Assembly: GCA_902619595.1 (NCBI GenBank)
Contig: CACNFE010000009.1
Coordinates: 1 to 54,452 of the forward strand
DNA from: an uncultured Pelagibacteraceae bacterium
Lineage (GTDB): Bacteria > Pseudomonadota > Alphaproteobacteria > Pelagibacterales > Pelagibacteraceae
Direction of reading: 5' to 3'
DNA: 54,452 nucleotides
Below, in pieces: positions 1 through 54,452 of this stretch (position 1 is the stretch's first letter; each line of letters opens with the position of its first letter). Both the position numbers and the translations under genes were made by a program. The notes under the pieces are model-generated. The model made no database searches. It saw only the letters and a program-made list of their open reading frames with translations, and was not told the DNA's origin.

Positions 1-1
1 A

Positions 2-406
2 AATGTTGTACCTCAATCAGGTAATGCAAAATTTAATGTTAGATTTAACACTAAATATAAATCATCTTCTTTGAAGAAAAAATTAAATCAAATAATCAGT
101 TCAGTAGCTAAAAAAGAGAAATGTCGAGTAAAAATAGAATATAGAGTTAGTGGGGAGGCTTTTTATACTCAGCCAAATAAAAATATCTTAATGGTAAAAA
201 AAATTGTCAAAAAAGTAACTGGTAATTCTCCAAAATTAAATTGTAGAGGAGGCACTAGTGATAGTCGTTTTCTTGGTAAAATACCTAGATTAGAATTGGG
301 CTTGAGAAATAAAACTATACATCAGATTGATGAAAAAACTTCTGTGTCAGATTTAAAAAAATTAACAAGAATATATAATCAAATTTTACAAAATTATTTT
401 AATTGA
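2..406 (+). CDS. dapE: Succinyl-diaminopimelate desuccinylase, C-terminal part (cut by window edge)
   Basis: The open frame runs in from the left edge (reading phase begins at base 2) and stops with TGA at 404-406, so only about the last 134 codons are present. The visible part carries the GGTSDSRF segment and the closing HQIDEKTSVSDLKKL block typical of DapE, an M20-family zinc peptidase that releases succinate from N-succinyl-LL-diaminopimelate in the cytoplasm on the way to DAP and lysine. The start and the first metal ligands lie outside the window. Its stop overlaps the TTG start of the next gene (TTGA). A related M20 deacylase is the main alternative, but the C-terminal block favours DapE. 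lysA, the last step of the same pathway, is at the other end of the window. Confidence 0.85.
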   Translation, partial: NVVPQSGNAKFNVRFNTKYKSSSLKKKLNQIISSVAKKEKCRVKIEYRVSGEAFYTQPNKNILMVKKIVKKVTGNSPKLNCRGGTSDSRFLGKIPRLELGLRNKTIHQIDEKTSVSDLKKLTRIYNQILQNYFN

Positions 407-1370
407 GCACTGCAATTATAACTTCAGATTCATCAATAAACCATTTAACAGGTGATGGTCATCCAGAAAGACCTGAAAGAGTTGTTGCAATTACTGAAAA
501 ATTGAAAAAAAGAAATGATTTAATTTGGGATAAACCTAAAAAATTTGATTTAGATATTTTAAAGAAAGTACATGACAAAAAGTATATTGATATGGTTCAA
601 AAGAGCTTTCCAAAAGAAGGATTTAAATTCTTAGATGGAGATACTGTAATTTCACCAGGTAGTGAAAAAGCAACAAGGGATGCTGTAGGTTCAATTTTAA
701 ATGCAATAGATTCTGTCGAACAAAAAAAATATAAAAACGCTTTTTGCGTCGTAAGACCGCCTGGGGACCAGTGCCCTCTTTAACTAGGGGGCACTGGTCT
801 CATTTTGGACATCACGCAGAAAAAGATAAAGCGATGGGTTTTTGCATATACAATAATGTAGCTATTGGTGCACACTATCTCATTGACAAATATAAGTATA
901 AAAAAATAGCAATACTTGATCCAGATGTGCATCATTTCAATGGCACGAGTGATATTTTTTACGATAATGAAAAAGTTTTATGTTTATCAACTCATCAATA
1001 TCCATTTTATCCTGGAACTGGTAGTGAACAAGAAAAAGGAAATCATGACAATATTTTTAATGTACCTTTGCCCGCTGGTACTGGCTCTCGGGAATATTTT
1101 AACGCCTTTGATAGAGTTTTAGATAAATTGATAAAATTTCAACCAGAATTTTTGCTTATAAGCATGGGTTTTGATGCAGAACAGCGAGACCCCCTCGCAA
1201 ATTTTAAATTATTACCAAGAGATTTTTATGAAATTACTAAAAGAGCTATTTTAGCAACCAACGAATTTACCAAAGGAAGAGTTGTATCTATTTTAGAGGG
1301 TGGTTATGATTTAAATGCCTTAGCTGAAAGTTCTAATGAACATGTTAACGCACTCTTAGAATTTAGTTGA
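403..1370 (+). pseudogene. Histone deacetylase-family (acetoin utilization/acetylpolyamine amidohydrolase-like) protein, interrupted by a 44-bp insertion
   Basis: The first part (403-783, TTG start overlapping the dapE stop) encodes the N-terminal arginase-like deacetylase segment with GHPERPERV and ends in VRPPG. The second part continues in another frame from about 807 with HHAEKDKAMGFC to 1370. Removing 44 bases between the halves restores VRPPG-HHAEKD, the conserved active-site junction of this zinc hydrolase family, and gives about 307 codons, a normal size. Zn-ligand positions survive (DVH and the D of GFD), as does the GGY near the end. However, the usual HHGNGT reads HHFNGT and the usual GFDAH reads GFDAE, which suggests relaxed constraint. 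As written, translation stops at TAA 781-783. It may be a true pseudogene, an assembly artefact, or a gene rescued by ribosome bypassing of the insert. Confidence 0.8.
763..806 (+). repeat. 44-bp GC-rich hairpin insertion inside the deacetylase gene
   Basis: Comparison with the family motif RPPGHH shows 44 extra bases here; boundaries are ambiguous by two bases because GG occurs at both ends. The insert has about 55% G+C in a roughly 30% G+C surrounding. It contains a perfect 11-bp inverted repeat, GACCAGTGCCC at 766-776 against GGGCACTGGTC at 789-799, with a 12-base loop holding the in-frame TAA (781-783). The stem begins immediately after the Gly codon GGG at 763-765, and the correct reading frame resumes after another Gly codon, GGA at 807-809. 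I see no second copy in the window and no clear target-site duplication beyond GG. Confidence 0.85.
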
Positions 1371-1400
1371 TAAAATAAACATTTTTAATAAACAAGATTC

Positions 1401-1877
1401 ATGAAACTATATAAAGTAATCAAGTCGAACATAGATAAAAAAGGATTAGTTGCAGCTAAAAATATTAAATCTGGAACTAGAATAATTCGCTATAAAGGAA
1501 AAATAATTTCAAATAAACAAGTTGAAGAAAATCCAAAATTCGACAACTCAAAAGATATTTATTTGTTCGATTTAAATAAAAGATTTTCTTTAGATGGGGA
1601 CTTTTCTTGGAACACAGCAAGACTTATTAATCATTCGTGTAGTCCAAATTGCGAGGTTGAGGGCACTGGATTTAAAATTTGGGTAACAGCAATTCGAGAT
1701 ATAAAAAAAAATGAGGAACTTACTTATGACTATGGATTTAGTTTTTGTAAGGAGGATTATACGACGTTTCCATGTAGATGTGGTGCAAAAAATTGCTGCG
1801 GTTGGATTATTCGTGAAGAGAGCAGGTGGCGTCTTAATCGAAAATTTGCAATGAGTAACAAAAAAATAAACAAATAA
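1401..1877 (+). CDS. SET domain-containing protein-lysine methyltransferase-like protein
   Basis: A compact 158-residue protein that is essentially one SET domain plus a post-SET motif. The substrate and cofactor-binding block NHSCSPNC lies near residues 77-84, the catalytic ELTYDYG near 107-113, and the cysteine cluster CRCGAKNCCGW near 125-135 matches a zinc-binding post-SET region. Proteins of this family move a methyl group from S-adenosylmethionine to lysine side chains; small bacterial versions usually have unknown targets. It starts 30 bases after the broken deacetylase gene on the same strand, so the two may once have been co-transcribed. No signal peptide, hence cytoplasmic. Family assignment is firm; the substrate is unknown. 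Confidence 0.85.
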   Translation: MKLYKVIKSNIDKKGLVAAKNIKSGTRIIRYKGKIISNKQVEENPKFDNSKDIYLFDLNKRFSLDGDFSWNTARLINHSCSPNCEVEGTGFKIWVTAIRDIKKNEELTYDYGFSFCKEDYTTFPCRCGAKNCCGWIIREESRWRLNRKFAMSNKKINK

Positions 1878-1936
1878 CTCTTCTTAGATATAAATTCTGG
1901 GATGGTACTCTTTAAGTATAAAAAATAATAAAATTC

Positions 1937-1952
1937 TATCTATTAATAGATA
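1937..1952 (-). terminator. Possible weak terminator at the end of truA
   Basis: A perfect 16-base palindrome, TATCTATTAATAGATA, spans the truA stop codon and is followed on the minus strand by a T-rich run. The stem is entirely A/T-dominated and has little loop, so its stability is doubtful. It could also act on the plus-strand SET gene ending at 1877. Confidence 0.3.
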
Positions 1953-2683
1953 ACCTTTTCTAGAAATAATCCATACGATGGTGCTGGTGGAGCACACAAT
2001 TTTCTTTCCTTTGAGACTAAAACATATTTAAATTTTTTTATATTCCACTTTTTTTCTCCTAAAACTTTCAAACATCCAACCATAGATCTCACTTGTTGCT
2101 GCAAAAAGGATTGAGATTTAAATTTAATTTCGATTAAATTTTTATTTTTTTTTATTTTAACATAACTCATAGTTTTAATTGGGCTCTTTGCTGAACATGT
2201 CGAAGCTCTGAAAGTCGAAAAATCTTTTTTGCCCTCTAATAACTTTGCTCCCTTTTTCATTGTCTGAACATCTATTTTATTTTTAATATGCCATCCTCTA
2301 TTTAAAAAAATTGAGGGGTTGCTCTCTCTATTAAATATTATGTATTTATAAATCCTAAATTTAGCAGAATATCTTGCATGAAAATCATCTTTTTTTTTTA
2401 TTATTGAAATAATTGAAATTAACTTTTTTTTTAAAAAGTGATTCAGAGAATTTAATAACTTTTTTTTATTAGTAATAATTTTTGTAGTTTCAAAATGTGC
2501 TGATTGCTCTATGGCATGTGCCCCTGCGTCGAGTCTTCCCGCACCTATCAATTTAATTTGTGTTTTAAGTAACCTAGATAGAATTATTTCAATAGTTTTT
2601 TGAACAGAATTTCCTTTTTTTTGTGTTTGCCATCCAATAAATTTTGAGCCCTCGTACTCTATCAAAATTTGGTATCTATACAT
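1943..2683 (-). CDS. truA: tRNA pseudouridine(38-40) synthase
   Basis: The 246-residue protein has the TruA layout: an N-terminal YEGSKFIGWQ block and the catalytic-aspartate motif GRLDAGAHA (usually GRTDAGVHA), whose Asp attacks uridine. It converts U38-U40 in tRNA anticodon arms to pseudouridine in the cytoplasm. The C-terminal block with SQSFLQQQVRSMVG is also typical. Its ATG overlaps the end of fmt by 8 bp, so it is translationally coupled in a def-fmt-truA operon read leftwards, an order common in Alphaproteobacteria. The T-to-L change in the motif does not remove the catalytic Asp. Confidence 0.92.
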   Translation of the reverse strand: MYRYQILIEYEGSKFIGWQTQKKGNSVQKTIEIILSRLLKTQIKLIGAGRLDAGAHAIEQSAHFETTKIITNKKKLLNSLNHFLKKKLISIISIIKKKDDFHARYSAKFRIYKYIIFNRESNPSIFLNRGWHIKNKIDVQTMKKGAKLLEGKKDFSTFRASTCSAKSPIKTMSYVKIKKNKNLIEIKFKSQSFLQQQVRSMVGCLKVLGEKKWNIKKFKYVLVSKERKLCAPPAPSYGLFLEKVIY

Positions 2684-3596
2684 TGCTTAAAAAAAGACCT
2701 TTTTTTATTTGAGAGCCTAATAAGAACTCGGGTGTTTTTTGAGGCTTTTTTCCCTCTCTCTGTATCATCATGACTTTAATAGACTTTTCTTTACAAGCAA
2801 TCTCTAAACTATCTCCAATAATTTCACCAGGCTTTCCATTCAAATTATTTAATTCAGCTTTAAGAATTTTGTATCTAGCTCCCTGGAAAATAAAATGAGC
2901 ACCATTTAATCCATTTATTTTTGCAATAACACTCTTAGCAGGTGTGTTCCAATCAATACTGCTCTCTTTTTTATCAATTTTTTTTGCATAAGTAGCCTTG
3001 CTGTGATCTTGATCCTTAAATTTAGCTTTATCATCTAATATGTCATCGATATCATCTAATATTTTTTCTACTGCTAAATCAGATAATTTTTCTGATAAAT
3101 CATCTGAGCTATCATTTTCATCAATATCAATTTCATAAGATTTACATACTGGTCCTTCATCTAATTGAGAATTAATTTTCATGATACTTATTCCAGTTTT
3201 TTTTTCTAAATTCATTATGGCTCTTTGAATTGGAGCAGCTCCTCTATATTTGGGGAGTAAAGACGCATGAATATTTATGAATCCTTTTTTTGTTAAATTT
3301 AAAAAACTTTCAGGAATCATTTGACCGTATGCTATCACCAGGCACATATGAGCATCTATATTTTTTAAATATTCATACTCTTCTTGATTATTCTTTAAAG
3401 TGACTGGTGTTCTAACTTCTAAACTCAATGTCTCAGAAATCGAATGGACAGGGGATTTGGTTACTCTCATACCTCTATTAGATTTTTTTGGAGCTTGCGT
3501 ATAAACAGTGGCTATGGGATATCCATTCTGATATAAAGATTTCAATATTTTTACAGCAAAAACAGACGTACCCATAAAAACAATTTTTTTAAGCAT
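2676..3596 (-). CDS. fmt: Methionyl-tRNA formyltransferase
   Basis: The 306-residue protein transfers a formyl group from 10-formyltetrahydrofolate to initiator Met-tRNA. The start MLKKIVFMGTSVFAVKIL is the usual Rossmann opening, and HASLLPKYRGAAPIQRAI near residue 110 is the formyl-folate binding and catalytic motif, with the Asn-His-Asp arrangement partly visible as NIHAS. A C-terminal OB-like region follows from about residue 205. It lies 2 bp downstream of def, so the enzymes adding and removing the N-terminal formyl group are co-transcribed; its end overlaps truA by 8 bp. Confidence 0.95.
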   Translation of the reverse strand: MLKKIVFMGTSVFAVKILKSLYQNGYPIATVYTQAPKKSNRGMRVTKSPVHSISETLSLEVRTPVTLKNNQEEYEYLKNIDAHMCLVIAYGQMIPESFLNLTKKGFINIHASLLPKYRGAAPIQRAIMNLEKKTGISIMKINSQLDEGPVCKSYEIDIDENDSSDDLSEKLSDLAVEKILDDIDDILDDKAKFKDQDHSKATYAKKIDKKESSIDWNTPAKSVIAKINGLNGAHFIFQGARYKILKAELNNLNGKPGEIIGDSLEIACKEKSIKVMMIQREGKKPQKTPEFLLGSQIKKGLFLSNV

Positions 3597-3598
3597 TT

Positions 3599-4123
3599 TT
3601 AAACAACTATTCTATCAGGGTCTTGTTTAGTTTTTGAGAGTTTTTTAATTATTATATCTCTTTTGAGTTTCGATAAATAATCAATTATCAAACGACCATC
3701 TAAATGGTTTATTTCATGTTGAATACAAGTTGATAATAAATCATCACATTTAATTTCTTTCTTTTTACCATCTATATCAATATACTCGACCCAGCAAAGT
3801 TTTGGCCTTTCAATTTCTATAAAAGTATCTGGCAAACTAAGGCAGCCCTCTTCATAAACCGATTTTTCATCACTTTGTTTTTTAATTATAGGATTTATAA
3901 AACATAAAGGATCTTTTTTTTTCTCATCTTTAGATACGTCTAAAACTATTATTCTTTTTGGTATACCTACTTGAATTGCTGCAAGACCAATTCCTTTATT
4001 GTGATACATAGTTTCAAATAAATCCTTGATTAGTTTTTTTTCCGCTTTACCAACGTTTTCTAATGGTTCAGATACTTTTCTTAAAGTTTCACTAGGAACA
4101 GTAATTATTTTTTTTAAGGGCAT
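3599..4123 (-). CDS. def: Peptide deformylase
   Basis: A 174-residue metalloenzyme that removes the formyl group from the first Met of nascent proteins. All three signature motifs are present: GIGLAAIQVGIP (motif 1, G-x-G-L-A-A-x-Q), EGCLSLP (motif 2, with the metal-binding Cys) and QHEINHLDG (motif 3, HExxH metal ligands plus catalytic Glu). Length matches bacterial type-I deformylases. It is first of the leftward def-fmt-truA operon, 21 bp after the exported protein ending at 4145, and may share a transcript with that gene. Confidence 0.95.
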   Translation of the reverse strand: MPLKKIITVPSETLRKVSEPLENVGKAEKKLIKDLFETMYHNKGIGLAAIQVGIPKRIIVLDVSKDEKKKDPLCFINPIIKKQSDEKSVYEEGCLSLPDTFIEIERPKLCWVEYIDIDGKKKEIKCDDLLSTCIQHEINHLDGRLIIDYLSKLKRDIIIKKLSKTKQDPDRIVV

Positions 4124-4144
4124 AAATATATTGTATTATTAAAT

Positions 4145-5899
4145 TTATGCTTTTAAAGGTATAGTTTTTAAAATCATATCGTTTCTAATTTTATCTATAC
4201 CTAGTTTATTTAATGTTGATATTATAAAATAAAGGCTTTCTGTGCCTAAATCTTTTAAATTATCCTCGCCTATGATCTCAACCAATCTAAGCAATATCAT
4301 TGCTATTTCACCATCATTAATCATGACTTGAATATCAGTTGGTATATTTGCACTATCCAATTCGAAATACTCTTTATTTTTTTCTGAAATTTGAACACCG
4401 TCAGATATAAGAGCCTCAATTACAATTAAGTCTTTAGTAGAAAAGTAATATTTTTGGTTTTTTTTTATTTTCTTTAACATTTTATTAAGTTCTTTTTCAG
4501 CTTTAACAACTTCCATATTATTCTCAAAATATCTAACTAATTTTGATTGGTGAATTATTTTATTATTTATTTTTATTTTTTTATTTTGGTTCCTTTTTTC
4601 AGCAAGATGATAATTGTAAAATTCCAAATATTCTGATGGAATATTTTTTTCATCTATTTCTTCTAACATTTCAACTAATTTTTTATCTAATGCATTTCCA
4701 ATTTCACTTTTATCAAAACTATTTTTTAAAATTTCTAAAATTTTGATTTTGTAAGCGTCATCTTTTGAGAGCAAATAGCCCTGATATAACAATGCTCTTG
4801 ACTGATTTTCAGGAAGTAGTTTGTAAGACTCTTCAATCGAAATGAGCTGATTAATATTAAATTTATACCTAGAATATAAATTTAACAAATCACTTTCTGA
4901 GTAGTTGCCCTTATGAGTTTCTTTTTCAATTGAAATTACCTTTGCATCATCTTCAATTGCAACTTCATCTATACTAATCAATAAATTATTATTTCTTAGA
5001 TAATTCCAAATAAGCTGATTTGTACTATCTTTTGGTATATACGAAAAATTTGGATTTGTTTTGTGAGATAAATGGAAATCTAAAATATTTTTTTCTGAGA
5101 TTGTAGAATCAATTTCGTCTGAATAACCCATTAAATATTCAAATTTTTTTTCAAAAAATTTATCTTTGAAACCATTTTCCTTTAAAAGATCAAATTGCAT
5201 TTGAGCAATTTCATTTTGATCTTTATAAATAAAACAATAAACTTTGAATTTGGCCAAATATTTATCCTCATCAAAAGACCCTAAATTTGAAAGAATTTGA
5301 CAAGCATCATTTAAATTATTGTTTGATAAATTTTGTTCTAAATAATACTTAACTAAATCCTGGTCAATTTTTTCAGAATTTTTTAATAAAAATTCCTTTA
5401 TTAGATTTAAATCATTTACTCTTATAAGCCAATTACTCTTTAGTTTAAGAAATTCATCTATAGTTAAATTATTTTTTGGTGGAAGAGCATTCGTTAAAAT
5501 TAATTTATTATATAAATCTTTTGCATCGTTTGACAAATTAAGTTTATTTAATTTCTCAACAATATTTAATATTTTTTCTCCATCTGATAATTGCCACATG
5601 TTTAAAGTTAAATCATGTTCAGCAGGATCAAATAAACCAACAAGATAATTTTTTTCGTCTACATTTATTTTATTATCTAATTCGATTGATGTGGTTGATT
5701 GATTATTAAGTGTTTGTATAACTAATGTGTCACCTTCTGGTTCCTCTAAATTATTTTGCTCAATACTATTCTCATTATTTGAGTTATTATTGATACTCCA
5801 TATATCTACTGGCTCATTTGAAAAGAGGTTTGTAAAGAATACGAAAGAAAATAAAATTTTTAATAAAAAAATTTTATTTAATAACTTGAAGATTTTCAT
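4145..5899 (-). CDS. Exported alpha-helical protein of unknown function
   Basis: I do not recognise a characterised family. The 584-residue protein starts with a hydrophobic signal-peptide-like segment (about residues 8-27) followed by an Asn/Glu-rich linker to about residue 65. The remainder is predicted to be almost wholly helical, with recurring short Leu/Ile/Lys/Asn helices reminiscent of TPR-like or superhelical repeats, and few Cys or Gly. It is therefore probably periplasmic or envelope-attached and used for protein contacts. Its ATG region overlaps the small membrane-protein gene upstream by 26 bp, which implies translational coupling, and def follows 21 bp downstream. Function open. 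Confidence 0.75.
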   Translation of the reverse strand: MKIFKLLNKIFLLKILFSFVFFTNLFSNEPVDIWSINNNSNNENSIEQNNLEEPEGDTLVIQTLNNQSTTSIELDNKINVDEKNYLVGLFDPAEHDLTLNMWQLSDGEKILNIVEKLNKLNLSNDAKDLYNKLILTNALPPKNNLTIDEFLKLKSNWLIRVNDLNLIKEFLLKNSEKIDQDLVKYYLEQNLSNNNLNDACQILSNLGSFDEDKYLAKFKVYCFIYKDQNEIAQMQFDLLKENGFKDKFFEKKFEYLMGYSDEIDSTISEKNILDFHLSHKTNPNFSYIPKDSTNQLIWNYLRNNNLLISIDEVAIEDDAKVISIEKETHKGNYSESDLLNLYSRYKFNINQLISIEESYKLLPENQSRALLYQGYLLSKDDAYKIKILEILKNSFDKSEIGNALDKKLVEMLEEIDEKNIPSEYLEFYNYHLAEKRNQNKKIKINNKIIHQSKLVRYFENNMEVVKAEKELNKMLKKIKKNQKYYFSTKDLIVIEALISDGVQISEKNKEYFELDSANIPTDIQVMINDGEIAMILLRLVEIIGEDNLKDLGTESLYFIISTLNKLGIDKIRNDMILKTIPLKA

Positions 5900-6059
5900 T
5901 AGGGATTATTTTTTCAATCTTTTTATTCGGGGAGGGAAAATTAATTTGATCTACTAAGAGTAGTATTATAAAAAATAAAAAAAATACAAACGCAATTTTA
6001 ATAATTAACTTCATTAAATAGTTAGACTTACCAATTGCTTGCTTTTTTTGAAAATACAT
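5874..6059 (-). CDS. Small single-pass membrane protein, unknown
   Basis: The open frame encodes up to 61 residues; an internal ATG at 6012-6014 would give 46 residues and seems equally plausible, as neither start has a strong ribosome-binding site. Residues 16-36 form a strongly hydrophobic transmembrane helix, followed by a short polar tail with a PSPNKK turn. The 26-bp overlap with the following exported-protein gene in a different frame and the position at the head of a divergent region facing aroK make it likely to be real. No family recognised. Confidence 0.5.
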   Translation of the reverse strand: MYFQKKQAIGKSNYLMKLIIKIAFVFFLFFIILLLVDQINFPSPNKKIEKIIPNENLQVIK

Positions 6060-6125
6060 ATAACGTTTTTATATTAAATCAAATTAAGACAATATTATGT
6101 TTTTTCAATAGAGATATTTATTTAT

Positions 6126-6629
6126 ATGAAAAAAAACCTTGTTTTACTAGGCATGCCTGGATCTGGAAAAAGTAGTTTGGGCAAATTGTTGGCAAAAATT
6201 ACTGGTCTAAAACTTTATGATATTGATAAATTAATTATCGAAGAAATTGGTTTGGAAATTGCAGAAATTTTTCAAACCGAAGGAGAAGAGTTTTTTAGAA
6301 AAATTGAGGAAAAAAAAACTTTAGAAATTCTAAAAAAATCAAACAATATTATTGCATTAGGAGGAGGAGCATTTTTAAATGAAAAAATTAGATCAAAAAT
6401 ACTTAAAAATGATTTTTCAATATGGCTTAAATGGGATAAAGAAACTCTAACTTCTAGATTAACAAAGAGTAAAAAAAGACCTATTACTAATAGTTTAAAA
6501 AAGAATGATTTAATCAAATTGATTGAAAAAAGAGCTAAAATATATTCTTTGGCAAAATTTAAAATTAATTGTGATAAACTATCAAAACAAGAAATTGTCA
6601 AAAAAATTTTAGAAATATATGAAAAATAA
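6126..6629 (+). CDS. aroK: Shikimate kinase
   Basis: The 167-residue NMP-kinase-fold enzyme phosphorylates shikimate with ATP, in the aromatic amino acid pathway. The Walker A loop GMPGSGKSS is at residues 8-16, the shikimate-binding DIDKLI at about 32-37, the GGGAF substrate-binding loop at about 80-84, and the lid/adenine region contains RP near residue 118. Length is normal for AroK. The stop lies inside the aroB coding sequence (11-bp overlap), the usual aroK-aroB pair. The upstream 66 bp is a divergent promoter region shared with the leftward small membrane-protein gene. Confidence 0.95.
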   Translation: MKKNLVLLGMPGSGKSSLGKLLAKITGLKLYDIDKLIIEEIGLEIAEIFQTEGEEFFRKIEEKKTLEILKKSNNIIALGGGAFLNEKIRSKILKNDFSIWLKWDKETLTSRLTKSKKRPITNSLKKNDLIKLIEKRAKIYSLAKFKINCDKLSKQEIVKKILEIYEK

Positions 6630-7725
6630 TAAAATTATAATCAGTACAACGAATTCAAAATATGAGATTTTAATCGGCTCAAATCTAATTAATAAACTTG
6701 ATAAAATTTTAAAGTCTAAATTACCTAAGTCTGAAAAATATTTGATTGTGTTTGATAGCAAAGTCCCATTTAAGATGATCAAAAAATTAAAACAAAAAAT
6801 CAAAAAAAAAGTGATTTTGTATAAATTTTCATCAAGTGAAAAAAATAAAGACCAGCATAATGTAAATAAATTACTAAAGGTAATGCAAAAATATAACTTT
6901 AATAGAAATGATACTTTAATTGCAGTTGGAGGCGGAGTTGTTGGTGACGTTTCTGGATTTGCCGCAAGTATTTTTAAAAGAGGGCTAAAATTTATTAACA
7001 TACCAACAACTTTATTAGCGCAAGTTGATAGTAGTATAGGTGGAAAAACCGGTATTAACACTAGCTTTGGTAAAAATTTAATAGGATCTTTTTATCAACC
7101 AAATCTAGTTATAGCTGACATTGACTTCTTAAAATCTCTTCCAAAAAGAGAAATCATTTGTGGATATGCAGAAATTTTTAAACACTCTATTATTTCTGAC
7201 AAAAAGTTCTTTAATTTTTTGCTTAAGAATTTTGATAAAATAATCAAACTTAAACAACCATTTATTAATAAAGCTATTTATAAAAGTTGTTTGATTAAAA
7301 AAAAAATAGTCGAAAAAGACGAAAAGGAAAAAAACTTAAGAAAGACTCTTAACCTTGGACATACTTTTGCACATTCTTACGAAGCTGCATACAAATACTC
7401 GAAAAAGCTAAATCATGGTGAGGCAGTTTTGCTAGGAATTAAGAGTGCCTCCGAATTTAGTTTAAAAGAGAAATTTTTGAAACTGAGAGAGCATAATTTA
7501 ATAATAAAGCATATTTACGCTATTGATAAATCACTAAATTTAAAAAATTATTTTAGTAAAAAAGATGTAAGTAAACTATTAGGGTTTATGAAGAACGATA
7601 AAAAAAATAATAGTAATAAAATAAATTTAATTTTAATTAAAAAAATTGGAAGTGTAACATATAATAATTTTTTTGATTTAAATAAGATCTCTAAATTTAT
7701 AAGGCTTCAATTTTATAATATTTGA
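6619..7725 (+). CDS. aroB: 3-dehydroquinate synthase
   Basis: The 368-residue enzyme makes 3-dehydroquinate from DAHP, using NAD and a divalent metal. The NAD-binding glycine stretch GGGVVGDVSGFAAS sits near residues 98-111; PTTLLAQVDSSIGGKTGIN is the substrate-binding signature, and the metal ligands are seen as the Glu of CGYAEIFKH, the His of LNLGHTFAH and the His of LNHGEAV. It overlaps aroK by 11 bp and convergently overlaps the bolA-like gene by 13 bp at its 3' end, which leaves no room for a separate terminator there. Confidence 0.95.
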   Translation: MKNNKIIISTTNSKYEILIGSNLINKLDKILKSKLPKSEKYLIVFDSKVPFKMIKKLKQKIKKKVILYKFSSSEKNKDQHNVNKLLKVMQKYNFNRNDTLIAVGGGVVGDVSGFAASIFKRGLKFINIPTTLLAQVDSSIGGKTGINTSFGKNLIGSFYQPNLVIADIDFLKSLPKREIICGYAEIFKHSIISDKKFFNFLLKNFDKIIKLKQPFINKAIYKSCLIKKKIVEKDEKEKNLRKTLNLGHTFAHSYEAAYKYSKKLNHGEAVLLGIKSASEFSLKEKFLKLREHNLIIKHIYAIDKSLNLKNYFSKKDVSKLLGFMKNDKKNNSNKINLILIKKIGSVTYNNFFDLNKISKFIRLQFYNI

Positions 7726-7973
7726 ATCTGGATTGAATGAATATAATTTTGAATTTCATTTGATAAAATATTATAAATTTTTTTATTTGAATCTATTTTA
7801 CTTAGTAACCTGAGCTCATTTGATTTAATAATTAATTTGATGTGATACTTATTTTTATTATGACTTTTATGATTAACATGTAAAAATGTTTTATCCTCAA
7901 TTGATATTTTTTCACAGGAAATTTTTTCTTGAATTTTTTTTTTAATTTCTAAATTTAATGTTTTTATATCCAT
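7713..7973 (-). CDS. BolA family protein
   Basis: An 86-residue protein starting at the ATG at 7971-7973; the open frame continues upstream but lacks family similarity there. The core DKTFLHVNHKSH followed by a hydrophobic strand, then IDSNKKIYNILSNEIQNYIHSIQIQ, matches the class II KH-like BolA fold. The invariant helix-turn-helix Arg-His region is degenerate. BolA proteins pair with monothiol glutaredoxins in iron-sulfur and redox control. Placement head-to-head with the J-domain/cobS/cobT genes, 22 bp apart, is a known alphaproteobacterial arrangement. Divergence from the consensus lowers certainty a little. Confidence 0.7.
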   Translation of the reverse strand: MDIKTLNLEIKKKIQEKISCEKISIEDKTFLHVNHKSHNKNKYHIKLIIKSNELRLLSKIDSNKKIYNILSNEIQNYIHSIQIQIL

Positions 7974-7995
7974 AAAAATTATATTATTATATAGC

Positions 7996-8523
7996 ATGAA
8001 AACAATTTGTGATTGGAATAATTGCTTTGAAATAGGAGAATACAAAGCGCCAATAGAGAAAGATAATAGCAAGAACTTTAGACTATTATGCTTAAAGCAT
8101 GTTAAAGAATTTAACAAAAACTGGAATTATTTTTCAGGTATGAGCGATAGAGAGGTGATGCAGTTTCTTAAAAGTGACGCAATATGGCATAAGCCAACAC
8201 AAGGTTTTAGCTCATCAGATAATTTTTTTAAGGTATTATGGAATAATGCATTAAATGATGGATTCGATGATTTAAAATTTAAAAAACAATTTAATACTAA
8301 AGGAAATTTGAAATTTACTAACAATGATATAAAAGCCTTTGCTGTCTTGGGTATTTCAGTTGGTTTAAAATGGGACAAAATACAGCAGAAGTTTAAAAAA
8401 CTTGTTAAAAAATTTCACCCTGATATTAATTCTGGAGATAAAAATTATGAAGAAAAGCTTAAAGTAATTACTTTAGCATACACACAATTAAAAAATACTT
8501 ATAGGAAAAACATTGATAAATAA
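7996..8523 (+). CDS. J-domain (DnaJ-like) protein upstream of cobS
   Basis: The 175-residue protein has a C-terminal J domain (about residues 110-170). The HPD motif is in KKFHPDINSGD, preceded by the Lys-rich helix II and followed by the helix III residues KVITLAYTQLK. The N-terminal part contains two Cys-containing turns (CDWNNC, LLCLKH) that could form a small metal site, then an undefined segment. J domains stimulate Hsp70 ATP hydrolysis. The 3' end overlaps the TTG start of cobS by 11 bp, so it is likely translationally coupled to the AAA+ protein; this suggests, but does not prove, assistance to that complex. Confidence 0.82.
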   Translation: MKTICDWNNCFEIGEYKAPIEKDNSKNFRLLCLKHVKEFNKNWNYFSGMSDREVMQFLKSDAIWHKPTQGFSSSDNFFKVLWNNALNDGFDDLKFKKQFNTKGNLKFTNNDIKAFAVLGISVGLKWDKIQQKFKKLVKKFHPDINSGDKNYEEKLKVITLAYTQLKNTYRKNIDK

Positions 8524-9487
8524 TTTAAACATCAAACCTGATATAAAATTATCAGTTAAACAAACTTTTGGGATTGACTCTGAGATTGAGGTCGAGGCTT
8601 TTTCGAAAAAAAACGATTATGTTCCTGAAATTGATAAAAATTATATATTTGATAGAGATACAACACTAGCGATACTTTCGGGATTCTCATTTAATAAAAG
8701 AGTCCTTGTTCAAGGTTATCATGGTACAGGTAAATCTACACATATAGAACAAGTAGCAGCAAGATTAAATTGGCCTTGCATTCGTATAAATCTAGACAGT
8801 CACGTTAGTAGAATTGATTTAATTGGTAAAGATGCAATAACAATTAAAGATGGTAAACAAATAACAGAATTTAAAGAAGGGATTCTACCTTGGTCAATTC
8901 AAAATCCTGTTGCTTTAGTCTTTGACGAGTATGATGCTGGTAGACCTGACGTGATGTTTGTAATCCAAAGAGTTTTAGAGGCTGATGGAAGTTTTACACT
9001 TCTTGATAAAAATAAAGTAATAAAACAAAACAAATATTTTAGATTGTTCGCAACATCAAATACAGTAGGGCTAGGTGATACAACAGGTTTGTATCATGGT
9101 ACTCAGCAGATAAACCAGGGACAGATGGACAGGTGGAATATTGTAACTTCTTTAAATTACTTAAGCCTAGAGAAAGAGATGGAAATAATTTTGGCCAAGA
9201 ATAAAAATTTAAATAACGCGAAAGGAAAAGAAAAAGTTGCAAATATGATTAAAGTTGCGACTTTAACTAGGAAAGGTTTCATAGCTGGCGACATTTCTAC
9301 AGTTATGAGTCCCAGGACCGTTTTACATTGGGTAGAGAATTCTGAAATTTTTAAAGATATTGGTTATGGTTTTAGAGTGACTTTTTTAAATAAATGCGAT
9401 GAGATTGAAAAGAACATAATCGCCGAATATTACCAGAGATGTTTTGGTGAAGAATTGCCAGAGTCTATGTTGAATATTCAAAGTTAA
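8513..9487 (+). CDS. cobS: Cobaltochelatase CobS subunit (AAA+ ATPase)
   Basis: The 324-residue AAA+/MoxR-like ATPase has Walker A GYHGTGKST near residue 76, Walker B ALVFDEYDAG near 140, and the characteristic NTVGLGDTTGLYHGTQQINQGQMDRW block near 180-205. In aerobic cobalamin synthesis CobS and CobT form the ATP-driven motor that works with CobN to insert cobalt into hydrogenobyrinic acid diamide. The TTG start at 8513 fits the family N-terminus. cobT follows directly at the next base. No other cobalamin gene is in the window, and known SAR11 strains do not make B12 de novo, so the real substrate is uncertain. Confidence 0.93.
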   Translation: MINNLNIKPDIKLSVKQTFGIDSEIEVEAFSKKNDYVPEIDKNYIFDRDTTLAILSGFSFNKRVLVQGYHGTGKSTHIEQVAARLNWPCIRINLDSHVSRIDLIGKDAITIKDGKQITEFKEGILPWSIQNPVALVFDEYDAGRPDVMFVIQRVLEADGSFTLLDKNKVIKQNKYFRLFATSNTVGLGDTTGLYHGTQQINQGQMDRWNIVTSLNYLSLEKEMEIILAKNKNLNNAKGKEKVANMIKVATLTRKGFIAGDISTVMSPRTVLHWVENSEIFKDIGYGFRVTFLNKCDEIEKNIIAEYYQRCFGEELPESMLNIQS

Positions 9488-11287
9488 ATGAGCAAAGAAG
9501 ATAATTTTAAAGAAAAATTTAAATTAGCCCTTTTATCAACTGCTAACGCTATTGCGGACGATTATTCTCCTAATAATGACAAAAAAAATAAAAAAAAGTC
9601 AAAAATAGACCTTTTTGAATTAGATAAATTAGAAAGTAGAAGTGATTTTGTTAAATATAGAGCTGAGATTGACTCGGGTGCTTTAAAAAGAAAATTTTCA
9701 AATACAGAGATATTTAGGAATAATTTTCCACAAAATTCATCATATAAACAGCTTTATGAATTATCTGAAAAAATAAGATGTGAAATATTAGGTTCAAATA
9801 TACTTAAAGGTGTTGGTGCAAATCTGAAAGAAAACTACACAAATGAAATTTTAACAAAAAAAAAGGATCAGTTATTTTCTAAGGAAGATGTAAGTGTAAT
9901 AGAGGCATTTGAATTATATATGCTTAAGAATTTCTATAAAATAAATTTAAATAGTCTTAATGAAAAAATTTTAAGTTATTGGGAAAATGATTTTGATAAA
10001 TCCTTAAAAAAACATATAAATTTTTTACTAGAAAATTTAGAAAACCAAGACATTTATAATTCGAAAGTATCAGAGATATTACAAAATTTGGATATATTTG
10101 ATGATACAAATGAAAGTAAAAACCAAGAAGATCAACATAATGATAATAATGAGGGTGATACAGATCAAAATAATACCGATACTGATAGTGATAATAATGA
10201 GGAAAATAATCAACGAGATGATAGCGAAGAAAGTTTTGACTCCGAATATGATTTTAGCGAGCACAAAATTGATGAGCAGATTGTCGATACAGACTCGGAA
10301 AAGCAAAGTAGTGAGACTATTATTCAAAAAGGTGGAGGGGAATTTAGCGATAAGGATTATAAGGTTTTCACAAAAGAATTTGATGAAATTTCAAAAGCTG
10401 AAAATTTAGAAAGCTTAGAGGAAATAACAAAATTAAGAAAAAACTTAGATCAGCAACTAATTACTTTTCAAGATTTGATAACAAAACTAGCAAATAAACT
10501 TCAAAGACAGTTATTAGCAAGTCAAAAAAGAGCTTGGGAATTTGATTTAGAAGAGGGATTATTGGATACATCAAAATTAACAAGAGTTATTATGGATCCT
10601 TATAGTTCTTTATCATTTAAAAAAGAAAAGGACTATGAATTTAAAGATACAGTCGTTACTTTATTAATTGATAACTCTGGATCTATGCGAGGACGTCCAA
10701 TAACAATCGCTGCAATTTGTGCAGATATTTTGTCTAGAACACTCGAGAGATGTGCGGTTAAAGTAGAAATTTTAGGCTTCACAACAAAAAATTGGAAAGG
10801 TGGTCAGTCAAGAGAAGATTGGAATAAGAGAAATAAACCAAAAAATCCTGGACGTCTAAATGATCTACGTCACATAATTTATAAAAGTGCAGATACTCAA
10901 TGGAGAATATCTAAAAATAATTTAGGACTTATGCTAAAGGAAGGATTATTAAAAGAAAATATTGATGGTGAGGCAATTAATTGGGCTTTTAGCAGACTAC
11001 AAAAGCGAAAGGAAGAAAGAAAAATCTTGATGGTTATTTCAGATGGTGCGCCGGTTGATGACAGTACTTTAAGTGTTAATTTTGGCGATTATTTAGAAAA
11101 ACATTTAAAAAAAACTGTAAAATTTATTGAAAATAAAAGTAATGTAGAAATTCTAGCTATTGGGATAGGTCACGATGTCTCCAGATACTATTCCAAAGCT
11201 ATTAAAATTACTGATGTTCAAGAACTTGGGGATGTTATGATAAATCAATTAAGTGATTTATTTAGCGAAAGAAAAAAACTCAATTAA
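9488..11287 (+). CDS. cobT: Cobaltochelatase CobT subunit (von Willebrand factor A domain)
   Basis: The 599-residue protein has the CobT architecture: a helical N-terminal half, a strongly acidic Asp/Asn/Glu-rich linker (about residues 200-280, from runs of GAT/AAT codons), and a C-terminal VWA domain. The MIDAS motif is DNSGSM near residue 396, followed by GRPITIAA and later [10 protein letters not shown]. CobT binds CobS hexamers to form the chelatase motor. It begins at the base after the cobS stop. The 3' end overlaps the opposing kinase gene by 8 bp. The acidic linker is low-complexity and probably disordered. Whether it acts on cobalt here is unknown. Confidence 0.93.
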
Positions 11288-12551
11288 AATTTAAAGATTT
11301 AAGATTTTTATTTTTCCACAAAATTGTGATCTCAGCTCCCGATCTCGTTCTTGAATTTTTACAGATTACAGTAGCAAAATTTTTTTCTAGTAATGTTTTA
11401 CCAATAAAAATTCCTAAACCTAATCCAGTTTTATTGCTCGGCTTGGAGTCTTTTAAATAAGGCTCTCCCAATTTATAGATTATGTCTTTAGAAAAACCTT
11501 TGCCATCATCTTCTATTTTAATAATAGTTTCGTCATTATCACTTTTAAGATTTATAAATATTTTTTTTTTTGAAAATTTATTTGCATTTCCTATAAAATT
11601 TCTGAGCCCATAAACAATCTCAATTAATTTAGGTATTACAATTGGATTATTATTCTGATCAGTAATTAAAATAAATTCCTTTTTGCTAATTTCTTGAAAA
11701 GACCTTATAATTTGAATCAAATAATCTTTTAAAGAAATATTTTGATCTAAGAACTCATCATCTGTAATGGGATTCATACTAAGTTTTTGTAATATTTTTA
11801 TACATCTATCCACTTGACTAGATAGTAAACTTATATCTTTATTATTTTTAAATTCTTTTTCTAGGTCTGCCAATACAATTTTAATTGTTGATAGTGGAGT
11901 ACCAAGTGAGTGGGCTGCTGCTGCTGCTTGCCCTCCAAGAGAAACTAGCTCGTGTTCTTTTGCCATTATAGCTTCCATTTTATTTAATGCGTTCTCTCTA
12001 ATCTTTCTTTCAGCCCCAAAAGATATTGAAAAAAAACTTAAAAAAACAAGTGCAATTATTAATGATATTGGAATAGCATAATAATAGTAATCGCTAATAT
12101 GAAAATGTTCATTCAATGGTGCTGGTAAGCCTTTATTAAAAAAAGTTAGAAAGATAACAGATAAAATTGTTATTAAAACTAAGAAAATACTGGATTTTTT
12201 TCCTAAGTATATAGATGAAAATATGCTCGGAATTATAATAAAAATAAAAAAAGGATTTACAATTCCACCAGTTAAATAAAGTAAAAAACCTAGTTGGAAA
12301 ATGTCCAAACATAAAAAAATAAAAGCGGATCTGTCAGAAACTTGATTTTTTTTGTAATAATAAATTAAAACTAGGTTACTTATTGCCCCAAGATAAATAA
12401 TAAAATTTGATAGTATGTGATTAAATTCAAAACCAAGTCCATATTTAACAAAATTTATTGTTATTAGCTGTCCAATTATGGCGATCCATCTAAGTCTAAT
12501 ATATTGTATTCTATTTAGAGAATAGATTTTTGAAGTTTCAAAAAACCTCAT
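11280..12551 (-). CDS. regB: RegB/PrrB-type redox sensor histidine kinase
   Basis: The 423-residue protein has about six membrane helices in residues 22-180 and a C-terminal kinase domain. The quinone-binding motif GGxxNPF of RegB is present as GGIVNPF (95-101). The phospho-acceptor block is [15 protein letters not shown] with His214, where RegB usually has HELGTPL. The redox-active cysteine of RegB appears to align with Cys250 in the DRCIKIL segment. ATP-binding N and G boxes are seen as GNANKF, DDGKGF and [10 protein letters not shown]. In relatives RegB phosphorylates RegA in response to quinone redox state; no regA is in the window. It lies 3 bp downstream of gyrB on the same strand. Confidence 0.85.
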
Positions 12552-12554
12552 AAA

Positions 12555-14612
<2,058 letters not shown>

Positions 14613-14633
14613 TTATTTTTTTTGGAAAAAAAA

Positions 14634-14662
14634 ATTATATCATTTTTTAAAATTTAAATAAA
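14634..14662 (-). promoter_or_regulatory. Candidate gyrB promoter
   Basis: On the minus strand a perfect -10 hexamer TATAAT (14634-14639) lies about 22 bases upstream of the gyrB ATG, with a weak -35-like TTTATT 17 bases further up. In DNA this AT-rich such hexamers arise often by chance, so this is tentative. The rest of the 154-base gap to 14766 shows only A/T-rich sequence and no convincing hairpin. Confidence 0.35.
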
Positions 14663-14766
14663 ATAGCTTTTAAACAAGAAGCTAAATAAGCCTTATCTAT
14701 TGTGGTTTTTTTGATATTTATTTATTTTTTTTCTAAATTTTGAAAAATTACAAATATTAGTGATTT

Positions 14767-15582
14767 TTATTCCTTTTTTTTAAAAAATAATAAAAATTTT
14801 GCAATTGCATAGATAAAACATAAACTTTCAAATGCTTTTTTTAATTGAAAGGTCAAACAAAAAAAAATCATTAAAAAAAAAAATTTTATTGGTTCACGTA
14901 TAATTTTGATTTTTTTCAATTTATTGTATTTTGATTGAAAAATTAACTCTCCATATTTAAAATAAACTTTTCTAATTATAAAACTTTTTAGATTTTCTTT
15001 TACCGACTTTTCTCCAATATGATTTGCATATGCACTCATATTTAAATAAATTTTAAAATTATTTTTTTCTATTGCTCTACATAAATCGACATCTTCCCAA
15101 TAAAAGAAAAATTGCTCATCAAACATACCTATTTTTTCAAATCTTTTTTTTTCAGCGAGAAATATAGCTCCCAAAATTTTATTTACTGGAAATATCTTTT
15201 TACTTTTTTGGCTATTTTCAAAATTTTTAAATTGTTTTATTCTTGGGACTGAGATTATACTATCCTTTTTGACTTCTAACGTTCTTTTCAATCTTAGTAT
15301 TGATTTTTTTGAAATATCTGTATCAGGCTGCGTACATAAAAAATACTTTGTTTTTACTTTTTTTACTAAAAAATTTATTCCTTTTGCAAAACCTTTGTTC
15401 TTGCTAGAAACACCATAATACTTAATTTTTGGAAATATTTTTTTAACTTTTTTTTTTAACTTTAAATCATTACTTTGATCTAAAATATATAAGTCAAAGC
15501 CTTTATAATTTTTTAAACTCGTTATAACTCTTTCTGGTGTTCTATAAAATAAAATTACAACTGATATGTTACTAGATTTCAT
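14767..15582 (-). CDS. Family 2 glycosyltransferase (rhamnosyltransferase-like)
   Basis: The 271-residue protein has a GT-A fold: an N-terminal SVVILFYRTPE strand, NKGFAKGIN (nucleotide-sugar binding) near residue 62, a QPDTDIS segment taking the DxD position near residue 85, and FDEQFFFYWEDVDLCRAIEK, the acceptor/catalytic block typical of rhamnosyltransferase-like enzymes. A hydrophobic C-terminal stretch (about residues 232-265) may anchor it to the inner membrane. Such enzymes build cell-surface glycans. It is separated from the methyltransferase gene by tRNA-Ser. Donor and acceptor sugars cannot be told from sequence. Confidence 0.82.
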   Translation of the reverse strand: MKSSNISVVILFYRTPERVITSLKNYKGFDLYILDQSNDLKLKKKVKKIFPKIKYYGVSSKNKGFAKGINFLVKKVKTKYFLCTQPDTDISKKSILRLKRTLEVKKDSIISVPRIKQFKNFENSQKSKKIFPVNKILGAIFLAEKKRFEKIGMFDEQFFFYWEDVDLCRAIEKNNFKIYLNMSAYANHIGEKSVKENLKSFIIRKVYFKYGELIFQSKYNKLKKIKIIREPIKFFFLMIFFCLTFQLKKAFESLCFIYAIAKFLLFFKKKE

Positions 15583-15625
15583 TTATTTATTATTAACTTA
15601 ATTAATCTATTTATCAAAAAAAAAA

Positions 15626-15715
15626 TGGCGGAGAGAGTGGGATTCGAACCCACGAAAGAGTTGCCCCTTAACACGCTTTCCAAGCGTGCGCCTTAAACCG
15701 CTCGGCCATCTCTCC
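15626..15715 (-). tRNA. tRNA-Ser (anticodon GGA)
   Basis: A full cloverleaf is readable on the minus strand: the acceptor stem GGAGAGA pairs with TCTCTCC, the anticodon stem CACGCTT...AAGCGTG flanks a loop with GGA, a long variable arm typical of class II tRNAs follows, and the T-loop is GGTTCGAATCC. CCA is encoded at 15626-15628. The 5' end lies only 3 bases from the stop of the methyltransferase gene upstream, so the tRNA is probably processed from a joint transcript. Confidence 0.97.
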
Positions 15716-15718
15716 GAA

Positions 15719-16567
15719 TCATTTTTTTTGTATAATAGCTACTTCGTTAATTTTACCTTTATAAATTTCAATGCTTTTGAAATTTTCTAAAAAATATTTT
15801 TTATCTTCGTCTTTGATATATTTTGAGTCAAAATCTTGATTTGATTTAATCGCCAATAAAATTTGCTTTAAATCAGGATACTCGTTTCCTAAATTCATAT
15901 CTTTCCTTGTTTCTGGGAAATCAAGTTCCTCACACACAAAAATTCCATTGGGTAATACCTTTCTAAAAAGTAAGAATAAACTTATAATTTGATCTTTTAA
16001 AGTGTGCGAAGCATCTTCAATTATAATATTAAAGTTATCCTTATTTTTAATTAAAATTTCATATATTGAACTCTTGCTTGAAGTATTAATGTAAAAATTT
16101 TTCAATCTAGATGATTTATATCTAAAAAGATCAGGACATATATCTCCTGAAAAGATTTTTGAGTTTTTAAAATAATAATAAAAAGCTCCTGCTGCATTTC
16201 CATAAAAAGATCCAAGTTCTAATACGTTTAAATTATCGCCTCTTATTTTTTCGAAATATTTCTCATATATTTTTGAGTAACCATGAGCATCTATTCTTTT
16301 ATTATTTCTCTTTATTGGTTGCATATACTGATTGATGTAATATTCCCCTTTATCACTGTTAAAATGTTCGAATAGAAAATCTAAATCTTTTTTAAATAAT
16401 TCACTATTTTTTTTTGAATGATGATCTAAATTTATTACTTTTGGTAAATATGGAATATTTATTAAATACCTAAATGGTAAAATGATGAGAATATAAACTT
16501 TAAGAAATATATTAGCTTTTTGCACTCTGTGCCTATAGAAAATATTATAAAATGTTTTAATCCTCAT
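15719..16567 (-). CDS. SAM-dependent methyltransferase-like protein
   Basis: A 282-residue protein. Residues about 114-125 (NVLELGSFYGNA) look like a Rossmann motif I for S-adenosylmethionine binding, followed by FSGDICPD (motif II) and IIEDASHTLKDQ with PNGIFVCEEL, resembling the metal-dependent sugar or macrolide O-methyltransferase group. The N-terminal about 40 residues are basic and hydrophobic and may contact the membrane. It lies 2 bp downstream of lepA and 3 bp before tRNA-Ser, and with the nearby glycosyltransferase may modify a surface polysaccharide. Substrate unknown; the exact subfamily is an inference. Confidence 0.7.
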   Translation of the reverse strand: MRIKTFYNIFYRHRVQKANIFLKVYILIILPFRYLINIPYLPKVINLDHHSKKNSELFKKDLDFLFEHFNSDKGEYYINQYMQPIKRNNKRIDAHGYSKIYEKYFEKIRGDNLNVLELGSFYGNAAGAFYYYFKNSKIFSGDICPDLFRYKSSRLKNFYINTSSKSSIYEILIKNKDNFNIIIEDASHTLKDQIISLFLLFRKVLPNGIFVCEELDFPETRKDMNLGNEYPDLKQILLAIKSNQDFDSKYIKDEDKKYFLENFKSIEIYKGKINEVAIIQKK

Positions 16568-16569
16568 AT

Positions 16570-18375
16570 TTAATCTTTATTGATTTTTAAAACTCCTATG
16601 AAGGCTTCTTGAGGAATTTCAACTTTTCCAAATTGTTTAGATCTTGCTTTACCTTTTTTTTGTTTATCCAATAACTTCCGCTTTCGATCTCTTGCACCTC
16701 CCCCATGAATTTTGGTTAAAACATCTTTTTTGAAGCCTTTTATAGTTTCTCTAGCAATAATTTTTCCACCTATTGCAGCTTGAATGGGTATCATAAAATT
16801 ATGTCTAGGTATTAAATCCTTAAGCTTTTCACATACCTCTCTTCCGATAGTTTGCGCAAAGTCTTTATGAACCATCATTGCCAAGGCATCTACTGGTTCC
16901 CCATTAACTAAAATTGATAACTTGACTAACTCACCCTCTCTATGTCCTATTATTTCATAGTCAAAACTTGCATAGCCGCTTGTTATAGACTTAAGTCTAT
17001 CATTAAAATCAAACACTACCTCGTTAAGTGGTATCTCATAATTCAGGACAGCTCTATTACCTGAGTAATTTAAATTTGTTTGAATCCCTCTTTTATTTTG
17101 ACATATTTTTATTATTGGTCCTAAATACTGATCAGGCGTGATAATTGTGGCCTTAATCCAGGGCTCCTCAATATATTTTATTATAGTCGGGTCAGGTAAA
17201 TTGGATGGATTTTGTAGATCTAGAACTTTATCATTATTTAGATGAACCTTATAAACAACTCCGGGAGTGGTTGTTAGTAAGTTGATATCAAATTCTCTTT
17301 CAAGCCTTTCTGTAATAATTTCAAGGTGAAGTAAACCTAAAAACCCACACCTAAAACCAAGTCCTAAAGCTGATGATGACTCTGGTTCGTAAGAAAAACT
17401 AGAGTCATTTAATTTTAATTTAGCCAATCCATCTTTTAGTTTTTGATACTCAGAACTATCAACAGGAAAAAGTCCACAAAATACAACTGGCTTACTTGGT
17501 TTAAATCCAGGTAACGCCTCTTTTAATGGTTTATTAGCTTCGCATATTGTATCCCCAACTTTTGTATCTGATAGATTTTTTATTCCAGTTATTATAAAAC
17601 CTATTTCTCCTGAATTTAGTTCATCCATGTCTTTTGGTTTAGGGGTAAAAACACCAACCTTTTCAACAATATGTTCTTGATTAGTAGACATCATTTTTAT
17701 TTTCATATTTTTTTTAATTTTTCCGTCTATTACTCTTATTAAAATTACAACTCCAAGATAAGAGTCGTACCAACTATCAACAAGAAGACATTTTAAAATA
17801 TCATTTTTATTGCCTCTAGGAGGTGGTAAAGTTTGAATAATCTTCTCTAATATCTCATCAATACCTTCGCCAGTTTTTCCTGAGCATGGTACTGAATTTG
17901 AGGTATCAATACCTATAACTTCTTCGATTTGATTTTTTGTTTTTTCAATCTCTGAAGCTGGTAGGTCTATTTTATTTAAAATTGGAATGATTTCATGATT
18001 TGTATCCATGGCCTGATAAACATTTGCGAGAGTTTGAGCTTCAACGCCTTGAGTACTATCAACAATCAAAATTGAACCCTCACATGCATATAAAGATCTG
18101 CTTACTTCATAACTAAAATCTACGTGACCTGGAGTATCAATAATATTTAGTATGTAATCTTTACCATCCTTTGATTTGTAGTTTAACTTTACAGTCTGTG
18201 CCTTGATAGTAATACCTCTTTCTCTTTCGATATCCATAGAGTCTAGAACTTGGGCTTTCATCTCTCTTTCTGTTAGGCCACCACATTTATGAATAATCCT
18301 ATCAGCTATTGTAGATTTACCATGATCTATATGCGCAATAATTGCGAAGTTTCTTATATTATCAATTGTAGACAT
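16570..18375 (-). CDS. lepA: Elongation factor 4 (back-translocase LepA)
   Basis: The 601-residue translational GTPase starts at the ATG at 18373-18375 ([22 protein letters not shown]); an earlier in-frame ATG at 18409-18411 would run into pheT and is not supported by the family. G1 is AHIDHGKS, G3 is DTPGH, and G4 is NKID. The EF-G-like domains and the unique LepA C-terminal domain with basic tail [22 protein letters not shown] are present. LepA acts on ribosomes under stress and during initiation and assembly. It starts 2 bp after pheT at the downstream end of the translation cluster. Confidence 0.96.
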
Positions 18376-18376
18376 T

Positions 18377-20785
18377 TTAGGATCTAATTTTTGCGCCTGT
18401 CTTAGACTCAACAGTTGATATAATCAAATTATTTATTTTTTCTAGATCTTTATCATTCAAAGATTTTTGTAATGAATGAATTGTTACATTCAAAGCAATT
18501 GACTTTTTATCGCTTGGAATATTTTCTCCTTCATATAAATCAAAAACCTTTACATTTTTAATTAAGTTATTATCGATCTTATAAATAATCTTTACTAATT
18601 CTTGTACATTTAAATTTTTATCTATTATGAATGCGAAGTCTCTTTCAGACTTTTGAAAATCCGAATATTCATATTTATTTTTTTGATCCTTAAGTTTATT
18701 TTTATGAAGCTCGATTTTATCTAAAAAAATTTCAAATAATATTAGTGCTTCAGTTTTAACTTGTAATTTTTGATTAATATTTGGATGAATTTCACCAAAA
18801 AAGGCAATTGGTTTATTAGATTTTGAGTCTTGATAAATGGCTCCAGATTTTCCTGGATGATAGTAATTTGGTACATTTGAGTTGATATGAAAATTTTTGT
18901 CATCTAACCCTGTCTCGATTAAAGTTTGCATCACATCTCTTTTGGCATCAAAAACATCAACTTTTCTCTCTTTCTCAATCCAATTAAGTCTGGAAATCAT
19001 CCCAGACTTAATTGCTGAAATAACTATTTCTTGCTGACCTGGTTTTTTTCCACTAAAAATTGGTCCAATCTCAAATAAAGAAATATCTTTTACATCTCGA
19101 TCTAAATTTTTTTTTAAATAAAAAATTAAGTTTGAAAAAATTGAGCTTCTTAAAACATTTAAGTCTGAGCTGATTGGATTTACTATTTTTACTTCAGGTT
19201 TATCTTCTTTAAATAACTCATTTATTTTTGAGTCTGTAAATGACCACGTCACAGTTTCATAATAACCCTTTGATGCAACTGATCTTTGTAAGAAATGGAA
19301 TAGTTTTTGATGTGGATTTAACGTTTGTTTATCTCTGGTTTTTTCTGGTAATTCAGTTTTAATTCTATCGTATCCCTTAATTCTCACTATTTCCTCAACA
19401 ATATCAATTGGTTGTAAAATATCTGGTCTCCAGGAAGGCACTTTTAGATTTAGTTCCTTTTTATTTTTTTTTACTAGAAAACCAAGATCTGATAAAATCC
19501 TAGCCATTTCCCTTATCTCAACTTTAAAACCGGTTGTATTATTAAATAAATCAATTGGAAACTTAAAAGCTCTATAGTTTGATTTTTCTTTTTTTGTAAT
19601 ATTTATTTTGCTAATTGTTCCACCACATATATTTTGAATTAATTCAGCTGCCTTAATCAACCCTTCTTCAATTGAATTTGGATCTATGCCTCTTTCAAAT
19701 CTATATTTTGCATCTGTATCTAAATTTAAGATTTTTGAAGTATATCTAATAGATTTTGGTTTAAAGTATGCTGACTCTAAAAGAATGTTCTTTGTATTGA
19801 GTTCTGTTCCTGACCTAACGCCTCCTATAATACCACCTAAACCCAAAATGCCTGATGCATCAGATATAACGCACATATTATCATCAAGTACATATTTTTT
19901 ATTATCCAATGCTTCAAAGCTTTCTCCTTTTTTGGAATTTCTAACAATAATACCTTTATCAATTTTATCTGCATCATAAGCATGAAGTGGCCTGTTAAGA
20001 TCCATCATAACGTAATTTGTTACATCCACTACTGCTGAGATTGGTTTTTGTCCTAATGATAATATTTTTTCTTTCAACCATTTTGGACTTTCAGTATTTT
20101 TTATTCCTTTGATGAGTAAACTACCAAACTTTGTGCATCCTTGATTTTTATCATTAGTTATTTTAACTTTTATTTTGTTTAGGCCTGAAAAATTTATTTT
20201 ACTTTTATTTTTGTTTTTTAATTTACCGGCCCCGGCCGCTGCAAGATCTCTTGCAATTCCTCTCACACCAAGGCAATCAGCTCTATTTGGTGTAATTGAA
20301 AGATCTACAACTTTTTGATTTTTGTTAACAAAATATTTTTTTCCAACTTGTTTGATGTATTTTGTTGGGGAAAGAGTAATAATTCCCTCGCTTTCACTTG
20401 ATAATTTTAGCTCTGATTCTGAGCAAAGCATGCCGTAAGATGTTACACCCCTGATTTTACTAACAGAAAGCTTTGTTTGGCTTTTAGGAATAGTTGCCCC
20501 AGGAGGAGCATAAACAGTTAAAAGATCATCTTTGGCATTTGGAGCTCCGCACACAACTTTCACTTTTTCTTTTTGACCAATATCTACATCACATAACTTT
20601 AGTCTATCTGCATTAGGATGTTTTTCTGCATTGATGATTTTGGCAACTATAAATTTATCTAATTCAGAGGATTGACTTTCAAAACTTTCAACCTCCAATC
20701 CTATACTCGTTAATTTATCAATAATTTTTTGATCGTCGAGTTTTGTATCTAAATGTTCTTTAAGCCAATTAATTGTAAATTTCAT
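18377..20785 (-). CDS. pheT: Phenylalanine--tRNA ligase beta subunit
   Basis: The 802-residue subunit begins [14 protein letters not shown] and shows the domain order of bacterial PheT: an EMAP-like tRNA-binding domain (about 40-150, with [10 protein letters not shown]), the B3/B4 editing region, B5, a core catalytic-like domain and the C-terminal ferredoxin-fold anticodon-binding domain ([15 protein letters not shown]). It forms an alpha2-beta2 enzyme with PheS. The start overlaps the pheS stop by 4 bp (ATGA), so synthesis of both subunits is coupled. lepA follows 1 bp downstream. Confidence 0.97.
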
Positions 20786-21849
20786 CTACTAAGGCCTCTG
20801 TAGTTTGAAGGAACATCTAAAGGATCAAATCCAAAATGATTTAACCATCTGTAATCAGTATCAAAAAAAGCTCTTAAGTCATTAATGCCGTATTTTAGCA
20901 TTGCAAGCCTATCTATCCCCATACCAAAAGCATAACCTTGGAACTTTTGTGGATCTACTTTCACATTTTTTAAAACATTTGGATGCACCATTCCACATCC
21001 AAGAATTTCTAACCATTTGTCACCTTCTCCAATTATTATTTTCCCGTCTTTTAATCTATAACCAATATCAACTTCGGCCGAGGGTTCAGTAAAAGGGAAG
21101 TGGCTTGGTCTGAACCTCATTTTAATTTTATCTATTTCAAAAAATTCTTTAATAAAATAGTTTAAACATCCTTTTAGGTGTCCCATGTTTATATTTTTAT
21201 CTATATGAAGACCCTCTACCTGATGAAACATAGGTGCATGGGTTTGATCACTATCAGATCTATAAGTTCTTCCAGGAGCAATAATCTTAAAAGGTGGTTT
21301 TCCTCCCAACATAGTTCTCACTTGGACTGGTGAAGTATGAGTTCTTAATAAATATTCTTTATTATCGTCTAGATAAAAAGTATCATGCATATCTCTTGCC
21401 GGATGATTATCTGGTGTATTAAGTGCAGTGAAATTATTATATTCATTTTCAACATCTGGCCCTTCTGCAACACTAAAACCTATTTCAGAAAATATAGAAG
21501 ATATTTCATCAATTACTTGTGATACGGGATGTATTTTTCCTCTTTTAAAACTTCTTTCTGGCAAAGTAACATCCACTTTTTCGTTTTGAAGTTTTAGATT
21601 AATTTCTTTTATTTCAATATCTTTGATTTTTTTCTCAATAGTTTCCTGAAGTTCATCTTTAATTGCATTAAGTTCTGATGCAAACTTTTTTCTACTATCT
21701 GGTGACATAGAACCCATTTTTTTAAACTCATTTGAAATTTTTCCAGTTTTACTAAATAATTCTGATTTGATTTGATTAATATTATTTAAGTCTAAATCAT
21801 CTTTTAATTTTAAAAGATATTCCTCTTTAATTTTTATAATATCAGACAT
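20782..21849 (-). CDS. pheS: Phenylalanine--tRNA ligase alpha subunit
   Basis: The 355-residue class II synthetase subunit charges tRNA-Phe. An N-terminal coiled-coil (about residues 1-100) precedes the catalytic core. Class II motif 2 is seen around [27 protein letters not shown] and motif 3 near [17 protein letters not shown]. [13 protein letters not shown] contributes the phenylalanine pocket. Length matches bacterial PheS. It lies 43 bp downstream of rplT, the usual rpmI-rplT-pheS-pheT order. Confidence 0.97.
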
Positions 21850-21892
21850 TTCAGTAGAATATTTCTTAACTTAGGAAAAACAATAAAGAAAA

Positions 21893-22249
21893 TTAGTTTA
21901 AAGCGGCTTGAGCCTTTTTAACTATTGTTTTAAATGCCTCTGGGTTATCATATGCTATTTCTGCTAGAATTTTCCTATCTAATTTAATACCAGACTTATT
22001 TAAACCATGAATAAATTTTGAATATGTCAATCCCTCAGCTCTTACGCCTGCATTTATTCTTTGTATCCATAATGATTTAAATTCTCTTTTTTTATTTCTT
22101 CGATCTCTGTAAGCATACTGCATGGATTTCTCCATAGCTTGTATAGCAACTCTAATAGTATTTTTTCGTCTTCCCCATTGGCCTTTTACAGCTTTTAGAA
22201 CTTTTTTGTGTTTTGCTCTACTTGTTACACCTCTTTTTACTCTGGCCAT
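21893..22249 (-). CDS. rplT: 50S ribosomal protein L20
   Basis: The 118-residue protein matches L20 over its full length: [16 protein letters not shown] at the start, [26 protein letters not shown] in the long basic N-terminal helix, then the globular RNA-binding domain with [24 protein letters not shown]20 organises 23S rRNA during early assembly and in other bacteria represses its own operon. It begins 1 bp after the rpmI stop. I see no obvious pseudoknot operator. Confidence 0.98.
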
Positions 22250-22250
22250 G

Positions 22251-22457
22251 TTATCCTCTTAGACTGTAAGGCATATAAGACTTTACAATTTTTCCATCTT
22301 GTTTGGACATTGTTGTTGTGCCTCTTTGCTTTCTTATCTGTGAATTAGTTCTTTTTATCATTCCATGCCTCTTTCCTGCCTGAGCCATTATTACTTTGCC
22401 CTTTGCAGAAATTTTGAACCTTTTTTTTGCTGAACTTTTTGTTTTCAATTTTGGCAT
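22251..22457 (-). CDS. rpmI: 50S ribosomal protein L35
   Basis: A 68-residue, highly basic protein with [20 protein letters not shown], the L35 opening, and [17 protein letters not shown] in the middle. It sits between infC (53 bp upstream) and rplT (1 bp downstream), as in most bacteria, and is a late-assembling part of the large subunit. Confidence 0.97.
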
Positions 22458-22510
22458 GGGCGAACTTATACAAATATAATTTTAGATTTACAACCCTAAT
22501 TTAGTGCTTA

Positions 22511-23053
22511 CTACAAAGGCTGAATTACCATTATCATTTGTTTTCCATCAAACTTTGGATGAAGTTCTATTTTTCCAATTGAAGACATATCAGCTTTAAT
22601 TTTTTCCATTAATTCATTACCGAGATGTGTATGTTGTAATTCTCTTCCCTTAAATCGAATAGTAAACTTTACTTTATCTCCCTTCGACAAGAATTTTTGA
22701 GCATTTTTTATTTTGAAAGTATAGTCATGCACTTCTGTTACAGGTCTAAGTTTAATCTCTTTTAAGTCTATTTTCTTTTGTTTCTTTTTTGCTTTATTGG
22801 CTTTTTTTTGAGCATCATATTTATATTTTCCCATGTCCATTATTTTACAGACCGGTGGCTTTGCATTCGGTGAAATTTCTATTAAATCTAATCCCTCATT
22901 TTTTGCCATAGATATTGCTTGAGTAGTATTTAATATACCCAGATTTTCTCCATCACTTGAAATGACCTGAACCTCAGGTGAATAAATTCTATTATTAGAT
23001 CTCGGACCTCTATCTTTAGTTCTTCTCTGAAAGTAATTTTTTTGATCTGCCAC
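22511..23053 (-). CDS. infC: Translation initiation factor IF-3
   Basis: The 180-residue factor binds the 30S subunit and checks initiator tRNA and start codon. An N-terminal domain with NNRIYSPEVQVISSDGENLGI and the EGLDLIEISPNAKPPVCKIMDMGKYKY linker are followed by the C-terminal KH-like domain with KVKFTIRFKGRELQHTHLG. The start codon is GTG (minus strand at 23051-23053), not ATG; infC is known for rare start codons that allow IF-3 to control itself, usually AUU, so GTG is a mild version. The gene starts at the base after the thrS stop. Confidence 0.96.
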   Translation of the reverse strand: MADQKNYFQRRTKDRGPRSNNRIYSPEVQVISSDGENLGILNTTQAISMAKNEGLDLIEISPNAKPPVCKIMDMGKYKYDAQKKANKAKKKQKKIDLKEIKLRPVTEVHDYTFKIKNAQKFLSKGDKVKFTIRFKGRELQHTHLGNELMEKIKADMSSIGKIELHPKFDGKQMIMVIQPL

Positions 23054-24970
23054 TTAGTTTGAAGGTGCTTGACTTAAAGCAGTATATTGTTCTAAAAATT
23101 TATCTAGCTTCATATTTTCTTGTTTATTATTATCTAACTTTCTAATAGTTACACTATTACTGTCAACTTCTTTTTTACCACAAATTAGTAGAACTGGTAT
23201 CTTGGAAAGTGAATGTTCCCTTATTTTGTAATTTAAATTATGGTTTTTTAAATCTACTATACAATTTATACCCTTATCATTTATCTCATTAGAAACTTTT
23301 TTAGCATAGTCATCAAAATCATCTGATACTGGTATTACAACGACTTGCAAAGGACTTATCCAAAAAGGTAGCTTACCAGCGTAATTTTCAATGAGAATTC
23401 CAATAAATCTTTCTAGCGATCCAAATAATGCTCTGTGAAGCATTACTGGAACTTTTTTTGATCCATCTTTATCAACATAAGATGCACCTAATCTTTCTGG
23501 TAAATTAAGATCAACTTGCAATGTTCCACATTGCCAATCTCTTCCAATTGCATCTCTTAATACAAATTCAATTTTGGGACCATAAAAAGCTCCCTCACCT
23601 TTATTGATACTATACTCTAATTTTGTAGCTTTAACTGCTTCAAGCAGAGCGGCCTCGGACTTATCCCAAACTTTATCATCACCAACTCTAACTTCAGGTC
23701 TGTCTGAATATTTCAATATTACATCGCTAAACCCTAAATTTTTATAAATATCTAAAATTAGATTTGTAACGCTTAAAGACTCGCTTGTGATTTGATCTTC
23801 GGTACAAAAAATATGTGCGTCATCTTGAGTGAAAGCTCTTACTCTCATTAAACCATGTAATGCTCCAGATGGCTCGTACCTATGTACCTTTCCAAACTCA
23901 GACATTTTTAAAGGAAGGTCTCTATAACTTTTTAAACCTTGATTAAAAACTTGAACACAACCAGGACAATTCATTGGTTTGATGGCAAATATTTTCTCAT
24001 CAGGAGTGGTTGAAGTGTACATATGTTCACCAAACTTTTCCCAGTGACCTGATTTTTCCCATAAACTTCTGTCTAAAATTTCAGGTGTATTTATTTCTTT
24101 ATAGCCAGCCTTTCTTTGTCTTAGTCTCATATAATCAATTAATTTTTGAAAAAGACTCCATCCTCTCTCATGCCAAAATACAGATCCTGGGCTTTCCTCT
24201 CTAAAGTGAAAAAGATCCATTTCTTTTCCAAGTTTTCTGTGGTCTCTTTTTTCTGCCTCCTCAATTCTTTTAAGATAATCATCTAATTCCTTTTGCGATG
24301 GCCATGCTGTTCCATAAATTCTCTGTAACATTTCATTGTTTGAGTCACCTCTCCAATATGCCCCTGATACTTTCATTAATTTAAAGTGCTTTCCTATTTT
24401 TCCAGTTGAGGATAAATGAGGACCTCTACATAAATCATGCCATTTACCATGAAAATATAAAGAGATTTCTTCACCCTCGGGAATACTCTCTATAATTTCA
24501 GATTTATAAATCTCTCCTTTTTTTTTAAAATGATCTGCGGCTTTGTTTCTTTCCCAAACTTCTCTCCTCGTTTCCTCATCTCTATCTACAATTTCTTTCA
24601 TTCTTTTTTCAATTTTATCTAAATCGTCCTGAGTAAAGGGCTCTTTTCGTGCAAAATCATAGTAAAAACCGTTATCAATAACTGGTCCTATAGTTACTTG
24701 AGTTCTAGGGAATATCTCTTGGACTGCCATCGCAAGTATGTGAGCCGTATCATGTCTAATCGTATCAACTCCCTCACGGTCTTTAGATGTGAATATTTTA
24801 ACTGTTGAATCTTTTTCAATATTAAAAGAGAGATCTTTTTGCTCTCCATCAACACTCATTATAAGTGCATTTTTTGAAAGTGATTTACTTATTTTATTAC
24901 ATATATCTAAACCATTTACTGGCTTATCAAATTTTATTTGTTTTCCATCTGGCAAAGTAATATTTGGCAT
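23054..24970 (-). CDS. thrS: Threonine--tRNA ligase
   Basis: The 638-residue enzyme has an N-terminal TGS domain (MPNITLPDGKQIKFDKPVNG), an editing domain with RHDTAHILAMAVQ (HxxxH), a class II catalytic core and a C-terminal anticodon-binding domain. Zinc-binding Cys is in MNCPGCVQVF, with motif 2 in RYEPSGALHGLMRVRAFTQDDAH and motif 3 in HRALFGSLERFIGILIEN. Length is standard. Its ATG overlaps the stop of the upstream glycosyltransferase gene by 1 bp, and infC begins at the next base after its stop. Confidence 0.97.
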   Translation of the reverse strand: MPNITLPDGKQIKFDKPVNGLDICNKISKSLSKNALIMSVDGEQKDLSFNIEKDSTVKIFTSKDREGVDTIRHDTAHILAMAVQEIFPRTQVTIGPVIDNGFYYDFARKEPFTQDDLDKIEKRMKEIVDRDEETRREVWERNKAADHFKKKGEIYKSEIIESIPEGEEISLYFHGKWHDLCRGPHLSSTGKIGKHFKLMKVSGAYWRGDSNNEMLQRIYGTAWPSQKELDDYLKRIEEAEKRDHRKLGKEMDLFHFREESPGSVFWHERGWSLFQKLIDYMRLRQRKAGYKEINTPEILDRSLWEKSGHWEKFGEHMYTSTTPDEKIFAIKPMNCPGCVQVFNQGLKSYRDLPLKMSEFGKVHRYEPSGALHGLMRVRAFTQDDAHIFCTEDQITSESLSVTNLILDIYKNLGFSDVILKYSDRPEVRVGDDKVWDKSEAALLEAVKATKLEYSINKGEGAFYGPKIEFVLRDAIGRDWQCGTLQVDLNLPERLGASYVDKDGSKKVPVMLHRALFGSLERFIGILIENYAGKLPFWISPLQVVVIPVSDDFDDYAKKVSNEINDKGINCIVDLKNHNLNYKIREHSLSKIPVLLICGKKEVDSNSVTIRKLDNNKQENMKLDKFLEQYTALSQAPSN

Positions 24971-26124
24971 TAGTTTACTAATTTTTTATATTCTGAATAA
25001 GTATTTAAACACATTTTTTCAATATTAAATCTATTTATAACGTTTTTTCTTCCTTCTCTACCCATTAAATCTAATGTTAAACTATCTAATTTTATAATTT
25101 CGTTAAGTTTGTCGCATAAAGATTTAGGATTTCCACTTTCAAATAAAAGGCCAGTTTTATTATCAATTACAGTTTCTTTTGACCCTCCAATGTTACTAGC
25201 AATAATAGGTTTTTTCATTGCTTGGGCCTCTACAGAAACTCTGCCAAAAGCTTCGGGTTCTATAGATGATGATACAATTACATCAGAAATATAATAAGCA
25301 ACTGGCATCACGTTACAATTATCAACAAATTTAATATTTTGTGTAAGGTTAAATTGCTCGACAAGTCTCTCAAGTTTTTTTCTGAAAACGGTCCTACCTT
25401 GATCATCACCAAGAATTACAGCAACAAAATCTAATTCAGGGTTACTTTTTTTAAACAAATTTATTGCCTCTATGAACATTTCTTGTCCTTTCCAAGCGGT
25501 TAATCTTCCGGGAAGTAGTATAATTTTATTATTATCCTCAATTTTCCAAGTGGCTTTGAGTTTATCTATGTCTTTTTTTTTGATTGTGTTAGAGTCAAAA
25601 TATTCAGTATTAATTCCTCTAAAGATAACTAAAAACTTTTTTTTTGAATTTAAAAATTTTTGATAATTTTCCGAAATGTGAGAAAAGATAAAATTTGAAC
25701 CTGCAATTAATACATCCGACTTGACCATTATTGAGTTATAAAACTTTTTTATTGAATTTTTAAAATTGTAAGTGCCATGAAATGTTGTAACAAATTTTCG
25801 TCTTGTAATTTTTGTTGCTATATAACATGACCATGCTGGTGCCCTGCTTCTAGCGTGAACAATGGAAATATTTAAAAATAAAATCAAAAGAGTTAAGGCA
25901 ATACTATTAATGATAATTATTAAAGGATTTTTACTTTGAACAGGTAGTTTTATAAGCTTCACTTTCTTTTTATCAATGTATTTAATGAGCTCACCACCAC
26001 TAGTTACTATATAAGACTTACAATCCTGTTCATGCAAATAGTGTGCTAAATCATAACATCCTGTTTCTGCTCCTCCATAGCCTAACCTTGGTATAACTTG
26101 TAAGACTTTTAATTTTGATGCCAT
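24970..26124 (-). CDS. Family 4 glycosyltransferase (GT-B fold)
   Basis: The 384-residue protein opens with VLQVIPRLGYGGAETGCYDLA, the acceptor-side glycine loop of GT4 enzymes. The C-terminal Rossmann half has ILLPGRLTAWKGQEMFIEA and the donor-binding EPEAFGRVSVEAQAMKKPIIASNIGGSKE (the E-x7-E motif). A hydrophobic stretch near residues 67-90 may let it lie on the membrane. Such proteins add sugars to lipopolysaccharide or other glycans. It is the first gene of the leftward translation cluster and overlaps thrS by 1 bp, so a sugar-transfer gene shares the transcript with thrS. Sugar specificity unknown. Confidence 0.88.
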   Translation of the reverse strand: MASKLKVLQVIPRLGYGGAETGCYDLAHYLHEQDCKSYIVTSGGELIKYIDKKKVKLIKLPVQSKNPLIIIINSIALTLLILFLNISIVHARSRAPAWSCYIATKITRRKFVTTFHGTYNFKNSIKKFYNSIMVKSDVLIAGSNFIFSHISENYQKFLNSKKKFLVIFRGINTEYFDSNTIKKKDIDKLKATWKIEDNNKIILLPGRLTAWKGQEMFIEAINLFKKSNPELDFVAVILGDDQGRTVFRKKLERLVEQFNLTQNIKFVDNCNVMPVAYYISDVIVSSSIEPEAFGRVSVEAQAMKKPIIASNIGGSKETVIDNKTGLLFESGNPKSLCDKLNEIIKLDSLTLDLMGREGRKNVINRFNIEKMCLNTYSEYKKLVN

Positions 26125-26167
26125 TGAATTAAAATATACATTATCAATTGATGTAAATAAACTTTAT

Positions 26168-26923
26168 ATGATTAAATACAAATACTTACGATTGAATAAA
26201 TATAAAAAGTTAAGATATTTATCAATAAACAATCAATCAAAAATTTGTATTGTTTTTCTTCATGGTTTTATGTCTGACCTCGAGGGTAAAAAACCAAAGA
26301 GTCTATTGAAATTCTGTAAAACGAATAAATTAGGTTTTGTAGCTCTTGAATACTCTGGACACGGCAAGTCCTCAGGAGAATTTACAAAAGGCAATATAAG
26401 TGCTTGGTCTAATGATACCAAAAAAATAATTAAAAAATTTGTAAAAAAAAGAAAAGTTATTTTGATTGGATCGAGTATGGGATCTTGGATAGGACTGAAA
26501 CAATTCAAATATTTTTCAAATCAAATAATCGGTTTTATTGGAATAGGATCTGCTCCAGAATTTTTAGAACTTTTAATGTGGAAAAAATTTTCAAAAAAAA
26601 TAAAAACTGAAATTAAAACAAAAAAAATTTATTATTTAAAAAGTGAAAATTATGAGTATCCAATTACTTATCAAATAATACGAGATGGTAAAAAAAATAA
26701 GGTCTTAAACAAAAAGATTTTATCAAAAATTAAAGTGACAATGATACATGGTAGCAAAGATGAAGTAGTTCCAACCGTTTATTCCAAAAAAGTATTAAAA
26801 CTCTTTCCTAATGCTAGAAAAAAACTAGTTATTATTAAGAATGGCGATCATAGTTTATCGAACAAGAAAAACCTAAAAAAAATAATTAATGAATTAAAAA
26901 TTCTTATCTTTAATAAATTTTAA
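26168..26923 (+). CDS. Alpha/beta hydrolase
   Basis: The 251-residue protein has the alpha/beta hydrolase core: the oxyanion-side VFLHGFMSDLEG near residue 31, YSGHGKSSG near 60, the nucleophile elbow GSSMGSW with Ser near residue 99, the acid in HGSKDEVVP and the His in NGDHSLS. It is likely a cytoplasmic serine hydrolase or thioesterase resembling the ABHD10-type group. It is divergent from the glycosyltransferase gene with a 43-bp gap and convergently overlaps the next gene by 30 bp. Substrate cannot be inferred. Confidence 0.83.
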   Translation: MIKYKYLRLNKYKKLRYLSINNQSKICIVFLHGFMSDLEGKKPKSLLKFCKTNKLGFVALEYSGHGKSSGEFTKGNISAWSNDTKKIIKKFVKKRKVILIGSSMGSWIGLKQFKYFSNQIIGFIGIGSAPEFLELLMWKKFSKKIKTEIKTKKIYYLKSENYEYPITYQIIRDGKKNKVLNKKILSKIKVTMIHGSKDEVVPTVYSKKVLKLFPNARKKLVIIKNGDHSLSNKKNLKKIINELKILIFNKF

Positions 26924-27748
26924 TCCTTCAACAAAAGAAGGAAATTTAAGCTTATATTTAAAGAATTTTTTCATTTTATCATTATTGACTTTTTTTGAAT
27001 CTCTATAAAAATTTTTAAGCATTCCGTCTTGCAGTTTGTCTAGTGTGATTTTTTCAGGAATTTTAATTTTTAATAGCTCAGCTGCAAAAGTAGTAATTTC
27101 CTCAGTGGATGCAGGTCTGTCATCAGATATATTAAAAATTTCACCTCCCTTAAAGTTTACCATCGACTCAAACAAAATATTTGTAATATCGTCTAGGTGT
27201 ATTCTTGAAAAAAAATGATTTTTTTTATCAATTATTTTTGCACTTCCATTTTTAAGTCTTTTCAAAATATTATTAGAGTTCGAATAGATGCCAGAAAGTC
27301 TAAAAATTTGAATAGGAAGATTTGACTCCTTATATATTGAAATCCACTTTTTCTCAGCAGCCAATCGACTTATTCCATTTTCAGAAGTTGGTTTCGTTAA
27401 ACTTTTTTCATTTACCCACTCCCCATTGTGGTCTCCATAAACACTTGTTGCAGATAAATATGTAATCCACTTAGCTTTAATTTTTTTTAATTCACTTTCA
27501 AAGTGTTTAAAAACTATATCTTCTCCATTAATTGGAGGAATTGATATTAAAATAAAATCTGCTTCATGTATTTTTTCAACTATTTTTGAGTCAAAGTAGT
27601 TTTCATTTAATTCAAAAATATTATGAGTATTATTTATGTTTTTTGGTGACCTGGAAGTGTAACTAAGATTTATTTTATTTTTTTTAGAAAGTTTATTTAT
27701 AAAATTTCCTGCAACTTGTCCGTAGCCGAAGCAAAAAATATTTACCAC
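26894..27748 (-). CDS. NAD(P)-binding epimerase/dehydratase-like protein
   Basis: The 284-residue protein begins with the dinucleotide-binding FCFGYGQVAGNF and continues as an extended short-chain-dehydrogenase-like Rossmann protein: LSATSVYGDHNGEWVNE near residue 93, where the Tyr of SVYG and nearby residues occupy the family active site, and RLSGIYS near 155. It resembles the YeeZ/atypical SDR group. It lies 1 bp downstream of gltB and its 3' end overlaps the convergent hydrolase gene by 30 bp. The reaction is unknown. Confidence 0.75.
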   Translation of the reverse strand: MVNIFCFGYGQVAGNFINKLSKKNKINLSYTSRSPKNINNTHNIFELNENYFDSKIVEKIHEADFILISIPPINGEDIVFKHFESELKKIKAKWITYLSATSVYGDHNGEWVNEKSLTKPTSENGISRLAAEKKWISIYKESNLPIQIFRLSGIYSNSNNILKRLKNGSAKIIDKKNHFFSRIHLDDITNILFESMVNFKGGEIFNISDDRPASTEEITTFAAELLKIKIPEKITLDKLQDGMLKNFYRDSKKVNNDKMKKFFKYKLKFPSFVEGLKFIKDKNF

Positions 27749-27749
27749 T

Positions 27750-30700
27750 TTAACTTACTTTTTTAATTGTAGATTTTGTTGTTATTGGATGTTTTAATTT
27801 ATCTAACATTTCCTTAGGACATACTTGCACAAAATTTAAAATTTCCTTATCAAAATTTTTGATAATTTGATTTGATAATTTTGAATTTGTTTCTTTTGAA
27901 TGCTCTTCAATAATATTTTTTAAAAACTCTTTCCAGTATTCAGTTTCAACATTTTGCCAAACTACTGTTTCAGGATTAACTTTTTTCTCAAATTGTTTAC
28001 TTTTATCGTAGATAAATGCCATACCACCAGTCATACCAGCAGCAAAGTTATCACCAACCTCGCCTAGTATAATAATTGATCCACCTGTCATATATTCACA
28101 TCCATTCGAGTCACATCCCTCAATGACCGAAGTGGCACCTGAATTTCTTACAGCAAATCGTTCGCCTGCCTGTCCTGCAGCAAAAAGTTTCCCTGATGTA
28201 GCTCCATATAAAACTGTATTTCCAATAATTGTATTTTCAGACGAAACTAGATTACTTTCATCTGCTAATTTAATTGATATTGTTGCTCCAGATAATCCTT
28301 TAGCTACATAATCGTTAGCATCACCTTTCAAAACTAATTTTAGTCCTTTCATTGCAAACGCTCCAAATGATTGTCCCGCAGAACCTTTAAAATTTAGAGT
28401 TAAAAATCCCTCGTCTAACTTATCGTGTCCAAACTTTTTATATAAATTATGTGATATTCTTGTTCCAACAGCTCTATGCGTGTTTTCAATTTCAAATTCT
28501 TTAATTATTTTTTTTGGATTATCTAAATGATTTTCAATTTCAGGCCATATGTTTTGATCAAGAGTATTTGGTACATCATTAATAATTTGTTTTTCACAAT
28601 ATCTCTTATTTTCACCTGGATCAGCTTGAACAAAGAGTGGATTAAGATCAAGGTCATCCAAATTAGCTGATGCTTTGCTTACTTGTCTTAATAGATCAGT
28701 TCTACCAATTACATCATTTAAGGATTTAAAACCTAATTCTGCTAGAATTTCACGAACTTCAGTTGCAATAAAAGTAAATAAATTTACAACTTTTTCAGGA
28801 GTTCCAGTAAATTTTTCTCTAAGTTTATCATCTTGTGTACAAACTCCTACTGGACAAGTATTGGAGTGACACTGTCTTACCATTATACATCCCATAGCTA
28901 CTAGAGCAGTTGTAGCCACTCCAAATTCTTCAGCACCCATCATTGACGCTATAACAACATCTCTTCCAGTTTTTATTCCTCCATCAGTTCTTAAAGTAAC
29001 GCTGTGCCTTAAATTATTTAAAGTTAAAACTTGATTGGCTTCAGTCAAACCCATCTCCCAAGGTACTCCAACATACTTAACACTTGTTTGAGGACTTGCG
29101 CCTGTTCCACCATTATGTCCTGAAATTAAAATAATATCTGCTTTTGCTTTTGCTACTCCCGCAGCAATCGTTCCAATTCCTGATGATGCAACCAATTTAA
29201 CGCCAACTCTTGCTTTAGGATTTATTTGTTTAAGATCATAAATTAATTGTGCCAAATCCTCAATTGAGTAAATGTCGTGATGTGGTGGTGGAGAAATCAA
29301 TGTAACTCCAGGTGTTGAGTGTCTTAATCTTGCAATTTCTTCTGAAACTTTAAAACCAGGTAATTGTCCACCCTCTCCAGGTTTTGCACCTTGTGCCATT
29401 TTTATTTCAATTTCATTACAATTATTAAGATAATTAATCGTTACTCCAAACCTGGCTGATGCTATTTGTTTAACTCTTGAATTTGCACTATCCCCATTTT
29501 CCATTTTGGTGAACCTTTTTTCATCCTCACCGCCTTCTCCACTGCATGAAGCACCTCTTATCCTATTCATTCCAATTGCAAGAGTTTCATGAGCCTCTTT
29601 TGATAATGCACCATGGGACATGCTTCCACTTCCAAATCTTTTTAGGATATTTTCAATAGGTTCTACTTCAGATACATCTATTGATTTATTCAAATATCTT
29701 TTTCTAAAGTCAATTAAATCTCTTAAGTTAATTGGAGGTAGATTATAAATACCCTCAGCATATTTTTTGTAAACTGTATAAGATCCACTCCCAACTGCAC
29801 TTTGAAGCATATGAATTAATTTACCTTGGTACTGATGTAACTCACCATTTTTTCGATAACGATAAATTCCCCCAATCGGTAAAACACTGTCCTCGCTTTC
29901 AAATGCCTCATTATGAATTACTCTTATTTTTTTTTCAATTCCAGTCAGACCGATACCAGAAATTTTAGATACAACTCCTGGAAAATAATCAGAAACAATC
30001 GTTCTACTCAAGCCAACAGTTTCAAAGTTACAGCCTCCTCGATAGGAACTTAGAACAGAAATTCCCATTTTTGACATTATTTTTAACAAGCCACTATTCA
30101 CTGATTTAATGTATCTTTTGATACAATCTTCATACTCAAAGTTACCAAATAATTTTTTTTCAAATCTTTGATATAGACAATCAAGTGCCAAATATGGATT
30201 TACAGTTGTTGCTCCTACGCCTAAAAGGGTTGCAAAAGAGTGTGTATCTAAAGCTTCTCCTGTTTGTACATTTATAGACACATACCCCCTTAATTTATTA
30301 TTTATTAGGTAAGAATTAATAGCACCAACACACAAGAGCATTGGAATAGGAAGTCTTTTTTCGGAGATATTTTTATCAGACAAAATTAATTGTTTAACTC
30401 CTTTTCTAACCTCAATTTCAGATTCTTTTTGTATTCTCTCTAATGCAATTTCTAAATTTTCACTTTTTTCAAATGTACAATCTATTTCATAAGAGTTTTT
30501 GCCAAAATAATTTATAAATTTTTTGAGTTGAGAATTAGATAAAATAGGTGAGTCTAAAACATAGATATTATCTTTAGTAAGATTATCAAAATTTAATATA
30601 TTTCCTAAGTTACCAAATCTTGTTTTTAAACTCATAACTTTATTTTCTCTCAAAGAGTCGATGGGTGGATTAGTAACTTGGCTAAAATTTTGTCTAAAAA

Positions 30701-32255
30701 AGTGATATAAAGGTCGATACTTATCTGAAAGTACAGCTAAGGGTGTATCATCACCCATTGAACCTGTTGCTTCTTTAGCATCTTCAGCCATTGGATGCAA
30801 AATAAGTTCTAAGTCCTCTAAGCTTATACCAAAAGCATGTTGTCTTTTCTTTAGATCACTACCTTTAAATAAAGCTTTCTCATTTGAAACTGTAATTTTT
30901 TTATCCAGATCAATTATTTGACTATTAAAATGTTTATATTCTTTTGCGAGATAATTTTTTATCTTCTCATTAGTAAATAATTTTCCTTTTTCAATTCTTA
31001 CACCAATTATTTCTCCTGGTCCTAATCGCCCTTTGGCTAATATTTTTTTTTCATTTAATTTAATCATTCCTGTCTCAGAACCTGCAAACAAAAATTTATC
31101 TTTTGTAATAGTGTATCTAAGTGGTCTCAAACCATTTCTGTCATTAGCTGCTATTACCCACTCGTTATCAGTTCCTGCAATTGCTGCTGGTCCATCCCAT
31201 GGTTCCATGGTACTGTTTAAAAAATTAAATAGTTGTTGGTGATCTTTTGATAAAACTTTGCTTTTTTTTGACCATGCATCTGGGACCAACATAAGTTTAG
31301 CAAGTGGAGCAGGTTGTCCTGATATATTTAACAACTCAAATACATTATCTAGTGCTGCTGAGTCCGATGTACCTGGTTGAATAACTGGTTTCAAATTCTC
31401 TATATCTTCAAATAAATTACTATCCATTTCTTGCTCATGGACTTTCATCCAATTTTTGTTTCCTCTAAAAGTGTTTATCTCACCATTATGTGCAATGGCA
31501 CGGAAAGGTTGGGCTAAATCCCAGCTCGGTGCAGTATTGGTCGAAAATCTTTGATGAAAAATAGCAAATCTGGAGACAAAACGTTCATCTTGTAAATCAA
31601 TATAAAAATCAGATATCGACTCCGCCAAAAACATACCTTTGTAAATAATTGATTTTGAACTTAAAGAACAAATGTAAAATCCACTTAACGATTTTTTAAT
31701 TGCCTCGTTTTCAATTTTTCTTCTTGTCTCATAAAGTTTTCTCTCTAGGTTTTTGCCACTTAATTCCTTTGTGTTATGTTTAAATAGAACCTGAGCAATT
31801 TCAGGTCTTGTTCTGTCTGCTTTCTCTCCCAATACTTTTGGATTTACGGGTACTTGTCTCCATCCATAAATGCTAAAGTTACTTTTTGTTAATTCGCTCT
31901 CAACAATGGTTCTACATGTTTCCTGCGCATCAAAATTATTTCTTGGCAGAAAGATCATGCCAACACAAATTTCAGAGTTATCAAATTTGTGTCCAGTTAT
32001 TTCAATTTTTTCTATAAAAAAATCTTTTGGAATTTCTAAATGTATACCCGCTCCATCGCCTGTTTTTCCATCTGCATCCACAGCTCCTCTATGCCAAACA
32101 GCCTTTAAAGCTTGTATTCCATAATCAACAACTGCTCTTGATTTTTTTCCCTCCGTAGATGCAACTAAACCAACTCCACAAGCATCATGCTCCATATCTT
32201 TAGAATAAACATTACTCTTTTTAAGTAGATCTAAGTTTTTTTTATATCTTTCCAT
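27750..32255 (-). CDS. gltB: Glutamate synthase (NADPH) large chain
   Basis: A 1501-residue iron-sulfur flavoprotein that turns glutamine and 2-oxoglutarate into two glutamates, together with GltD. A short propeptide precedes Cys26 in HDACGVGLVAS, the N-terminal nucleophile of the glutaminase domain. The central domain is followed by the FMN-binding synthase domain with GEGGED and SGHNGGTGASP, the [3Fe-4S] cysteines in GCIMVRQCHSNTCPVGVCTQ, and the C-terminal GXGXG-type beta-helix repeats (GAFAMKGL to GGMAFIYD). Length is normal. It starts at the last base of the gltD stop (1-bp overlap). Confidence 0.98.
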   Translation of the reverse strand: MERYKKNLDLLKKSNVYSKDMEHDACGVGLVASTEGKKSRAVVDYGIQALKAVWHRGAVDADGKTGDGAGIHLEIPKDFFIEKIEITGHKFDNSEICVGMIFLPRNNFDAQETCRTIVESELTKSNFSIYGWRQVPVNPKVLGEKADRTRPEIAQVLFKHNTKELSGKNLERKLYETRRKIENEAIKKSLSGFYICSLSSKSIIYKGMFLAESISDFYIDLQDERFVSRFAIFHQRFSTNTAPSWDLAQPFRAIAHNGEINTFRGNKNWMKVHEQEMDSNLFEDIENLKPVIQPGTSDSAALDNVFELLNISGQPAPLAKLMLVPDAWSKKSKVLSKDHQQLFNFLNSTMEPWDGPAAIAGTDNEWVIAANDRNGLRPLRYTITKDKFLFAGSETGMIKLNEKKILAKGRLGPGEIIGVRIEKGKLFTNEKIKNYLAKEYKHFNSQIIDLDKKITVSNEKALFKGSDLKKRQHAFGISLEDLELILHPMAEDAKEATGSMGDDTPLAVLSDKYRPLYHFFRQNFSQVTNPPIDSLRENKVMSLKTRFGNLGNILNFDNLTKDNIYVLDSPILSNSQLKKFINYFGKNSYEIDCTFEKSENLEIALERIQKESEIEVRKGVKQLILSDKNISEKRLPIPMLLCVGAINSYLINNKLRGYVSINVQTGEALDTHSFATLLGVGATTVNPYLALDCLYQRFEKKLFGNFEYEDCIKRYIKSVNSGLLKIMSKMGISVLSSYRGGCNFETVGLSRTIVSDYFPGVVSKISGIGLTGIEKKIRVIHNEAFESEDSVLPIGGIYRYRKNGELHQYQGKLIHMLQSAVGSGSYTVYKKYAEGIYNLPPINLRDLIDFRKRYLNKSIDVSEVEPIENILKRFGSGSMSHGALSKEAHETLAIGMNRIRGASCSGEGGEDEKRFTKMENGDSANSRVKQIASARFGVTINYLNNCNEIEIKMAQGAKPGEGGQLPGFKVSEEIARLRHSTPGVTLISPPPHHDIYSIEDLAQLIYDLKQINPKARVGVKLVASSGIGTIAAGVAKAKADIILISGHNGGTGASPQTSVKYVGVPWEMGLTEANQVLTLNNLRHSVTLRTDGGIKTGRDVVIASMMGAEEFGVATTALVAMGCIMVRQCHSNTCPVGVCTQDDKLREKFTGTPEKVVNLFTFIATEVREILAELGFKSLNDVIGRTDLLRQVSKASANLDDLDLNPLFVQADPGENKRYCEKQIINDVPNTLDQNIWPEIENHLDNPKKIIKEFEIENTHRAVGTRISHNLYKKFGHDKLDEGFLTLNFKGSAGQSFGAFAMKGLKLVLKGDANDYVAKGLSGATISIKLADESNLVSSENTIIGNTVLYGATSGKLFAAGQAGERFAVRNSGATSVIEGCDSNGCEYMTGGSIIILGEVGDNFAAGMTGGMAFIYDKSKQFEKKVNPETVVWQNVETEYWKEFLKNIIEEHSKETNSKLSNQIIKNFDKEILNFVQVCPKEMLDKLKHPITTKSTIKKVS

Positions 32256-33694
32256 TAAGCTACTTTTTCTTGATTAATAGTTTTTTGCTTTAAAAATTTT
32301 TTAATATTTATAGCTGCATCACGTCCATCTTTAATGGCCCATACAACTAGAGAAGCTCCTCTAATGATATCTCCTGCAGCAAATACACCTGGTAAATTTG
32401 TTTCCATGGTATCAAAATCTGTTTTAATCGTGCCCCATCTAGATACTTGAAGTTCTTTACTTCCAAAAAGTGTTGGCAAATCTTCAGGATCAAAACCTAA
32501 TGCTTTGATCACCATGTCAGACTTTATTTCAAACTCTGAATCTTTTTGAATTTCGGGTTTACGTCTACCAGTTTCATCTGGTTCTCCAAGTTTAATTTTA
32601 TTTACTTTTAAGCTTTCAATTTTATTTTTTCCTATAAATTCTTTAGGTGCTGTGAGCCATACAAACTCTACTCCCTCCTCCTCAGCATTAGCCACCTCTC
32701 TAGCTGATCCAGGCATATTTTCTTTATCTCTTCGGTATAGGCATTTTACTGATTTAGCATTTTGTCTTATTGCGGTCCTTACACAATCCATTGCGGTATC
32801 ACCGCCACCTATAACTACAATATTCTTTCCTTCTGAATTGAGTTTACCATTATCAAATAATTCAACTTTATCACCTAATCCTTTTTTATTAGATGCAGTA
32901 AGAAATTCCATGGCAGGAAAAATATTCTCCAAATCGTTTCCAGGTAAATCAATCTCTCTAGCTTTATAGACACCTGTTGCGATCAGAATTGCATCGTGTT
33001 TTTCTCTTAATTCCTCAAGAGTTGAGTCTTTTCCAACTTCAAAATTTTGTACAAATTTAATTCCACTTTCCTTTAAAAGTTTTGTTCTTCTTTCGACTAC
33101 ATATTTTTCAAGCTTAAAGTTTGGTATGCCATATATTAAAAGTCCTCCAGGTCTATCGTATCTATCGTATATTGTTACTTTATATCCTGAGGTTCTTAAT
33201 TGTTCTGCGCATGCTAAACCTGCTGGACCAGATCCGATTATTCCCACACTCTGATTAATTTCATTTTTTACTTTAATTGGTTTGATCCAACCGTTCGCCC
33301 ATGCATTTTCTGTTATGTATTTCTCAACAGAGCCTATTGTTACGGTTCCATGCCCTGATTGTTCGATCACACAATTCCCTTCACATAACCTGTCTTGAGG
33401 GCATATACGACCACAAACTTCTGGCATATTGTTTGTACTTTGAGATAATTCATAGGCCTCTTTAAGCCTTCCTTCTGCGGTTAATTTAAGCCAATCTGGA
33501 ATATTGTTACTTAAAGGGCAATGAACTTGGCAAAAAGGAACTCCGCATTGAGAGCACCTACTTGATTGCTGGGTTGCTTTTTCGTTTATAAATTCATCAT
33601 AAATCTCTTTAAAATCCTCTTTTCTAAGATCAATCTCTCTCTTAGGTGGATTTTGCTGACCTATATCAGTAAACTTTAACATCTTTTTTGACAT
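32255..33694 (-). CDS. gltD: Glutamate synthase small chain
   Basis: The 479-residue protein feeds electrons from NADPH through FAD and two [4Fe-4S] clusters to GltB. N-terminal cysteine motifs are seen in SRCSQCGVPFCQVHCPL and CGRICPQDRLCEGNC. FAD-binding GSGPAGLACAEQL and NADPH-binding VIGGGDTAMDCVRTA follow. It is read first, with gltB overlapping by 1 bp, so the order is gltD-gltB. The 179-bp gap to uppP at 33695-33873 must hold promoters for both directions; I see only A/T-rich sequence there, without a site I would stand on. Confidence 0.97.
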   Translation of the reverse strand: MSKKMLKFTDIGQQNPPKREIDLRKEDFKEIYDEFINEKATQQSSRCSQCGVPFCQVHCPLSNNIPDWLKLTAEGRLKEAYELSQSTNNMPEVCGRICPQDRLCEGNCVIEQSGHGTVTIGSVEKYITENAWANGWIKPIKVKNEINQSVGIIGSGPAGLACAEQLRTSGYKVTIYDRYDRPGGLLIYGIPNFKLEKYVVERRTKLLKESGIKFVQNFEVGKDSTLEELREKHDAILIATGVYKAREIDLPGNDLENIFPAMEFLTASNKKGLGDKVELFDNGKLNSEGKNIVVIGGGDTAMDCVRTAIRQNAKSVKCLYRRDKENMPGSAREVANAEEEGVEFVWLTAPKEFIGKNKIESLKVNKIKLGEPDETGRRKPEIQKDSEFEIKSDMVIKALGFDPEDLPTLFGSKELQVSRWGTIKTDFDTMETNLPGVFAAGDIIRGASLVVWAIKDGRDAAINIKKFLKQKTINQEKVA

Positions 33695-33873
33695 AATTTT
33701 TACTTGTATATACTAAGAAAATTCAATTTTAACTAATATTTAGGACAGTTTTTATTACCTATTTTCAGTAAAAAAATCAGTATTTATGTAGCTAATTCTT
33801 TTTTTGCATAGCACATATTCCAACATCTTATCGCTTTATTTTAAATTTATATAAGCTACTTAAGAATCGTTAG

Positions 33874-34641
33874 ATGTTTTCAAACTTTTTCGAATTAACT
33901 ATTTTATCTGCAATTCAGGGAATTTCTGAATTTTTGCCAGTAAGCTCATCTGCACATTTAATTTTAGCTAATGATATTTCAAATCTAGGGATTGGCTCAA
34001 TTTATCTTGATACTGGAATGCACCTAGGTTCTCTGCTAGCTGTAATCTTTTATTTCAGGAATGATTTAAAAAAAATTACTAAAAATAAAAAATTATTGTA
34101 CTTAATGATATTTGGTTCTTTGCCAACAATTTTTTTAGGTGCAATTTTATATATTACAGGATTAATAAACCTTTTAAGAAGTATAGAAATAATTGCATGG
34201 ACAACTTTTTTATTTGCTATCCTACTATGGGTTGCTGACAAATTTAAAGTTGAAAAAAAAATAGACAGTGATCTAAATATAATATCAATTTTGCTTATTG
34301 GCTTATTCCAAATGTTATCACTTATCCCAGGCGTAAGTAGATCAGGGATTGTAATCACAGCTAGTCGTTTTTTAAATTTTGACAGATTTGAATCCTCGAA
34401 AATTTCGTTCTATTTATCTATACCTGCAATTGCGGGTGCAAGTTTTTTAACTTTAAAAGATTTAGGCTCATCAATTGTTGATAATAATATAATAATTTTA
34501 CTTGGAGTATGCTTTTCATTTATTTTTTCCTATCTAACGATTAAATATTTTTTAGCTTATATAAAAAAATTTACTCTGTTTGCATTCGTAATTTATAGAG
34601 TTATTTTATCTTTTATATTATTTTATATAATTTATATCTGA
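33874..34641 (+). CDS. uppP: Undecaprenyl-diphosphatase
   Basis: The 255-residue, multi-helix inner-membrane enzyme (UppP/BacA) dephosphorylates undecaprenyl diphosphate to recycle the lipid carrier for peptidoglycan and glycans. The first signature, AIQGISEFLPVSSSAHLIL, has the catalytic Glu, and the second, SLIPGVSRSGIVITASRFL, the essential Arg. About eight hydrophobic segments are visible. Slightly shorter than the roughly 270 residues of E. coli BacA. Its 3' end convergently overlaps the EamA transporter gene by 10 bp. Confidence 0.95.
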   Translation: MFSNFFELTILSAIQGISEFLPVSSSAHLILANDISNLGIGSIYLDTGMHLGSLLAVIFYFRNDLKKITKNKKLLYLMIFGSLPTIFLGAILYITGLINLLRSIEIIAWTTFLFAILLWVADKFKVEKKIDSDLNIISILLIGLFQMLSLIPGVSRSGIVITASRFLNFDRFESSKISFYLSIPAIAGASFLTLKDLGSSIVDNNIIILLGVCFSFIFSYLTIKYFLAYIKKFTLFAFVIYRVILSFILFYIIYI

Positions 34642-35525
34642 GATTTTTTTAATTCAGGAATAATTTGGGAAAACAATACACCGGCAAGTATTAAACAACA
34701 GCCAATTATATTATTCAGATTTAATATTTGAGATAATATAATCCAAGCTGCGACTGCAGCAAAAACACCCTCAAGTGAAAATATTATAGCTGATGGTGTT
34801 GGTGAAATATTTTGTTGTGCATAAATTTGTAAAACAAATGCGATGCCACCTGATAAAACTCCTGCATATAATATCTGTATTTTTTGATCTAATATATTTG
34901 CTAAAATGAATTCCTCAAACATAAGTGCGGGAACTAGTGAACAAATTGAAACGATAAATGTTTGGATTAAACCAACCAATATTGGAGCATCAAACTCCTC
35001 AACTAAAATACCAATAAAAATAATATGCAGGCTCCAAAAAAGTGCACAAATTAGTACAAGAGTATCTCCTAAGCGTACAGTTGCATCATGGAAATTTGTT
35101 AGAAGGTATGCTCCTAAAATACATAAAAATACAGATGGCCAAACGCTCCAGTGAATTTTTTTTTTAAATAAAAAAAAAACAATAATTGGAACCATTGGCA
35201 CGTAGAATATTGTGATGAATGCTGCATTAGCAACATCGGTAAAAAGAAGCGCTACTTGTTGAAGTAAAGAAGCTAAAAATAAAAAAATACCTATTGAGAT
35301 AGATAAATAAATAAATCTGTTTCTATTTTTTGATAAGACTTCACGTGTTGTTTTTTTTTCTAAAAATAAATAGAAAGGTATTAAAGCTAAAAATCCTACA
35401 AAAAATCTAGTAGTATTAAAGACATAAGGTCCAATTAGCTCCATGCCTGTATCTTGAGCTATGAAAGTTGTTCCCCAAATAAATGTACAGAAAAATGCAG
35501 CTATCATTGATTGAGGTTTTGTCAT
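34632..35525 (-). CDS. EamA/DMT-family transporter
   Basis: The 297-residue protein has about ten hydrophobic helices in two five-helix halves, each beginning with the EamA-like pattern (AAFFCTFIWGTTFIAQDTG at the N-terminus; LICALFWSLHIIFIGIL at the middle). DMT-family members export or import small metabolites such as amino acids and their derivatives. It begins immediately after the E2 stop on the same strand, so may be co-transcribed with pyruvate dehydrogenase. Substrate unknown. Confidence 0.85.
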   Translation of the reverse strand: MTKPQSMIAAFFCTFIWGTTFIAQDTGMELIGPYVFNTTRFFVGFLALIPFYLFLEKKTTREVLSKNRNRFIYLSISIGIFLFLASLLQQVALLFTDVANAAFITIFYVPMVPIIVFFLFKKKIHWSVWPSVFLCILGAYLLTNFHDATVRLGDTLVLICALFWSLHIIFIGILVEEFDAPILVGLIQTFIVSICSLVPALMFEEFILANILDQKIQILYAGVLSGGIAFVLQIYAQQNISPTPSAIIFSLEGVFAAVAAWIILSQILNLNNIIGCCLILAGVLFSQIIPELKKSQI

Positions 35526-36437
35526 TTAGATTGCTAACCTGTATGCAAAATTTTTACCCAAATTTTCTTTAAGTTCATTATTAAATCTTGCTGCCTCAGC
35601 GCCATCGATAATCCTATGATCATAAGATAAAGATAAAGGTAGCATAATTCTCTCGTTAGATTTTCCTCCTGAGTGCGAATGAACTTTTCTCAACTTTCCG
35701 ATCCCTAGAATGGCTACCTCAGGAAAATTAATTATAGGAGTAAAAAAAGAGCCTCCTATGCCGCCAAGGCTGGTTATAGTCATTGAGCCACCGTAAAAAT
35801 CCTTTTTATCTACCTTAAGTTTTCTGCACTTATCACTTGTAGTTTTGAGTTCCTCTGCGATTTGATTAATATTTTTTTGATCCACATTTCTTATCTTTGG
35901 CACCATCAATCCATGCTCAGTATCGACAGCTATACCAATATGAAAATATTTTTTGATTGTCATTTTTCCATTTTCTATGTCATCAATTGAGCTATTAAAA
36001 GAAGGAAACTTTTTCAAAGTTGCAACTAAAGCTTTGGTTATAAAAGCAAGAGGTGTTATTTTCTTTTTTTCACCAGTATGCAAATCCTTAAGTGAATTTC
36101 TAAAATTTTCCATATCTGTAACATCTGCTTCATCATGGTTTGTTACATGAGGAATTGTATTCCATGCGTGCGAAAGGTGTGCAGCAGCTATTTTTTTAAC
36201 TCTTGGAATATCTTTGATTTCTATCTCGCCAAAATCTGAATGGGTAAATTCTGTTTTGAACTCATTTTTACTTTGTTTATTTTTTTCTTGACCAACATGT
36301 TTAACAAATTTTTTAATATCCTCCTCAACTACTCTACCATCTCTTTGTGAACCTAATACTAAGTTAATATTAACTCCTAATTCTCTAGCAAACTTTCTGG
36401 TTTTTGGACTTGCTGGAACTCTTTTTTTTTCATTCAT
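35526..36437 (-). CDS. aceF: Pyruvate dehydrogenase E2, dihydrolipoamide acetyltransferase lacking a lipoyl domain
   Basis: The 303-residue protein has an N-terminal peripheral-subunit-binding domain (ASPKTRKFARELGVNINLV with GRVVEEDIKKFV, residues 9-45) and, after a short linker, the catalytic acyltransferase domain ending with SYDHRIIDGAEAARFN, the HxxxDG active site. The usual N-terminal lipoyl domain is missing: the upstream E1 gene ends 3 bp before this start, leaving no space. The E1 gene carries that domain instead. The protein should form the complex core that transfers acetyl groups from lipoate to CoA. Catalytic assignment is firm; 2-oxoglutarate E2 is less likely because of the E1 partner. 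Confidence 0.9.
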   Translation of the reverse strand: MNEKKRVPASPKTRKFARELGVNINLVLGSQRDGRVVEEDIKKFVKHVGQEKNKQSKNEFKTEFTHSDFGEIEIKDIPRVKKIAAAHLSHAWNTIPHVTNHDEADVTDMENFRNSLKDLHTGEKKKITPLAFITKALVATLKKFPSFNSSIDDIENGKMTIKKYFHIGIAVDTEHGLMVPKIRNVDQKNINQIAEELKTTSDKCRKLKVDKKDFYGGSMTITSLGGIGGSFFTPIINFPEVAILGIGKLRKVHSHSGGKSNERIMLPLSLSYDHRIIDGAEAARFNNELKENLGKNFAYRLAI

Positions 36438-36440
36438 AAT

Positions 36441-39400
36441 TTATAATTTGCTTGGAAAGGATCTTTTTGTATCAATATTATATTTTTTTATTGCATCTTT
36501 GACCGGCTTAGATGAAATTAGTTGCTCATTTGACAGAACACTTAGTGCATATGTAACTATGTGTTCTTTATCAACCTCAAAGAATTTTCTCAAATTTTTT
36601 CTGGTATCACTTCTTCCAAAACCATCAGTTCCTAGTGAATAAAAACTATTTTTTACAAAAGGTCTGATTTGCTCTGAATGACTTCGCATATAATCGGAAG
36701 CTGCCAAGACAGGGCTATTTGATTGGCCCAAACATTGTTCTACATATGAAGCTTTATTTTTTTCATCTGGATTTAAAAGATTGTATCTTTCAGTTTCCAT
36801 ACCATTTCTCGCAAGTTCATTAAAACTAGTTACACTCCAAATTTCACTATCAATTCCATATTCATTTTGTAGTATTTCAGCACCACTAATAATTTCTCTT
36901 AAAATTGCACCAGATCCAATTAGCTGAATTTTGGTTTTTTTATTTTTATTAAATTCTTTAAACTTATACATGCCCTTTAAAATTCCCTCCTCACATCCTT
37001 TATCTTTTGGCATAGCAGGATGAGGATAATTTTCGTTCATAGTTGTAATATAATAAAATATATTCTCTTTTTTTTCATGCATACGTCTAAGTCCTTCTCT
37101 AAAAATTACAGCAAGTTCGTAAGCAAATGTTGGATCATAAGAAATACAATTCGGTATAGTAGAAGCTAGAAGATGACTATGTCCATCCTGATGTTGTAAT
37201 CCCTCACCTGCCAGAGTAGTCCTACCTGAGGTGGCACCAATTAAAAAACCTCTAGCTTGACTATCACCTGCTGCCCAAGCAAAGTCTCCAACTCTTTGAA
37301 AACCAAACATAGAGTAAAACAAGTATATTGGTATCATTTCAATATCATGATTTGTATAAGACGTTCCTGCAGCAATCCAAGATGCCATTGATCCTGCCTC
37401 GTTTATTCCTTCTTCTAGAACTTGACCTTTTTTATCTTCTCTATATGAACTTAATTGCTCAGAGTCCTCTGGTTCATATTTTTGTCCCTCATGAGCGTAA
37501 ATTCCAATTTTTTGAAAAAAACCTTCCATACCAAATGTTCTAGCCTCGTCGGGTATAATTGGCACAAGTCTAGATGCAACATTTTTATCTCTTAAAAGGT
37601 TTGTTAATAATCTTACTAATGCCATTGTTGTTGACATCTCTTTTTTTCCTGTAGACTCTTTTAAGAAATCAAAAATATCTTTTTGTGGAGCTTTTATTTG
37701 CTTGGCATAAGTAGTTCTTTCTGGGATGAAGCCACCCAGTTTGATTCTACGATCTTTTAAATATTTAATTTCCTCAGAATTTTCATCAGGTCTAAAATAT
37801 TGAATTTCCTCTACCTGCTTATTGGTTAGTGGAACGTCAAATCTATCTCTGTAATACATTAAATCTTCAACACCCATTTTTTTTTGCTGGTGGGTGGTAT
37901 TAACACTTTCTCCTGTTTTTCCCATTCCATATCCCTTAATAGTTTTTGCAATGATTACAGTAGGTCTACCTTTGTTTTTTGAAGCTTGATCATAAGCTGC
38001 GTAAACTTTATGTGGGTCGTGACCCCCTCGGTTTAATCTCCATATATCCTTATCAGAGAGAGTGGATACCAGTTCCTTTGTCTCAGTATATTTGCCAAAA
38101 AATTTCTCTCTAACATATAAACCATTTCTTGCTTTAAAAGCTTGATATTCACCATCGACTGTTTCATTCATTATTTTTACCAGGTGTCCAGTTTTATCTT
38201 TTGCTAATAAAGGATCCCAATAAGAACCCCATATTACTTTAATCACATCCCAGCCTGCTCCTCTAAAAATACCCTCTAGCTCTTGAATAATTTTTCCATT
38301 TCCTCTAACTGGACCGTCTAATCTTTGAAGATTACAATTAACAACAAAAATTAAATTATCTAAGTTTTCTCTTGCTGCTAATCCAATAGCTCCCATAGAC
38401 TCTGGTTCATCCATTTCACCGTCACCAAGAAATGCCCATACTTTTCTACCTTCATCTTTTATAAGTCCTCTATTAATTAAGTATTTCATAAATCTAGCTT
38501 GGTAGATTGCCAACATAGGACCTATTCCCATAGAGACAGTTGGGAACTGCCAAAAATTTGGCATGAGCCAAGGATGTGGATATGAAGATAAACCACCTGG
38601 GTTTACCTCTTGCCTAAAATTATCTAATTGTTTTTCGCTCAACCTTCCTTCTAAGAATGCTCTGGCATACATGCCAGGAGCACTGTGGCCTTGAAAATAA
38701 ATTAAGTCTCCTCCAAACTTATTGTTCTTTGCTCTCCAAAAATGATTCATACCAACGTCATATAAAGTTGCGGCAGAGGCAAAAGTTCCAATGTGACCAC
38801 CAAGTTCAGGAAATTTTTTATTTGCTCTTACGACCATTGCAGCAGCATTCCATCTAATTAAAGATCTTATCCTTCTCTCAATATTTTGATCACCAGGAGA
38901 TTTAGTCTCTTTATCTGGAGATATAGTGTTTACATATGGTGTATTCCTTGAAAGTACTAAATCTGAACCTTGTCTATATGAATGCTCAATTAGTTGTTTG
39001 ATTAAAAACTGAGCCCTTTTACTTCCATCTGTTTCTAAAACGGAGGATAATGAATCTATCCATTCTTTTGTTTCGATTGGATCAATATCACCATCTTTAA
39101 CAACGTTTGAGATTCGATCCTCAGCAATTTTTATAGTTTCTTTTTGTATTTGTGGTTGGGAGGTATCTTTTATCTCTTTTTGAATTTCAGTTTCTTGAAC
39201 ATGTTTTATCTCTTTATCAATAGTTTTTTCTGCCTCTTCGATTAAATTTTTTGTACTTTTTGGAATTTCATCTGGTGATACCTTTCCATTTCCCTCAACT
39301 TCTAAAATTAAATCTCCTTTAGAAACTTTGTCTCCTACTTTAACATTAATATTTGATATTTTACCTTCAACTGTTGACGGAACTTCTACACTAGATTTAT

Positions 39401-39521
39401 CACTTTCAAGTGTGACCACTGGATCATTTTTCTTTATACTCTCACCAGCTTTTACTATGACTTCAATTATTTCTACTTGTTCAAAATCACCTATATCTGG
39501 AACTTTTAACTGAATTGACAT
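36441..39521 (-). CDS. aceE: Pyruvate dehydrogenase E1 (homodimeric type) with an N-terminal lipoyl domain
   Basis: From the ATG at 39519-39521 the protein has 1026 residues. Residues 1-80 are a lipoyl domain (KVPDIGDF, ESDKSSVEVPS with the lipoyl-lysine at 42, VGDKVSKGDLI), followed by a charged Lys/Glu/Thr linker to about residue 145. The rest is an AceE-type E1 with thiamine-diphosphate motif GDGEMDEPESMG...NCN and the AceE opening DPIETKEWIDSL. E1 decarboxylates pyruvate and acetylates lipoate. An upstream GTG at 39534-39536 is possible but adds nothing to the domain. E2, without a lipoyl domain, follows 3 bp downstream. Confidence 0.93.
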   Translation of the reverse strand: MSIQLKVPDIGDFEQVEIIEVIVKAGESIKKNDPVVTLESDKSSVEVPSTVEGKISNINVKVGDKVSKGDLILEVEGNGKVSPDEIPKSTKNLIEEAEKTIDKEIKHVQETEIQKEIKDTSQPQIQKETIKIAEDRISNVVKDGDIDPIETKEWIDSLSSVLETDGSKRAQFLIKQLIEHSYRQGSDLVLSRNTPYVNTISPDKETKSPGDQNIERRIRSLIRWNAAAMVVRANKKFPELGGHIGTFASAATLYDVGMNHFWRAKNNKFGGDLIYFQGHSAPGMYARAFLEGRLSEKQLDNFRQEVNPGGLSSYPHPWLMPNFWQFPTVSMGIGPMLAIYQARFMKYLINRGLIKDEGRKVWAFLGDGEMDEPESMGAIGLAARENLDNLIFVVNCNLQRLDGPVRGNGKIIQELEGIFRGAGWDVIKVIWGSYWDPLLAKDKTGHLVKIMNETVDGEYQAFKARNGLYVREKFFGKYTETKELVSTLSDKDIWRLNRGGHDPHKVYAAYDQASKNKGRPTVIIAKTIKGYGMGKTGESVNTTHQQKKMGVEDLMYYRDRFDVPLTNKQVEEIQYFRPDENSEEIKYLKDRRIKLGGFIPERTTYAKQIKAPQKDIFDFLKESTGKKEMSTTMALVRLLTNLLRDKNVASRLVPIIPDEARTFGMEGFFQKIGIYAHEGQKYEPEDSEQLSSYREDKKGQVLEEGINEAGSMASWIAAGTSYTNHDIEMIPIYLFYSMFGFQRVGDFAWAAGDSQARGFLIGATSGRTTLAGEGLQHQDGHSHLLASTIPNCISYDPTFAYELAVIFREGLRRMHEKKENIFYYITTMNENYPHPAMPKDKGCEEGILKGMYKFKEFNKNKKTKIQLIGSGAILREIISGAEILQNEYGIDSEIWSVTSFNELARNGMETERYNLLNPDEKNKASYVEQCLGQSNSPVLAASDYMRSHSEQIRPFVKNSFYSLGTDGFGRSDTRKNLRKFFEVDKEHIVTYALSVLSNEQLISSKPVKDAIKKYNIDTKRSFPSKL

Positions 39522-39580
39522 GTTTAATTTTACCACATTTTAATCTTTTTTTGGACAACCTTAAACGGGATAAATTGTAT

Positions 39581-39697
39581 ATGTTTAAATTATTGATCAA
39601 AAAATTAAAAAAAATTAACGATAAAGATGGTTTAGATGCTAGGTATTGGATACAAATGGCGCTATTAAACAAAAATTACGTATCAACTAAAAACTAA
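39581..39697 (+). CDS. Possible 38-residue protein
   Basis: An ATG at 39581 opens a 38-codon frame in the region between aceE and the thiolase gene. It encodes a basic N-terminal half (KLLIKKLKKINDK) and a helical end with DGLDARYWIQMALLNKNY, which looks like a folded helix rather than random A/T-rich translation. Its stop overlaps the 3' end of the opposing thiolase gene. There is no clear ribosome-binding site, and I know of no family. Conservation in related genomes would decide. Confidence 0.4.
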   Translation: MFKLLIKKLKKINDKDGLDARYWIQMALLNKNYVSTKN

Positions 39698-40815
39698 TCT
39701 CTTTCAAGACACATAGCTATACCCATTCCACCTCCAATACAAAGAGTAGCTAAACCTTTTTTTGAACTTCTTCTTTTCATCTCATGAAGCAAGGTTACTA
39801 CTATTCTACAGCCAGATGCTCCAATTGGATGTCCTAAAGCAATTGCACCTCCATTTACGTTAACAATATTTTCAGGTATTTTTAATTCTTTAATTACGGC
39901 TAAACTCTGCGCTGCAAACGCCTCGTTTGACTCAATTAAATCTAAATCGTTGATTTTCCAATTCGCAATCTCAAGAGCTTTTTTTGATGCAGGAATTGGA
40001 CCAGATCCCATGAGGGCTGGATCTACACCACAAGATGCCCATGAAACAATTTTACCAAGTGGTTCTAGATCTCTTTTTTCAGACTCGTTTCTTTTCATAA
40101 TTAAAACTCCTGCCGCTCCATCATTTACACCTGAAGAATTACCAGGGGTTACTGTTCCATCTTTCTTAAATACCGGTTTAAGCTTAGTTAAATCTTGAAA
40201 TGTTATATTCGCTCTAGGATGTTCATCTTTAAAAGATTTATAACTTTCATTTTTAATAATCTCATCTTCAAACTTTTTTTTTTTAATAGCGTCTTGCACT
40301 TTTGATTGAGAATTTAATGCAAAATTGTCTTGCTCATCCCTTGTGATATTCCATTTTTCAGCAACATTTTCAGCTGTAACTCCCATATGATAATTATTAA
40401 ATGCATCAATTAAACCATCTTTCATCATTAATTCCTTGTTACATCTAGACATGCTTTCTTGGCCACCAGCTATTATTACTTTTGATGAATCTAGTAATAA
40501 GGATTGGTAGGCTAAGACTATTGCTCTTAGACCGGATCCACAAACCTGATTTACTATATAGGAAATTTTATCGTGTGGAATCTTTGCTCCTATCGCTGCT
40601 TGTCTTGCTGGATTCTGTCCAACATTACTAGTCAAAACTTGACCTAGAATAACCTCGTCAATCTCGTCTGGCTTTATAGATGTTTGCTTTAAAATATCTG
40701 TGATAACAATCTTTCCTAAATCATGGGCAGCTTTATTTCCCCACATTCCATTAAATTTTCCTATTGCTGTTCTAGTAGCATTTACAATAACAACATCTTG
40801 GGAAGATTTCTGCAT
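39694..40815 (-). CDS. Acetyl-CoA C-acetyltransferase (thiolase)
   Basis: The 373-residue enzyme starts best at the ATG at 40813-40815; three further upstream codons lead to a TTG. The acyl-binding cysteine is Cys92 in VCGSGLRAI, and the second-half signature has GGAIALGHPIGASGCR and the final Cys in CIGGGMG. NEAFAAQ completes the active site. This is the biosynthetic thiolase type that condenses two acetyl-CoA or cleaves acetoacetyl-CoA, giving links to acetoacetate and butyrate metabolism. It follows tRNA-Arg on the opposite strand. Gene name (phaA or atoB) cannot be settled. Confidence 0.92.
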   Translation of the reverse strand: MQKSSQDVVIVNATRTAIGKFNGMWGNKAAHDLGKIVITDILKQTSIKPDEIDEVILGQVLTSNVGQNPARQAAIGAKIPHDKISYIVNQVCGSGLRAIVLAYQSLLLDSSKVIIAGGQESMSRCNKELMMKDGLIDAFNNYHMGVTAENVAEKWNITRDEQDNFALNSQSKVQDAIKKKKFEDEIIKNESYKSFKDEHPRANITFQDLTKLKPVFKKDGTVTPGNSSGVNDGAAGVLIMKRNESEKRDLEPLGKIVSWASCGVDPALMGSGPIPASKKALEIANWKINDLDLIESNEAFAAQSLAVIKELKIPENIVNVNGGAIALGHPIGASGCRIVVTLLHEMKRRSSKKGLATLCIGGGMGIAMCLERD

Positions 40816-40887
40816 AAGAAACAATTATTATTTGATTTAAAATTACATTAATAAATTATAAATATATAGTAAAAAAAATTTAAATAT

Positions 40888-40964
40888 GCGCCTGTAGCTC
40901 AACTGGATAGAGCGCTTGGCTACGGACCAGGAGGTTCTGGGTTCGACTCCTAGCAGGCGCACCA
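40888..40964 (+). tRNA. tRNA-Arg (anticodon ACG)
   Basis: A 77-base cloverleaf: acceptor stem GCGCCTG with CAGGCGC, D-arm with AGCTCAACTGGATAGAGC, anticodon stem CTTGG/CCAGG around CTACGGA (anticodon ACG, normally edited to ICG), T-loop GGTTCGACTCC, and encoded CCA at 40962-40964. A tiny membrane-protein frame starts 16 bases downstream. Confidence 0.97.
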
Positions 40965-40979
40965 ATTATTAAGGAGATT

Positions 40980-41063
40980 ATGAAAGTATCTTTACAAAAA
41001 TCCGTAGTTCTTTTCTTTTCAATTGTGTTTATAATATTAATTATTTTAACAATATTTCTATAA
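40980..41063 (+). CDS. Possible 27-residue membrane peptide
   Basis: An ATG at 40980 with AAGGAG just upstream (40971-40976, a short spacing) opens a 27-codon frame ending TAA at 41061-41063. After the basic start MKVSLQKS the remainder is a single hydrophobic helix of Val, Leu, Phe and Ile with no charge, like other bacterial one-helix membrane peptides. It lies between tRNA-Arg and the thioesterase gene and is too short for usual gene callers. The purine-rich site in A/T-rich DNA is the main support; A/T-rich random sequence also produces hydrophobic peptides. Confidence 0.4.
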   Translation: MKVSLQKSVVLFFSIVFIILIILTIFL

Positions 41064-41071
41064 ATTTTATT

Positions 41072-41473
41072 ATGACTATAAAATTTGAACAACTAAGTTC
41101 TGCCTCAGGCTTTATGAAGCATAACGGAGGTCTTTTATTTAGAACAATTTCAGAAGATCAATATGAATTTAAAACAATCGTGACAGAAAATCATTTGAAT
41201 AGAGTAAAAATAACTCATGGAGGTTATATAGCTTCAATAATAGATGCAGGACTTGGGACTGCAGCTAGTAGATGCGCGGGCAATGTCCCATGTGTTACAA
41301 TATCTTTAGACATAAAATATATTGCACCATCAAAGGAAGGAGACGAAATTATTGGCTTTACAAAAATTTTAAAAAAAACTAAGACCATGGTTTTTCTTAC
41401 ATGTGATTTAAAATGTAATGATAAGATTATTGCTAATGCTTCGGGGGTTTGGAAAATTTATAAAAATAAATAG
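41072..41473 (+). CDS. PaaI-family thioesterase (hotdog fold)
   Basis: The 133-residue protein shows the hotdog-fold acyl-CoA thioesterase pattern of the PaaI/YdiI group: HNGGLLFR near residue 17, HLNRVKITHGGYIASIIDAG around residues 46-65 (the conserved HGG..a..D catalytic region), then VTISLDIKYIAP. These enzymes hydrolyse acyl-CoA esters, often to release trapped CoA. It lies 8 bp after the possible membrane peptide and 106 bp before the helicase gene. Its acyl substrate cannot be named. Confidence 0.85.
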   Translation: MTIKFEQLSSASGFMKHNGGLLFRTISEDQYEFKTIVTENHLNRVKITHGGYIASIIDAGLGTAASRCAGNVPCVTISLDIKYIAPSKEGDEIIGFTKILKKTKTMVFLTCDLKCNDKIIANASGVWKIYKNK

Positions 41474-41500
41474 AAATGAGAACTTTTAGATCAATGATTC

Positions 41501-41521
41501 GGACTAGTTTTAGTCTATTTT
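41501..41521 (+). terminator. Candidate terminator after the thioesterase gene
   Basis: GACTA at 41502-41506 pairs with TAGTC at 41511-41515 around a four-base loop, followed by ATTTTTG. The stem is short (extended by one G-U pair) but is followed by a T run, and it lies 28 bases after the thioesterase stop in the otherwise unremarkable 106-base gap before the helicase. Confidence 0.4.
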
Positions 41522-41579
41522 TGTTCTATACACACAACAATATATAGTATTAAATTTTAATAAGACACAAATAGTAGAA

Positions 41580-44048
41580 ATGAAAAAAAACAAATTAGTT
41601 GCTGTTCTTGGTCCTACAAATACAGGAAAAACCTATCTTGCAATTGAAACTATGCTCTCATTCGAAACTGGGATGATTGGTTTTCCATTAAGATTGTTAG
41701 CTAGAGAGGTATATGACAAAGTAATTAAAAAAGTAGATCCTAGTAAAGTGGCTTTAATAACAGGTGAAGAAAAGATCATACCAATTAACGCAAAATATTA
41801 TTTATGCACAGTGGAGTCAATGCCAATCGATAAAAACTTGGAATTTGTTGGGATTGATGAAATTCAAATGTGTACAGATCATGAGAGAGGTCATATTTTT
41901 ACTGATAGATTGTTAAATCTTAGAGGTGATAAAACAACTATGTTTATGGGATCATATTCCATGAAAAATATCATAAAAAAATTAGATGAGGATGTAGAAT
42001 TTATTGATAGAAAGAGACTTTCAAAATTAACTTTTTCAGGTCATAAAAAAATTTCAAGAATTGAGAGAAAGAGTGCAATTATTGCTTTTTCTGCTGAAGA
42101 GGTTTATGCAATTGCAGAGCTAATAAGAAGACAAAAGGGTGGAGCTGCTATTGTTATGGGATCTCTAAGCCCAAAGACGAGAAATTCGCAAGTTGAACTC
42201 TACCAATCTGGAGATGTTGATTTTTTAGTTGCAACAGATGCAATAGGTATGGGTATTAATATGGATTTAGATAATGTTTATTTTTCTAATCTTAAAAAAT
42301 TTGATGGAAGAAAAATGAGAAGGTTAAACCTTGCGGAAATTGGCCAAATCGCTGGGAGAGCAGGACGGTACTTAAATGATGGATTGTTTGGAATAACTGG
42401 CGATTGTGGAGAAATTAGTGCTGAGGAAGTTGAACTACTTGAAAATCATAAGTTTAATGAAATTCATACATTATACTGGCGTAATCCAAATTTAAATTTC
42501 AAGAATGGTAACGAATTAATAAAGTCTTTGGATGAAAGACCAAATAAGAGTTGGTTAAAAAGAATTTATGAATGTGAGGACGAAAAGGTACTTAAAACAA
42601 TACTTAAAGATACTGAAAATCTCACAATTTTTAATGATGAAAATGAACTAAAGTTACTTTGGGAATGTTGCCAAATACCAGATTTTGCAAAAAAAAGTTA
42701 TGGTAATCATTTAGAGGTTGTTGGAAAAGTTTTTAATTTTTTGAGAGAAAAACCAGGTAGAATTTCAAATCTTTTCATGAAACAACAACTTTCCCATCTA
42801 GATAAACTAGATGGCAATGTTGACTCAATATCTAACAGAATAGCAAATGTCAGAACTTGGTCATATATTTCAAATAAAATTAATTGGGTAGATAATCAAG
42901 ATTACTGGATAGAGAGGACAAAAAATTTGGAAGATAAATTATCAGATAGATTGCACGAAGAGTTAACAAAAAGTTTTATAGATAAAAGAGCTAGTGTTTT
43001 AGCAAGAGGTTTAAAACAGGATATTTCTTTTGACACAAAAATATTAAGTGACGAAAAGGTAATGATTAATAATCAATACATTGGTCAATTGAAGGGATTG
43101 AAGCTTGAATTAGATTATAAAATTGGGGCACTGGATACTGATATAAAATCATTAAAGAAAGCTGCAAGACAAAACGTTAGCCCAGAAATTTTAAAGAGAA
43201 TAGATCAAATTATCAAGACTGGATTACTAGATTTAAGAAATGATTTTAAAATTTACTGGAATAATTCTCCTATAGCAAAACTATCTCAAGGTAGAGATTA
43301 TTTAAATCCTGAAATTAATTTAATCATAGATGATATGATAGAAAATGAAGATCAAATAAAACTACTTGAATACTTAAACTCCTGGATAAACAATAAAATT
43401 AATCAAGAATTAAAAAATTTACTTGATCTAAAAAATATTAACGAAAAAAATTCTTCTATCAGAGCATTAGCATATCAAATTTATGAAAATAATGGTGTTG
43501 TAAAAAGAGATGATGTTAGAAATTTTTTAAAATTTTTAAAGCAAGATGAAAGAAAAATATTAAGAAAGTTAGGTGTAAAATTTGGAAGATACCATGTTTT
43601 TGTTCAAAACTTATTCAAACCTAACATTGTAACATTAAGAATTTTATTGTGGAAAAACTTTCGCCAAAAAAATTTTGACCTAGATCCACCTAAATTCGGC
43701 TTGAATTTTTTTGAAAGCGACAAAAATATTGACAGAAACTTTATGTTAATTTGTGGATTTGAAAAATTTGATAAGTTTTTTGTTAGAATAGATATTTTAG
43801 AAAGACTTTTTTTAAAGATTATTGATAATGAAAAAGAAATAAAATTGGTTGCTGAAATGCTTAATCTCCTCGGATGTAGTAAAGAAAGTTTCGTTAAATT
43901 AATCAGCAAAATGGGTTATAAGACCTTTGATAAGAATAATGAGACTTTTTTTAAATATTTACCTAAAAGGGGCAAAAATGCAAATGTACCTTCAAGAAAA
44001 AATAAAGATAATCCTTTTAGTATATTAAGTGAGATAAACTTTAAATAA
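41580..44048 (+). CDS. Suv3-like superfamily 2 RNA helicase
   Basis: The 822-residue protein has helicase motifs of the Suv3/Ski2 type: Walker A VLGPTNTGKT at residues 9-18, motif II DEIQ near 92, motif V ATDAIGMGINMDL near 218, and motif VI QIAGRAGRY near 258. The C-terminal half is long, Lys-rich and helical, as in mitochondrial Suv3 and its alphaproteobacterial relatives. Suv3 unwinds RNA for the mitochondrial degradosome; the bacterial homologues' job is less known. It shares one base with the TerB gene (TAATG), so is probably co-transcribed with TerB, ferredoxin and CarD genes. Confidence 0.88.
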   Translation: MKKNKLVAVLGPTNTGKTYLAIETMLSFETGMIGFPLRLLAREVYDKVIKKVDPSKVALITGEEKIIPINAKYYLCTVESMPIDKNLEFVGIDEIQMCTDHERGHIFTDRLLNLRGDKTTMFMGSYSMKNIIKKLDEDVEFIDRKRLSKLTFSGHKKISRIERKSAIIAFSAEEVYAIAELIRRQKGGAAIVMGSLSPKTRNSQVELYQSGDVDFLVATDAIGMGINMDLDNVYFSNLKKFDGRKMRRLNLAEIGQIAGRAGRYLNDGLFGITGDCGEISAEEVELLENHKFNEIHTLYWRNPNLNFKNGNELIKSLDERPNKSWLKRIYECEDEKVLKTILKDTENLTIFNDENELKLLWECCQIPDFAKKSYGNHLEVVGKVFNFLREKPGRISNLFMKQQLSHLDKLDGNVDSISNRIANVRTWSYISNKINWVDNQDYWIERTKNLEDKLSDRLHEELTKSFIDKRASVLARGLKQDISFDTKILSDEKVMINNQYIGQLKGLKLELDYKIGALDTDIKSLKKAARQNVSPEILKRIDQIIKTGLLDLRNDFKIYWNNSPIAKLSQGRDYLNPEINLIIDDMIENEDQIKLLEYLNSWINNKINQELKNLLDLKNINEKNSSIRALAYQIYENNGVVKRDDVRNFLKFLKQDERKILRKLGVKFGRYHVFVQNLFKPNIVTLRILLWKNFRQKNFDLDPPKFGLNFFESDKNIDRNFMLICGFEKFDKFFVRIDILERLFLKIIDNEKEIKLVAEMLNLLGCSKESFVKLISKMGYKTFDKNNETFFKYLPKRGKNANVPSRKNKDNPFSILSEINFK

Positions 44049-44473
44049 TGTTCGATTTTTTAAAAAAAAAAGAAAAAAAAACTTCTAATAATGATAACAA
44101 GCTTATCATGTCTGCAGCATTATTAATACACGCAGCAAAAATTGATCAAAATTTTACTGAAAAAGAAAAAATAATAATTAAGAAAACTTTATTGGAAATA
44201 GGTGCAAAGGAACAAGAATTAGAAAATATATACAATGAAGCAGAGAAAATTGAAAATAATTCAAACCAAATTCTTGATTTTACAAGAGAGATCAAAAATT
44301 TTGACGAGGAATTTAAGGTAAAAATTACTGAGTCTTTATGGAGTATTATATTTTCTGATGGTTCGTCTGATATGTATGAAGATAACTTTATGAGAAGACT
44401 TACAGGTCTACTCTATTTGGATAAAAAAATAGTTGGAGACATCAAAGAGAGAACAAAAAATAAAAATAAATGA
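44048..44473 (+). CDS. TerB-family protein
   Basis: A 141-residue, all-helical acidic/basic protein. [30 protein letters not shown] followed by [23 protein letters not shown] corresponds to the two metal-associated acidic helical repeats of the TerB tellurite-resistance-type domain. It has no signal peptide. TerB domain proteins are cytoplasmic and often sit on the membrane in stress systems, but solo copies are common in Alphaproteobacteria without any tellurite link. Overlaps both neighbours by 1-4 bp. Confidence 0.78.
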
Positions 44474-44796
44474 CGTATTTAGTTAACGAGAAATGTATAA
44501 AATGTAAATTAATGGACTGTGTTGACGTATGTCCGGTTGATTGTTTTTACGAGGGAAAAAATATGCTTGTAATTAAGCCTGATGAGTGTATAGATTGTGG
44601 CGTTTGTGAGCCAGAGTGTCCTATCGATGCTATTGTTCCAGATACTGCTGAAGGAAGTGAGAAGTGGCTGGAAATGAATACTAAGTACTCGGAAATTTGG
44701 CCAAACATAAGTGAAAAAAAAGATCCACCGGCGGATCACAAAAAGTACGAGAATGAAGAAGATAAATTTAAAAAATATTTTAAAGAAAACCTTTAA
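44470..44796 (+). CDS. fdxA: Ferredoxin, seven-iron (FdxA type)
   Basis: The 108-residue protein carries cysteines in [17 protein letters not shown] and [15 protein letters not shown], binding one [3Fe-4S] and one [4Fe-4S] cluster, followed by the Fdx-type tail with [19 protein letters not shown]. It is an electron carrier in the cytoplasm, a common partner of the alphaproteobacterial CarD-family gene that follows. It overlaps the TerB gene by 4 bp (ATGA) and its end overlaps the next coding region by 44 bp. Confidence 0.93.
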
Positions 44797-45595
44797 AAAA
44801 AAAGTAGTCAAAAAGAAATCAACCAAAATTAAAAAAGTAAAAAAAGTCTTAGTTAAAAAAACTAAAAATTCCATAAAAGTAAAAAAATTAAAAAATCTCA
44901 AAAAAAAAAATATAGCCAAGAATAAAGAACCTGAGAAGAATGTAAGTCTAAGAATTTCAAAACAAAATGAGTTAAAACCAGAGATCAAAAAAGTTAAAAA
45001 ACAAGAAACTGAAAAACGTGTGTATAAGATTAAAGATTATGTTGTTTATCCTAAAGATGGCGTTGGACAGATTACAGAGTTTAAGAAAATTACAATTGGT
45101 GGTATTGATGTTGAAGTATATATTATTAAACTTGTCCAGGAAAAGGCTGAATTAAAATTTCCAGTAAATAAACAATCGCTTTTAAGGCCTCTTGCTACGA
45201 TTAATCAACTAAACAAATGTGTTAGTATTTTAAAAAGTAAACAAAAAATCAAAAGATCAATGTGGAGTAGAAGAGCACAAGAATACGATGCAAAAATTAC
45301 ATCTGGAAAAATCTATGAACTTGCAGAAGTAGTAAGAGATCTGAATAAAGGTGATGATTTAATGGTTGAGCAATCTTATAGTGAAAGGCAACTTTTTGAG
45401 AAAGCATACGATAGATTGTTGACTGAATTTCAAATGGTATTAAATATTTCCTCAGAAGAAACGCAGAAAAAATTAAATAAAGCACTTAAAAGAAATTTAG
45501 AAAGTCAACCGCCGAAAACTGAAACTAAGCAAGCAATTCAAACTGAAAGTACTGAAAGTGATGATGTTTCGGTGGTAGAGGAAGAACAAGAATAA
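44753..45595 (+). CDS. CarD-family transcriptional regulator with lysine-rich N-terminal tail
   Basis: Residues from about 90 on form the CarD domain (RNA polymerase-binding Tudor-like part with [20 protein letters not shown], then helices with [18 protein letters not shown] and the DNA-side region). Residues 1-60 are almost entirely Lys, Val, Ile and Asn, a histone-tail-like basic extension; residues 250-280 are acidic and glutamine-rich. CarD binds RNA polymerase and stabilises open promoters. The ATG at 44753 is chosen; a GTG at 44711 in the same frame would add 14 residues. The gene overlaps the end of fdxA by 44 bp, which is unusually long. A strong terminator follows. Confidence 0.85.
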
Positions 45596-45597
45596 AA

Positions 45598-45636
45598 AAA
45601 AACGCTTCTCACACAAAAGTTATGAGAAGCGTTTTT
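45598..45636. terminator. Bidirectional Rho-independent terminator
   Basis: AAAAACGCTTCTCA (45598-45611) pairs with TGAGAAGCGTTTTT (45623-45636), a perfect 14-bp stem around an 11-base loop. It has an A run on the left and a T run on the right, so works on both strands. It lies 3 bases after the CarD stop and 12 bases after the stop of the hyperbasic protein gene on the minus strand, and so ends both transcripts. This is the clearest terminator in the window. Confidence 0.92.
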
Positions 45637-45647
45637 ATACAAGAAAA

Positions 45648-45716
45648 CTATCTTCTTCTTCTTTTTTTAGCTTTCTTTTTAGCTTTTTTCTTAGCTTTTT
45701 TTCTTCTTTTAGCCAT
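45648..45716 (-). CDS. 22-residue hyperbasic Lys/Ala/Arg protein
   Basis: On the minus strand an ATG at 45714-45716 opens 22 codons ending TAG at 45648-45650. Apart from Met, every residue is Ala, Lys or Arg: AKRR, then repeated AKKK units, ending in four Arg. A good ribosome-binding site (GGGAG, six bases before the ATG) and the shared terminator 12 bases past the stop support expression. It resembles the Ala/Lys-rich tails of histone H1-like bacterial proteins and could bind nucleic acid, but at this size it cannot be placed in a family. Too short for standard gene callers. Confidence 0.65.
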   Translation of the reverse strand: MAKRRKKAKKKAKKKAKKRRRR

Positions 45717-45739
45717 CTTTAGCTCCCTTTTTTTGTTTT

Positions 45740-45757
45740 GCGAAACAATTGATTCGC
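45740..45757 (-). promoter_or_regulatory. Small hairpin in the leader of the hyperbasic protein gene
   Basis: GCGAA at 45740-45744 and TTCGC at 45753-45757 form a 5-bp stem around an 8-base loop (an almost palindromic sequence centred on CAATTG). It lies between the candidate promoter and the ribosome-binding site of the minus-strand gene, so could affect translation or mRNA stability, or be an operator. No known family recognised. Confidence 0.3.
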
Positions 45758-45768
45758 TATTAACTTTA

Positions 45769-45797
45769 TTTTTATTTTTTTTATCTACATATGTCAA
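45769..45797 (-). promoter_or_regulatory. Candidate promoter of the hyperbasic protein gene
   Basis: A perfect -35 box TTGACA on the minus strand (45792-45797) is followed 17 bases later by TAAAAA (45769-45774), a 4-of-6 match to the -10 box. The gene's ATG is about 53 bases downstream. The -35 match in this A/T-rich gap is unlikely by chance alone but the -10 is weak. The rest of the 200-base gap to 45916 is A/T-rich with no gene I can support. Confidence 0.45.
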
Positions 45798-45916
45798 ACA
45801 TATAATGAATTACAAATTTGTAATTTAATTTGTAAAAAATTATTTTTAATTAATTTTTTTGTTTAGTTAAATTAATAAGAGTTTATGCGATTAATAAACG
45901 GTTTTTAAATTAGAAT

Positions 45917-47620
45917 TTAATATAAATTTTCAAATTTTTTTTTGTACATGTTAACAATTTTATATCTTTTAAGTTTCAATGTTGGTGTTAACATTCCATT
46001 TTCAATTGAAAATTTTTCATTAATAACAAAATATTTTTTAATTTTTTCTATTTTTGTTAAGTTTTTATTTATTTTCTCTAATTCTTTTTCAAAATCTTTA
46101 TCAAATGTATGTTTTTTTTCTTCTGTTGGTACAATTAATGCAACTAAAAATGGTTTATTATCTCCATAAACAATAGCTTGATCTACAAAATCTGAATTAG
46201 TAATTTCTGTCTCAACTTTTGATGGAGAAATATTGTCACCACCAGGAGTGATTAAAATATCTTTTTTTCTGTCCGTAATGATTAAATAATCGTTTTCAAA
46301 TTTGCCAATATCTCCTGTATGTAACCAGCCATCTACTAAAATTTTTTTTGTTTCAATCTCATTGTTCCAATAACCCAACATTACATTTTCTCCTTTAACT
46401 AAAATTTCACCATCTTCGGCTATTTTTACTTGATTTTCATTAAATGGTGGACCTACAGTTTCTACTCTTATGTCATTTAAAGGATTACAACTTACCACTG
46501 GCGAGGTTTCGGTTAATCCATAACCTTGTAAAGTTGGTAAACCTATGGAATTTAAAAATAATCCTATATCCACATTTAAAGCACCTCCGCCAGAAACGAA
46601 TGTTTTTAAAGATCCTCCAAATTGTTTCTTAATTTTTTTTCTAACTAAAACATCTAAAATTTTATTAAAAATATTGTCAATAAATCCAATTTTATTTTTT
46701 TTTATTTTTTTCAAACCTAAGTCTATTGTCTTTTTTATTAAAATTTTTTTGATACCTTTTGTTTTATTAAAATTTGAATTTATCTTTTGAAATAGATTTT
46801 GATAGAATCTAGGCACTGCTGTCATTATGTGAGGTTTGCATTCGTTCATATTTTTAATCAACTTATCTATACTTTCTGCATAAAAAATTTGAGCACCTAG
46901 TGAAATTTGTACAAATTGAACTGTATGCTCATATGAGTGCGAAAGAGGCAACCAAGTCAGAAAACGAGTTTTTTCTTGAATTAAAGTTGAGAGTAAATTT
47001 AAAGCTCCTGAGCAATTACTTAATATTCCTCCATGGCTTAACATTACACCTTTGGGATTTCCTTGGGTACCTGATGTATAAATTATACAAGCTAGATCTT
47101 TCCTTAATAATTCACAAGTTGGTAAATTATTATAATCCAAATTAGATTTTTCTAGAATATCATTTAAGTATAAATAATCTTTGTTTTCAATTTCTGTGGA
47201 TTTATCGAAACAGAAAATTTTTTTTATAAAATCCTTATGACTAATAATTTTTCTTATTTTTTGGTATTGTTCATTATTTGAAAATAAAACTATGCTAGGC
47301 CTACAATCATCAATAATATATTCATAATCTTTTTCTATATATGTTGTGTACGCTGGCACAGTTATACCATTTGATAACATTATGGATAGGTCAGATATAA
47401 ACCACTCTGGCCTATTTTCTGAGATCAATAAGCACCTATCACCTTTTTTAATATATTTTGATATTTCTGAGGAAAGATTGATTATTGCATTTTTTGTTTG
47501 TTCCCAAGAATAAGTTTTTTCTAAATTTTTTAAACTTGTTAAGAGTATCTCATCTTTTTTTTGAGATTTATATTTTTCAAAAAATAGTTCAACTAAATTA
47601 TTTGTGTTTTTTAATTCCAT
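45917..47620 (-). CDS. Long-chain acyl-CoA synthetase (AMP-binding enzyme)
   Basis: The 567-residue ANL-superfamily enzyme activates fatty acids with ATP and CoA. The ATP-binding loop is CIIYTSGTQGNPKGVMLSH near residue 177, the acyl-adenylate motif GYGLTETSPV near 362, and DGWLHTGDIGKF with ITDRKKDILITPGG marks the hinge and catalytic Lys region. It has the shorter bacterial/plant-type ACS pattern rather than the classic FadD fold opening. Probably a cytoplasmic or membrane-associated fatty acid activator. tRNA-Leu precedes it on the same strand by 6 bases. Confidence 0.87.
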   Translation of the reverse strand: MELKNTNNLVELFFEKYKSQKKDEILLTSLKNLEKTYSWEQTKNAIINLSSEISKYIKKGDRCLLISENRPEWFISDLSIMLSNGITVPAYTTYIEKDYEYIIDDCRPSIVLFSNNEQYQKIRKIISHKDFIKKIFCFDKSTEIENKDYLYLNDILEKSNLDYNNLPTCELLRKDLACIIYTSGTQGNPKGVMLSHGGILSNCSGALNLLSTLIQEKTRFLTWLPLSHSYEHTVQFVQISLGAQIFYAESIDKLIKNMNECKPHIMTAVPRFYQNLFQKINSNFNKTKGIKKILIKKTIDLGLKKIKKNKIGFIDNIFNKILDVLVRKKIKKQFGGSLKTFVSGGGALNVDIGLFLNSIGLPTLQGYGLTETSPVVSCNPLNDIRVETVGPPFNENQVKIAEDGEILVKGENVMLGYWNNEIETKKILVDGWLHTGDIGKFENDYLIITDRKKDILITPGGDNISPSKVETEITNSDFVDQAIVYGDNKPFLVALIVPTEEKKHTFDKDFEKELEKINKNLTKIEKIKKYFVINEKFSIENGMLTPTLKLKRYKIVNMYKKKFENLY

Positions 47621-47626
47621 TTAACT

Positions 47627-47711
47627 TGGTGGGCGAAGAGAGAATCGAACTCTCACTTCTTGCGAAACACGATTTTGAGTCGTGCGCGTCTACCAGTTCC
47701 GCCATTCGCCC
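47627..47711 (-). tRNA. tRNA-Leu (anticodon CAA)
   Basis: On the minus strand a class II tRNA with acceptor stem GGGCGAA/TTCGCCC, anticodon stem CACGA/TCGTG around CTCAAAA (anticodon CAA), a long variable arm, T-loop AGTTCGATTCT and encoded CCA at 47627-47629. It lies between the acyl-CoA synthetase gene (downstream) and the divergent YqaA-like gene. Confidence 0.97.
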
Positions 47712-47780
47712 TTTAGTTTGCATAAGTTATTATATTAAAAATAAATAGTATAAGAACTTAAATTGTAATAAAACGAAAAA

Positions 47781-48377
47781 ATGTACAAAAAACTCTATCT
47801 AAAATCTTTAGAACTAGCTGCACACAAAAGTTCTGAATTCTATTTAGCTTTAGTATCCTTTATAGAGAGTTCTTTTTTTCCTATACCTCCAGATGTGATG
47901 ATTGTTCCTATGGTGATGGCAAGAAAAGATAGATTTATTAGAATTTTTTTAAATGCAACTATTTTTTCTGTATTGGGGGGAATATTTGGATATTTTATTG
48001 GATTTATCTTTTCAGACCTAGCAATGTCAGTTGTTGAATTTTATAATTATGAAGACAAAGTAAATAATTTAAAAACAAGATTATCTGAGGGAAGTGGTTT
48101 ATATATTTGGTTAATAACTCTTTTTCTTGCAGGTTTCACACCTCTTCCATTTAAAGTTTTTACAATAACAAGCGGTTTAATAAGTTTTAATATTTTTATT
48201 TTTATAATTATTTGTTTGATTTCAAGGGGTTTGAGGTTTTTTATAGTCTCTTATTTTACTTATAGGTTTGGAGAACCTTTTGTTAACTTTATAGAAAAAA
48301 AAGGTGCATTATGGTCCACAGTTGTTGGATTACTTTTGATACCTATATTTATACTAATTTATTTTATAATAAAATAA
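47781..48377 (+). CDS. YqaA/DedA-family (VTT domain) membrane protein
   Basis: The 198-residue protein has about four to five membrane segments and the VTT/SNARE-associated core: SFIESSFFPIPPDVMIVPMVMARKDR resembles the Ex[FY]xxxxPxE re-entrant region, and GGIFGYFIGF plus FLAGFTPLPFKVFTITSGL match the second half. Members act in membrane lipid handling or undecaprenyl-phosphate recycling; YqaA is undefined. It begins a run of three adjacent plus-strand genes with dsbB and coq7. Confidence 0.8.
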   Translation: MYKKLYLKSLELAAHKSSEFYLALVSFIESSFFPIPPDVMIVPMVMARKDRFIRIFLNATIFSVLGGIFGYFIGFIFSDLAMSVVEFYNYEDKVNNLKTRLSEGSGLYIWLITLFLAGFTPLPFKVFTITSGLISFNIFIFIIICLISRGLRFFIVSYFTYRFGEPFVNFIEKKGALWSTVVGLLLIPIFILIYFIIK

Positions 48378-48378
48378 G

Positions 48379-48861
48379 ATGAGTTTTAAATTAAAAGAAA
48401 ATTTACAGCATTATATTTTATTTTTTAGCTTATTTGCGATCTTATTTGCTTATTATGTAGAATTTGTTTTAGGTCATAAACCATGCAACTTGTGTCTTTT
48501 AGAAAGAATTCCCTACATCTTAGCAATTTTAATAATTATTTTATCTTCAATTTTTAAAAATTTAAAAAAATTATCCTTTTTAATGCTTGGAATTATTTTC
48601 TTACTTGCTACTTTTTTATCTATTTACCATGTGGGTATTGAGCAGGGTATAATTAGTGAGTCAGCGTTATGCAAGGCTCAGTCAGGATTAAACATCTTAG
48701 ATAAAGAACAATTATTACAAGAATTAGAAAAAAGTAATATTAGTTGTAAAAACGTTACTTTTACAATATTGGGTTTATCACTTGCTACAATAAATACATT
48801 TGTATCCTTCCTTTTTTCACTTATAACAATGAGAAAATTTTATATTTATGAAAAAAAGTAA
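48379..48861 (+). CDS. dsbB: DsbB-like disulfide bond formation protein
   Basis: The 160-residue membrane protein has four helices and the two DsbB cysteine pairs: CNLC in GHKPCNLCLLERIPYI near residue 36, and the second periplasmic loop Cys in ALCKAQ and SCKNV (about residues 96 and 121). DsbB passes electrons from DsbA to ubiquinone, which suits the neighbouring coq7. It starts 1 bp after the YqaA-like gene stop and overlaps coq7 by 14 bp in another frame. Confidence 0.88.
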   Translation: MSFKLKENLQHYILFFSLFAILFAYYVEFVLGHKPCNLCLLERIPYILAILIIILSSIFKNLKKLSFLMLGIIFLLATFLSIYHVGIEQGIISESALCKAQSGLNILDKEQLLQELEKSNISCKNVTFTILGLSLATINTFVSFLFSLITMRKFYIYEKK

Positions 48862-49381
48862 TAAAAAAAAAATTGAAGAATTTATTAGAGTCGATCACGC
48901 AGGCGAAAGAGGGGCAATTAAAATCTATGAGGGTCAGCTTTTAGCGTTAAATACATTGGTAAAAGATGATGAGATGAAAAAAACTATAGAGGAAATGAGA
49001 GAGCATGAGAGAGAGCATGCAAATTATTTTGAAAATGAAATAAAAAAAAGAGGAATAAGGCCTACCAAATTTTTACCTTTGTGGGATTTGCTTGGGGTAG
49101 GGCTTGGTTTTGGATCAACTATACTTGGTAAGAAAGCTGCAATGTTGTGTACAGCATCAGTTGAAGAAGTCATAGACGAACATTATCAAAATCAAATTGA
49201 TCAAATTGAAAACGATGAAAAAGAATTAAAAAAGAAAATTATTAAATTTAGAGAAGATGAATTACATCATAAAGATATTGCGTATGAACAAGGAGCTACA
49301 AAAGATGGTCTTTACTCCTTATTTGATAAAATAATAAAAACTGGCTCAAGAATAGCAATAAATATATCTGAAAAAATTTAA
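48848..49381 (+). CDS. coq7: Demethoxyubiquinone hydroxylase Coq7
   Basis: The 177-residue di-iron enzyme hydroxylates 5-demethoxyubiquinol in the last steps of ubiquinone synthesis. The di-iron ligands come from repeated E-x-x-H motifs: VDHAGERGAIKIYEGQLLAL near residue 15, MREHEREHANYF near 56, VEEVIDEHYQNQ near 108, and REDELHHKDIAYEQG near 139. Length and sequence match the short single-domain Coq7. It overlaps dsbB by 14 bp. Its stop touches the HNH gene on the opposite strand. Confidence 0.95.
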   Translation: MKKSNKKKIEEFIRVDHAGERGAIKIYEGQLLALNTLVKDDEMKKTIEEMREHEREHANYFENEIKKRGIRPTKFLPLWDLLGVGLGFGSTILGKKAAMLCTASVEEVIDEHYQNQIDQIENDEKELKKKIIKFREDELHHKDIAYEQGATKDGLYSLFDKIIKTGSRIAINISEKI

Positions 49382-49948
49382 TTAAGGCTCAAGTTCTACG
49401 TCCCAATATAAATAATCAATCCAAGTTTTATGTAAAAAGTTTGGTGGGAAATTTCTACCGTTCTTGTGAAGATCCTCAGTAGTTGGTTGATAAGGCTTTT
49501 GATTGAGTGTCATTCCAGATTTTTGTAAAAGTCTACCTCCTTTTTTAACATTACAACCCGAACAAGCAGTTACAACGTTATCCCAATCTGTTTTACCACC
49601 TTTAGATCGTGGCAATAAATGATCAAATGTTAAGTCTTTTTTACTACCGCAGTACTGGCAACTAAACTTGTCTCTTAAAAAAACATTAAATCTAGTAAAA
49701 TTTGGATTTGATAATGGTTTTATATAACTCTTTAATGCAATAACACTTGGTAATTTCATGCTAAATGATGGACTGTGAACAGTTCGATCATAATAATTTA
49801 CTATTGAAACTCTATCTAAAAAAACTGATTTAACAGAATCTTGCCAACTCCATAAAGATAATGGATAATAGCTCAGTGGTCTGTAGTCAGCGTTAAGGAC
49901 CAAAGCTGGGCAGTTTTCAAGAGAAGTAGTCTGATTAATTATTGTCAT
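49382..49948 (-). CDS. HNH endonuclease-family protein
   Basis: The 188-residue protein has a C-terminal HNH domain: CQYCG with CSGC forming a zinc site, and TFDHLLPRSKGGKTDWDNVVTACSGCN for the catalytic His. The N-terminal LVLNADYRPLSYYPLSLWSWQDSVKSV matches a widespread bacterial HNH family commonly annotated with unknown role, found outside of mobile elements. It may cut DNA, but no phage, restriction or inteins are nearby, so a housekeeping or unknown role is likely. Confidence 0.85.
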   Translation of the reverse strand: MTIINQTTSLENCPALVLNADYRPLSYYPLSLWSWQDSVKSVFLDRVSIVNYYDRTVHSPSFSMKLPSVIALKSYIKPLSNPNFTRFNVFLRDKFSCQYCGSKKDLTFDHLLPRSKGGKTDWDNVVTACSGCNVKKGGRLLQKSGMTLNQKPYQPTTEDLHKNGRNFPPNFLHKTWIDYLYWDVELEP

Positions 49949-50006
49949 AATAAGAGATTAGCGTAAAAAAAAATAATAATCAACATTTTGAAATAAAATT
50001 AAAGTT

Positions 50007-50666
50007 TTATTTTATTTCCAAATTTTCTTTAATAAAATGTAAAGCTAAACTTGATGCCTCGATTGGAATATGATGTCCACAATTCTTAATAATTTTAGTA
50101 TTGACGCTCACATTATTTCTTATCAAAAAATCTTTCGCTTCAAGAATATTTGACACAGGTACAACTTCATCTGCGTCACCATGGATAAGTAAAGTCTCGG
50201 GACTGTTTTTTTTTCTTCTTTCTAGATCGTCTTTATCAATTATTTTTCCAGAAAAACCAACCACACAATTAAATTTTTCTATATTCGTCAGAGCAATATT
50301 AATTGCCATCATGCATCCTTGACTAAAACCACATAAAACAATCTTTGATGATAAAATATTATAATTTTTTTTTACTTGTTCTATAAATTTATTTAAAATA
50401 ATCTCTGCTTTTACCGCTTCAGCTGTAATATATTTTTCGTCATCTATACTTAAATCGAACCATTGATATCCAGAGGGATTAATAGAACATCTTTGATGAC
50501 CATTGGGGCACAAAAATATTGTATTATTTAAAAATCTTTTCCAATTTAAAGTCAGCATGCTGATATCTGTTCCGTCTCCACCATAGCCATGAAGCAAAAT
50601 TACAGCATTATCTATTTTTTCATTATTATCTGACTTAATAATTTTTGTTTCTAGGCAAAATGTCAT
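50007..50666 (-). CDS. Phospholipase/carboxylesterase-family alpha/beta hydrolase
   Basis: The 219-residue protein matches the carboxylesterase/lysophospholipase group: VILLHGYGGDGTDI near residue 22 (oxyanion), the nucleophile elbow GFSQGCMMA with Ser near 115, the acid in HGDADEVVP and the His of CGHHIP near 200. It is likely cytoplasmic. Its ATG is divergent from the HIG1-like gene with a 50-bp gap, and 58 bp separate it from the HNH gene on the same strand. Substrate unknown. Confidence 0.85.
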   Translation of the reverse strand: MTFCLETKIIKSDNNEKIDNAVILLHGYGGDGTDISMLTLNWKRFLNNTIFLCPNGHQRCSINPSGYQWFDLSIDDEKYITAEAVKAEIILNKFIEQVKKNYNILSSKIVLCGFSQGCMMAINIALTNIEKFNCVVGFSGKIIDKDDLERRKKNSPETLLIHGDADEVVPVSNILEAKDFLIRNNVSVNTKIIKNCGHHIPIEASSLALHFIKENLEIK

Positions 50667-50716
50667 AAATTTAATTATTATGTTTGTTTATTAAAAAAAT
50701 ATATATATATCAAACG

Positions 50717-50920
50717 ATGGTTTCGGAAATATTAGTAAAAGTTTTTGCTGTAGCACTTTTAATCGCTGTCGCGATTGTCTTAATACTTGGCATAGGTACA
50801 TTGTTCAAAGGTGGCACAACAAGTAAAAAATACTCTAATAAACTAATGCAACTAAGGGTTCTATTACAATTTATCGCGATTATTGTTTTGGTTGGACTAG
50901 CTTATTTTTTTAAAGACTAA
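50717..50920 (+). CDS. HIG1-domain-like twin-transmembrane protein
   Basis: From the ATG at 50717 the protein has 67 residues: two membrane helices (about 5-26 and 46-64) joined by a polar loop FKGGTTSKKYSNKLMQLRV, matching the hypoxia-induced-gene 1 pattern (G-x(3)-S/T-x-K-x(2)-N-x-L-M-x-x-R). In mitochondria such proteins assist cytochrome c oxidase; small alphaproteobacterial forms are probably similar inner-membrane proteins. An upstream start at 50684 is possible but adds only a low-complexity stretch. Its 3' end overlaps the opposing TlpA-like gene by 4 bp. Confidence 0.78.
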   Translation: MVSEILVKVFAVALLIAVAIVLILGIGTLFKGGTTSKKYSNKLMQLRVLLQFIAIIVLVGLAYFFKD

Positions 50921-51444
50921 TTGTATTTAGAAAGCCAATTTATAAATTTCTCATCACTAAAATCTATCGATCCAACAATTCTTGCAAACTCTTCGCCTTC
51001 CTTATTTACTATTATAGTGGTTGGCAACCCCCTTAGAGAAAAAGTTTTTGCAAGTTTAATAGTGTTGTCAAAATATAATTTTAAATTTTTGATGTTTAAC
51101 TCAGAAAAAAAATCTACTGATTTTTCTATTTTTTCTTGACCCACGTTTATTGGTATCACTTTTAAATTATTAAGTATTTTTAAATTCTGAAGTTTATCTA
51201 ATGATGGCATCTCTTCTCTGCATGGAGCACACCAAGTTGCCCAAAAATTTATTACAACTAATTTATTTTTGAAATCCTTTAGATTTATTATTTTATCATT
51301 TACATCCGTAAAAGTTACATTCTCAAGTTTCTTATTCTGCTTATGAATTAACAAATTTTTAATATCTGTTTCGTCTGCAAATGAAATAACTGTTGATATT
51401 AAATAAATAAGTACTAAAAAAAATTTATAGCTTAATAATTTCAT
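50917..51444 (-). CDS. TlpA/ResA-like thioredoxin-fold protein
   Basis: The 175-residue protein begins with a hydrophobic signal segment or anchor (residues 5-22) and contains the thioredoxin-like active site WCAPC in NFWATWCAPCREEMPSL near residues 66-82, followed by the cis-proline loop LRGLPTTIIVNKEG. It probably works in the periplasm to reduce or keep thiols for cytochrome c or copper-site maturation. It is divergent from argH by only 23 bases. The gene name is left open among TlpA-family members. Confidence 0.87.
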   Translation of the reverse strand: MKLLSYKFFLVLIYLISTVISFADETDIKNLLIHKQNKKLENVTFTDVNDKIINLKDFKNKLVVINFWATWCAPCREEMPSLDKLQNLKILNNLKVIPINVGQEKIEKSVDFFSELNIKNLKLYFDNTIKLAKTFSLRGLPTTIIVNKEGEEFARIVGSIDFSDEKFINWLSKYN

Positions 51445-51467
51445 TCTAAAATGTATAGTTACATATC

Positions 51468-52865
51468 ATGAGTAAAAATAAAAACAATAAACCAGTTTGG
51501 AGCACCAGAATAAATCAAAAGGCTGCCTCTACATTTCAAAAAGTAGGCTCATCTTTAAATGTAGATAAAAGACTTTTTAGAGAAGATATAACCGCATCTA
51601 TTGCTCATGTTGAAATGTTGGAAAAGCAAAAAATTATTACAGTAGCTGTAAAAAATAAAATTATTTGGGGTTTAAAGAAAATTTTAAATGAAATAATAAA
51701 AAAAAAATTTTCTTTTGATGAAAGAAATGAAGATATTCACATGAGCATAGAAAAAAGGCTATTCGAGATTTTAGGTGAGGATGCAGGTTTCATACATACC
51801 GCTAGATCTAGAAACGACCAAGTTCTTACTGATTTAAAAATATGGTTGAGAAAATCTACTTATGAAATTATCGATGACCTTAACAAAACAATGAAAATTT
51901 TTTTAAAATGTGCAGAAAAAAATATTCATACAATTATGCCTGGATTAACTCATTTAAAAAATGCTCAACCAATATCTTTTGGACATTATCTAGTCGCGTA
52001 TATAGAAATGTTTTTAAGAGATAAAAAAAGATTTAAGAATAATCTAGAAAATCTATATGAAAATCCTTTAGGTGTTGCTGCATTCTCAGGTACATCATTT
52101 AATATAGATAGATTTTATACAACAAAAAAACTCAAATTTAATAAACCTACAGGAAACTCAATTGATACAGTATCTGATAGAGATTTTGTCTGTGACTTTC
52201 TTTATTCAGTTTCATTATGCTCGATTCACATATCAAGATTTTCGGAAGAATTTATCATTTGGAACTCTGATGCTTTTAATATGATCAGTTTAAATGATAA
52301 AATAGTTACCGGATCCTCTATAATGCCTCAAAAAAGAAATCCAGATCCACTTGAATTTTTAAGAGGCAAATCTGGGAGTGTAATCGGAAACTTGCTATCT
52401 ATGCAAACTATTTTAAAAGGTTTGCCTTTATCATATTTTAAAGATTTGCAGGATGACAAAAAATTAGTTTTTGACTCCTTTGATCATTTAAAGAATTGTC
52501 TTAAAATTTTGAGGGATGTTCTTATTAATTTTAGTCCGAATAAAAAAAGAATGTTAGAATTTTCGGAAGTTGGACATACAACAGCGACAGATCTTGCAGA
52601 TTATATTGTAAGAGATCTTAAATATCCTTTTCGAAAAGCCTATTCAATTACAGCTAAGATAGTTAATCTTGCTGAAAAAAAAAAGAAAAGAATTAGTGAG
52701 ATGTCATTAGATGAAATAAGAGGTATTGATAAAAAAATAGGTACAGAGGTACTTAATGTAATAAAAGTTAATAATTCTGTAAAATCTAAAAGTTCTTATG
52801 GAGGAACTTCTTTTGACAATGTAAAGAAAATGATAAAGAAGTATAAAAAACAAATAAATGACTAA
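51468..52865 (+). CDS. argH: Argininosuccinate lyase
   Basis: The 465-residue enzyme splits argininosuccinate into arginine and fumarate. It has the fumarase/aspartase-superfamily signature GSSIMPQKRNPDPLE (about residues 281-295), with the catalytic Ser, plus HTARSRNDQ and TPGxT-like MPGLTHLKNAQPISFGH. The start MSKNKNNKPVWSTR fits the family. argH overlaps the following small lipoprotein gene by 8 bp (ATG at 52858), then lysA: arginine and lysine genes adjoin, as in many Alphaproteobacteria. Confidence 0.97.
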   Translation: MSKNKNNKPVWSTRINQKAASTFQKVGSSLNVDKRLFREDITASIAHVEMLEKQKIITVAVKNKIIWGLKKILNEIIKKKFSFDERNEDIHMSIEKRLFEILGEDAGFIHTARSRNDQVLTDLKIWLRKSTYEIIDDLNKTMKIFLKCAEKNIHTIMPGLTHLKNAQPISFGHYLVAYIEMFLRDKKRFKNNLENLYENPLGVAAFSGTSFNIDRFYTTKKLKFNKPTGNSIDTVSDRDFVCDFLYSVSLCSIHISRFSEEFIIWNSDAFNMISLNDKIVTGSSIMPQKRNPDPLEFLRGKSGSVIGNLLSMQTILKGLPLSYFKDLQDDKKLVFDSFDHLKNCLKILRDVLINFSPNKKRMLEFSEVGHTTATDLADYIVRDLKYPFRKAYSITAKIVNLAEKKKKRISEMSLDEIRGIDKKIGTEVLNVIKVNNSVKSKSSYGGTSFDNVKKMIKKYKKQIND

Positions 52866-52974
52866 AAAAATTATATTAATATTATTTTGCACAGTTTTAA
52901 TATTTTCTTGCGGGAAAAAAGGAGATCCAGAGTATAAAGAGACTAAAAGAATTGAAACTCAATCAATAACTTAA
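52858..52974 (+). CDS. Small lipoprotein, LptM-like
   Basis: A 38-residue frame, missed by length cut-offs, starts at the ATG at 52858 inside the end of argH and stops TAA at 52972-52974, the last base shared with the lysA ATG. It has a Lys-rich start, a hydrophobic helix and a lipobox IFSC with Cys18, then GKKGDPEYKE. A short lipoprotein of the CG-K-KG form upstream of lysA is widespread in Proteobacteria and corresponds to LptM (YifL), which helps mature the LPS-export protein LptD. Context and lipobox are seen; the LptM function is inferred. Confidence 0.72.
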   Translation: MTKKIILILFCTVLIFSCGKKGDPEYKETKRIETQSIT

Positions 52975-54187
52975 TGAGATATAATAAACATCGCCTTTTT
53001 ATTGAAAAAGTGAATGCTCAATCAATTGCTAAGAAGATTGATACGCCTTTTTATTGTTATTCCTTTAATAAATTAAAAACCAATATTAATAATTTTAAAA
53101 AAAATTTTAATAAAATTGATCCATTGATATGTTTTTCTGTAAAATCAAATAATAATTTGTATATTTTAAGAATAATTAAAAAATTTGGTCTTGGGGCAGA
53201 TGTTGTCTCAAAAGGAGAATTATTAAGAGCACTTAAAGCTGGAATAAGTCCAAATAAAATAGTTTTTTCTGGTGTTGGCAAAACTAAAGAAGAGATCAAC
53301 TTTGCCATTGATAAAAAAATATTGCTCATCAATGCTGAATCAGAGGATGAGATAAATGCAATAAATAAAATTGCTTTAAAGAAAAAAAAAGGGTAAATGT
53401 AGGCTTAAGATTAAACCCAAATATTGACGCTAAAACTTTAAAAAAAATTTCCACAGGAAGAAATGAGGACAAATTTGGAGTTCCTGAAAAGATATTTCTT
53501 AAAATTATTAAAAAGTTTAATAGCTCTTCTACAATAAATATTAGGTGCTTAAGTGTACATATTGGGAGTCAAATTTTAGATCATAAACCATATCTAAGAA
53601 TGATAAGAGTTATTGAAAATATAATAAAAAAATCAAAAAATAAATTTGAATACATTGATTTAGGTGGAGGTATGGGAATTGATTATGGTTTAAACTCAAA
53701 AAAACTTAACTATAAAAAATACAGTTCTTCAATAGAGAGTCTTTTAAAAAAATACAAAGTAAAATTTATTTTTGAACCAGGTAGATCGATCATTGGAGAT
53801 ACTGCATGTCTAATAACAAAAGTTATTTATGTTAAGTCTTCAACAAAAAAAAATTTTATAATTCTTGATTCTGCAATGAATGACTTTATGAGGCCAGCTC
53901 TTTATGGTTCGTCACACAGAATAATACCAACTGTTAAAAATAATAAAATTTTAAAAAAAATACATGACTTCGTGGGGCCCATATGTGAAACAACTGACCG
54001 TTTTCTTACTTTAAAAAAATACCAACAATTAAAAGAAAATGATACTTTGGCGATATGTGATGTTGGAGCATATGGTATTGTATTAGCATCAAATTATAAT
54101 TTAAGACCAAAGCCAGCTGAAGTATTAATAAACAATTCAAGTCTAAAAATAATTTCAAAAAGAGAAAATATAAACAAAATAATCTAA
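52974..54187 (+). CDS. lysA: Diaminopimelate decarboxylase, coding frame broken by a one-base shift
   Basis: Together the two frames encode a complete 404-residue fold type III PLP enzyme that makes lysine from meso-DAP. The first frame (52974-53396) has the PLP-lysine 57 in CFSVKSNNN; the second frame, in phase with 53393, carries VNVGLRLNPNIDAKT, HIGSQ, GGGMGIDYG, EPGRSI and the active-site Cys in GPICETTDRF. The switch happens at a run of nine A followed by GGG (53382-53393): one missing A. All catalytic elements are intact, so this points to a sequencing error, a recent mutation, or polymerase slippage on the A run restoring the frame. lptM-like overlaps the start by one base. Confidence 0.88.
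53382..53393 (+). other. A9-GGG homopolymer at the lysA frame change
   Basis: Nine consecutive A followed by GGG is where the reading phase must change from that of 52974 to that of 53393 for the LysA sequence to continue as LKKKKRVNVGL. Addition of one A restores it. Such runs are classic sites of both sequencing indels and transcriptional slippage. Confidence 0.9.
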
Positions 54188-54197
54188 ATTTTTATTA

Positions 54198-54452
54198 ATG
54201 ATTAGAAATATACTTTTCTTAATTTTTTTTTATATTGGCATTATTTCAATTTGTATTTTTTATTTGCCAACATTTTTACTTCCTCACAAAGTTACTCTTA
54301 CAGGTGGGAAACTGATGGGTCACTGGTCAAAATTTTGTTTGAATTTATTTTTATCTACAAATGTTGTGATTAAGGGAAAAGAAAATATCATTAATAACGA
54401 AAAATTTTTTATTGTTTGTTCTCATCAATCAATGTTTGAAACTTTTTTTTTG
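54198..54452 (+). CDS. plsC: 1-acyl-sn-glycerol-3-phosphate acyltransferase-like protein, N-terminal part (cut by window edge)
   Basis: The ATG at 54198 begins a frame open to the right edge (85 codons visible). It has a hydrophobic N-terminal helix (about residues 4-26), a LPHKVTLTGGK segment, VVIKGKENIINNEKFFIVCSHQSMFETFFL near residues 57-85. SHQSMFET occupies the PlsC HxxxxD/E catalytic-histidine position, although the acidic residue is Glu. PlsC adds the second acyl chain in phosphatidic acid synthesis at the inner membrane. It follows lysA by 10 bases. The remaining motifs are outside the window. Confidence 0.78.
   Translation, partial: MIRNILFLIFFYIGIISICIFYLPTFLLPHKVTLTGGKLMGHWSKFCLNLFLSTNVVIKGKENIINNEKFFIVCSHQSMFETFFL

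Follow-up and report, generated by a model that had tools for sequence, protein, structure and literature searches.

The deacetylase (HDAC) family gene at the start of the 54,452-nucleotide stretch of Pelagibacteraceae DNA analysed here (the window), which belongs to a genome (G000) of 29 contigs, 1.0 Mb and approximately 85% completeness, is split at RPPG|HHAEK by a 44-nt insert (763-809), and the question that this locus raises is how a normal protein could be made across it. The earlier note had described 44 extra bases that break the RPPGHH motif between two glycine codons and contain an in-frame TAA, and re-examination of the sequence bore out both this description and its coordinates (Table 1). 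The perfect 11-bp stem that it had reported (766-776/789-799) is indeed present, but RNA folding indicates that its true extent is greater, namely a 16-bp hairpin with its loop at 780-785, the first paired base being the second G of the take-off codon GGG. The region 750-820 has a folding energy of -35 kcal/mol versus a mean of -19.5 for shuffled sequences (z -6.0), with none of 200 shuffles being as good. In the upstream frame the stop is the sixth codon after the take-off codon. As the two halves of the gene match the Hist_deacetyl profile (298 positions) in segments that meet at position 111, no residues are missing at the join. The gene directly 3' of the deacetylase codes for a SET-domain protein (PF00856; 1401-1877, + strand).

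Table 1. Coordinates of the interrupted deacetylase gene and its insert; the terms take-off, gap and landing follow the proposed bypass reading.
Feature	Position	Strand	Remarks
Deacetylase, upstream coding part with the take-off codon at its end	403..765	+	Hist_deacetyl profile 1-111; ORF 403-783
Take-off codon GGG, Gly of RPPG	763..765	+	
Gap of 41 nt, skipped in the proposed reading	766..806	+	Equal length in five other genomes
Hairpin, 5' arm	764..779	+	RNA folding
Hairpin, 3' arm	786..801	+	RNA folding
TAA of the upstream frame, inside the loop	781..783	+	
A/T-rich linker preceding the landing triplet	802..806	+	
Landing triplet GGA	807..809	+	
Deacetylase, downstream coding part; reading would resume at CAT 810	807..1370	+	Hist_deacetyl profile 111-298; purifying selection

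Five further members of the genus (G067, G017, G009, G218 and G434) have an insert of the window's type at the identical codon, and all six copies show a 41-nt gap between a GGG take-off codon and a GGA landing triplet; G071 carries a different hairpin at the same codon, with a 43-nt gap. The downstream deacetylase protein was matched in 188 of 201 genomes, and among the matches listed four, namely that of the window itself and those in G067, G017 and G009, extend upstream across the insert and contain stops within it. At the DNA level 23 of the 201 genomes gave matches at E 0.01, of which those in G067, G017 and G009 include the insert and the others cover coding flank only. An RNA model of four deacetylase insert copies with their flanks (R1) matched 7 of 399 genus genomes, the new ones being G218, G071 (with its different hairpin) and G158, where the match is not in a deacetylase but in infA; a search with the model R3 brought in the copy of G434. 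All 26 other deacetylase loci examined are uninterrupted at the insert codon. In a tree of 33 deacetylases the presence of the element needs four changes, three of them forced by well-supported branches, and G017 and G009 cluster with an intact relative; therefore either the codon was a repeated target of insertion, or elements were gained and later lost. As a separate observation, the deacetylases of G000, G218 and G434 have HHFNG near the metal site and the other carriers compared have HHGNG; a KKFK in G017 is probably a coincidence.

In an alignment of four copies the 14 inner stem pairs are formed throughout, and the two outermost pairs are unformed in some copies; 8 of the 16 pairs are invariant, 3 vary on one side, 4 are changed on both sides and one departs by unpaired cells only. 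The covariation score was reached by 2 of 500 shuffles, and the statistical case from these four sequences is modest, since 157 of 500 had at least as many pairs with both sides changed. The recurrence of the insert at one codon is beyond chance, and a chance hairpin is ruled out by the shuffle folding taken together with the recurrence in relatives and the matches in other genes.

The homologous inserts, on whose existence the earlier note had made its proposal depend, are thus present both in other genomes and in other genes. In total, 32 inserts were identified at 12 codon positions in 7 gene families (infA, thioredoxin, ribosomal protein S1, gcrA, exonuclease I, a phage-type exonuclease and the deacetylases) of 23 Pelagibacteraceae genomes, the deacetylase position being counted once with G071 included, and 24 carrier names standing for 23 genomes, G513 and AG-894-B07 being identical. 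Five of the 12 positions are represented by a single element. The figure of 32 is a minimum because stricter filters were applied whenever a scan covered more than 40 genomes, and because sites 3-5 of trxA were missed by all three RNA models and found by reading upstream of the known copies; the inserts that this upstream reading of thioredoxin revealed are at W|AEWC, WC|GPC and WCG|PCK.

Searching 399 genus genomes with a model of the hairpin alone (R2, at E 0.3) gave matches in 15, each of them an insert inside a gene and in the sense direction. A pattern scan of 84,980 species recovered 12 stretches, 11 of them from Pelagibacteraceae (4 of these 11 records being labelled MAG) and each inside infA or thioredoxin (trxA); the twelfth, from Anaerolineaceae, was not accepted on inspection of its frames. 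The isolate codes of carriers (AG- and AH- series) are presumably those of single-cell genomes. Searches with R3 uncovered S1 inserts in G434 and G513 and an exonuclease I insert in G459, and over 297 genomes of the order (E 0.1) matched 9, of which 7 belong to the window's genus and carry elements; the matches in other genera (G533 and G586) are not element-like. A search of 398 genomes of the phylum at E 0.01 gave matches in 10 genomes other than G000, none of which reached 30 bits, and inspection by eye of the frames around the 14 loci fetched recovered no convincing split gene. A relaxed pattern search returned known copies only. Repeats of the GGGGGCTGGCCCCC type in other Proteobacteria (L262-L269, L272-L275) match the hairpin model weakly and are apparently a separate kind of repeat; weak matches in G071:C19, G017:C2, G135 and G063 have the appearance of terminators or ordinary coding sequence.

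As in the case of the mitochondrial byp elements, several genes of one genome may carry such frame-breaking blocks, as seen in G434 and AG-390-G09 (G158). The former has three elements in 1.13 Mb (rpsA, gcrA and HDAC), the gcrA insert having been found by comparison with the ORFs of G158 and G000. The latter has two infA inserts with 9 residues between them and a third insert in the phage-type exonuclease. A hairpin scan of 551 kb of this genome printed 12 candidates, including two elements, the third element being missed by the filter. Comparison of all its genes with the ORFs of G434 and G000 yielded the infA interruption only; two 13-nt candidates (G434:C2, G000:C4) also emerged, and a 17-nt candidate proved to be a poorly conserved N-terminus. 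In 0.45 Mb of G000 that was compared the only element is the window's own. The insert-bearing phage-type exonuclease of AG-390-G09 (L102, G158:C1:55115-55156; L071) lies approximately 4.5 kb from infA and an adjoining tRNA gene. Thioredoxin is a hotspot for inserts, with five positions and four genomes having two inserts in one gene (L155, L165, L161, L150). The identities of the interrupted genes were established by profile matches for thioredoxin (PF00085), S1 (PF00575) and GcrA (PF07750, via the intact G158 homologue); the downstream part of exonuclease I matches positions 105-310 of NF008746 (E 9.1e-20, which is below the model's whole-protein cut-off) and its upstream part matches positions 4-103 weakly, and the phage-type exonuclease matches phrog_298.

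The elements share a common layout: a take-off codon that is usually GGG, a hairpin at or just after it that is very stable in most, a stop or GC-rich codon usually next, a short linker and a landing triplet. The gaps range from 25 to 50 nt, with 29 of 32 falling between 40 and 50 nt and the remaining three measuring 25, 26 and 35. As in T4 gene 60, the gap is non-coding and skipping it restores a normal protein, the join peptide of such a skipped reading being WSPAIFMGWSNIGFDDEMIR in exonuclease I of G219/G079 and GNACVSR in S1 of G434/G513. The insert length modulo 3 is 2 in 19 elements, 1 in 10 and 0 in 3, and copies at a single site differ out of frame (trxA1 43/45/46, exonuclease I 46/47/48, trxA3 25/26). 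In 30 of 32 elements the upstream frame meets a stop within the gap; a stop immediately follows the take-off codon in 3, and in 18 it is the second codon along. The codon following take-off is GGC in 16, CGC in 5, GAC and CGG in 3 each, TAG in 2, and TGA, TTT and AGT in one each. A stem-loop stands at the take-off codon, again as in gene 60; 30 of the 32 hairpins fold at -21.9 to -35.4 kcal/mol, and two trxA3 copies are weak (-8.9 and -10.8). Many elements have the end motifs GGCTAG...CTAGTC in common.

The take-off and landing triplets pair as GGG>GGA in 20 elements, GGG>GGT in 3, AGG>AGA, CGG>TGA and TGG>TGC in 2 each, and CGG>AGA, GGA>GGT and TGT>TTT in one each. They encode the same amino acid in 27 of 32 cases; where they code differently it is the take-off codon that supplies the conserved residue (Arg of KLRK, Trp of DFW, Cys of WCGPC). 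Two of three letters are the same in 29 of 32 and one letter in 3, the latter being three of the five infA1 copies (two CGG>TGA and one CGG>AGA).

On the strength of these sequences it is highly probable that normal protein is made by skipping the inserts, by whatever means, and it is likely that the insert in the window belongs to a family of translational bypass elements carried by SAR11 chromosomes. The proposal of the earlier note, a candidate bypass element on a bacterial chromosome, thereby stands as the best-supported reading, and the feature is a multi-gene family that lay beyond that note's view. In such a mechanism the ribosome would stall with the peptidyl-tRNA on the take-off codon and the hairpin blocking the A site; the tRNA would release the codon, the mRNA would move by roughly 40-50 nt, and the tRNA would settle on the landing triplet, with reading resuming at the next codon. 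The elements might be mobile or gained repeatedly, given that unrelated genes are hit, end motifs are common to them and their presence varies among relatives. The codons CGC and CGG, which occur at 0.21 and 0.23 per 1000 codons in G434 (GGG at 3.9), stand directly after take-off in 8 of 32 elements, and as a sign of bypass this is only suggestive, since codons of this kind are to be expected in a GC-rich stem. In the part of G434 that was scanned (1.13 Mb) the single Gly tRNA recovered has the anticodon UCC, which would read GGG, GGA and perhaps GGT. A tRNA with UCG would read CGG, and could hold TGA via a G-U pair and AGA only with a mismatch. Against bypass, no pair of triplets is identical, and six landings would be unable to pair normally with the take-off tRNA (CGG>TGA in 2, CGG>AGA in 1, TGG>TGC in 2, TGT>TTT in 1). 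Furthermore, a duplication of two letters upon insertion could produce much of the triplet match; the caution of the earlier note, that the two letters in common could stem from the insertion itself, is a fair one.

The main rival is a splicing-like reaction that would remove the hairpin from the mRNA, after which the joined message would be translated. Such an excision accounts equally well for the restored proteins and the non-triplet lengths, and needs no pairing of the take-off and landing triplets. Bypass is preferred because the start of the hairpin coincides with a codon boundary or falls just beyond it, and because the triplets on either side of the gap are alike in codon register, both of which excision leaves unexplained. 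This likeness in register is itself partly expected, both from a two-letter duplication upon insertion and from the bias in the position of GG, since 58.7% of its occurrences in G434 occupy codon positions 1-2. At the gathering score the Rfam matches in the window are tRNAs only, with no intron, and a search of six carrier loci at E 0.1 recovered no intron either, the matches being tRNAs and a sub-threshold one to the S15 leader over the S1 insert of L179 (24.9 bits versus a cut-off of 39.5). We know of no bacterial machinery for excising hairpins of this kind, and on balance consider excision unlikely.

Alternatively, the genes might be decaying and the insertions in them inert or harmful, or each gene might now yield two separate pieces. 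Each carrier taken alone could be read in this way, and only a few members of the genus are carriers, as the counts for R2 given above attest. However, the HDAC parts downstream of the insert are under purifying selection: in each of the four copies compared one ORF runs on from the landing codon for 187-188 codons, and in 8 pairs dN/dS is 0.056-0.166 downstream and 0.081-0.172 upstream, so that the downstream decay which would have told against a working gene is absent on both counts. The value is 0.052 for downstream S1 and 0.055 for exonuclease I of G079/G459 (the other two pairs being saturated); the short thioredoxin pieces give 0.35, the upstream ones being untrustworthy as they include part of an upstream insert, and the infA pieces are very short. 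Position and stem are also conserved, and together with the downstream selection this leads us to reject the decaying gene that the earlier note had entertained. The infA gene, which is essential in Escherichia coli, provides a further argument against decay. In all five infA carriers searched, out of eight (G053, G105, G274, G223 and G158), the IF-1 family is matched solely by the two pieces flanking the insert, in genomes that are 52-88% complete, such that a second infA could be unseen; intact infA genes are present in six genomes bearing elements elsewhere. The 9-residue middle piece of the AG-390-G09 infA is too short to be a separate product. Decay or split products are hence a distinctly improbable explanation.

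Still less probable is programmed frameshifting or stop read-through across the gap, by which extra residues would be added. The landing frame is open through the gap in 7 of 32 elements, including the window copy, where the argument against frameshifting therefore rests on the relatives. As a general explanation it fails, since this frame is closed by a stop in the other 25 of 32, among them 4 of the 5 other copies of the same HDAC insert, and the lengths at one site vary out of frame. An assembly or amplification artefact, which the earlier note had also raised and to which the uncultured, fragmented nature of all carrier assemblies might point, is scarcely credible because separate assemblies show the insert at one and the same codon, where its sequence has diverged and compensatory changes have arisen, and the matches of the 84,980-species scan are concentrated in one family.

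Returning to bypass, several known systems bear comparison with the SAR11 elements. Intergenic palindromic repeats (REP/MITE-like) are likewise short GC-rich hairpins with a patchy distribution among relatives, but lie mostly between genes, whereas the SAR11 elements are inside genes at codon boundaries with selection acting downstream. In T4 gene 60, according to the available portions of the sources (PMC5009743, PMC11194080), out-of-frame ORFs are separated by 47 nt between two GGA codons, with a take-off hairpin and stops in the gap; the available text of PMC8211752 also treats gene 60 and the Magnusiomyces byps. To the extent of these accounts, the SAR11 ORFs are similarly out of frame across a non-coding gap of comparable length, with mostly glycine take-off and landing codons, a take-off hairpin and stops in the gap. 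The SAR11 elements differ in being present as many copies in several bacterial chromosomal genes, in having a hairpin that occupies most of the gap, and in that the take-off and landing triplets are never identical and a stop rarely (3/32) follows take-off directly; because identical codons and such a stop were looked for and are not the rule here, they are not classed as gene 60-type. The byps of Magnusiomyces capitatus occupy 81 positions in 12 of 15 genes, with take-off and landing codons that are not always perfectly matched, according to the accessible part of PMC5009743, and are thought to derive from mobile GC clusters according to that of PMC4464245. As far as these sources describe them, they resemble the SAR11 elements in being short blocks at many positions and genes, with restoration of frame and an imperfect take-off/landing match; the SAR11 elements differ in their bacterial chromosome and ribosome and in their few copies per genome (as in the 1.13 Mb of G434). 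The adhesin gene of Prevotella loescheii, known to us by a one-sentence description in PMC5009743, is likewise a bacterial chromosomal gene with a proposed hop, of 29 nt, reported as a single case and not followed up. By their anatomy, the SAR11 elements probably work like gene 60 and the byps.

A viral source was also considered. A pattern scan of viral contigs returned 7 stretches with 9 matches, all judged by eye to be chance; a second pattern scan of viral contigs gave no match, and a 16-base scan gave 3 stretches. Among phage records there was one marginal match, to the coding flank, and no viral relative of the deacetylase was found. The phage-type exonuclease of the AG-390-G09 kind is uninterrupted in 64 of 65 viral relatives, and in the remaining one the match stops before the site.

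In the sources consulted, efficient bypassing is well documented only for one phage gene and the mitochondria of a few yeasts. The literature searched, mostly without subscription papers and preprints, contained no report of bypassing in SAR11. More tentatively, and as a possibility that we take seriously without favouring it, these could be mobile, intron-like bypass elements in conserved motifs of essential genes, in organisms whose ribosomes, or some further factor, are generally competent for bypass and whose IF1 and S1 are made by jumping. A natural series of chromosomal elements, accompanied by close relatives that are free of the insert and by sister copies that vary in length, would allow comparative tests of how take-off and landing are governed. 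If the bypass reading is true, gene calling splits or misses working genes, some of them probably essential, in very abundant marine bacteria, and the family would provide a bacterial setting for studying the spread of bypass elements.
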